Shown here piece after piece: positions 1 through 38,933 of a DNA stretch of 38,933 nucleotides; position 1 is the first letter of the stretch; every line of letters begins with the position of its first letter. The position numbers were made by a program, and so were the translations under genes. The notes beneath the pieces were generated by a model. The model worked only from the letters and a program-made list of their open reading frames with translations. It had not been told where the DNA came from and searched no databases. Source of the stretch: an uncultured Candidatus Poseidoniales archaeon (lineage in GTDB: Archaea > Thermoplasmatota > Poseidoniia > Poseidoniales > Poseidoniaceae); NCBI GenBank assembly GCA_902520595.1, contig CABYOM010000009.1, positions 1 through 38,933 on the forward strand, written 5' to 3'.

Positions 1-33
1 TGCTTGGACGTGTGAGCAAACGCTACACTTTGC

Positions 34-1044
34 TTAGTTCGCCATTTGCAAGTGCTTGACAGAAGGGGCAATTCCCAAGTCTTTCGGGAAAAACATAGTT
101 GGTTCTGGAATAGGTATTGGCGTAATCTCTTGACCAACCAAAGCAACCCGACTTGGACGTGAATCGGACAATACTTTTCGACCAGTAAGAGGAGCAATTT
201 TGTTTGAAAAGTCCATGATATCTTCATGGCTTGGCATGTTCTCAACACCGAGGTTTTCACGGCTGTGTCCAACGAATACATATCCCTTATTTTCGATGTA
301 GTCCGGATCTGCTCTTCGGTCGAGTGCTGCAAATTCTTTGATGTGTTGGTCAGACATGTTAATGCCCTGCATCAAGGTGTGGCGGCAGACGATTCTCGTG
401 TCAAGAGAAGGTAGGAGGTCGAGCGTTTGGGAAAACTTATCCCAAGCGTTGGTGTTCCACTTCGGCTTACAGACTTCATCGAAGACTTTCTTGTTCGGAG
501 CATCGACTGAAACATAGAGTTGCGTTGGTAGCGTATCCAGTTTTTCGATGACCTTTGGCAAAGTTCCGTTGGTAACAAGCATGGTCGTCATACCGTGTTT
601 ATGACACAAATCCATGTATTCAGAAAGGCGTGTATAGAGCGTAGGCTCACCATTGAGAGAAATAGCAACGTGTTTTGGATTTTGAGCATCTAACCATTTT
701 TCACGAGGAACTTTTGGATTCCCTCCAAAACCAGAAAGAAGTCGACGTTGAGCTCGAACGGACTCATAGAGAAGTTCCTTCGGGTCCTGGTCAGTTAATT
801 CCAATGTATCCATGTGAGGTTCTCGCCAACAATAGGTGCAAGCGAGGTTACACTGGTCGACAACTGGAGACATTTGCATGCAGTTGTGGCTCTTGACCCC
901 GTAGAATTTACCCTTGTAGCACTGGCGGTCACGAAGCAGGGATTCTTTGGTCCAGTGGCAGGTTTTGACACCACCATGTTCACCCACAATGTGGTAACGT
1001 TGCTTCTGCAGTTTTGCTTTTAGTGCAAGGTCCATTCCAGCCAT
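34..1044 (-). CDS. taw1: 4-demethylwyosine synthase (TYW1/Taw1), radical SAM
   Basis: This enzyme condenses pyruvate with N1-methylguanosine-37 of tRNA-Phe to form the tricyclic 4-demethylwyosine base. The radical SAM motif CNLACTYC gives Cys65, Cys69 and Cys72. Three more cysteines (29, 42, 55) lie upstream, and the spacing 13-13-10-4-3 matches, from memory, the two-cluster arrangement of the Methanocaldococcus jannaschii enzyme. The following ISLNGEPTLY stretch is also typical of the family. The ATG at 1044 is chosen because GGGAGTGAG lies just upstream; the reading frame stays open to a GTG at 1086. At 336 residues it is the usual archaeal size without a flavodoxin domain. It lies downstream of the phosphate transporter gene on the same strand, about 100 bp away, so it may be read through from there. 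Its pathway partner TYW2 is at 18938-20158. Confidence 0.93.
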   Translation of the reverse strand: MAGMDLALKAKLQKQRYHIVGEHGGVKTCHWTKESLLRDRQCYKGKFYGVKSHNCMQMSPVVDQCNLACTYCWREPHMDTLELTDQDPKELLYESVRAQRRLLSGFGGNPKVPREKWLDAQNPKHVAISLNGEPTLYTRLSEYMDLCHKHGMTTMLVTNGTLPKVIEKLDTLPTQLYVSVDAPNKKVFDEVCKPKWNTNAWDKFSQTLDLLPSLDTRIVCRHTLMQGINMSDQHIKEFAALDRRADPDYIENKGYVFVGHSRENLGVENMPSHEDIMDFSNKIAPLTGRKVLSDSRPSRVALVGQEITPIPIPEPTMFFPKDLGIAPSVKHLQMAN

Positions 1045-1141
1045 GTGGCTCACTCCCAGTCCTGATTCCACTGTTGTGACAAGCACGGTCGGGAAGGGGC
1101 TCGATGAACACCCGTCTCAAATCGGTGTTATCAATCCTCGC

Positions 1142-3289
1142 TCACTGATTGAGGATTGGCAAAAAGGCATTTGCAGCCTTTTCACAAGCATTTGCAACAT
1201 CATCCAGGCGTTGTAAGACACGATACATGTGCATGGCAGCGAGTGGTGAATCATCACCATTGCTGAAGACATATCCGGCAGCATTTGCTTCAACAACATC
1301 TGCTTCGTGCTCCTTGAGGTTCACTTCACGAATGAGTTCAGCAAGTTTGTTTTGTGCAGCCTTGGTCTCTCCACTGATGGTAAATTCTCGAAGCGCTTCA
1401 ACAGCATCTTCGTATTTAGCCACAGTTTCTGCAACAACATTTGCCATGTCTTTGAGATTCTTCTTCGCTTCCTTATCATCAAACAATGGGCGGAATGCGA
1501 GTTGCTCTGCGACATTCTGAGCGTAGTCTGCAATTCGGTCTTGGCGTGTAACCATGTAGAGGAAATCGTCGTAACTGACATGGATACCAAAGCGCCTGTC
1601 TTCACTTGCAAGTTTTCGAACTTCAGTCTTGACGTTGTCCGCTGCCAATTCAGCATCAATGGTAGCTTGTATTGCGTCAGAGGCATCTTCACCATCGCAT
1701 GAGGTGTTGACTGCTTCAAGCATGTGTTCAACTGTCTTTTCAACTGCCTTTGCGTGTTCATGGAACAATTCGAAAGGAGTGGTGTCTCCAATGATTATCT
1801 GTTCGGGCGTATCACCTTCTCCGCCTGCATCAGAGAGCGCATCTTCAACGTAAATCTCGCCACTGCTCTTCCAGATAGCCAGTCCAACAGCAATGAATGA
1901 TAACGGTAGCAAGACGATCATGTTGAGTGAATCTCCTCCAGAGGCGACAAACAACACAATTGCTCCAAAGGCAGCAGCAGGAACGCTGGCAACCCATGAG
2001 GCGGCAATCTTTCCGAAGACCCTGAAGTCGACTGCTTTCGCGCCACCGGCCAATCCTACACCGACAACGGCACCGACAAGGGTGTGTGTCGTTGAAACAG
2101 GGACTGCCAAAAATGGCATCGAGAAGATGAGAATAGTGGTAGCTGCGCCGAATTCAGCAGCAAACCCACGGGTTGGCGTGATGTCGGTAATTTTCTTACC
2201 AATCGTTTCCATAACCCTCCAACCCCAGGTCATGACACCAATAGCAATTCCAGCAGATCCCAAGAGAATAAGCCAAACTGGGATAGGTGCTTTTTCCATG
2301 AGTTGACCGCCATCACTGCTGAGGACTTGCCAAACAGCAGCCATAGGACCGATAGCGTTTGAGCGGTCGTTTGCACCGTGAGCAAAAGCAACGTAAGCAG
2401 CGGTAATAATCTGCAACCACACAAAGATTCGCTCTACACCGCGGAAGCCCCGCTTTTCTTCATTGATATCGATTCGACGAAGAACCAGATACAATCCGAA
2501 ACTTGCGATTGCTCCAATCACGGCCGCGAGAATCAGTGAATTGAGTGGGAACCATGCATTCTCTGCAAATGGATTGAACACTCCGTTCTCTTTGACCGGT
2601 AACCAATCGTATTTGCTTTCAATCCAGCCTTCAGAATCAGCTTTTGAAAAGAATCCTTTCAGAGCCTTAAATTGAAGCGCAAGCCCAAGCACGAAGAAGG
2701 TCGGGAAAGCTAGAATCGGAGCAAGCCATTGTGACCTGTCAACTGGATTCTCAGAATCAAGAATTGTTTTCTTGATAATGTAGTAAGAAAAGAAAGCGAT
2801 TAAGGCACCCATCAGTGGGCTTGCCACCCAAGACATGACGACTTTCTGAACCACTTCCCAGTCGATAAGTGAAGTATCATGCTTCACTTCAAGAATCAAA
2901 CCAACACCAATGATTCCCCCGATAATAGAGTGTGTTGTTGATACAGGAAGGCCGTATCGTGTAGCAATAGTAAGCCATGTCGCTGCAGCCATCATAGCGG
3001 CAATGAAACCAAAGGCAATGTCTTGAGAGAATGCCGCATCAACCATTGGATCTGAGAAATCGACGGAAAGAATACCCTTTCGAACTGTATCCGTAACTGC
3101 ATCTCCAGCGAAGAATGCACCGCTAAATTCGAAAATTGCAGCAATAATTACCGCTTGCCTAAGCGTAAGTGCCCGAGACCCGACAGAGGTCCCCATTGCG
3201 TTTGCAACATCATTTGCACCGATGTTCCATGCCATGTAAGCACAGACAATCAACGCTAATCCAATCAAGACCATGGTTATAGGTTCCAT
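1142..3289 (-). CDS. pit: PiT-family phosphate transporter with C-terminal PhoU-like (DUF47) domain
   Basis: This is a 715-residue cation-coupled inorganic phosphate permease of the inner membrane. The two family signatures are visible: GANDVANA at residues 24-31 and HGANDRSNAIGP at about 304-315. Each is followed by a PVSTTH motif (about 115 and 397), showing the internal duplication of PiT. About ten hydrophobic segments fill residues 1-470. The last 210 residues (about 505-715) are helical and charged and resemble the DUF47/PhoU-like proteins that bacteria often encode beside pit, so transporter and accessory domain appear fused here. The gene is divergent from the AbrB/PhoU regulator at 3370. 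A TATA-like element about 25 nt before the ATG suggests a leaderless message. The family call is sure; the role of the tail is inferred. Confidence 0.93.
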   Translation of the reverse strand: MEPITMVLIGLALIVCAYMAWNIGANDVANAMGTSVGSRALTLRQAVIIAAIFEFSGAFFAGDAVTDTVRKGILSVDFSDPMVDAAFSQDIAFGFIAAMMAAATWLTIATRYGLPVSTTHSIIGGIIGVGLILEVKHDTSLIDWEVVQKVVMSWVASPLMGALIAFFSYYIIKKTILDSENPVDRSQWLAPILAFPTFFVLGLALQFKALKGFFSKADSEGWIESKYDWLPVKENGVFNPFAENAWFPLNSLILAAVIGAIASFGLYLVLRRIDINEEKRGFRGVERIFVWLQIITAAYVAFAHGANDRSNAIGPMAAVWQVLSSDGGQLMEKAPIPVWLILLGSAGIAIGVMTWGWRVMETIGKKITDITPTRGFAAEFGAATTILIFSMPFLAVPVSTTHTLVGAVVGVGLAGGAKAVDFRVFGKIAASWVASVPAAAFGAIVLFVASGGDSLNMIVLLPLSFIAVGLAIWKSSGEIYVEDALSDAGGEGDTPEQIIIGDTTPFELFHEHAKAVEKTVEHMLEAVNTSCDGEDASDAIQATIDAELAADNVKTEVRKLASEDRRFGIHVSYDDFLYMVTRQDRIADYAQNVAEQLAFRPLFDDKEAKKNLKDMANVVAETVAKYEDAVEALREFTISGETKAAQNKLAELIREVNLKEHEADVVEANAAGYVFSNGDDSPLAAMHMYRVLQRLDDVANACEKAANAFLPILNQ

Positions 3290-3369
3290 GGCTAAATCCA
3301 GTAAAAGTAGGTATATATTCGCGCTTATGTATATTCTATATAGGAGTATTTAGTCGTTGAATCGATAGC
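3290..3369. promoter_or_regulatory. Divergent pit / AbrB-PhoU promoter region with two TATA boxes
   Basis: This 80-bp spacer holds an A+T-rich core at 3311-3342. On the minus strand GAATATATAC (3311-3320) sits about 25 nt before the pit ATG. On the plus strand TATTCTATATA (3332-3342) sits about 30 nt before the regulator ATG. Both spacings place transcription starts at or near the start codons. TATATTC occurs twice, at 3314-3320 and 3330-3336, 16 bp apart. These copies could be operator half-sites for the AbrB-like regulator, which is an inference from position only. Confidence 0.6.
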
Positions 3370-4413
3370 ATGGGACTCGGCCCTGGTGAACACGAAGTTC
3401 GTAAATTGCAAAGTACTGGTGGCAGTACATTTACAGTAAGCCTTCCAAAACCGTGGGTGACTGAACAACGCTTGCTTGCGCGCGATTCCCTGCGCGTAGA
3501 TTGGCGGCCAAGTGGGGCGCTACGCATCACGCCTCTCAACATGGCACAGAGATTGGAAAAGAGAGTTTCATTCAATGTCCAAAACCTCCCGGAAGAAAGT
3601 TTGCATGACCATTTGATGGGGGCATATATATCCGGTGCTGATTTGATAACAACCTATTTCCCCAAAAAAATGAAGAAAAGTACTTCAACCCAAATTCGTC
3701 GATTTTTGCGAAGTACGAGAGGTTTCGAAATCTATGAAGAATTAGAAGAATCCGTGGTATTAAAATGCCTCATGAATGCGGGAGATATGCCGCTACATGC
3801 AAGCCTCAACAGAATGTATCTCCAAGTCACCTCACTGCTCAGAGACATTGTAAGTGTGTTTGAAGGTGAAGACCGAGATTATCTCACCGATGCAGAAGAA
3901 CGTGAGAGCGAGGTTGATGCATTGCTCTATCTCATTGAAAGACAAGTGAGGATTTTACTTGATTCGCACTTGGTTGCTACAAAATTAAATCTCTCACGAA
4001 CGCAAGCGCTCGAATATACAAATCTAGCGAGATCGCTCGAGCGAATGATGGACCATGCGTACACGATGAGCCAACTGGTCTTGGACAATCCAAACATTAC
4101 CGATTCACCCGCAGGCCGCGTATCGCTCGAGCAAATACCAGAATGGCAATCAGCGCTGAAAGAACTGATGATTAATATCCGGACTCGTGATTCAGCGCGT
4201 ATAGAGCACGCACGTAAAAAACTCAAAGAAGCGCAACAAATCATGCAAAGTCACGAACAAGATTTACTCGCAAATCGCCGTCAAAGCGAATGGATGGCGT
4301 TTGATTTGAGCTTATCTGAATCAGTCCGCAGGCTCTGCGCATATTCTCGAGATTTTGGAGAAATTTTGTTGAACATGAAGGTTTTTACGGAAATTCAGAA
4401 CAGTCAATCATAA
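3370..4413 (+). CDS. Phosphate uptake regulator: AbrB-like DNA-binding domain plus PhoU domain
   Basis: This is a 347-residue cytoplasmic protein. Residues about 8-55 match the archaeal AbrB/SpoVT-type swapped-hairpin domain, with TGGSTFTVSLPKPWV being the diagnostic stretch. Residues about 110-335 are long acidic and basic helices of the PhoU type, which in bacteria restrains phosphate uptake and signals to the Pho system. The fused AbrB-PhoU architecture is common in archaea and is thought to act directly on DNA. Its divergent position next to pit supports control of that transporter. The ATG at 3370 lies about 30 nt after a TATA box and matches the family start. The DNA target and the phosphate-sensing mechanism cannot be read from the sequence. 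Confidence 0.88.
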   Translation: MGLGPGEHEVRKLQSTGGSTFTVSLPKPWVTEQRLLARDSLRVDWRPSGALRITPLNMAQRLEKRVSFNVQNLPEESLHDHLMGAYISGADLITTYFPKKMKKSTSTQIRRFLRSTRGFEIYEELEESVVLKCLMNAGDMPLHASLNRMYLQVTSLLRDIVSVFEGEDRDYLTDAEERESEVDALLYLIERQVRILLDSHLVATKLNLSRTQALEYTNLARSLERMMDHAYTMSQLVLDNPNITDSPAGRVSLEQIPEWQSALKELMINIRTRDSARIEHARKKLKEAQQIMQSHEQDLLANRRQSEWMAFDLSLSESVRRLCAYSRDFGEILLNMKVFTEIQNSQS

Positions 4414-4432
4414 GTGTTTATATTTACACTTA
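4411..4432. terminator. 7-bp inverted repeat over the regulator stop codon, possible terminator
   Basis: TAAGTGT (4411-4417) and ACACTTA (4426-4432) are exact inverted repeats with an 8-nt spacer. The left arm begins with the TAA stop of the regulator. A T/A-rich stretch (ATTTATTTATT) follows. This could fold as a small terminator hairpin or be a protein-binding palindrome. Archaea usually terminate on oligo-T alone, so the role is uncertain. Confidence 0.4.
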
Positions 4433-4532
4433 ATTTATTTATTACACCTATGTGTTGGCAAACTTACCTCGCTTTGATATAGGACCGGTGACAAATATAC
4501 ACTGTAACAAAAAAGTTGCAGGCGAAAACAGC

Positions 4533-4697
4533 ATGGATAAAAATTTAGAGGCATACGTAGACATGATAATGAATGAACAAGAACACCGAAGTGGAATCTT
4601 TTCCAACTTCTTCGATGTTGTAGTTGGAGCGATCTCCGACTACCGCTGCGGAGCTGATTCCCGCGGCGCTCACAACACACGACGAGGTGTTCTTTGA
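4533..4697 (+). CDS. Unknown 54-aa microprotein, first of a tandem paralogous pair
   Basis: I do not recognise a family. The product starts MDKNLEAYVD and is acidic in its first half, with a hydrophobic patch near FFDVVVGAI and a basic tail. Its first 24 residues share 12 identities with those of the next ORF (4697-4819), including YVD, QE and GIFS, and such similarity is unlikely between two chance ORFs. A TATA-like AAATATAC at 4493-4500 lies the right distance upstream for this ATG. The frame stays open to a GTG at 4452, but the paralogy begins exactly at MD, which favours 4533. The stop codon overlaps the start of the second gene by one base. It lies just before the ABC operon, and no function can be assigned. 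Confidence 0.6.
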   Translation: MDKNLEAYVDMIMNEQEHRSGIFSNFFDVVVGAISDYRCGADSRGAHNTRRGVL

Positions 4698-4819
4698 TGG
4701 ATGCATACCTTTCAGATTACGTCGACCAGGTTCTTGATTCGCAAGAATACCAAAACGGTATCTTTTCTCGTTCTTCTTTTTCGAAGTTCGTAACTTCTTT
4801 TTTCCGACGACAAAAGTGA
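4697..4819 (+). CDS. Unknown 40-aa microprotein, second of the tandem pair
   Basis: The ATG overlaps the TGA of the preceding microprotein gene in a TGATG junction, which suggests translational coupling. The product begins MDAYLSDYVD and continues to GIFS in register with its neighbour, then ends in a short aromatic and basic tail (SFFRRQK). The acidic N-terminal part with a basic aromatic C-terminus could be a small peripheral membrane or binding protein, but this is only a guess from composition. A T-rich stretch at about 4821-4860 follows, and the ABC transporter promoter lies after it. Confidence 0.58.
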   Translation: MDAYLSDYVDQVLDSQEYQNGIFSRSSFSKFVTSFFRRQK

Positions 4820-4903
4820 GTTTGTTTACCAGAAATTGAATTCTTTTCCGGCTCTTTTCAAGTCGCCCATTACGGTAAATTCTGCGGGCATGTTGAACAC
4901 CAA

Positions 4904-4913
4904 TTCATATATC
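4904..4913 (+). promoter_or_regulatory. TATA-like promoter element of the ABC operon
   Basis: TTCATATATC lies about 30 to 40 nt before the candidate start codons (GTG 4938, ATG 4947) of the first ABC gene. The 4820-4946 spacer shows no other gene. The placement predicts a very short or absent leader. Confidence 0.5.
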
Positions 4914-4946
4914 AAAACTTTTTGATGATGAGTATTGGTGAATCGA

Positions 4947-5672
4947 ATGCTTGAAGTTAACGGCTTAACAAAAACTTTCGGCTCAGGTTCAAACAAATTG
5001 CAAGTCCTCAAAGGAGTTGATATGAGCATAAAGACCGGTGAAATGGTCGCCCTCATGGGACCATCTGGTTCAGGAAAATCAACACTTCTCAATATTATCG
5101 GAGGCCTTCTTGCCGGAGATGGTGGAGAGATTATTCTCGGAGAGAAAACCTACGGTCTAAAGAATCCATCGAGCGTTGTTGATGTTCGCCGTGAATCGAT
5201 TGGCTGGATTTTTCAAGATTTTCACCTCCTTGAGAATCTAACTGCGGTCGATAATGTCGCCATGGCTCTTGAACTGTCGGGTATGCCTTCAAAGCAAGCT
5301 GAAGTGGCTGCACGAGTTGCTCTAAGTAAAGTCGGGCTTGAAGACCGAATGGATCACATCCCCGACCAACTTTCAGGTGGCCAACAACAACGTGTCGCTA
5401 TCGCTCGAGCAATCGCGGGAAACCGTCCTTTCCTTCTTGCAGATGAACCAACGGGCAATCTTGACATTGCGAGTGGAAAAGAAGTCCTCCAACTGTTCAA
5501 AGATTTATGCCACGATGAAGAGAATCCAATTTCTATTCTCATGGTTACACACGACCCAGATTTAGCATCAAACGCTGACCGAATGCTGTTACTCAACGAT
5601 GGGAAGACCGAAGCATCAGACATCCGCTCTGCATGGGGCTTGGATGATGAAGACGGAGGTGAAGAAGAATGA
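4947..5672 (+). CDS. ABC transporter ATP-binding protein, LolD/MacB type
   Basis: This 241-residue ATPase should power the FtsX-type permease encoded immediately downstream. It has Walker A GPSGSGKST (about residues 38-46), the Q-loop in IFQDFHLL, the signature LSGGQQQRVAIARA, Walker B FLLADEPTGNLD and the switch histidine in MVTHDP. These are typical of the LolD/MacB/YbbA subfamily, which drives lipoprotein or effector extrusion and not solute uptake. ATG 4947 has GGTGA six bases upstream; GTG 4938 and TTG 4935 are in-frame alternatives. The stop overlaps the permease start by four bases (ATGA), so the two are translationally coupled. An acidic tail (DDEDGGEEE) ends the protein. Confidence 0.92.
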   Translation: MLEVNGLTKTFGSGSNKLQVLKGVDMSIKTGEMVALMGPSGSGKSTLLNIIGGLLAGDGGEIILGEKTYGLKNPSSVVDVRRESIGWIFQDFHLLENLTAVDNVAMALELSGMPSKQAEVAARVALSKVGLEDRMDHIPDQLSGGQQQRVAIARAIAGNRPFLLADEPTGNLDIASGKEVLQLFKDLCHDEENPISILMVTHDPDLASNADRMLLLNDGKTEASDIRSAWGLDDEDGGEEE

Positions 5673-8600
5673 CCAAAGGTGATGACTCGCTTCAATTGGA
5701 ACCCTCTGATTTTTCTCCGTCACAGAGCCTTCCCGTTCGAATGATGCACAAAGTGATGGAAACACCATCGCAACTTCGACTCGCTGGATTAAGCGCTTGG
5801 AGAGGCAAAGAGCGCGGATTGGCGGTGATAACCGGGGTCTTCTTGGCATCGTTAGTCATTACAACCGTTCTTGCATACGGAGTGGGACTTTCGCAACTCT
5901 TCTTTGAGGAATCACTCAAGAACGAACCGTTTGATGCTAAAATTGAATTTGCCCGAACACCGGTCGAAAACACAACTGGTTGGTCAAATAACACCACAAC
6001 AATGCTCAATGTGTGCGATGAACTGATGACGGATTTCAATGAATTCAGCGACTGTACCCTCGTCCTTGGGCGTCAAGGAATCCACAGTGGTGGACTGTTC
6101 AATGAAGAATTTGTCGTGGCGCAACCGCTTGAAATGGTGGCCATTACAGACGATGCAAACCCCTACTGGGGCAACGTGACATTTGACTATCCCGAACTGG
6201 CCGATGCAGGTCCGCCAATATCCACAATGCGTTCGGTCCGATTCCTGGGGCCTGAGGCTTTTGACGGAGAATTTGCTGAGCGTTTAGGGCAGAATATTAT
6301 CGCTGGATTGGGCGAATGGCCAACGCCAGAAAACATGAGTCGCCAACGCGGTGTAATTCTACCTTCCACGATTGCTTCACAAGCAAAAGCCAACGTTGGA
6401 GATGAGCTTGACTCCTTAGCATTCCATTACGTCGTTGATGAATCTACAATCTTTGAGGGAACGGTAACCAACGATAATTGCGATGGAAAAGTGACTCCGG
6501 AAGAAAACGGCTATGTCTATTGTCGAATGGAAATGGTGGCGATAAATTTGACGGTTGTTGGCATCTACGATCCGTGGGATTTCGGAAACCCTACCCTTGC
6601 AGCCAACCCGATTTTTGCAACCTGGGAGGTCCTTGAAGAATCTCAGCGTGCCGCACTTATGGACAACGACCACATGTATCTGGGAGTTACCATCGACAAG
6701 GGACAGTTGCCGACAACATCAACTGCTGATGCAGCTGAATGGCTGGAAGACCTTGGAACACGAGTACAGGACGGTAATTACACCGATGAAGGCGTTGAGT
6801 TATACTACACCGATATCATCAGTGGAACCATCACTTTCCTCAATATCTTCCTTGGCCTGATTCAAATCTTCGACTACATCATCATGATACCCATCGTCAT
6901 TCTTTCGATTGCTGTTTTAATTTACGGATTGGTGCTTTCTCTTGAACAGAGAAGGAGGGAAGTCAGTATACATCGAGTCATCGGTGCAGATTCTTCCAGC
7001 CTGCAAGGTATGGTTCTGTTAGAATTGTTTGTGATGTCATCGGTTGCATGGCTTGCAGGCTACTTACTCGCCTTATTTGCCGTTCCAATTGTTCTATCTG
7101 CTGTTGGATTTATGGAGTTCAGGACCGGAGACTTCGATGTCAATCCAACCCTGGGGGTCGGCTCTACAATCTTCACCGCCGTGACTACACTTGGCCTTGC
7201 CCTTCTCTTTGGACGAAGTCGTGCACGTGATTTCATCAACCTCGAAATCGAAGAAGGCGTCCGTAGAACGACGAACAAGGCAGAACCAAAACGCTGGCTT
7301 CACTGGCTTGCTTTCTTGTTCGGAATGCTTGCTGTAGGCGATACATGGCTTGAGATGAACGGTAGTGAAGACGGAATCGTCTCAAACTTCTTCCTCGAAG
7401 GATTGCTTGGAATTATTGGGCCATTTGCACTTTGGATTGGTGGTGCATTGCTGCTCGGAAGAATTGGGGCAAAGGGGCCTCAAATTATGCAACTCATCTT
7501 TGGACGAACGCCGTTGTTGAATGACGTCAAACGTGGTTTGAAAGGTTCTGGATCTGCAGAATCAGTCAATCGACTGGCAGTGATTATGCTGCTAACGCTC
7601 TCGATAGTTACACTTGCTGCAGTGCAAGGATATACTGGTACTCTGGTCGATGAGAAGACCGTCGATGCAACTGTAGGTTCCGATCTGCAAATTACTCTTG
7701 AACAAGGTTATACAGAATCTCAGTTACTGGATTTGGTCTCAAACTTCACCGATTCTGGCGTATCTGCAATTGCCACAACGGTACCGAGTTTAATTATCGC
7801 AGACTCAACCGGAGGCGATAAATTGCAAACATGGGTCTTGCTTGATGACAACGAAGACGTGCTTCGCTGGAGCGACCAATCGATACCAGGAGACGATGTC
7901 GACGCTGCTATGACTGCATACAGTAACGGTGGTTTCACTGCAGGTGAAGACGCTGCATACTCATTGGATATCGCTGGTTCAGGTCGAGGTTCGGAAAACA
8001 GACTGGACGATGTTCTGCTCAAACCAACGGACGCAAAGAGCGAAAACATCTCCTTCACTTGGGAAGAACTTACGTTTAACTTTTCGAGCGGAGGCACTGA
8101 ACAACCTGACCCGAATGCTTTGTTCATCGCCTATTCCTCTCTTATGGAAGGAGACTGGTCGGGATTGAACCTTTCAGGTCAAGACTTGAGTGGTCGTGAC
8201 TTCGGTCCTGTGGACCTCACTGGAACCGACCTCTCGAACGCCAACCTTGCCGGAGCTAATCTTGCTCAAGCATTGTTGTTTGATACCAACTTGGAAGGGG
8301 CCGACCTATCAGGCGCAAATCTTCAAGATGCTATTTTTGTCAACTTTATGGGCGGCACACTTGATGGTGCAAACCTGATTGGAGCAGACCTTACCGGTGC
8401 ATTTGGATTCGCTGATTTGTCAACAACCAATCTCGGTAATGCTACATGTCCTGACGGAACTTCGGCTGAAGACACAAATTGTTCATCCGGCTTTTCGGAG
8501 ACACCACCTGAACTTGCTGCTCCGCTGTTCATGTCCGAGACAAGCGTACAGTTCGTGATTACCGCATATCAAAGCAACATGTACTACATGGGCGTACACG

Positions 8601-9292
8601 AATACATCCCTGGAGTAAGTCCTGCAACGATGAGTTCATCGCTCATCATCGGAGAATCCTCGTGGGAGTCCTTTGTTGGTAGTGACGCTGTAGCGAACCA
8701 TACATCGACCATTTGGATTGTTGACATAGATGGAGTAAGCGGAGATAATCTTGAAGCACTCGCTTCCACCATATCTGCTGATTTCAGAGTCTCAAGTGTT
8801 TTGGATTGGTCGAGTTCACACAAGTTAGTCGAGCGAAACGGTGGGCTCATTTTCGGAACACCGGGATTACTCTCGCTTCAATTTGTAGTCGCAAGCGTGG
8901 CTGCGGTTGCATCGAGTTTCGTTTTCCTCTCCTTGGTCCTGAGTCAACGACAAAAAGAACTGGCTGTGCTCCAAGCAATTGGCGCCTCACCGAACCAAAT
9001 CATTCGTTTGGTATTGTTCGAAATTCTTTCCATTGTCATGGTTTCAATGGCACTTGGAATCGGTCTTGGAGTCGGTGTGGCCCTTTCATTCAACGGATTC
9101 TTTGATGTCTTCGGATTCATCTTCCAGATATTTGGTGGTTCATCAACGACGATAACCAGAACGCTGATCTATCCATGGACGCAACTTCTGTTTGTTTCAT
9201 TATCGGTCTTTACTGCAGTTGTCATCGCTTTGCTCGTCACCACACGGCGCGCACTGAAGTCGGATTTAGCCAGTGTGTTGAAGGGGGAGTGA
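5669..9292 (+). CDS. Large FtsX/MacB-like ABC permease with inserted pentapeptide repeats
   Basis: This is a 1207-residue membrane protein. A first membrane helix lies at about 49-72, followed by a long extracytoplasmic domain (about 75-385) rich in Asn-X-Ser/Thr sites. An FtsX domain follows at about 385-520, with HRVIGAD as the conserved cytoplasmic motif. Further hydrophobic segments are at about 540-600 and 630-650. A second extracytoplasmic domain (about 655-1065) is followed by a C-terminal FtsX domain at about 1070-1204, with the motif AVLQAIGAS. The duplicated FtsX layout recalls YbbP-type permeases, but this one is far longer than their roughly 800 residues. The second outer domain contains pentapeptide repeats (832-925), ending in a Cys-containing CPDGT...NC segment. 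It forms one operon with ATPase genes on both sides. The substrate is unknown; lipid, lipoprotein or peptide export is possible. Confidence 0.88.
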   Translation: MTKGDDSLQLEPSDFSPSQSLPVRMMHKVMETPSQLRLAGLSAWRGKERGLAVITGVFLASLVITTVLAYGVGLSQLFFEESLKNEPFDAKIEFARTPVENTTGWSNNTTTMLNVCDELMTDFNEFSDCTLVLGRQGIHSGGLFNEEFVVAQPLEMVAITDDANPYWGNVTFDYPELADAGPPISTMRSVRFLGPEAFDGEFAERLGQNIIAGLGEWPTPENMSRQRGVILPSTIASQAKANVGDELDSLAFHYVVDESTIFEGTVTNDNCDGKVTPEENGYVYCRMEMVAINLTVVGIYDPWDFGNPTLAANPIFATWEVLEESQRAALMDNDHMYLGVTIDKGQLPTTSTADAAEWLEDLGTRVQDGNYTDEGVELYYTDIISGTITFLNIFLGLIQIFDYIIMIPIVILSIAVLIYGLVLSLEQRRREVSIHRVIGADSSSLQGMVLLELFVMSSVAWLAGYLLALFAVPIVLSAVGFMEFRTGDFDVNPTLGVGSTIFTAVTTLGLALLFGRSRARDFINLEIEEGVRRTTNKAEPKRWLHWLAFLFGMLAVGDTWLEMNGSEDGIVSNFFLEGLLGIIGPFALWIGGALLLGRIGAKGPQIMQLIFGRTPLLNDVKRGLKGSGSAESVNRLAVIMLLTLSIVTLAAVQGYTGTLVDEKTVDATVGSDLQITLEQGYTESQLLDLVSNFTDSGVSAIATTVPSLIIADSTGGDKLQTWVLLDDNEDVLRWSDQSIPGDDVDAAMTAYSNGGFTAGEDAAYSLDIAGSGRGSENRLDDVLLKPTDAKSENISFTWEELTFNFSSGGTEQPDPNALFIAYSSLMEGDWSGLNLSGQDLSGRDFGPVDLTGTDLSNANLAGANLAQALLFDTNLEGADLSGANLQDAIFVNFMGGTLDGANLIGADLTGAFGFADLSTTNLGNATCPDGTSAEDTNCSSGFSETPPELAAPLFMSETSVQFVITAYQSNMYYMGVHEYIPGVSPATMSSSLIIGESSWESFVGSDAVANHTSTIWIVDIDGVSGDNLEALASTISADFRVSSVLDWSSSHKLVERNGGLIFGTPGLLSLQFVVASVAAVASSFVFLSLVLSQRQKELAVLQAIGASPNQIIRLVLFEILSIVMVSMALGIGLGVGVALSFNGFFDVFGFIFQIFGGSSTTITRTLIYPWTQLLFVSLSVFTAVVIALLVTTRRALKSDLASVLKGE
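8162..8443 (+). repeat. Pentapeptide-repeat block inside the permease
   Basis: Residues 832-925 of the permease repeat a five-residue pattern of the A(D/N)LXX type, for example GTDLS NANLA GANLA and later GADLS GANLQ. About twelve units run without a break, then looser units follow a short glycine-rich interruption. Such repeats form a right-handed four-sided beta helix. They are predicted to lie on the outer face of the membrane, between the two FtsX domains. Confidence 0.85.
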
Positions 9293-9295
9293 AGG

Positions 9296-10276
9296 ATGAA
9301 AGAAAGTATTTTGAAAACCGATGGACTCTATCACGTCTATGAATCAAAGGCAGAGGACGGAAACGTCGTCGCATTAAGGGGACTTCACCTCGACATGAAA
9401 GAAGGTGAAGCAATTGCCGTTGTAGGGCCTTCTGGTTCAGGAAAATCAACCCTGATGAAGTGCCTCGGTGGGCTCATGAAAGCCAGTGCAGGCTCAGTTT
9501 CGTTATCTGGAAAAAACATGACTCGTCTCACTGGTCAAGAATTGGTTGAACTGCGTCAAAAGACGGTATCGTTCATTTTCCAAGAAGGAAATCTCCTGCC
9601 GAATCTGAACGCTCGAGACAATGTGGCACAACCACTACGTCACCAGGGCGTCTCTTCGCGAAAAGCTCTGCGATTAGCAGATGCTATGCTCGACCGACTC
9701 GGAATGGTTCACCGAGCACATGCTTTGCCGATGATGCTCAGTGGTGGAGAACAGCAACGAGTTGCGATTGCTCGGGCTCTGATTACCAATCCTCGCCTCA
9801 TATTGGCTGATGAACCAACAGGGGCTCTTGACCCTGTTACCAGCCGTGAAGTTTTGGCACTGTTCAAGGACTTGCACAAGAACGATGGCGTATCCTTCTT
9901 GATTGTCACGCACTCCAAAGAAGTGGCTGCATTTGCAAACCGTTCTCTTGAACTGAGAGACGGACGTTTTGTAGCAGAGCATGGAGAGAACGTCGATGTT
10001 GAAAACCTCGGCCAAGACCGTGAACTCATCATTGACGATACTGGCACAGTCACTCTTCCGCCAGACTTGTTGGTTCGAATCGGAGGCGCAGGCCGCTACA
10101 CTGTTGGTAACGCTGACAGCGGCTATCTTTCACTTCAAGGAGAGGCTGTGGAATCCATGGGCAAGATGGTGCTTGCCGAAATTTGCCCAGCATGCAAACA
10201 CGATTACCAAGGCAGTGATGACCAAGAATGCCCTGCATGTGGTTCAAGTAGACCGATGGTCGAGGTCAAACAATGA
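9296..10276 (+). CDS. Second LolD-type ABC ATPase with C-terminal zinc ribbon
   Basis: Residues 1-225 form a complete ABC ATPase: Walker A GPSGSGKST, Q-loop FIFQEGNLL, signature LSGGEQQRVAIARA, Walker B LILADEPTGALD and H-loop IVTHSKEV. A further 100 residues follow, ending in two CPAC pairs (Cys297, 300, 312, 315) that should bind zinc as a ribbon. That tail is not normal for LolD/MacB ATPases and may dock a partner or the permease. The start ATG comes three bases after the permease stop, with GGAGTGAAGG as ribosome-binding site. A second, distinct ATPase for one duplicated-FtsX permease suggests a heterodimeric ATPase pair. This is inferred from gene order. Confidence 0.9.
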   Translation: MKESILKTDGLYHVYESKAEDGNVVALRGLHLDMKEGEAIAVVGPSGSGKSTLMKCLGGLMKASAGSVSLSGKNMTRLTGQELVELRQKTVSFIFQEGNLLPNLNARDNVAQPLRHQGVSSRKALRLADAMLDRLGMVHRAHALPMMLSGGEQQRVAIARALITNPRLILADEPTGALDPVTSREVLALFKDLHKNDGVSFLIVTHSKEVAAFANRSLELRDGRFVAEHGENVDVENLGQDRELIIDDTGTVTLPPDLLVRIGGAGRYTVGNADSGYLSLQGEAVESMGKMVLAEICPACKHDYQGSDDQECPACGSSRPMVEVKQ

Positions 10277-10575
10277 AATCTCTGGTTAAAACCGTCGGCT
10301 ACCTTGAAGGTAGTTCGTTCCTTATTTTGATGGGGATTGCCATGCCGATGAAGTACATCGGAGACGACCCCACTATGGTGAGTATCATGGGCTCAATTCA
10401 CGGATTTTTGTTTCTTCTTTACGTTGGGATTTTGTTTTTCGGAGTTGGCAAACATTGGAACTTTACGGCTTTGGTTCACGGCTTTATTGCAGCTATACTC
10501 CCGGCAGGCCCGTTTGTATTTGAGCGAATGATGAGTTCGCAACGCTACCAGCTGGAAGATGTCAAACAACTTTGA
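10273..10575 (+). CDS. Small DUF3817-type integral membrane protein
   Basis: This 100-residue protein has about three hydrophobic helices. The opening GYLEGSSFLILMGIAMPMKY and the HGFLFLLYVG stretch are characteristic of the DUF3817 family, small membrane proteins of unknown function found in many bacteria. The start overlaps the preceding ATPase stop by four bases (ATGA), making it the last gene of the ABC operon. Its 3' end overlaps the convergent cupin gene by 14 bases. It may be an accessory subunit of the transporter, but only position supports that. Confidence 0.82.
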   Translation: MKSLVKTVGYLEGSSFLILMGIAMPMKYIGDDPTMVSIMGSIHGFLFLLYVGILFFGVGKHWNFTALVHGFIAAILPAGPFVFERMMSSQRYQLEDVKQL

Positions 10576-10924
10576 CGCCTTCAGGCCACAGAACCAAAAT
10601 CAAAGTTTTTCCGCGTGTCTTTGGCGTGTGTGTTGTCTCTCGGTTCATCCAAACCAAAGATCCGGTAGGATAGGTTCCATCTTCATCCCAAACTTCACCT
10701 TCAAGCACGATGTATGCCTCTCCTCCTGGGTGGCTGTGGGGTAAGAACGCATCAACAGTCACGTCCGTGTTCGCTTCATACAGAACCAGAGAACACACTT
10801 CTTCCCGATAGAGACGTCCAAGGCGAACGCCAGTACCGAAATCTTTCCAGCGAATGTTCTCTTCAAGCCATTCTTTATCGATGTTGAATCCGAGCCAATC
10901 CGCCATGTTATGGGTGAAGGTCAT
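10562..10924 (-). CDS. ChrR-like cupin-domain protein
   Basis: This 120-residue single-domain cupin has metal ligands visible as His63, His65 and Glu69 (in HSHPGGEA) with a second-motif His99. The HPGGEAYIVLEG stretch is like the cupin half of ChrR anti-sigma factors and related sensors that respond to singlet oxygen or peroxides. No sigma-binding zinc domain is present, as expected in an archaeon, so a regulatory role is not implied. Start choice is uncertain: ATG 10924 is used, with ATG 10906 and GTG 10948 as alternatives and no clear ribosome-binding site. It is convergent with the ABC operon and overlaps its last gene. Confidence 0.75.
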   Translation of the reverse strand: MTFTHNMADWLGFNIDKEWLEENIRWKDFGTGVRLGRLYREEVCSLVLYEANTDVTVDAFLPHSHPGGEAYIVLEGEVWDEDGTYPTGSLVWMNRETTHTPKTRGKTLILVLWPEGVKVV

Positions 10925-11021
10925 GCACAGCCTAAGCGGTTTCAACACATGAGCGCTTCGGAATCACTTCATAGTCTAAAAAACAGGGATGATTTGAATA
11001 TGAGTATGCTCATCAAGGTTC

Positions 11022-11843
11022 ATGGCGACTCCACTCCAATTTCCGGAGATACCACCTGCAGGACCTTGGGAAGGTTATGTACTGGTCGTGATTTGGCTAC
11101 CGATGCTTCTTCGCCTACTTTTTCTTGTCATACCGTTCCGGAAAGCCATCGCCCAATTAGCCCCGCACTCAGGTTGGGCTTGGAAACAATTGCGAGAATT
11201 ACCAGTCAAAGGTTTTGGAATTCTCGCACTGAATGAAATATTAGCGTTCAGTATTCCTCCACTTCTAGTATTTCTTGTTCGAATGACAAGCGACCCGCTG
11301 GGATGGCAAAGTTGGGGTGAAGTATCAAACACCGGATATGCCTTCTTGATGTTGTTTTTGATCGTCTGGATTTTCTTTGATTTACTGCGTATTAGTCGGG
11401 TTAGAAGGATGATGAAGGCCGTTGAAAAAAGGGATATTTCAAAACTACGTAAAGTCGCTGACGCTGGCATTGGTATCCGAAAATGGCTCAACAAATTTTC
11501 TGGGAAAGAAAAGAAAACCGAAGAAGAAAATGAACAAACCGTTGCCGAATCTGGAAAGAATATCGCTAAAAATTCACTCGCATTATGGGGGACTCGAATT
11601 CTAGCAACGCGAAGACTTACGCCTCAGGGGCTTCTTTCGGGTATCGCCTTTGGTGCAGCCATAGAAGTAGCTAAAGTTGGTGCAGGAAAGTTAACAGATT
11701 CAGTTGATAAGAGAATGCAAACGGAATTTGACAAAATTGCAGAAGTCAATACATTGACGCTTCTCAAACTCCTCATGCGAGACCTTGCAATGGGTATTCT
11801 CCCATTGATTCTCTTAGCATACTTACCTGTTCTTCTTGGATGA
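11022..11843 (+). CDS. Membrane protein of unknown function
   Basis: I do not recognise a family. The 273-residue protein has hydrophobic segments at about 18-40, 66-88, 108-128 and 255-272. Between the third and fourth lies a charged cytoplasmic region, with RVRRMMKAVEKRD and a Lys/Glu-rich stretch near 165-180, and then a glycine/alanine-rich stretch (GLLSGIAFGAAIEVAKVGAG) that may be amphipathic. A TATA-like TTTGAATATG lies about 25 nt before the ATG, so the message is probably leaderless. It precedes gpmA on the same strand by 55 bp and may be cotranscribed with it. Confidence 0.7.
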   Translation: MATPLQFPEIPPAGPWEGYVLVVIWLPMLLRLLFLVIPFRKAIAQLAPHSGWAWKQLRELPVKGFGILALNEILAFSIPPLLVFLVRMTSDPLGWQSWGEVSNTGYAFLMLFLIVWIFFDLLRISRVRRMMKAVEKRDISKLRKVADAGIGIRKWLNKFSGKEKKTEEENEQTVAESGKNIAKNSLALWGTRILATRRLTPQGLLSGIAFGAAIEVAKVGAGKLTDSVDKRMQTEFDKIAEVNTLTLLKLLMRDLAMGILPLILLAYLPVLLG

Positions 11844-11898
11844 TTTCTCCGCCATGTCTATGGAGAAGCGACGCTGCCATCGATACTGAGGGACCACC

Positions 11899-12603
11899 AT
11901 GTCGTTGCTTATTCTCATGCGCCACGGACAATCGGTATGGAATGCTGCTAACCTGTTTACCGGCTGGGTCAACGTTCCTCTGACACCGAAAGGAATTGAT
12001 GAAGCAATTGAAGGAGGGCGGAAAATTGCCCACCTTGGAATTGATGAAGTCCACACTTCGACTTTGATTCGAGCCCAGATGACGGCAATGCTTGCGCTAA
12101 GTGAACACACGGGTGGGAAAACTCCGGTTGTTCAAACACCGCAAATGGTTGACCTCACAGATGAATCGGGTGAGACCTCGACGGTCGATTGGTCAAAAGC
12201 CAACGGTCCATCAGAACATATTCTTCCCGTATTCATGGCTTCACAACTCAATGAGCGCATGTATGGCGACCTACAAGGCTTGAATAAGCAAGAAACTCGA
12301 GAAAAATACGGAGATGAGCAAGTGAAAATTTGGCGTCGCTCTTATGATGTTCCACCCCCGAATGGGGAAAGTTTGGAATTGACTGCGAAGCGAACATTAC
12401 CCTATTTTTCTTCAGCGATTCTCCCGCAACTGGATGCTGGAAAGAACATTTTTGTGGCTGCACATGGTAATTCCCTGCGCAGCGTCATCATGGATATTGA
12501 AGGCCTTTCTCGAGAAGAAGTTCTTGGTTTGGAAGTCCCTACTGGAACCCCAATTGTGTACGAGCGCATCGAAGGTAACTGGAAGCGCATCGACAATTTT
12601 TGA
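11899..12603 (+). CDS. gpmA: 2,3-bisphosphoglycerate-dependent phosphoglycerate mutase
   Basis: This 234-residue enzyme interconverts 3- and 2-phosphoglycerate in glycolysis and gluconeogenesis. The histidine phosphatase fold is clear: LMRHGQSVWN carries the phospho-accepting His9, Arg58 follows in STLIRAQ, Glu119 in NERMYGDLQG is the proton donor, and the second catalytic histidine is His189 in AAHGNS. The FTGWVNVPLT stretch distinguishes the dPGM group from generic phosphatases. GAGGG lies just before the ATG. Many archaea use the unrelated cofactor-independent mutase, so this form suggests a bacterial-type origin. It fits with the PEP synthase gene at 33635. Confidence 0.93.
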   Translation: MSLLILMRHGQSVWNAANLFTGWVNVPLTPKGIDEAIEGGRKIAHLGIDEVHTSTLIRAQMTAMLALSEHTGGKTPVVQTPQMVDLTDESGETSTVDWSKANGPSEHILPVFMASQLNERMYGDLQGLNKQETREKYGDEQVKIWRRSYDVPPPNGESLELTAKRTLPYFSSAILPQLDAGKNIFVAAHGNSLRSVIMDIEGLSREEVLGLEVPTGTPIVYERIEGNWKRIDNF

Positions 12604-12612
12604 GGATTTAGG

Positions 12613-13101
12613 ATGCAGCTCTCTTCACGCCAAATCAAAGGATTCACCCTCGTTCTGCTTTTGAGTTCACCCTGGTTATTGTGTCAAGCATGGATTGCAA
12701 CCAGCGCTCAGGATGAAGTATGGGATACAATGCCAGTTTGTCCAGAAGCCAGCAGTAATTGTGCCCACATTGGCGGTAATGCAGACTATCGAATGGATGG
12801 GGAATTTACGCTCACATTGAATCAATCTGCTGAACAGGTGTGGAGTGCTTTACAACAATACATCGATGATTCTGGTGCAGATGTGTTGCTGGAAGAAAAA
12901 CAAGATTCTGGTGAGTCATACACACATTTTGTTGAACGGACTATCTTTTGGCGATTCCCAGATGACGTCGCAGTTCACATAACTGTAATTGATGAAACCA
13001 CATGCAGCCTTGAACTCCATTCACAATCACGTATCGGTGGAATCGATATGGGCATCAACCCTGCCCGACTTGAGGGGCTCTACGACGCTCTTACTGAGTA
13101 G
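12613..13101 (+). CDS. Secreted DUF1499-family protein
   Basis: This 162-residue protein has an N-terminal signal or anchor segment (about residues 10-31). The rest matches the DUF1499 family pattern: an NCAHIGG-like start, an AEQVWSALQQYI helix and the closing SQSRIGGIDMGINPAR motif, which is the family hallmark. The function of DUF1499 is unknown. It begins nine bases after the gpmA stop and is probably cotranscribed. Its 3' end overlaps the convergent JAMM gene by 11 bases. Confidence 0.8.
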   Translation: MQLSSRQIKGFTLVLLLSSPWLLCQAWIATSAQDEVWDTMPVCPEASSNCAHIGGNADYRMDGEFTLTLNQSAEQVWSALQQYIDDSGADVLLEEKQDSGESYTHFVERTIFWRFPDDVAVHITVIDETTCSLELHSQSRIGGIDMGINPARLEGLYDALTE

Positions 13102-13819
13102 TCTCTGTTCGAAGATTGTCCCAGCCAAACGGCAATCCTTCCTCATCGACCAGGATGACATTAATCCCAAGGCCATTTTTCCGGAAGGCTATCAATTGAA
13201 TTTCATGTATTTTATGACCGCTTGGCGCAACACCCAACACCGGTAAATTCTGGCGAGCAAAAAATGACCTTCTGCGACGTTTCGTGGGAGTAGGTTGTGC
13301 TTCAGCACCTACTCTTCGTCGTACTCCTTCGACATCATCATACCACGGTAGAGGTCCTTCAGGGGAGAAGCGAAGACCAAGAATCATATCTACGCCATGG
13401 GTCTCTTGCGCAGCATCAGCATCGGCATGACTCGGAATGGCTGGTGCATTTGGATGCGTATGCAACCAGTGGGTAAACCGCCCAGCCCTGGAACCTCGAG
13501 ATGTTGAAAACATATCATCCGTCCAGTCTTCAGGTAAGTGGTGAACAGAGTATGAATCTCCACGGTTCACGATGTGTGCTTCACCAATGATGAAACCTTG
13601 CCCTTGGAATAAACCATCGGTATGCTCACTGCTTTGGAACAGCGCTTGAACCTCAGGAACATGGGGGGTTTGTGCATCAATATCCAGCCCTACAAGAATT
13701 TCATCGGGCAGAGCTTGCAAAGCCCACCACACTAATTCTTCAAACAAATGACCCGGCAAATGGATTTGAGCAGTATAGGACTCACGACTTTGAAAAGAGT
13801 CTTGATTGTATGAAGTCAT
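13091..13819 (-). CDS. JAMM/MPN-family zinc metalloprotease
   Basis: This is a 242-residue protein with a JAB1/MPN domain at about residues 17-155. The zinc site is complete: HTHP, six residues, then SHAD gives His120, His122, Ser130 and Asp133 with exact JAMM spacing, and Glu40 in LPDEILVGL is the expected catalytic glutamate. Such enzymes cleave isopeptide or C-terminal bonds of ubiquitin-like proteins; archaeal members remove SAMPs. A basic KRRRRSFF patch (about 180-187) precedes a C-terminal beta-rich part. ATG 13819 has AGAGGAACTG directly upstream; the frame is open to a TTG at 13924, with ATG 13846 also possible. It is divergent from an acidic WYR-tailed protein gene. The substrate is unknown. 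Confidence 0.85.
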   Translation of the reverse strand: MTSYNQDSFQSRESYTAQIHLPGHLFEELVWWALQALPDEILVGLDIDAQTPHVPEVQALFQSSEHTDGLFQGQGFIIGEAHIVNRGDSYSVHHLPEDWTDDMFSTSRGSRAGRFTHWLHTHPNAPAIPSHADADAAQETHGVDMILGLRFSPEGPLPWYDDVEGVRRRVGAEAQPTPTKRRRRSFFARQNLPVLGVAPSGHKIHEIQLIAFRKNGLGINVILVDEEGLPFGWDNLRTETTQ

Positions 13820-13937
13820 CAGTTCCTCTAACCAAGGTTCCACCATCGCAATCGGTTCTGCGAGCCGCTCATGGTGAATGAAGGCAGCGGAACATGATGG
13901 GAGAAAACCTTTGAAGAGGGTCAATACATCTCAGTCC

Positions 13938-14642
13938 ATGGCGAAGAAGAAGGGAGGTTTCGGCCGATTCATCGGTGCACTTACCGGAACGCCATATGAA
14001 CGTCTTTTGAAACAAGTTGACAAACTCGTTTCAGAACACGAAGACGATGACAGAAAACTCGCTCGAACATTGAACAAACTCGTTTCAATCGTGAGTGAAA
14101 ACTACGAAGAAGAGAACATCGATGAGGAAGAGCACGACTTGATCATTGAAGCGATTGAAGAAGCGGACCCTGAACGCCGCAGTTTTGGAAAATTATCTGA
14201 AGACGAGGATGCATTTTACTCAGGTGCAGTCCCTGATGCTCCAGAATTAAAACTTGGAAAGCGGAAGAATCTTGATGAGCTTATGCAATCCAAAGGAGAT
14301 GAATTTGTTGGAAGTTACGGTCGTGATGAATTTGAAGAATTCAAATCTCGAATGACGGATGACTTTTTTGCAGAATCGGATGATGCTATTCGCAAAGGCG
14401 ATCATGAAGCGCCATTAGTTCGAGAAAACCGAGTTTTCGGTGATGAAAACGAGGAACTTGAACGGCTCAAACAACAGATTTCACAAGAAACTGGACTCGT
14501 AGACCCAAACGCTGAGGAAGAGGAAGAAGAAGTCGAAGGATATTCGATTGACGAAGACGGCGTAGAGTGGTTTGAAGACGAAGATGGATATTGGTGGTAT
14601 CGTGAAGAAGGCCAAGACGATTGGCAGCCCTACGATGATTAA
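13938..14642 (+). CDS. Highly acidic soluble protein with C-terminal WYR tail, unknown function
   Basis: This 234-residue protein starts with a basic MAKKKGGFGRF segment, continues with acidic helices, and ends in a Glu/Asp-rich aromatic tail (residues about 203-234, SIDEDGVEWFE then YWWYR and DDWQPYDD). No signal peptide or membrane helix is seen, so it is probably cytoplasmic. The tail matches the C-terminal end of the unrelated TSP3 surface protein at 28178-31135. I recall similar tails on other Marine Group II proteins. ATG 13938 is chosen because the protein-like basic start begins there; an upstream in-frame start at 13878 would run into the divergent gene's leader. No enzyme motif is present. 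Confidence 0.75.
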   Translation: MAKKKGGFGRFIGALTGTPYERLLKQVDKLVSEHEDDDRKLARTLNKLVSIVSENYEEENIDEEEHDLIIEAIEEADPERRSFGKLSEDEDAFYSGAVPDAPELKLGKRKNLDELMQSKGDEFVGSYGRDEFEEFKSRMTDDFFAESDDAIRKGDHEAPLVRENRVFGDENEELERLKQQISQETGLVDPNAEEEEEEVEGYSIDEDGVEWFEDEDGYWWYREEGQDDWQPYDD

Positions 14643-14656
14643 TCGAGTTCTCTGCC

Positions 14657-15415
14657 TTAAGAAAAGTCTCGCAAATCAGGTAAGTCGCCTGCTCGTCTAC
14701 GACGTGACTGTACTCGGTTTCCTCGTCCAACATGTTGCATCTGTGGCATGTCTGGGTTTCCAAGAGACTCGGCCAGTGCTTTCTTCTTGCGGATGTCGGT
14801 GTATTGCCAAACAAAACTCAGCAAAAACAAAACAGAAATCATCAGGATCGTGGATGTATTTGAAGGAGAGAGAAGGGTCAGTGGTTGACCTGATAACAGA
14901 AGAATGGAACCCATCAATCCAAGGGAACCAAGCAGAGAAGATACGAAAACAGGGAGAATGTTACGTACATAACGAACGGCGAAAAAGGCAATGATGGCTA
15001 ACAATCCAGTTATCAACTGCGTATCGACGACTTCAACTCCGTTTTCATTCAAATAGACAAAGAAGCCACTAAAACTGATATAAATAAAGAAGCCAGCCAT
15101 CAGTCGAATACTCATTTGAACGGTAGCAGCCATAATTGAGGCGCAGATGACAATGAGTACTCCCATCAGATAAATTGTCTGATCTTGATGTACAGGAATG
15201 TCATTGGCAATCAGTTGTTCATAGACGACACCTGTCAATGTGTAGCCAATTCCTGCTCCAGTCATGGCAGCGGCGAATTGCAGCCTTTCATGGCCTTTGA
15301 AAATTAAGAAAAGAGAAATGGCAAGCATTACTGGACCAAGAATTGGGCCAATACTCTCGATTTCCTGGAACAACGTCGAACCAAAATCGTCGACTCCTCC
15401 CGTTGCCATGAACAT
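14657..15415 (-). CDS. Polytopic membrane protein, about seven helices
   Basis: This 252-residue protein has about seven hydrophobic segments between residues 22 and 206. Small-residue-rich helices such as AAAMTGAGIGYTLTGVVY and an Asn/Glu-containing outer loop are present. The basic C-terminal tail (GNRVQSRRRRAG) should face the cytoplasm. The layout resembles TMEM198/DUF4203-like proteins, but I see no diagnostic motif, so this is a loose comparison. It is convergent with the acidic-protein gene and lies downstream of the hydrolase gene on the same strand, 61 bp away. Confidence 0.7.
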   Translation of the reverse strand: MFMATGGVDDFGSTLFQEIESIGPILGPVMLAISLFLIFKGHERLQFAAAMTGAGIGYTLTGVVYEQLIANDIPVHQDQTIYLMGVLIVICASIMAATVQMSIRLMAGFFIYISFSGFFVYLNENGVEVVDTQLITGLLAIIAFFAVRYVRNILPVFVSSLLGSLGLMGSILLLSGQPLTLLSPSNTSTILMISVLFLLSFVWQYTDIRKKKALAESLGNPDMPQMQHVGRGNRVQSRRRRAGDLPDLRDFS

Positions 15416-15476
15416 CCGTTCAAGCGGTGAGTCTTTAGCATTCTCTCCTTATAGGAGTGAAAATTCAATTGTTTAC

Positions 15477-17402
15477 TTAAGCAGGAATCGGTTGCTGTTC
15501 CCACCAAGCAGGGGCTAAGAACCACCGGTCATCATCAAGCGGCCGGTCAATCATTGGCAAGCCGATAATGCCGCCGTTCACCACCAACCCGCCTGCAGCA
15601 TTTGAGGCACAAGGACCGGGAAGGTAGTCCTCCCCAGATTCAGTCAACTCGATTCGTAATGCATGGCCAGCAGGAAGAACAACATCAAGCGGGTTGAACT
15701 CCATCAGCATGGTATAACTGCTCGCTGGAGTAGTGACTTTAGCATCGTATCCTCCATCACGGTAGCGGATATCCATGGTCGCATGTCCAAGTCTCAAATT
15801 TGCGGTGTCGTCATACATAGTCGCGAAAATCTGTCCACCGTTGCACAATTGAGTGGTGACATCCAGATGCAGCGTCGGAAGACCTGAAATGTGCGTCTCA
15901 CTGTCAAACACCGGACTGACCATCGAAACCGATGAGCCAAAACCATTCACAGTCCCACTTGCTCCCGTCCAATTACTTGACAGGTCTTGAAGCAACAATT
16001 CTACATCGTTTGGAGGCCATGTTTCCTCAACATGCCAGCGTCCATCATGGGTTTGAATCTGAACCATCGGTTCCGGCTCTTCCCCGATATCTTTCAGATA
16101 ATAGTTGAACCAACCAAAGAGTTCGACGGCCCAATCCATACGGCTCATGTTCGGATAAGCCTCCTTCCCGTATCCTGATGAGAGTTCATTGTGCCGATCC
16201 GGCTGGTCAGGATAGTTGTGAGCCCATTGGCCTGCTATTGCTCGGGCATTGATTCCTGCGTCACGAAGTAACTGATAGGTAGGGAAAGCGTGGTATGGGT
16301 CAACATTCCAGTCTTGTAGCCCCCAAACGAGGTAAACACTGCCGCGATAGTTCTCAAGCACGTCTGGTAAATGACGACGCTCGTCCCAATAATCAGACCA
16401 ATCCGCGCCTCCAACCTCTGCCCAGCCCCATGTGCTCCATGGATTGAGGGGTCCAATCAAATCATCACTGCATACTCGCATATCATCGGTTGTTAAATCG
16501 GTAGTTGCTGCTTGGTATGCTGCATCATATCCCATAGCTCGAGCCTCTGATGAACCGTTGCGATAGAACATTTCTTGAACGCCGATAGAGCCAGAAATTG
16601 GAACGATGGTTTTGAGATGAGGTGATGGGTTTTGAGCCGCCTCCCAATTCGTTGTGCCCGCATAGGATTTACCCATCAATCCGACATTTCCGTTCGACCA
16701 ATTCTGTTGTCCCAGCCAATCAGTTGCTGCTTGAATGCCGACTTGTTCGCCAAGTCCTTTGACATCTTGACAATGCGTTGATTGTCCAGTGCCGAAGGTA
16801 GATGCTTGTGCAAATGCATAACCATGCGGCAAAAAGGTGTCATAAACCCATTTTCCAACGCCGCCATCAGGTACAGTATTTGGATTGGAGTCATCACCAA
16901 CTCCTGGCATTCCCTCTCCACCAAAATCATAGTAGGGATGAATGGTCATGATGACCGGTATTTTGGTTTCTTCAGGAACATTGGGCAGCCATAGAGCAAT
17001 GTGCATTAAAGCAGGCCCAGGGAATCCAGCATCTTGTTCACTTGCTGGTAATTCAACTTCGATGAAATGTTCGGTGTATGGAAGGGCTTCATAGGTTCCA
17101 TTGACGGGTAATTGCGCTCGCAAGGTATCCATCGGCAACTCCATGGTATGGCGTTGTTGGAGTGGGGTATTCCACCAGTCTCCACTGAACTCATCTTCTG
17201 CAACGCTGTTCATCAAAGAATCGCCAAAAGTCATCGCCAAGAGTAAGAACGCTATAGCCACTGCAACCGTGGACAGCGCTGAAGAATTCAATTGACGTCG
17301 AGCTTCACCTTCAGCCACTGAATTGTCCGATAATCGAGCAGGTTCAGATACAATGACGGCATCAAGAACTGCCTCGACATCTTGGTCAGAGCCCTCAGCC
17401 AT
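15477..17402 (-). CDS. Membrane-anchored CocE/NonD-family (X-Pro dipeptidyl-peptidase-like) hydrolase
   Basis: This is a 641-residue alpha/beta hydrolase of the S15/CocE group. The nucleophile is Ser246 in GKSYAG, the acid Asp364 in GLQDWNVDP and the histidine His395 in GQWAHNYP, all in the correct order. The last 170 residues (about 470-641) form the jelly-roll domain usual for XPDP/CocE enzymes. An acidic N-terminal stretch of 43 residues precedes a single membrane helix (about 44-62), so the catalytic part is placed outside. Family members hydrolyse X-Pro peptides, cocaine-like esters or beta-lactam esters; the natural substrate here is probably a peptide or ester in seawater-derived organic matter. 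The ATG at 17402 follows an intergenic gap of 45 bp after the next gene. Confidence 0.88.
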   Translation of the reverse strand: MAEGSDQDVEAVLDAVIVSEPARLSDNSVAEGEARRQLNSSALSTVAVAIAFLLLAMTFGDSLMNSVAEDEFSGDWWNTPLQQRHTMELPMDTLRAQLPVNGTYEALPYTEHFIEVELPASEQDAGFPGPALMHIALWLPNVPEETKIPVIMTIHPYYDFGGEGMPGVGDDSNPNTVPDGGVGKWVYDTFLPHGYAFAQASTFGTGQSTHCQDVKGLGEQVGIQAATDWLGQQNWSNGNVGLMGKSYAGTTNWEAAQNPSPHLKTIVPISGSIGVQEMFYRNGSSEARAMGYDAAYQAATTDLTTDDMRVCSDDLIGPLNPWSTWGWAEVGGADWSDYWDERRHLPDVLENYRGSVYLVWGLQDWNVDPYHAFPTYQLLRDAGINARAIAGQWAHNYPDQPDRHNELSSGYGKEAYPNMSRMDWAVELFGWFNYYLKDIGEEPEPMVQIQTHDGRWHVEETWPPNDVELLLQDLSSNWTGASGTVNGFGSSVSMVSPVFDSETHISGLPTLHLDVTTQLCNGGQIFATMYDDTANLRLGHATMDIRYRDGGYDAKVTTPASSYTMLMEFNPLDVVLPAGHALRIELTESGEDYLPGPCASNAAGGLVVNGGIIGLPMIDRPLDDDRWFLAPAWWEQQPIPA

Positions 17403-17447
17403 AGTGCTCCCAACACCTCGACCGTCATGAGCATGACGCTTGAGCGT

Positions 17448-17849
17448 TCAAGATTCTGCAGCCGCAGCTTCCCGTGCTTTTCGAGCATGAGTGAAGGATC
17501 GAATGCAAGCAAAAGTGTAAACTCCTCCAATCACAACCATCAGTAATTGAGCATATGTTGAGGCAGTAAGATCGTTGGAGATAAGTCCTCTAATCCCCAT
17601 AAGGCCGCCGAGGAATGTCAGAAGACCAAAAACCACAGCGATGTGCATCCAAAAATGAGCGCGCTCAGGTTGACGTGTTGCCATAATACTCATTGCAATC
17701 AATGGAATTCCGAAGAAGCTGGGGATGAGTGAAGTCCAACTGGTCATACCCGTACCAAGATAAAAACCGAGACCCTCTACCACTAATGTTCCACCAACAA
17801 GGAGTGTCAATCGAGGTATTGATTGTCCGAGAAAAGTAAAATCGCTCAT
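17448..17849 (-). CDS. Small four-helix membrane protein, unknown
   Basis: This 133-residue protein has four clear hydrophobic segments: LTLLVGGTLVVEGLGFYLG, SLIPSFFGIPLIAMSIMA, MHIAVVFGLLTFLGGLMGI and YAQLLMVVIGGVYTFACI. It ends in a short basic/alanine-rich tail (HARKAREAAAAES). I do not recognise a family. The ATG at 17849 is preferred; a longer frame to 17903 would run across a palindrome and into the divergent cyclophilin leader. It lies upstream of the CocE-like hydrolase gene on the same strand and may share its transcript. Confidence 0.68.
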   Translation of the reverse strand: MSDFTFLGQSIPRLTLLVGGTLVVEGLGFYLGTGMTSWTSLIPSFFGIPLIAMSIMATRQPERAHFWMHIAVVFGLLTFLGGLMGIRGLISNDLTASTYAQLLMVVIGGVYTFACIRSFTHARKAREAAAAES

Positions 17850-17866
17850 AAACAGCGGTGGGCTAA

Positions 17867-17888
17867 ACCGACATTTGAGAATGTCGGT
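17867..17888. promoter_or_regulatory. Perfect 9-bp inverted repeat between divergent genes
   Basis: ACCGACATT (17867-17875) and AATGTCGGT (17880-17888) are exact inverted repeats separated by TGAG. The element lies between the divergent four-helix membrane protein and cyclophilin genes, 18 bases before one start and 52 before the other. It could be a shared operator or an RNA hairpin in a leader. No protein is known to bind it. Confidence 0.5.
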
Positions 17889-17940
17889 ATCATCAACGAC
17901 CATGCGAGCGATTCATGGGGGAGTACCCTCTCGGCGTAGT

Positions 17941-18936
17941 ATGAAAGGGCGCTTAGCATTGCTTCTCGTCCTCAACTTACTTCTGATGAGTTGTGGAACT
18001 GTCGGCTCTGCTGTGGCCGATGACCAAGCCCCATGGCGCTCTGTTGGCATCGACCCGAGTTTGTGGACTGATGGTCCTGTTGAAGAGGATACTCCAATGA
18101 AGGAAACATACCAGGGAAATGCCGTATTTGAGATTGAAGTTTCGTATGTCCCCGGTCATGGAATTGATAGAGAATTTGGCACCATTACGCTCGAATTGTT
18201 TGAACAATGGGCGCCAATTACGACTGCGAACATGATTAAGAATGTCGAGGCGGGAATTTACGATGGTATCTTTTTCCACCGCGTCATTGATGATTTTGTC
18301 ACGCAGGCTGGGGATCCAACCTGTAAAAGAGTCGGCCTCTATCCTCTAACAAGCCCACAGTGTGGCAGTGGCGGGACTGGCACAACCATTCCTCTCGAAC
18401 ATGATGAGAATCTCTCACACGTTGATGGCGCAATAGGAATGGCTCGAGGTCAAGAACAAGATTCTGCTGATTCTCAATGGTACATTGCCGAAACTGAAGC
18501 ACATGGGCTTGACCCCGAAAATCGCGAGGATGGAGGTTATGCAACCTTCGGAATCGTACGGAACGGAATGACGCATGTTCGAGGAATAGCAACCACTCCA
18601 TCATCAGATGACCCTACAGGGTCTGAAGACATTGATAACCCATTCTCGTCCGCTGGCCGGCCAATGTATGAGGTAACTGTGCTCTCTGTATCGATGGTTG
18701 GTGTGTCAGACCCTGACGGAACCCTCCGCTTTGTTCAACAAGATTCTGATGAAGAGACCGGGTTTTTCGCATGGCTTGAAGATGCGTCAGCAGTTCTGTT
18801 TACGGGTTCATTTATGATCGGAGCTGGCGTCTTAATCGGCCTGTTATTCTTTGCCCGAATCGATGCACCTCTTTCACTTGACGAACAAGCCTCACAAATT
18901 TCACTTGATGCCGTTTTATTAGATGACTCGGTATAG
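17941..18936 (+). CDS. Secreted, membrane-anchored cyclophilin-type peptidyl-prolyl isomerase
   Basis: This 331-residue protein starts with a signal sequence ending in a lipobox-like LLMSC (Cys18). The cyclophilin domain spans about 65-250: GTITLELFEQWAPITTANM, then FFHRVIDDFVTQAGDPT with catalytic Arg114 and Gln122, MARGQEQDSADSQWYI and FGIVRNGM. A membrane helix (about 285-305) and a short acidic tail end the protein, so it may be held at both ends outside the membrane. It should speed cis-trans proline isomerisation during folding of exported proteins, of which this window has many. An upstream in-frame ATG at 17902 is possible. The stop lies one base from the stop of the convergent TYW2 gene. 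Confidence 0.87.
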   Translation: MKGRLALLLVLNLLLMSCGTVGSAVADDQAPWRSVGIDPSLWTDGPVEEDTPMKETYQGNAVFEIEVSYVPGHGIDREFGTITLELFEQWAPITTANMIKNVEAGIYDGIFFHRVIDDFVTQAGDPTCKRVGLYPLTSPQCGSGGTGTTIPLEHDENLSHVDGAIGMARGQEQDSADSQWYIAETEAHGLDPENREDGGYATFGIVRNGMTHVRGIATTPSSDDPTGSEDIDNPFSSAGRPMYEVTVLSVSMVGVSDPDGTLRFVQQDSDEETGFFAWLEDASAVLFTGSFMIGAGVLIGLLFFARIDAPLSLDEQASQISLDAVLLDDSV

Positions 18937-18937
18937 T

Positions 18938-20158
18938 TCATACCACGAGCGTGGCGTCAACTTCTCGACATTTAACATCCAAAACTACATGCCATACGTG
19001 AGGTGAAAACCATTTGACTCGCTCAAGATGAGTTGCTGTCAAGGTCCATTCACGGCTGATTTCAAGAGCATACTTTTCAAGCGTTTGAAGCGTTGATTCT
19101 TGCCATTGTTCAATGTCATCTTTGTGGACATTCATGTGAATATGCAACCACCCGCCACTTGGCTTAAGGCAGCGAACCGCATGATTCCAAACCGCTTCAG
19201 ACGATGGCAACAGGCCCATATGGCATCGGTCCGCTTGATTGTAGAGTTGCGGTAAAGAGAGCTGATTATCTCCTTCATGAATGGTAATATTTTGCTGAAT
19301 ATTATTTGCCTTGCAAGCCCACATGAGGCCAGCGATCGAATCTGGATTTATCTCACAAGCATGGACGTGTTTGGCTTTGCTGCGTATTGCCATCTGAAGC
19401 GTGTAATAGCCTACACCCGCATAGGCATCAACAACAACTTCACCCTGCATGTCAATGTGGCCTATTCTGCGCCTTTCGGTCACATTTCCAGATGAAAACA
19501 TCACCTTTGTCGTGTCGAATCCAAAGTGGATTCCGTGATCCAAGAACTCAACCCATCCGCTTTGACCAAGGAGCAACTCCGTTCGTGATGTACGAAGCTT
19601 GTCCTTTGCAATTTGATGTTGGCGACCAAGGCGTTCTCCACCAAGAGATTGTGCAACCTCTTGCCAGAATTGGAGTGTTTCAAATTGGGAAAGACGCTCA
19701 AAAAATTCACCCCAAGCATCTGATTCAAATGCGGTTTCAGGAAGAAGAACCAAATCGCCTAGCAACTCCCATTTTTTAGGAAGGTTGGAAAGAAGTGATC
19801 GAACTTTCAGATCTTGATAAGAGGAAAGCCATTCTTCAACCGTACGTGATAACCGAGCGTGTGGATTCACAGAATCCTCGGACTTCTCAAGTTCGATACA
19901 ATCAATCGTAATTTCGAAATCAAAGGAAGATCGGACTTCATTCAATACATGAGATTCCGCTCGAGAGGAATTGAAAGGAACCGCAAGCAAATCACCAACA
20001 AGCTGCGGTTTTAAACTGGTTTCAAGCCACCCGTACTGTTGTAAAAAACGGTAGATATCTTGCCCATATTCTCGTAAACAAACCAAAACATTTGCCTTGA
20101 CAGATTGCCCATTGGAATCGGCCATGAACTCGGCGAGGAGAGCAACGACTTTGAACAT
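18938..20158 (-). CDS. taw2: tRNA wybutosine-synthesising protein 2 (TYW2/Taw2), aminocarboxypropyl transferase
   Basis: This 406-residue enzyme is a Trm5/TYW2-superfamily protein. TYW2 transfers the 3-amino-3-carboxypropyl group from S-adenosylmethionine to 4-demethylwyosine-37 in tRNA-Phe. Diagnostic features are KVMFSSGNVTER (218-229), the SAM-binding VDAYAGVGYYTL (243-254), CEINPDS (268-274) and DRCHMGLLPSSE (310-321). The last reads like the LG(L)xPSSE of TYW2 in place of the catalytic motif of Trm5 methyltransferases. GAGGTT lies nine bases before the ATG at 20158, which supports this start over Met12 at 20125. It works one step after TYW1, encoded at the left end of this window. Confusion with Trm5 is the main alternative. 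Confidence 0.87.
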   Translation of the reverse strand: MFKVVALLAEFMADSNGQSVKANVLVCLREYGQDIYRFLQQYGWLETSLKPQLVGDLLAVPFNSSRAESHVLNEVRSSFDFEITIDCIELEKSEDSVNPHARLSRTVEEWLSSYQDLKVRSLLSNLPKKWELLGDLVLLPETAFESDAWGEFFERLSQFETLQFWQEVAQSLGGERLGRQHQIAKDKLRTSRTELLLGQSGWVEFLDHGIHFGFDTTKVMFSSGNVTERRRIGHIDMQGEVVVDAYAGVGYYTLQMAIRSKAKHVHACEINPDSIAGLMWACKANNIQQNITIHEGDNQLSLPQLYNQADRCHMGLLPSSEAVWNHAVRCLKPSGGWLHIHMNVHKDDIEQWQESTLQTLEKYALEISREWTLTATHLERVKWFSPHVWHVVLDVKCREVDATLVV

Positions 20159-20177
20159 GGCGTGCTAACCTCTGCCT

Positions 20178-23100
20178 ATGTCGGGGAGTCGCGAGCAGCA
20201 GACGGTACTGGGCAATTTCGTCTCCATACTGATGATTTTACTGATGACGATGCACCTCTACGCTCCTTTTGCTTCTGCTGCAAATATGGCATCGTGCGAC
20301 ATTCCACTCTCATCCCCCGGCTCATGCGATGAATACGACGGAAATGACGACATGACGCCATTCCAGCAAGATTGGATTGAAGGTACCTATGACTTCACAT
20401 TACAATCAACTTCAACGATTCGTCTTGAATTGGTTTGGGCATTGCGAGAATTTAACAAAGAGGCGCTTGGACTCAGTGCCATACCTCTGATTAATGCTGC
20501 ACTGGCTGCTGACGGACTTGATGAAAACGACGGAGCACCAGCCGATCTTATTCGAGACCAATTTACACAAGAAATTGCTCCAGGTGTTACCGTTGAAGAT
20601 AAATTGATTATTGAAATAAACAAGGCGATCAAAGATTCTGTAGAGTCAGGATTTGGCAATGCAACAACCTCAACTGGATATTTTGACACGTATACCAATG
20701 CCGGAACAACAGTCGCTTGTACAACCGACCCGTCAATCGATTCGTTTGATGAAGGTGCGGCGGAAAACAATGTGTTTGAACCGCCAATATGCCTCAAGAG
20801 TGTCGTCTACATCACGGTTTCTCAAGATTCTTTTAACTTGGTTGCCAATGCAAACCTCGACTTAGAAAGAGCGTACCAAGGACTCTTAGCAATGGGTACA
20901 GAAGTGACGACGATGTTCAGTTTGTCCGGTTTGCCAGGACACAAATCTTCGTATTCATTCAACCCTCCACCCTATGCTACGATCAAGAGCGTTGATGTAA
21001 ACGGCACACGTGCAGCACGCGCAGGTCCACCTGCATACTTTGCTGGTGAATGGGAAATTGACAACAGAAATGCTGCTGTAGACGGCGGCAGTCTTACGTT
21101 GCCAATTGAGGTCGAAATGATGCACAGAAACAGAAGCGATACAACAACTGTTTCAATTCCGGCCAATGAAAAAGCGCTTGACTTACAAATTCAACTTGAC
21201 CTGAGAGATGAGTCTGCAGCTACCCTTGATTTTGTCGTAGCGATGCATTATCTTGACGAGGCTACAATGACTGATTGGGGGATTTCCATGATGAGTGTGG
21301 CCGAACGTGCAACGATGAAACAAGTGACTTCAGACGGCATACGTCTCGCTTATCACAACGGAATTGTCGATTTGTCAAACATCACCAGTCAATTCCCTGT
21401 AGATACTATTGCCGAGGGAATCTCATCAACCATCGCTGGAATGGAGACGATTCAAATGAACGATATGACTTGGGTTTCCGATTCTGTTTCTGCTGGCATT
21501 ACTGGGCCAACGGGTGGACTCAATTTCACTCACAGAGATACTGCTGGATGTACCGAAGTGGTCCCGCCGACAGAACCTCTCCATTACTGCGTTCAAGGTT
21601 CAAGTGCGATGTCCTATGAAAACCCGGTTTATCTTCGAACGACAAGTCAACCATTTTCAATGCGGCTACTGGATATCTTGAAAGAAAATAACGAACAAGA
21701 AACCGTCGAGGAGTTCCTCAATGTCCTCACCAATGAAGACTTCCGAAGAGTGATGAATTCTGGCATTGAAATAGAAACTGCATTGGACAGCACATACCTT
21801 TCCGCAATTGTCCCCAGCAACCTGCCGCCCAACGAGTTAACTTTGGAAATTATCCTTCCAACATGGATTCAAACCAAAGATGGTCTTGACCGCATCACGC
21901 TCAAAGATTCCCTTTATGAAGACGATCAGATGAATATTTCATTTGCAGGAACTGCGCCTTATGACTGGCGCAGTGTGATCAAAAATGACCAGAATGAAGT
22001 GGGTTGCTATTCCAATCAATCAACGTGCGTAACCAGTACGATGAGGATGGATGCAATGTCATTCCGCTTCAATGAGTGGGACCGTTCTGTAGCATTCGAG
22101 TTTGGTATTGATGCAGGCGTGTCGATGCACAGAATTGGAATCCCTCAAGACAGGATTCCATCGTATGGTGAACACAGCATTTCAATGGAAGCGATTCCGT
22201 CGGACCTCGTGCGATTAGGCATTGACCTATCAAGCCGTTTAGAATCGCCTTATACCCGAACATTTGAACTCGATTTCCTGTGCAGTGCAGATTCCGATGA
22301 CGCGTTCAATCTTGCAATTTGCAGCGAAAGTATCACGTTTACTTTTACCAGTGCGGGGCTTGTTAGTTTCGTTGCGAGGGTAGGCGAGGTATTGACTGCT
22401 TATGTCCAACAATCAATTGAATATCTGACTTCGCAACAAGAATCGAGATTTAAAACCGTTGATTTGAGTGCCTTTGCGGTAAAGTTCGAATTGGCAAACG
22501 TTGGACCACCTGACCTCATCGTTTCAGACAATGAAGGCATATCGCTCTCAATGAATATCCCTCGTGTGAAATTCAAATTAGCCGTGGATGGTGACCTGGG
22601 AGAAATGTTTTCAGGCAATTTCGACTCGACTGAATTTTCCCTCACAACCAATGCTTTGCGCCAAACAGTTCTTTGGCCAATTACTTCAATGATGCAAGCA
22701 TTTTCTAATGTTTTGGTCAATGGTGTCATCTCATTATCTGGAATCACCTCACCTACTGATGACCCCTCAGTAAACCCGTATTCGTTACCAATCTCGACGA
22801 CGAGTTTCCTCAATGAAGAGTTCCAAATTGCTTTCAACGGCCCAATGACAATTCATCTGCCGAAAGGAATCCGCCTCTTGGATTTGGAGTCTTCAGCAGG
22901 ATATATCGAAGAGAGAAAAGTCGATGGTCGCCAAGAAATAACCTACAATATGCCGTATGGTAATGTGGAAGATACCATCACATTCCGGGTTCAAATTACG
23001 TGGTATTTCTTTTTCATATTCCTCTGGAAATACATGGCGATTTTTGCCATCTTGCTCCTGTTAGGTGTTCGAAGGTTTAGAAAGAAAAGAGCGCGAAAGA

Positions 23101-23324
23101 AGGCAAGACGGAATTATTCGAAAGCGCGGTCGGCCGATAAAGTCAGTATTAATCATGATGAATTTGCTGATCTCTCTGGATTCCACAGTAAGGGCATCCA
23201 CGGAGACATGGAGACTCTCAAGGATTATTCTGGTGGAGCAATTCCTGAATTACCCGCAAGACAAGCAGGTTTCGGAATCAGTGCTGTTCGGCAGAGAGAA
23301 ATTGACGATGATATGTTCAATTGA
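20178..23324 (+). CDS. 1048-aa surface protein of unknown function, signal peptide plus C-terminal anchor
   Basis: I do not recognise a family. A signal sequence (about 12-35, ending FASAAN) is followed by a 900-residue extracytoplasmic region with no obvious repeats. A membrane helix lies at about 942-965 (WYFFFIFLWKYMAIFAILLLL), and then a very basic stretch and an 80-residue cytoplasmic tail. The outer part contains scattered cysteine pairs, such as SCDIPLSSPGSC and CYSNQSTC, that could form disulphides. A DUF or adhesin assignment cannot be made. The cytoplasmic tail suggests a link to the cell interior. The start lies 19 bp from the divergent TYW2 start, and the stop directly abuts that of uvrC. 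Confidence 0.82.
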   Translation: MSGSREQQTVLGNFVSILMILLMTMHLYAPFASAANMASCDIPLSSPGSCDEYDGNDDMTPFQQDWIEGTYDFTLQSTSTIRLELVWALREFNKEALGLSAIPLINAALAADGLDENDGAPADLIRDQFTQEIAPGVTVEDKLIIEINKAIKDSVESGFGNATTSTGYFDTYTNAGTTVACTTDPSIDSFDEGAAENNVFEPPICLKSVVYITVSQDSFNLVANANLDLERAYQGLLAMGTEVTTMFSLSGLPGHKSSYSFNPPPYATIKSVDVNGTRAARAGPPAYFAGEWEIDNRNAAVDGGSLTLPIEVEMMHRNRSDTTTVSIPANEKALDLQIQLDLRDESAATLDFVVAMHYLDEATMTDWGISMMSVAERATMKQVTSDGIRLAYHNGIVDLSNITSQFPVDTIAEGISSTIAGMETIQMNDMTWVSDSVSAGITGPTGGLNFTHRDTAGCTEVVPPTEPLHYCVQGSSAMSYENPVYLRTTSQPFSMRLLDILKENNEQETVEEFLNVLTNEDFRRVMNSGIEIETALDSTYLSAIVPSNLPPNELTLEIILPTWIQTKDGLDRITLKDSLYEDDQMNISFAGTAPYDWRSVIKNDQNEVGCYSNQSTCVTSTMRMDAMSFRFNEWDRSVAFEFGIDAGVSMHRIGIPQDRIPSYGEHSISMEAIPSDLVRLGIDLSSRLESPYTRTFELDFLCSADSDDAFNLAICSESITFTFTSAGLVSFVARVGEVLTAYVQQSIEYLTSQQESRFKTVDLSAFAVKFELANVGPPDLIVSDNEGISLSMNIPRVKFKLAVDGDLGEMFSGNFDSTEFSLTTNALRQTVLWPITSMMQAFSNVLVNGVISLSGITSPTDDPSVNPYSLPISTTSFLNEEFQIAFNGPMTIHLPKGIRLLDLESSAGYIEERKVDGRQEITYNMPYGNVEDTITFRVQITWYFFFIFLWKYMAIFAILLLLGVRRFRKKRARKKARRNYSKARSADKVSINHDEFADLSGFHSKGIHGDMETLKDYSGGAIPELPARQAGFGISAVRQREIDDDMFN

Positions 23325-25052
23325 TTACTGTTGCATTGCTTCATGAATACGCTGAGCCAAAGAAGGACCTATGCCTGGTACGGTTTTCAAATCGATGAGA
23401 GAAGCGTGCGCTACACCTTGTCTGCCCCCAAAATGACGCAGTAGATTTTGCATTTTCTTCGCACCTAAACCTTCGACTTCTTCCAATGGGTCTTGAAGTC
23501 GACTTCGACTTCGTCTCTTGCGGTGGAAGGTGTTGACAAAACGATGGGCTTCATCTCGAGCATGAACCATGACTCTTCCCTTACGGTCCAAAACAAGTGC
23601 AGGTTGCCCATTTCGGAACACCGTTTCTTCCCTCTTTGCTAAAGCAGCTAATTCAAATCGCCCGAGAATTCCGTGCTCTTCCAATAATTTAGAAATCGTC
23701 GAAAGATGCGTCTCACCACCGTCAAGAAGAACGAGGTCAGGCCATTCATCTTGGCGCTTTAACCAGCGTTCGACAACTTCACGCATCATTCGTAAATCAT
23801 CCATCGCGTCACCCTTCACCGTATATTTTCGATATTCTTTTTTGTACGGACGACCATTACGGAATGTCACGCTTGCTCCAACTCGTTCATCACCCAAAAG
23901 TTGAGCCATGTCAAAGCAGACCAGATGGTCAAGTTTCTCCAACCCCAGTAGTGCTGCTCCTTCATCAGCAGCTCTTTGTTCAAGCGAGCCGCTTGTCTTA
24001 TTGAACAGACGTTCAAGTTGAATCTCGGCATTTTGTCGTGCCAATGTTTGAAGTGTAACCAGCGGACCACGCAAGGGCGTACGGATTTCAACCGATTTCC
24101 CTTTTCGTCCACTTAGCCATTGCTGGGTGCCGTCTGACATTGGGGTAGGCGTCAAGAGTAATCTTGGAGGGATTCTGTTGACATAATGCTCGGAAACAAA
24201 TGCCGACACCGTTTCACTGCTGTCCCCACGGTGAAGCATTGGCCACACTTCTTGGCCTTTGACGATGCCATCGTTAGCATGAATAATAACAATCGCAGCT
24301 AAATCGCCCTTGTGGGCAATACCAATTGCATCACAATCACGGTACACTTTACTCGATACAACGTGTTGACCGGTTGTTGAGCGAACCGCTCGTATGAGGT
24401 CTCGATAACGCGCAGCACGTTCAAAATTGAGTGCCTCGCTTTGTTCATCCATTTGAGTGATTAATTGTTCAATTAATTCATTGGCCTTACCGTCCAAAAC
24501 ATTCATCGCAATTTTAACTCGTTCAGGGTAACCTTCTGGATCGATACATGGGCCTCGGCATAAGCCGATATGCATTGACAAACAACCGTCTTTTCCACGG
24601 CAGTCCTTATCTCGAATTCCAAACTGTTTTCGCAGCAACTGCATGACTTGCTTTGCCGCACTGACGTTTGGGAATGGACCCCAGCGGTGACTTCCCTCTG
24701 GGGGATGGCGAGAATACATGATTCGGGGAAACTCTTCTTTTGTCAGTACAAGAAAAGGATACGATTTATCATCTTTAAGCATCGAATTGTAACGAGGTTT
24801 GTGTTGACGAATGAGTTCACGTTCAAGCATCAGTGCCTCTTCAGGAGTGGGCGTAATCATGCATTCGACGCTCTCAGATTTACGAACCAATTCAGGAATC
24901 ATTTGACGGTCAGGGTTTGCAGCAAAATAGGAACGGATTCGTTCATTGAGTCGTGTTGCTTTGCCAACATAGAGCACTTTTCCATTCTCAGATTTGAATA
25001 AATAGACCCCGGGCTTCTTCGGAAAATCCACCGAAGAGAGGGTCACAGGCAT
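23325..25052 (-). CDS. uvrC: UvrABC excinuclease subunit C
   Basis: This 575-residue subunit makes both incisions around bulky DNA damage loaded by UvrA and UvrB. The N-terminal GIY-YIG nuclease is seen in PGVYLFKSENGKVLYVGKA. It is followed by a Cys-containing segment (CRGKDGCLSMHIGLCRGPC) like that of iron-sulphur UvrC proteins, a UVR motif (MDEQSEALNFERAARYRD), the RNase H-like nuclease with CFDMAQL and DLVLLDGGETHLS, and C-terminal helix-hairpin-helix motifs (VEGLGAKKMQNLL, VPGIGPSLAQRI). ATG 25052 has GAAGG upstream; longer starts would be TTG or GTG. UvrA and UvrB are not in the window. The system is bacterial in origin and was acquired by several mesophilic archaeal lineages. Confidence 0.95.
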   Translation of the reverse strand: MPVTLSSVDFPKKPGVYLFKSENGKVLYVGKATRLNERIRSYFAANPDRQMIPELVRKSESVECMITPTPEEALMLERELIRQHKPRYNSMLKDDKSYPFLVLTKEEFPRIMYSRHPPEGSHRWGPFPNVSAAKQVMQLLRKQFGIRDKDCRGKDGCLSMHIGLCRGPCIDPEGYPERVKIAMNVLDGKANELIEQLITQMDEQSEALNFERAARYRDLIRAVRSTTGQHVVSSKVYRDCDAIGIAHKGDLAAIVIIHANDGIVKGQEVWPMLHRGDSSETVSAFVSEHYVNRIPPRLLLTPTPMSDGTQQWLSGRKGKSVEIRTPLRGPLVTLQTLARQNAEIQLERLFNKTSGSLEQRAADEGAALLGLEKLDHLVCFDMAQLLGDERVGASVTFRNGRPYKKEYRKYTVKGDAMDDLRMMREVVERWLKRQDEWPDLVLLDGGETHLSTISKLLEEHGILGRFELAALAKREETVFRNGQPALVLDRKGRVMVHARDEAHRFVNTFHRKRRSRSRLQDPLEEVEGLGAKKMQNLLRHFGGRQGVAHASLIDLKTVPGIGPSLAQRIHEAMQQ

Positions 25053-25110
25053 GATATTGCCTTCATGCACACCCACATAAGGCAACCCATTGAATGAGGA
25101 AAACCATCAA

Positions 25111-25122
25111 ATGCATATATTC
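25111..25122. promoter_or_regulatory. Shared TATA-like element between uvrC and the DsrE-like gene
   Basis: ATGCATATATTC lies in the 96-bp spacer between the divergent uvrC and DsrE-like genes. It is nearly symmetrical, so it can serve either strand. It is about 33 nt from the plus-strand ATG at 25149, predicting a short leader, and about 60 nt from the uvrC ATG at 25052. Confidence 0.45.
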
Positions 25123-25148
25123 ATAATCCTCACCATTGAGGCAAATAC

Positions 25149-25538
25149 ATGTCAAAACGTGTTTTTGTGAAGTTTGTGTCGGAGCCAAAAAATGATCCAA
25201 TAAAGACCATTGTTGGGTTAGCATGTGCTGCCCAAGCAATCAATGACGGTCATGAAGTCAGCGTCTTTTTCGCTGCAGCAGGAACTCGAGTTCTCGAACC
25301 CGCTTACATTGATGAGTTGGACAAAGAACTCGGTGCTGAAGTCCCTATGGTTCGAAATTTCATGGAACTAATGATCTCCAGTGCGACCTTGTATTGCTCA
25401 TTTGCATCAGTAAAGGCAGTATTAGGCCACAGCGAGGGAGACGGTGCGCTTATCGTACCTGATGATGGAATCGCATGGAGCGGCCCGCCAGGAGTTATTG
25501 CATTGGCAACCGCTGCAGAAGTTCAACTCACATATTAA
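25149..25538 (+). CDS. DsrE/DsrF-like family protein
   Basis: This 129-residue protein has the small alpha/beta fold of DsrE/TusD-like sulphur carriers: a first strand, then GLACAAQAINDGHEVSVFFAAAG, which is the family's typical helix-strand segment. Cys83 in LYCSFAS is near the usual sulphur-carrying cysteine of the family; Cys26 is also present. Members move persulphide sulphur in tRNA thiolation or dissimilatory sulphur metabolism, but many single-domain homologues have no known role. It heads a three-gene group with an SRPBCC-type and a thioredoxin-fold protein on the same strand. The short spacing suggests cotranscription. Confidence 0.78.
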   Translation: MSKRVFVKFVSEPKNDPIKTIVGLACAAQAINDGHEVSVFFAAAGTRVLEPAYIDELDKELGAEVPMVRNFMELMISSATLYCSFASVKAVLGHSEGDGALIVPDDGIAWSGPPGVIALATAAEVQLTY

Positions 25539-25568
25539 GACGAAGTGAATTGCCAATTGACGATTACT

Positions 25569-26072
25569 ATGGTGAAGGAATATTCGAGCCGATTACCGGT
25601 TAGTTTCTCCAAAGAATTGGAATTTGATACCGGTGAGGTGTGGAGTATTATCTCTTCACCTGGCCATCTTAATCTCTTTCACCCGTTCTGTAAATCCAAT
25701 GAGGCAATACAATGGAACGGTGAACATTCTGACCAGCTGATTTATCTGAATGAGAGAAATTATATTCGAAAATTTCAGACTTGGGATGAGGGGAAGGGTT
25801 TCACTCTCCTCATCGGAGATGAAGGAGGCCCTCAATCGTATGTCGTATGGGAACTTGAAAAGAAGCAAGACCAATCGATATTAACCATTACCGTCTATCC
25901 ATATATTTTGGCGAAACTTCCCAATTTCATGGCCTACATGCCTCACGTAATGTGGGTGAAACCGCGTCTTCAAAGGTATCTTCATTCAGTTTTAACAGGG
26001 CTTGAATACCATCTTCAAACCGGAAAAACGGTTCCTCGAAATCATTTTGGAAAGCACCCTTGGTTCTCCTAA
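25569..26072 (+). CDS. SRPBCC/START-like ligand-binding protein
   Basis: This 167-residue soluble protein reads like a Bet v 1/SRPBCC fold. There is an N-terminal strand (FSKELEFDTGEVWSIISSPGHLNLFHPF) with the VWSIIS helix, a run of antiparallel strands with YVVWELEKK and ILTITVYPYIL, and a long C-terminal helix (MWVKPRLQRYLHSVLTGLEYHL). Such proteins bind lipids or other hydrophobic ligands in a deep pocket. The ligand cannot be deduced. The start is uncertain: ATG 25569 is used, while a GTG at 25545 is an alternative only six bases after the DsrE stop. Confidence 0.65.
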   Translation: MVKEYSSRLPVSFSKELEFDTGEVWSIISSPGHLNLFHPFCKSNEAIQWNGEHSDQLIYLNERNYIRKFQTWDEGKGFTLLIGDEGGPQSYVVWELEKKQDQSILTITVYPYILAKLPNFMAYMPHVMWVKPRLQRYLHSVLTGLEYHLQTGKTVPRNHFGKHPWFS

Positions 26073-26115
26073 ACCAAGTCGGTGCGTTAATGCTGTATGG
26101 CACACACGTGGAAGC

Positions 26116-26562
26116 ATGGACGATGTTTTTCCCTCGATTCACGGGAAGAATCTCAACAAACGAAGCCTCACAGTTCCTGATGATTTCACAGAGAAGAATA
26201 TCTTCATTATCGTGGCTTTTCTTCAATGGCAACAAAGAGCAGTGGATGAAGTCATTGAACAGTTAGAAGCAAGTGATGTTCACCTTACTCATCACGTCAT
26301 TGAGGTCCCTGTCATTCAACAATCTACCTGGCTGCGACAAGTTCGCCTTGATACAATCATGCGACTGGGCATCAGAAACCGTGCGGTTCGTCAAAGAACC
26401 ATTACCGTCTATCTTGACAAAAAAGAGTTCCAAGCAAGTCTCGATATCCCTAACGATGAATCGATTCATTGGTTTGTTGTGGATCATGCAACAAAGAAAA
26501 TTCTCATGCGGGGTGCAGGAAATATTTCTTCTCAAGAAATAGATGCCATAACGCGAAAATAA
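26116..26562 (+). CDS. Thioredoxin-fold protein lacking cysteines, ATP10/AhpC-like
   Basis: This 148-residue protein opens with DVFPSIHGKNLNKRSLTVP and NIFIIVAFLQWQQRAVDEVI, which resemble the start of AhpC/TSA and ATP10-like thioredoxin-fold proteins. A later EVPVIQQS stretch is at the place of the cis-proline loop, and an IHWFVVDHATKKILMRGAG strand pair ends the fold. It contains no cysteine, so it cannot act as a peroxidase or disulphide enzyme and is more likely a structural or assembly factor. ATG 26116 is chosen because the longer TTG start would overlap the upstream gene. Its stop is four bases from the convergent photolyase. The call rests on weak pattern similarity. Confidence 0.5.
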   Translation: MDDVFPSIHGKNLNKRSLTVPDDFTEKNIFIIVAFLQWQQRAVDEVIEQLEASDVHLTHHVIEVPVIQQSTWLRQVRLDTIMRLGIRNRAVRQRTITVYLDKKEFQASLDIPNDESIHWFVVDHATKKILMRGAGNISSQEIDAITRK

Positions 26563-26566
26563 TTAC

Positions 26567-28057
26567 TCAATTTCTTCGTTTTCGGCTTCCATGTATCTCA
26601 TACACAAGGCTCGAGCGTCTTTTCACCTCAGGTTTCCCTTTGGCTGAATAGGACTTACTCACGCCTTCTTTGCGAGAGACTTTCTCATCAACAATTGGGG
26701 CAGGGTAATCCTTGCCAATTATACAGTTATACATCTCTTGCTGTTCTTGAGTCATTAACCAAGGTTCATGGATAAACTCAGCAGGAACTGAAGCCAGTTC
26801 TCCAACCCATTCTCTGATGAAATCCCCTTCCGGGTCTTGGTCTTCGGATTGCTTACGAACTGAATATGCGCGCACAGAGTTGATTCCAGTCACTCCGGAT
26901 TGCATGTGTACCTGCGACCAATGTATACCGGGCTCATAATCAAGGAAAAGGCGTGCAAGGTGTAAGCCGGTATCTTGCCAAGGCAGCCATAATGTGTAAG
27001 ATGCAACCGATTGAAGCATCGCTCTCATTCTGAAGTTAATCCAGCCAGTGGCGATAAGAGAGCGCATGCATGCGTCAAAAAATGGCCAGCCTGTTTGCCC
27101 TTTTGCCCAAGCTTGGTATCGCTGTTCATCATGCACTCGTTCAAGATGCCCATCAAGCTCAGGATTGACGGCAATCTCATCCATGGTCGTTTCAAACTCC
27201 AACCTTTGAATAAAATGGCAGTGCCATGCAAGCCTGCTTTGAAATGAACTTAGACTGGACGTCCAACCTCGGTTTTCTGCTGAACGAGGGTTGATTCTCA
27301 CCTTTTTTTGCTTCCTTCGGCTGTGGTGTAGGATTTGGCGAATGGTGATGCAACCTGTGCTGATGTAAGGGGATAATCGAGAACAGGCTTCCCTTCCAGT
27401 AACGGGGCTCGACATACCGGAACGATATTTTCTGCCCCTCTCATCCAAGAAGGAAAACAGAACAGATATTGCCGCTTTTTCTCCTGCAATTGGCCGATAT
27501 TCAAGCTCTCTAGGTGTTATTCCGAGTTCCTTCGCCTCCGGAATCAGATCAGATTTCAAATTCTCAGGTGATTGGATGGTCACTGGTGTAGTGATTAATT
27601 CACCGTCCACACGAGCATCCCTTTGACTCTTCCAATGGTCCCGAGATTGCAGGCCCCTGATGACTCCATTTGTCGCGTATTCAGTGAATGTGACTTCATT
27701 TTCTTTGCACCATTTAGTCACTGATTTATCACGTTCCCACGACCATGTAAGTCCAGTTTCTTCATGACTGTGGAGGGATGCAATCTGGTATTGTTGATGA
27801 ATTTGTGATAATTTATCGACAACATTCCCAAAGTTGAATAATAATTTTGCTCCAAGTGTTTCAAGCGACTCACTCAACGCTCTGGCACAATCCAATTCCC
27901 ATTCAATATGTATCTCAGACACATCATTTCGCTCTAATCTCTCAGGCTCAATATTGAACAAACAAATTACGGGGTGAGGACTTTTACTCGCTTCAGAAAG
28001 TGCTTGATTATCCGAGACCCTGAGGTCTCGTTTGAACCAGACCACTGAGACAGGCAT
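26567..28057 (-). CDS. Deoxyribodipyrimidine photolyase / cryptochrome, class I-type
   Basis: This is a 496-residue FAD flavoprotein that uses blue light to split UV-induced pyrimidine dimers. The N-terminal antenna domain starts VVWFKRDLRVSDN. The FAD domain is shown by SRLSPYISTGCIT (about 228-238), TGWPFFDACMRSLIATGWIN (about 322-341) and RMRAMLQSV, followed by LARLFLDYEPGIHWSQVHMQSG. These are the hallmarks of the photolyase/cryptochrome superfamily. A cryptochrome role cannot be excluded. A basic C-terminal extension (residues about 470-496) may help DNA binding. A TATA-like TTAATAG lies about 25 nt before the ATG, so the mRNA is probably leaderless. It is convergent with the DsrE-led trio. 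Class assignment would need a tree. Confidence 0.9.
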   Translation of the reverse strand: MPVSVVWFKRDLRVSDNQALSEASKSPHPVICLFNIEPERLERNDVSEIHIEWELDCARALSESLETLGAKLLFNFGNVVDKLSQIHQQYQIASLHSHEETGLTWSWERDKSVTKWCKENEVTFTEYATNGVIRGLQSRDHWKSQRDARVDGELITTPVTIQSPENLKSDLIPEAKELGITPRELEYRPIAGEKAAISVLFSFLDERGRKYRSGMSSPVTGREACSRLSPYISTGCITIRQILHHSRRKQKKVRINPRSAENRGWTSSLSSFQSRLAWHCHFIQRLEFETTMDEIAVNPELDGHLERVHDEQRYQAWAKGQTGWPFFDACMRSLIATGWINFRMRAMLQSVASYTLWLPWQDTGLHLARLFLDYEPGIHWSQVHMQSGVTGINSVRAYSVRKQSEDQDPEGDFIREWVGELASVPAEFIHEPWLMTQEQQEMYNCIIGKDYPAPIVDEKVSRKEGVSKSYSAKGKPEVKRRSSLVYEIHGSRKRRN

Positions 28058-28146
28058 GAGGGTAAATCAATTCTACATTCTATTAAGCCATGTTTCAAAT
28101 CTTGCAGACATAAATGCTTAGAAATCACTTATGCATGACGGGGAAG

Positions 28147-28156
28147 GATAAAAATA
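28147..28156 (+). promoter_or_regulatory. TATA-like element of the TSP3 surface protein gene
   Basis: GATAAAAATA lies about 27 nt before the ATG at 28178. Transcription should therefore begin at or next to the start codon, giving a leaderless mRNA. The spacer 28058-28177 has no other gene. Confidence 0.5.
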
Positions 28157-28177
28157 ACAACTCTATAACGCCCACGC

Positions 28178-31135
28178 ATGAAGCGTATCGGGATTTTATC
28201 AGTTGCCTTACTCCTGTTTTTTTCAACAACCATAATTCCCACTGCCAGTGGAGAAGAAACTCCTGAGGTTGATCCTGAAGTCTGGATTGATGGTTGGAAA
28301 TTGCGCTCATCCGAAGATTTACGACTCTACTCGAGCCACATACTCCGCTTTTGGGACGGAAGTTACGGTCACGACGATCAGGGGAATTTCTATGTTGCCT
28401 TTGTCGATGAGAATGTTGAAATTGACCCAGCCAACCCCGGTGAAACGAGTCATAAATCTGATGAACGAGCCATCTACATTTTGAAATATGATCCTTTGGG
28501 AGTTCTTGAATGGAGTAAGAGTGTAACTTCGACACGAAATGACTGTAACGCCTGGAATGACAATGAATGTAGATTAATGGGGCTACACATTGTTGCAGAG
28601 GACTCCTTTTTCATGACTTGGCAAACCTACAACACGGCTACTTTCGAATTTGATGACGATGTTGATGTAAGCGTTAGCGGACACCGTTTAGCCATAGCTT
28701 ACCACAACCAAGACGGTTGGCAATATGCAGATTCAACCCAAACGAGGGGATGGACCGTTGATTATGTTGTGAAGCAAGAATTAGACGACAACAATAATCT
28801 CATTATTGTCTTCAAAGAAGATAACAATGGAGGCCTCCAAGAGTATACTGTTCGGGCATATGACGAGAACGGTGGAAAGTGGGCCCGTAACCTCGAAGTT
28901 TCACACGAATGGCCAACATACGATTACAACCCATTGCTAATCGATGTTGTAGGTTCTCAAACCCATTTCTTTGCGTTTACAAAAAACAGTATTCGATACG
29001 ACTCACAGACGATATCATGCCCATCCGATTCAATAGATGATTACTGTCACATTTGGATAAGCATTGACACAAATGGGATTAAACAAAGCCAGGTGGTTGT
29101 GAATTACACATCAATGGTGTTCACAGAATCTTTAGTTCACTCTGGGGGAATATATCTCTTAGGAACAACATTCGATGAAGTTGACGATGACCATACCATG
29201 AGCAACTTTACCGGTACCGTAGTAGAACATAACGAAAGAACGGCTTTCATCGCTAAACTTTCTGACCAAGGAAACTGGGACTTGGCTGAACCGATTTCAG
29301 CAACGAGCGGAAACGAAATCAAGGATTTCTTTGACCAAAGAGACGAGGGCTTCGCAGGTCTGTTTGCACAGGAAAGTGGGGATGTCACGTTCCACTTCCA
29401 ATCCTATGACGGTGGTTATTATCAGTCGGAATATTTCTCAATTCCCGGACAGTTTACAGTGTCAACATACCAAACTTTCATCACCATAAGCTCTCAAAAT
29501 TCGTATATTTCACATACCACTATCGGGTATCAGAATACCGATACCTACAACAATGATTATGCTGCAAAACCAGTGGTAGGACCCAACGGTTATCTCGCAG
29601 CGTTCTTTGAAGGACGAGGAGGAGAAAGTGACGTCATTCTACCTGATGGAACCTCGCATTACGGTGGTTTAGCATTTATTGATTATGAATCTGGAGGAGT
29701 TCTTGACTTCAAACCAATAGAATCGTGGGGTAATCATTACATGTATCCTCTATCGATCAGTTCGAACGGTGATTTGCTGACTTGGGAAAGTGTTCGTATC
29801 AGCAACACTTGGTATGAATCCTTCACGAATTTTGCCGTTGATAGAGACAATGATGGTCTTGGAGAAGGAGATAACTGCCCGTCTTCATACAATCCAAATC
29901 AGGAAGATTATGACGGTGATGGCATTGGCGATGCGTGTGATTTTGATGATGACAATGACGGTGTTACGGACACTTCTGATGAATGTCCTACAAGCGATTT
30001 AGAATGGGAAAGTAACAACATCACCAATCATGACAGCGATGGCTGTGAAGATAACACCGAAGATTACGATGATGATGGCGATGGTATACCCGATATTCTC
30101 GACTTATGTCCTCGAGGGATTACGGGCTATGGCGATGATGCTGACCAAGATGGATGTAAGGATCTTGAAGACCTCGATGATGATGATGATGGAGTCAATG
30201 ACGGCTCTGACTCGTGTAATCCTGGTGTGATATCTTGGTCTTCAGGAACACTTACGGACCATGATGGCGACGGTTGCCAAGATTCTGATGAAGATAAGGA
30301 CGATGATAATGATGGAGTATTGGATGTCTTGGATTACTGTCCTACTGGAGTGACTGGTTGGCTGTCAAATTCGAATACTGACGTAGATGGTGATGGTTGC
30401 GAAGACTCAACTGAAGACCTTGAATGCTGTGGCGAAGAAACTGAAAACACAGACGACCAGGGAAATTCTAACGACGCTGATGACTCAAATGATCAAGGTA
30501 ACACGAACGACCCGGGAAATACTGACAATCAGGGTAACACTAACAACGATTCTGGTGATGTCATAATCTACTACTTGTGTCCGGTCACCTTAGAGGCCGT
30601 CGAAGATATTGATGAATGCCCAGAAGCGATTCAAATTACCAACGAAACGAATGTAACAACCATTCTCATTGACTCACAATCAAACCTATCTGAAGAATAT
30701 GAAATCTGTCCAGATGGCAATTATATTGTGCTCAACGGAGCAGATTGCCCTGTCAATGATGCTACGACGAACGATGACCTCGAAAGCGCTATCGTTGAAA
30801 ATTCGGTCGCACCTTGGGTCTTGTATGTCGCTATGGGATCAGTTGGAGTTTCAATCTGTTCAATGCTCATCGTGATTTTTAGAAGCGGTTCAAACAAGAA
30901 TGAAGATACTGGTAAATGGTCAACTGATTCTCTCGATGATTTGTTTCTTCGCACTTCCCCTGGCCAATCTATTCAAGATTGGATCTCTGGAACACAATCA
31001 CCGCCAGCCGGAATGAGTGGTTCAATAGATGATGGTTTTGAATGGGTAGAGTGGCCGCCTAAATCCGATGATTTCTGGTATCGCCATGAGGATTCAAACG
31101 ATGAGTGGAAAAGATACGATAAAGCAAATCCCTAA
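28178..31135 (+). CDS. Large secreted surface protein with TSP3-type calcium repeats, anchor and WYR tail
   Basis: This 985-residue protein has a signal peptide at about 1-25. Residues about 26-550 are a beta-rich region with repeated W- and Y-rich strands that could be a propeller or lectin-like fold. Residues 555-747 hold DxDxDGxxD thrombospondin type 3-like calcium repeats with interleaved Cys-Pro pairs. A low-complexity Asn/Asp/Gly/Gln linker (about 757-793) follows. A membrane helix (about 877-905) anchors the chain. The cytoplasmic tail ends in GFEWVEW, FWYR and EWKRYD, matching the tail of the acidic protein at 13938. TSP3 repeats are typical of extracellular proteins that need calcium. 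The role may be adhesion or polymer binding; no catalytic motif is recognised. Confidence 0.85.
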   Translation: MKRIGILSVALLLFFSTTIIPTASGEETPEVDPEVWIDGWKLRSSEDLRLYSSHILRFWDGSYGHDDQGNFYVAFVDENVEIDPANPGETSHKSDERAIYILKYDPLGVLEWSKSVTSTRNDCNAWNDNECRLMGLHIVAEDSFFMTWQTYNTATFEFDDDVDVSVSGHRLAIAYHNQDGWQYADSTQTRGWTVDYVVKQELDDNNNLIIVFKEDNNGGLQEYTVRAYDENGGKWARNLEVSHEWPTYDYNPLLIDVVGSQTHFFAFTKNSIRYDSQTISCPSDSIDDYCHIWISIDTNGIKQSQVVVNYTSMVFTESLVHSGGIYLLGTTFDEVDDDHTMSNFTGTVVEHNERTAFIAKLSDQGNWDLAEPISATSGNEIKDFFDQRDEGFAGLFAQESGDVTFHFQSYDGGYYQSEYFSIPGQFTVSTYQTFITISSQNSYISHTTIGYQNTDTYNNDYAAKPVVGPNGYLAAFFEGRGGESDVILPDGTSHYGGLAFIDYESGGVLDFKPIESWGNHYMYPLSISSNGDLLTWESVRISNTWYESFTNFAVDRDNDGLGEGDNCPSSYNPNQEDYDGDGIGDACDFDDDNDGVTDTSDECPTSDLEWESNNITNHDSDGCEDNTEDYDDDGDGIPDILDLCPRGITGYGDDADQDGCKDLEDLDDDDDGVNDGSDSCNPGVISWSSGTLTDHDGDGCQDSDEDKDDDNDGVLDVLDYCPTGVTGWLSNSNTDVDGDGCEDSTEDLECCGEETENTDDQGNSNDADDSNDQGNTNDPGNTDNQGNTNNDSGDVIIYYLCPVTLEAVEDIDECPEAIQITNETNVTTILIDSQSNLSEEYEICPDGNYIVLNGADCPVNDATTNDDLESAIVENSVAPWVLYVAMGSVGVSICSMLIVIFRSGSNKNEDTGKWSTDSLDDLFLRTSPGQSIQDWISGTQSPPAGMSGSIDDGFEWVEWPPKSDDFWYRHEDSNDEWKRYDKANP
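29840..30418 (+). repeat. TSP3-like calcium-binding repeat block
   Basis: Residues 555-747 of the surface protein carry several units of the pattern D-x-D-x-D-G-x-x-D, as in DYDGDGIGDACD and DHDGDGCQDSDED. Conserved Cys-Pro sites lie between them (DNCPSS, DECPTS, DLCPRG, DYCPTG). The unit spacing varies, so the block is degenerate and not an exact tandem repeat. Confidence 0.85.
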
Positions 31136-31195
31136 ATGCGATTTTTCCCTACATTCAATGAAATCGAAGTTCAATTCTCTCACCAAGTGAAGAGA

Positions 31196-33037
31196 TCAAA
31201 TCAACTTCGTTTGCAAGGAGATACTTTTTCGCTTCACAGCAGAATTGAGGCTCCATAGAAGGCCAACTGCTTGCCATACAGATTGCTCAAGAAATGACTG
31301 CAAATCCTCTTCATCAATTGATGTTTTTTGAGGTTGAAAAACCACCAATCCTTCATCCGATACCTCATCGGCGACCTTGATGTCTTTTCGCAGTAGATGA
31401 CGTACGTCGTCAAGCGTATCGGTCTGGTGGTGCTCACACATCGATGCAACTCGTTGCTCCATCCAGTTCGGGAAGATTGAGCTATCCTCTGCGTCGAGGA
31501 GAGCATGAGCTTCAGCAGCATCGGTTTTGACAATATGGACATCAAGACCATTGTCATGCAGTATGCGAGCTACTGTTGATGCAGCAATATCTGTTCCAAT
31601 AACAAAATACGGTCCTTGATTATGGCTTGTAGGACGGTTGATGTGTTTTTGATAGGACTCCATATCGAGCCTGGATTCATGCGTAACAATGTCACGCTTA
31701 CGCACCACACCCATCACCGGCATTGATGGGAAGAAAGGTCGGTCAAACAAGCCATGGCACCACTGAATACCAACCACTGATGAAGGGTCACGTCCGTCAA
31801 GCGCATACTTGTCATTAAGAGTTTGACCGATAAACAGGGAATGTTCCAGTGAATCAGTCCACAAAGGTATGGCTTTACCCCAAGTCATTCGTAAATTATT
31901 ATGCAGCTCCCCATGACGAAGAAGTGAGAATTGGCACGCATTCCATAACGCCATTGGCGATTCTGCGTATTCCATTTCATGGTCCTTCAGGCGAACCACT
32001 CGAGGGTCGTCAGAAGTATCTCGCCATGATTGGAGTGCCCAATCAGGAAGGTTGAAGGAAGCATAAGGATCGCTAGACGAAAAGATGTGGTGCCAGGGAT
32101 GCTCGCGAAAAATAAGTAACTCATCGAGATATTTCTCCGACGATTTCGTACCGACTGCTGCTGCCTCTCGAGCGACCTTCATCGGGGAGAGAAAACCGTA
32201 GTGAAATGCAGCCGAAAGGCGAGATACACCCGACGGGTCTGCTGCATTGTTACGACGCCGAGCATACCCGTTCAGACCCCTGTCGTAGAACCGTTGCCAC
32301 TTGCCTAATGCCGCTCGCTCCCCACCTCGCTCATGCCATACGGGGAAAACGGAAGGGTCAATTGAACAGGAACGCAGAACTTCGAATCGCTTGCCTAAAT
32401 CTTTGATTTGCTCTGCCACATCAATTGCATCAAACGGTAACTCGCCCGTGTAGGCTTCAGGGTGAGCATCGGAACTGGGCCATGTGGCTTGCAGCCTTTT
32501 TTTCCTCATCTTTTTGGTCGCATCGCGGAACTTGAACGGTCGGTCAACCGACTTACCGAACAGAGGCATCGGTATGACGCAATGGCAATCAATATCAAAC
32601 ACAGGGCATGCAGCACTTGCAGCAATAGTATCTACCCAATCTGTCCACGGTGGAAGTGGAAACAGGTCAGTGATAATGCAACTTGCAGACTGACTGAACG
32701 ACTTCATAACAGATGGGCGATGGCCTTCTCGAGCGATGTGAAGCACATATCGAAGCCCTGCTTTTCTGCACCCTTCATCCATGTCAACCGCTGCATCAAG
32801 CAACATGTTGTGATGCCGTAATGAAGCGTGAGGATAACGCTCATCAATGGCGTGGTAAATCAGCAAGGGCAAGTTATGTTCTACAGCGATATGTTTCCCA
32901 AGGTCGATAGCTGGATTTTCATGAAGTCGAAACGACGATTTCAACCACACCACAACAGGTCCTGAACCATGAGGTTCAGCAATGCTGTTGCGATGTCGTG
33001 TCCGCTCACTCAAGTGAGGCGGAAGTGTTTCAAGCAT
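31196..33037 (-). CDS. Class II-type DNA photolyase with novel C-terminal domain
   Basis: This protein has 613 residues from the ATG at 33037, compared with about 450-480 for ordinary class II photolyases. The N-terminal antenna domain (VVVWLKSSFRLHENPA) and the FAD domain are class II-like: ELHNNLRMTWGKAIPLW and NDKYALDGRDPSS, then IQWCHGLFDRPFFP. The C-terminal 160 residues begin with GPYFVIGTDIAASTVARIL, which reads like the start of a Rossmann-type NAD- or FAD-binding fold, and continue acidic without a known motif. A TATA box (TATATA, about 33061-33066) sits about 27 nt before ATG 33037, so the mRNA is probably leaderless. The gene is convergent with the TSP3 protein gene. Light-driven dimer repair is likely; the tail's role is unknown. 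Confidence 0.85.
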   Translation of the reverse strand: MLETLPPHLSERTRHRNSIAEPHGSGPVVVWLKSSFRLHENPAIDLGKHIAVEHNLPLLIYHAIDERYPHASLRHHNMLLDAAVDMDEGCRKAGLRYVLHIAREGHRPSVMKSFSQSASCIITDLFPLPPWTDWVDTIAASAACPVFDIDCHCVIPMPLFGKSVDRPFKFRDATKKMRKKRLQATWPSSDAHPEAYTGELPFDAIDVAEQIKDLGKRFEVLRSCSIDPSVFPVWHERGGERAALGKWQRFYDRGLNGYARRRNNAADPSGVSRLSAAFHYGFLSPMKVAREAAAVGTKSSEKYLDELLIFREHPWHHIFSSSDPYASFNLPDWALQSWRDTSDDPRVVRLKDHEMEYAESPMALWNACQFSLLRHGELHNNLRMTWGKAIPLWTDSLEHSLFIGQTLNDKYALDGRDPSSVVGIQWCHGLFDRPFFPSMPVMGVVRKRDIVTHESRLDMESYQKHINRPTSHNQGPYFVIGTDIAASTVARILHDNGLDVHIVKTDAAEAHALLDAEDSSIFPNWMEQRVASMCEHHQTDTLDDVRHLLRKDIKVADEVSDEGLVVFQPQKTSIDEEDLQSFLEQSVWQAVGLLWSLNSAVKRKSISLQTKLI

Positions 33038-33060
33038 GATTACCGAAATGCCGTTCTGAA

Positions 33061-33066
33061 TATATA
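33061..33066 (-). promoter_or_regulatory. TATA box of the class II photolyase
   Basis: TATATA on the minus strand lies about 26 nt before the chosen ATG (33037). It supports that start over the longer frame beginning at 33070, which would place the TATA box inside the coding region. Confidence 0.5.
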
Positions 33067-33170
33067 CCACTGTTTTACAATCTTAATCAAGAGGGAGAAA
33101 TACTAATCATTGAGTTCTACAAAAAGACCAATGCTTGGGTAGAAACTTGAAGGGTTTGTAGTTTGGTAAC

Positions 33171-33506
33171 TCACGCATTATGCTCTGGTAAGTTCTGTAT
33201 GAGTGTCGATTCAAGGACTAACCTCTTTCTCTGTTGAGGCGGGAAAGGGGTAGAGCCTGCAAGAGCATCTTTACGCCGTAAAATTCTACGATCTTCGGGA
33301 GCCGTTTCGCAACAGTAACGGTCACTGTCTTCAGGCACGTAAATCAGTGAATAATCTTCTTTCAAAGCCACTTGATAGGGTGCAAATTCTCCTTCAGGCC
33401 AGTTACTTTCACGGTAATTGAGCGCGATAATTCGGCCAGGTCTCCAGCCAAGTTCTCCAAGATTACACAATATGGTTGTTCCAACTCGAAAACGATACTG
33501 TTGCAT
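33171..33506 (-). CDS. Small protein resembling a domain of algal proteins
   Basis: This 111-residue protein has YRFRVGTTILCNLGELGWRP, then GRIIALNYRESNWPEGEFAPYQV and SLIYVPEDSDR. I recall this RVG..(V)LCNLG...PG.(V)..L.YRE..W..G..APYQV..(D)..IY.P pattern from domains in diatom and other algal proteins, often beside MYND fingers or ankyrin repeats. The function is unknown. The rest is basic and may bind nucleic acid or a partner. A strong GAGGAGGAG ribosome-binding site precedes ATG 33506. Gaps on both sides (33038-33170 and 33507-33634) contain no other gene. Transfer from or shared history with phytoplankton is possible but untested. Confidence 0.62.
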   Translation of the reverse strand: MQQYRFRVGTTILCNLGELGWRPGRIIALNYRESNWPEGEFAPYQVALKEDYSLIYVPEDSDRYCCETAPEDRRILRRKDALAGSTPFPPQQRKRLVLESTLIQNLPEHNA

Positions 33507-33634
33507 AATTTACTCTCCTCCTCTAGTTTTTGAGACTATTCTACGCCTTTCATTAGTAAACAATTGATAATCCATCTTCAGTCGTACTTACTTCAGTTAA
33601 GCGATTGTGAATCCAATAAAGGCTTCGGAAACGA

Positions 33635-36280
33635 CTACTTTCGCGCCGCTGCTTCTGCTTGGGCAATTGTTGCCCTAACGGCAATTGCAGTATCTGGCGT
33701 AACTGAGATACTGGTAATTCCACAGTCGATTAAAAATGGCGGGAATTCATCTGGGAAATCAGAGGGAGCCTGCCCGCAAATTCCTATTTCCAAACCCTGT
33801 GCATTGAATTTCCTTACAATATCGCGAATCATTGACTTTACCGCTGGAGAGCGAGCATCGACCGGATTTTGATATCCTTCTAAATCATCACGAGAGACCG
33901 CATAAACGGTTTGAACCAGGTCATTGGAACCAATTGAACCACCGGCTAAATCCATCATTTCCATGAATCTGTCCGCTTCAATAGCATTGGAAGGTAATTC
34001 AACCATAACGAACAGTTCAGTGCCGGAATTTGGCCCAATATTGTGTTCATCGAGCAAATTCTTCACCATTTGACCTTCTTCTGGTGTGCGACAAAAGGGC
34101 ACCATCAATTGTAAATTATCGAGTCCAAAGTCGTATCGAACTGATTTCATTGCTGCGATTTCCATCTCAAAGGCTGGCTTAAATTTCTCATCGAGATAAC
34201 GTGAAGCTCCTCGCCATGCAATCATCGGGTTTTCTTCAACAGGTTCAAAGATAGCACCACCCAGCAATTCCCGATATTCATTGGATTTGAAATCTGATAA
34301 TCGAACGAGAACGGGCCGTGGATAGAATGCTGCACAAATTAGTCCAACCCCTTCACGTAATTTGTCGATGAATAAATCGCGCTTGTCTGAATAAGCCCAA
34401 GCTCGGCTATCCAGTGATTCTACTAGCGTGCGTATGTCATTGATATCTGCGCCAGCAAATGATTCATGGTACGGCTTTAACCCTTCAGATAATTCTCCCG
34501 TTTCAACATAACTTTTCAACTCATCATGGTGAACAAACGCCAGTGGGTGGATGCCGAGTTCTGAAGATAAAATAAATTCGATTCGAGCCAGTCCAACTCC
34601 GTCAACAGGCAATCTTGAATCGGTCAATGACTTGGTTGGAAAACCAACATTCAGTTTTATTTTCGTCGTCAAATCAAGATCTTCATCAAAGGAAATCTCC
34701 TCGATGTCAAACGGTACTTCGCCTGAATAAACGTAGCCAGTATCACCCTCTGCACAACAGCCGGTTACCGTTGTAAAAGGAGGCAAATCCATGGCATCAG
34801 AGCATCCTACAATTGCCGGTATTCCAAACTCACGAGCAATGATTGCTGCGTGTGAAGTTCGTCCGCCTTTGCGAGTAATTATCAGCGATGCTTGCTTCAT
34901 TAGCGGTTCCCAATCGGGTGTAGTCATCTCGGTAACCAATACATCACCTTGCTCAAAGACCGATAGTTCAGAGGACACCTCTTCCATCGACATACCGCTT
35001 TCCAACAGGTTGCGCAACTCACGCTTGCCCTCTAGAACCTCGCCATAGGTTCGGTACAATCTGACTTTTCCAGTACCAATTCGCTTACCTACCGCCTGTC
35101 CAGTAGCCATCACTCGCCCGGATTTTTTGAGCTTCGCAGCCAAAATTTCATCGATTTTGTAAACGGTCATCTTGCTGCTTTCTTGTTTTGAGTGGATGGT
35201 TTCAGGCCTTGCTTGAACGATAAATAAGTCTCCAGAAACACCGTCTTTAGCCCATTCGATATCCATTGGCTTAGAGAAATAATCTTCTATTTTCAACGCC
35301 ATTTCTGCCAATTCAATACATTCTTCTCTGGTCAAAGACCACTGTCGCCTTTGGTCGAATGGAACTGCAATTGACTGAACATCATTCGCTGCCTCTTCAT
35401 GATAAATCATCATCTGCTCTTTGCTACCCAAAGTTCGGTGAACGACTGGAAAGTTTCCTTTTCGGAGGCCTTCTTTCCACACGGTGAACGTGTCGGGAGA
35501 AACCACTCCCTGTACCACTAATTCCCCGAGTCCGTACGACGAGCCGATGTGTATGACGCCGTCATGTCCAGAATCAGGATCAATGGTAAACATCACTCCC
35601 GAGCAGGCCTTATCGGACCTTGCCATTTTCATCACAACGACTGCAATTGCGCTGTCAAGTGGATGCATGCCGTGTTCTATGTGGTAGCCAATCGCCCGTT
35701 CGGTGAACATACTCGCTACACATCGGCGCCACTTCTCAATGATATCTTGGTCACCGCTAACGTTGAGGTAGGATTCATATTGGCCGGCAAACGATGCTTC
35801 AGCAGAATCTTCTGTGGTCGCTGATGAGCGAACAGCAACATCCACTCCAGCATGATACAAGTCACACAGCCTACCGTATTCCTGTGCAATTTCCTGCTTT
35901 ATTTCATCAGGCACAGGAGTTTCACGCACCAATGAGCGAGCCAAGGTAGCTCTGCTGTTGAGATTCAGATGGTCTTGTGGATCAGCATCTCGAAGGCACA
36001 CTTCCAACGCTTCGGCCAATGTGGAGCATTTTATCGCCGCATTTCGCAGTTGTTCAACGTCTTCAGGAGCACCAACGTTATTCCATGTGGATTCAGGAAT
36101 TGTTGCATGAATAAATTGCTTAAACGCAACCGTAGTCAACGTAAAGCCGTTTGGCACCTTGACTCCGATTTTAGATAATTTTTGAAACATCTCACCAAGC
36201 GATGCACCTTTTCCGCCTACAGTGGCAACATCTTTCATATCAGCATTTGAGAACCATTCGGTGAGTTTGGCTGTAGCCAT
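33635..36280 (-). CDS. ppsA: Phosphoenolpyruvate synthase (pyruvate, water dikinase)
   Basis: This enzyme makes PEP from pyruvate and ATP for gluconeogenesis, producing AMP and phosphate. The N-terminal ATP-binding domain begins VGGKGASLGEM (about 21-31) and includes VRSSATTEDSAEASFAGQYES. The swivelling domain carries the phospho-histidine His477 in KGGRTSHAAI. The C-terminal barrel includes the catalytic Cys835 in IGICGQAPSDFP, close to the end at 881 residues. The length is somewhat above the usual 760-820 for archaeal PpsA, but no extra domain stands out. ATG 36280 is chosen because a TATA-like TTATTA lies about 25 nt upstream; GTG 36289 is the alternative. Pyruvate phosphate dikinase is excluded because the motif set is PpsA-like. 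Confidence 0.94.
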   Translation of the reverse strand: MATAKLTEWFSNADMKDVATVGGKGASLGEMFQKLSKIGVKVPNGFTLTTVAFKQFIHATIPESTWNNVGAPEDVEQLRNAAIKCSTLAEALEVCLRDADPQDHLNLNSRATLARSLVRETPVPDEIKQEIAQEYGRLCDLYHAGVDVAVRSSATTEDSAEASFAGQYESYLNVSGDQDIIEKWRRCVASMFTERAIGYHIEHGMHPLDSAIAVVVMKMARSDKACSGVMFTIDPDSGHDGVIHIGSSYGLGELVVQGVVSPDTFTVWKEGLRKGNFPVVHRTLGSKEQMMIYHEEAANDVQSIAVPFDQRRQWSLTREECIELAEMALKIEDYFSKPMDIEWAKDGVSGDLFIVQARPETIHSKQESSKMTVYKIDEILAAKLKKSGRVMATGQAVGKRIGTGKVRLYRTYGEVLEGKRELRNLLESGMSMEEVSSELSVFEQGDVLVTEMTTPDWEPLMKQASLIITRKGGRTSHAAIIAREFGIPAIVGCSDAMDLPPFTTVTGCCAEGDTGYVYSGEVPFDIEEISFDEDLDLTTKIKLNVGFPTKSLTDSRLPVDGVGLARIEFILSSELGIHPLAFVHHDELKSYVETGELSEGLKPYHESFAGADINDIRTLVESLDSRAWAYSDKRDLFIDKLREGVGLICAAFYPRPVLVRLSDFKSNEYRELLGGAIFEPVEENPMIAWRGASRYLDEKFKPAFEMEIAAMKSVRYDFGLDNLQLMVPFCRTPEEGQMVKNLLDEHNIGPNSGTELFVMVELPSNAIEADRFMEMMDLAGGSIGSNDLVQTVYAVSRDDLEGYQNPVDARSPAVKSMIRDIVRKFNAQGLEIGICGQAPSDFPDEFPPFLIDCGITSISVTPDTAIAVRATIAQAEAAARK

Positions 36281-36427
36281 AGTAAACACTACATTGATTC
36301 AGTAATAAGTAGGAGTTTAAATCCACGAGGAAGTTCTTAACTTTTTGGCCTCAGAAAAGAGTTTACATTCATCGATTCAAACCGACAACTTTAGTCAGAT
36401 TCATGAAGAGTCATTGGAAGATTGCCT

Positions 36428-37819
36428 TCAAGCACATACACCGTTCGGATCGTCCCAGTTCTTGATGTCAAGTGAACTACCAGAACCAAAGGAGTATGCT
36501 ACGCCTCCACCGTTATCACCGTATACCGCTCCAATAGTGTTTGAGTTTGGTTCAATTATCGTTTCATTGGTGGTTCCAAAATTGTAGATGTGAATGGTGA
36601 CCTCGGTGTATAACAATCTGCTAATTGTTAGTTCCACATCAGACTGACAGAAATATGCATCATAAGTATTGTATGCTGTGGTTCCAATCAAGAAGCCTTC
36701 CTCGGCCTCCTCAAAAATTTGAGAATCTGTCTCATAGGATGAATCCCAAGCCAAAAACACACTCTCACAACCTTCGTTAGCCCCACTTACATACGTCACT
36801 CTCCAGCACTTAGTTGAATCTTCAGTGTAGTAACCACCTTCAAACCAAGTACCAAAATCACTCTCGACTTCTTGCACTAATTGCGGAGCGAAATCATTCA
36901 AGTCACTATCTGATTGTGCCGCAGTGGTTGCATTCCACATCTCTCTAGACAAATAACGAATGGATTCTTTTTCATCGTTACTCGAGTCCATATTGAATGG
37001 AAGGTCATCTTCTAAAAGAGACCATAAGTCCGAACAAGTAATTGGAAGAAACCAACAAGCATGAATCGTAAGGTAAATTTGGTGTTTAACCTCAAATGTC
37101 TGGGTATCAATTGCGTTAACTAAATCAGTCCCGAATCTATGATCAAAGTCATCAGCTAGAGAAGATACAAAATTATTGACAAGTTCTAAATTTTCTATGT
37201 ATTCATTCTTTGCCGCGAGCGTTGAATTTAGGCTTGAGACCTGACTCTGAAGCGAACTTATTTCGCTTAGTGCGCTATTGTAGGCCGCATAAGTGCTGTT
37301 CAGTGTGGCCGATAAATTGCTCATGGATTGGCTCATGGCTGAGATTTGTGCAGAAAGGTTGGCCATCGTTGAGTTATACTGCTCAGTGAATTCTTCCATA
37401 GTCTCATTGTGGTATTGTTGCATATCCGTCATAGTGGTGTTTATCACGTCCATGGCACTGTAAGCCATAGCCAATTGATTCTCTAGCAGGGTAACCATTT
37501 GTCCAAGGTTTGTGGCGTTTGCCTCTGCGGCGGCAAGACTTGCCTCTGCGACAGCATGTTGTGACTGAAGTGCTATCAAATCTGCTTCCGATTGTCCAAT
37601 TGTTGCGTTCAAGGATTCCAATTGCGCCTGAAGGGCATTAGCATTCGCTTCGCTCATACTTAGGTTGTCTTGCAAGCCTTCGATGAGAACAGCATCTTCG
37701 GCTTTTTCGTCTTCATGTTCTTCAACTGCGGTGTCATAATTGTCTTGGCTAACACAGCCAGCTAGAGATGCGGTCATCATAAGCAGTGTAAAGTAAATAG
37801 CTTTCAATTTGAGGTCCAT
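36428..37819 (-). CDS. Lipoprotein with long N-terminal coiled coil
   Basis: This 463-residue protein starts with a short basic region and a hydrophobic segment ending in the lipobox SLAGC (Cys22), so it should be lipid-anchored outside the membrane. Residues about 35-220 are a long heptad-rich coiled coil of Ala, Leu, Ser, Asn and Gln (EANANALQAQLESLNATIG pattern) with many Asn-X-Ser/Thr sites. A globular C-terminal domain (about 225-463) has several cysteines. I do not recognise it. The 138-bp spacer to ppsA and the 138-bp spacer on the right show only A+T-rich DNA. It may space an adhesin or enzyme away from the membrane, which is inferred from shape only. Confidence 0.78.
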   Translation of the reverse strand: MDLKLKAIYFTLLMMTASLAGCVSQDNYDTAVEEHEDEKAEDAVLIEGLQDNLSMSEANANALQAQLESLNATIGQSEADLIALQSQHAVAEASLAAAEANATNLGQMVTLLENQLAMAYSAMDVINTTMTDMQQYHNETMEEFTEQYNSTMANLSAQISAMSQSMSNLSATLNSTYAAYNSALSEISSLQSQVSSLNSTLAAKNEYIENLELVNNFVSSLADDFDHRFGTDLVNAIDTQTFEVKHQIYLTIHACWFLPITCSDLWSLLEDDLPFNMDSSNDEKESIRYLSREMWNATTAAQSDSDLNDFAPQLVQEVESDFGTWFEGGYYTEDSTKCWRVTYVSGANEGCESVFLAWDSSYETDSQIFEEAEEGFLIGTTAYNTYDAYFCQSDVELTISRLLYTEVTIHIYNFGTTNETIIEPNSNTIGAVYGDNGGGVAYSFGSGSSLDIKNWDDPNGVCA

Positions 37820-37930
37820 ATCGCATTGCAAATGTAGTTAGGCAATTATGCTTTCCCTTGATTCAGAAACTCCCACACTTGGATCAAAATATACATTTTA
37901 AAAATACAATTCTTTGTTAACACCAAAATT

Positions 37931-37940
37931 ATGTATATGT
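37931..37940 (+). promoter_or_regulatory. TATA-like element of the zinc-ribbon protein gene
   Basis: ATGTATATGT lies about 23 nt before the ATG at 37958. Transcription would begin at or very near the start codon. Confidence 0.45.
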
Positions 37941-37957
37941 GCCCCCTATGATAAATT

Positions 37958-38716
37958 ATGAAAGATAACGCTAAGTTGTGCGTTAATTCACTTTGCTCAG
38001 AGGAGCAACTCTATGGAATTGACCTTTGTGAAGAACACTTCTTGGCAGGTGGAAAATATCAATCTGCAAGTGCCAAAAAACGTTTGAAAATTATTATTTC
38101 TTATTTCCGTGATGAGGACCTAGCCTCCAATTTTACACAAGGTCAAGGGAGTATAATGCATAACTTATACTTCGGAACCATAAAAGTAAGTGTTGCAAGA
38201 GATCGAATTAATCGAGTAGCTCGTATAGAAAATCTGCCTCTATTAGACATTAGAATACCGATGTCCAATGATGATGTGAGAAGAAAAGCGTGGTGGGAAA
38301 AGGTCGAAGATTCTTCCAAATGCCATAGATGCCAAGAAGTAGAAGAAGAGCATTGTTTTTACCTTGATGGCCCAATGTTATGCGCAGATTGTATCAAAAA
38401 TTCGGTTCACTTCAAATCAGGTAAACCAAAATACAAACTTGTTCAAAAAATCTCACGCAAATGTGTAAATTGTAGTTCATATGATTTACCTAATTCGGAT
38501 TTGATTGGCCTTGACGGTGCTGTTATACCAGCCGGCAGACTATGCTGGAATTGTGCTGATAGCGAGATTGCCATGAATAAACGAGGGTATTCTGGATTTG
38601 AAAAATGTGATGAATGTCTTACATACTCCACCAGAGGAGCATACAAAGTAAGGAATCACGATGATGTTATTTTAGAAAATGAATGCGACGGTTGTTATCG
38701 GGTTCACAAAAGATAA
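37958..38716 (+). CDS. Unknown protein with four predicted zinc-binding modules
   Basis: This 252-residue protein has three Cys4 sites with regular layout: C122/C125/C142/C145, C169/C172/C196/C199 and C217/C220/C243/C246. An N-terminal C8/C13/C24/H27 site adds a possible fourth. The spacing between CxxC pairs (16, 23 and 22) and a shared LDG or DD turn between them suggest duplicated zinc ribbons. No enzyme motif or membrane segment is seen, and DNA, RNA or protein binding is the usual role of such modules. The gene is clearly richer in A+T than its neighbours (three 60-bp rows average about 37% G+C). It ends 101 bp from the 3' end of tRNA-Tyr, which may mean that it was acquired. Function is unknown. 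Confidence 0.72.
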   Translation: MKDNAKLCVNSLCSEEQLYGIDLCEEHFLAGGKYQSASAKKRLKIIISYFRDEDLASNFTQGQGSIMHNLYFGTIKVSVARDRINRVARIENLPLLDIRIPMSNDDVRRKAWWEKVEDSSKCHRCQEVEEEHCFYLDGPMLCADCIKNSVHFKSGKPKYKLVQKISRKCVNCSSYDLPNSDLIGLDGAVIPAGRLCWNCADSEIAMNKRGYSGFEKCDECLTYSTRGAYKVRNHDDVILENECDGCYRVHKR

Positions 38717-38817
38717 CTCTTTGACAATTAAGGCTTGTAAACCCATCATGGTCTCACATTCCCAGACTCTGTTCAAACCCAATTGAGCGTGGACAATCCG
38801 AACTGATGGAATTAGAG

Positions 38818-38918
38818 TCCCCGCTCCCAGACTTGAACTGGGGACACCCTGATGTCTGCTGAGACGTTTGTTTTTACACAACTACAGTCAGGTGCTCTAC
38901 CAACTGAGCTAAGCGAGG
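38818..38918 (-). tRNA. tRNA-Tyr(GUA) with a bulge-helix-bulge intron
   Basis: The full cloverleaf can be folded by eye. The acceptor stem CCTCGCT/AGCGGGG has a C1-G72 pair, the tyrosine identity element of archaea and eukaryotes, and discriminator A73. The D arm is GCTC/GAGC and the T arm is CCCAG/CTGGG with loop TTCAAGT. The anticodon stem is CCTGA/TCAGG with anticodon GTA. A 28-nt intron lies between positions 37 and 38. CCA is not encoded. The anticodon region fits a canonical bulge-helix-bulge splice site: three-base bulges AGT and ACA flank a four-base-pair helix (CTGT with GCAG), so an archaeal splicing endonuclease should cut it. Confidence 0.93.
38854..38881 (-). other. Intron of tRNA-Tyr
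   Basis: This 28-nt insertion lies between G37 and A38 of the tRNA. The cuts AG|T and AC|A fall within three-base bulges separated by four base pairs, the standard archaeal splice motif. The intron is too short to encode a protein. Confidence 0.88.
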
Positions 38919-38933
38919 TATTCCAACGCACCA

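Follow-up and report, generated by a model that had tools for sequence, protein, structure and literature searches.

A predicted C-terminal mini-domain common to surface proteins and a soluble protein of Poseidoniales archaea

Two tails in one stretch of DNA

The window, i.e. the whole stretch of 38,933 nucleotides analysed here, comes from an uncultured Candidatus Poseidoniales archaeon and encodes two proteins, P0001 and P0002, that end in similar tails rich in acidic and aromatic residues (Table 1). P0001 starts with a basic Gly/Phe-rich N-terminus (residues 1-17), followed by a helical core, a variable acidic linker (about residues 186-200) and the tail domain. In the AlphaFold model, built with 42 aligned orthologues, residues 19-76 form a confident three-helix segment and the middle of the protein is of low confidence. 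P0002 is organised as a surface protein: the Pfam TSP_3 match in its ectodomain has E 2e-7, and its membrane helix (hydropathy 2.31) is situated 105 residues from the C-terminus, with no K/R before and three after it.

Table 1. Features of the window discussed in the text, with the basis for each.
Feature	Position	Strand	Basis and remarks
DUF1499 protein	12613-13098	+	E 4e-11
JAMM-motif protein (HTHPNAPAIPSHAD)	13091-13861	-	Prok-JAB E 2e-4, below cut-off; divergent, beside P0001
P0001, 234-aa soluble acidic protein	13938-14642	+	ORF reading, orthologue alignment, AlphaFold; no TM helix
P0001 tail domain, residues 202-234, subtype B: YSIDEDGVEWFEDEDGYWWYREEGQDDWQPYDD	14541-14639	+	Profile matches and AlphaFold; predicted strands 202-204, 210-213, 219-222, 230-232
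1,048-aa TM protein	20178-23324		Ends differently, no tail
Large photolyase/cryptochrome-like protein	26567-28057	-	By eye; flanks the P0002 gene on the opposite strand
P0002, 985-aa surface protein	28178-31135	+	Signal peptide, TSP3-repeat ectodomain, one TM helix, cytoplasmic linker, tail
P0002 predicted transmembrane helix, residues 881-901: VLYVAMGSVGVSICSMLIVIF, then RSGSNK	30818-30880	+	Hydropathy
P0002 tail domain, residues 947-985, subtype A-like, preceded by SPPA: SGSIDDGFEWVEWPPKSDDFWYRHEDSNDEWKRYDKANP	31016-31132	+	Profile matches and AlphaFold
Large photolyase/cryptochrome-like protein	31196-33070	-	By eye; flanks the P0002 gene on the opposite strand

An earlier note on this DNA had placed the tails at residues 203-234 of P0001 (14544-14639) and 949-985 of P0002 (31022-31132), which is where they lie. 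The motif that it gave for both, SID-(E/D)-DG, needs one correction: P0002 reads SID-DG, with one residue less than SIDEDG. Between the first W and WYR, P0002 has two residues more than P0001. When the full-length proteins are compared by BLASTP, the tail region is the top match (E 7e-5) and all others have E 0.36 or worse, so that the remainder of the two proteins appears as unrelated as the note had stated. The Smith-Waterman score of the tail pair (77) was reached by none of 20,000 shuffled pairs, the best of which scored 69. In addition, a profile built without both window tails and a P0001 orthologue finds the P0001 tail with E 1.3e-8 and the P0002 tail with E 3.8e-7 (residues ~946-980); this profile still holds further Poseidoniales tails, to which the window's own had led in the first place. 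The tails can thus be aligned beyond mere composition, and an artefact of composition is ruled out by the shuffles, the leave-out profile and the reversed-ORF controls given below. By these alignment statistics the two tails are homologous members of one family of about 35 residues.

The family, its position and its bearers

Of 31 genomes, that of the window among them, 22 contained sequences matched by a profile of the two tails; many matches lay in long ORFs, and almost all of those read out were C-terminal. With the refined profiles A2 (15 tails) and A3 (30 tails), each positive genome yields 1-12 matches, depending on the threshold. A rough consensus is G-x-[IVM]-x-D-G-x-E-[WY]-x-E-(x-P-x-G-S-G)-x-W-[WY]-[YF]-R-x(6,7)-W-x-x-[WY], within which two subtypes can be told apart by eye. 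Subtype A, that of P0002, has a first turn two residues longer and a Pro upstream in 19 of 20 tails, 5-13 residues away. Subtype B is acidic (DeDGtEWwe) and includes P0001 and the largest surface protein. Twelve tail positions of P0001 are invariant in its 42 orthologues: Y202, D205, G208, E210, W211, D214, G217, Y218, W219, W220, R222 and W229.

The enrichment at C-termini that the earlier note expected was found: all 42 six-frame matches with E<0.01 end 0-4 residues from the stop of ORFs that average 1,193 aa, and none is internal. These matches come from 448 kb of sequence (loci fetched from tail-bearing genomes, plus the window) picked for holding matches, and the count therefore does not describe a genome sample; the lack of any internal match is nonetheless informative. 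Since the profile holds no position information, the placement is not circular. Neither reversed ORFs (best E 0.16) nor ORFs deprived of their last 45 residues (best E 0.35) gave a tail match. As judged from these profile matches, the tail is a C-terminal element.

The proteins that carry the tail are mostly surface proteins with a signal peptide and a single TM helix, and they reach about 3,080 aa. Pfam recognises TSP3, C-type lectin and PPC, FG-GAP, PKD/Big_9, CARDB, TIG, SBBP and other domains in their ectodomains, and CBM96 and Disaggr_repeat in a giant bearer of ~3,050 aa, some of the ectodomain matches falling below the curated cut-offs. The ectodomains of the TM-bearing carriers form 16 clusters at 150 bits, a number that makes the tail look like a reused module. 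At E 1e-5 the clusters merge to five, probably through shared repeats (TSP3, Ig-like domains), and some bearers are hence distant paralogues with an inherited tail.

A simple measure of hydropathy gives 39 of 43 bearers a hydrophobic helix that starts ~77-200 residues before the end, and where the N-terminus of such a carrier is present, it usually shows a signal-like helix as well. A short bearer (G011:C45) looks multi-pass. The four bearers without TM helix are P0001 and its orthologues only. The K/R flanks of the helices put the C-terminus inside in 32 cases and outside in one, with six ties. There is thus good support for a cytoplasmic location of the tail, since its bearers are signal-peptide, single-TM proteins with a positive-inside ratio of 32 to 1, plus one protein devoid of a TM helix. 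The earlier note had put the P0002 tail inside the cell, a placement backed by the signal peptides and the positive-inside rule.

That note also mentioned similar tails in other Marine Group II proteins, and they do occur: of 98 Poseidoniales genomes (all at least 80 % complete, the window's own excepted), 60 hold 1-10 copies each. All 49 genomes of f1, the window's family, are positive, as are 11 of the 49 of family f2; the other 38 f2 genomes, in seven genera, are negative. We infer that f1 corresponds to Poseidoniaceae and f2 to Thalassarchaeaceae. A wider search over 295 genomes of the phylum returned 66 positives, all of them in Poseidoniales, and as far as profile matching reaches, no tail is seen outside this order among the 295.

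The core of P0001, searched without its tail, follows the same pattern: it is present in 12 of 14 tail-positive genomes (G047 and G090, in which it was missed, are incomplete assemblies) and in none of 18 tail-negative ones. The giant bearer is present in 7/7 and 0/18, respectively. In a tree of the JAMM-like neighbour of P0001, the tail-negative genomes all fall to the same side of a single branch (support 95/99), and the co-distribution of P0001, tails and giant consequently counts as weak evidence of a linkage. It may reflect one evolutionary event, or go with genome size, the tail-negative genomes being smaller than the tail-positive ones.

A putative docking domain and competing readings

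Both tails are modelled by AlphaFold as small beta structures with moderate confidence (pTM 0.32 and 0.52). The P0001 tail shows four strands with a mean pLDDT of 73-84 per ten residues, and the P0002 tail, from a single sequence, three strands with pLDDT ~80 and pTM 0.52. The predicted picture is that of a small beta-meander with many Trp and Tyr residues, carried by a flexible linker that is either acidic or rich in proline, and there are good grounds to believe that it folds independently. The docking or localisation tag suggested in the earlier note is in line with this, but that note underestimated both the look of a folded mini-domain and the breadth of the set of very large surface proteins that carry it. 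Foldseek searches of the AlphaFold models against the PDB gave no significant match, some small alignments of the P0001 model being to beta-propellers. Against Pfam, NCBIfam, PHROGs and PDB sequences, the tails gave chance-level matches only, the best in the PDB being designed beta-trefoils (E 0.016 and 0.62).

SHOCT, a short and mostly C-terminal domain of unknown function, is likewise common to many architectures, but it is alpha-helical and widespread in bacteria (PMC3581485), whereas the tail is predicted to be all-beta and is found only in Poseidoniales. The Pfam scan gave no SHOCT match and the predicted strands disagree with its two helices, so this identity was rejected. The tail would thus be a clade-wide C-terminal tag, but a predicted folded and cytoplasmic one, of neither the CTERM nor the SHOCT type.

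The tail is probably an independently folding, cytoplasmic C-terminal docking domain of about 35 residues that ties surface proteins to a common putative partner. A surface protein would be exported via its signal peptide and span the membrane once, leaving the tail domain to face the cytosol. There, and this step is put forward with less assurance, one common cytosolic or membrane partner would bind the tails of many bearers, and diverse adhesin-like, lectin and carbohydrate-binding proteins could thereby be gathered, retained or positioned together. Eukaryotic adhesion receptors, type I surface proteins whose ectodomains vary and whose cytoplasmic tail serves for docking, have the same working layout; the likeness involves no homology, and no adaptor was identified here.

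The tail might instead be a cap or stability element, such as a degradation shield or a self-association knob, that needs no dedicated partner. Its invariable position at the extreme C-terminus, its small predicted fold and its presence on proteins with little else in common would suit such a role. However, surface proteins of the same genome do without it, e.g. the 1,048-aa TM protein of Table 1, as does a whole group of related genera, and its surface-type aromatic and acidic residues are strongly conserved across subtypes, which suggests a binding face. A cap is thus unlikely.

A second alternative, which we consider still less probable, is a processing or sorting signal in the style of sortase, archaeosortase or myxosortase (CTERM) systems, read by a dedicated enzyme and cut off after use. 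The tail resembles CTERM signals (LPXTG, PEP-CTERM, PGF-CTERM, GlyGly-CTERM, MYXO-CTERM) in their hallmark: throughout a lineage, many unrelated surface proteins, several in each genome, bear the C-terminal tag in a many-to-one relation. These signals are tripartite, with a motif, a helix and then a short basic cytoplasmic end (PMC11980579), whereas the conserved block of the tail lies ~40-160 residues past the TM helix, is acidic and aromatic, is predicted to be folded, and also occurs on P0001, a soluble protein that lacks both signal peptide and TM helix. Among 30 tails scanned with a cut-off of E 10, none matched an NCBIfam CTERM model. We know of no enzyme for the tail, in contrast to the CTERM systems.

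WW domains are three-stranded antiparallel sheets that have two Trp residues ~20-23 positions apart and a conserved Pro after the second. That the tail is a genuine if divergent WW domain, with proline-rich peptides, possibly those in the linkers of its own bearers, as ligands, is slightly more doubtful again. Like the WW domain (PF00397), it has about 35 residues, a Trp near each end (spaced by 18 in P0001, W211-W229, and by 21 in P0002, W956-W977), a central aromatic cluster and a putative adaptor-like use, and a meander is predicted for it, of three strands in P0002 and four in P0001; the Pro upstream of 19/20 subtype A tails is suggestive only. On the other hand, the tail is always at the extreme C-terminus and restricted to one archaeal branch, its consensus has no conserved Pro after the last Trp, and Foldseek offered nothing significant. 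With E values as high as 10 allowed, the Pfam WW model matched none of the 30 tails, and hhalign against five WW domains, their sequences entered from general knowledge, gave a probability of 1% (P 0.056).

Convergence on an acidic-aromatic composition without common ancestry, to which the acidity of both P0001 and P0002 and the shortness of the motif might point, is extremely improbable, given that same-composition shuffles never reach the score of the tail pair and that the leave-out profile recovers both tails whereas reversed ORFs do not get beyond E 0.16.

If the tail is a docking domain, P0001 could be a soluble member of the assembly, acting as an adaptor, co-ligand or competitor, perhaps kept at the membrane by its basic N-terminus. 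No better candidate for such a role is at hand, since P0001 bears the domain but no membrane anchor and is distributed like the tails. A bolder proposal, made tentatively, is that archaeal surfaces are organised from the inside out, giant adhesin-like or binding proteins being clustered from the cytosol via the docking domain, with P0001 as a membrane-peripheral adaptor or competitor.

Marine Group II archaea are uncultured, and no other archaea of the surface-ocean plankton are described as more abundant; archaella, thrombospondin-like genes and flotillin are what the discussion of their adhesion has so far turned on (PMC6461757, PMC6336850), and their lineage-specific hypothetical families have been treated as well (PMC9258230). 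The passages found in open main texts on Marine Group II say nothing of such a C-terminal domain. A short domain family absent from the searched databases allows a coherent set of Marine Group II surface proteins to be listed from sequence alone and provides a single bait for the discovery of partners. It also points to an archaeal lineage in which ectodomains of many kinds are coupled to a single partner inside the cell, and hints at an undescribed way in which Marine Group II archaea organise their surface proteins.

Neighbours of P0001 and other W-rich ends

P0001 is soluble and conserved, with one match per genome. Its relatives occur only in records of Poseidoniaceae or Poseidoniales, and none was found in IMG/VR that would indicate viral carriage. 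The JAMM-motif gene adjoins P0001 divergently in 93 of 93 loci, a count that includes some genomes fetched twice. Of 18 tail-negative genomes, 16 retain it too, and it is for this reason regarded as context and not as a dedicated partner of the tail. The DUF1499 protein is encoded near P0001 in 78 of the 93 loci.

A link to the archaellum was rejected as well: the archaellin family is present in 9 of 14 tail-positive and 5 of 18 tail-negative genomes, being absent from the tail-positive genus g7 and present in the tail-negative g20. No separate tail-binding partner was found among the candidates checked, namely the JAMM-motif neighbour and archaellin.

Two further kinds of W-rich end were encountered. 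A surface-type protein encoded by a 997-aa ORF whose N-terminal end is open (L134, G000:C26) has a weakly matching W-rich end (DWVMGSDGYWWYHDKVANEWWYKNAEGEIVQHK), the matched part lying 13 residues from the stop, which may be a further subtype of the tail; its contig also carries archaellin genes. Just downstream of the ~3,050-aa giant in four genomes (G003, G027, G087, G044) lie paralogues (L206, L204, L207 and L203, respectively) that have a TM helix followed by a second W-rich C-terminal tail (type C), GVMxAxxGTxQGxxGWYxDxxGxxxxWxVDxxGxWxRxG. Type C has no Pfam match, and hhalign shows no significant relation between it and the main tail. It is present in 10 of 10 tail-positive and in 0 of 15 tail-negative genomes.
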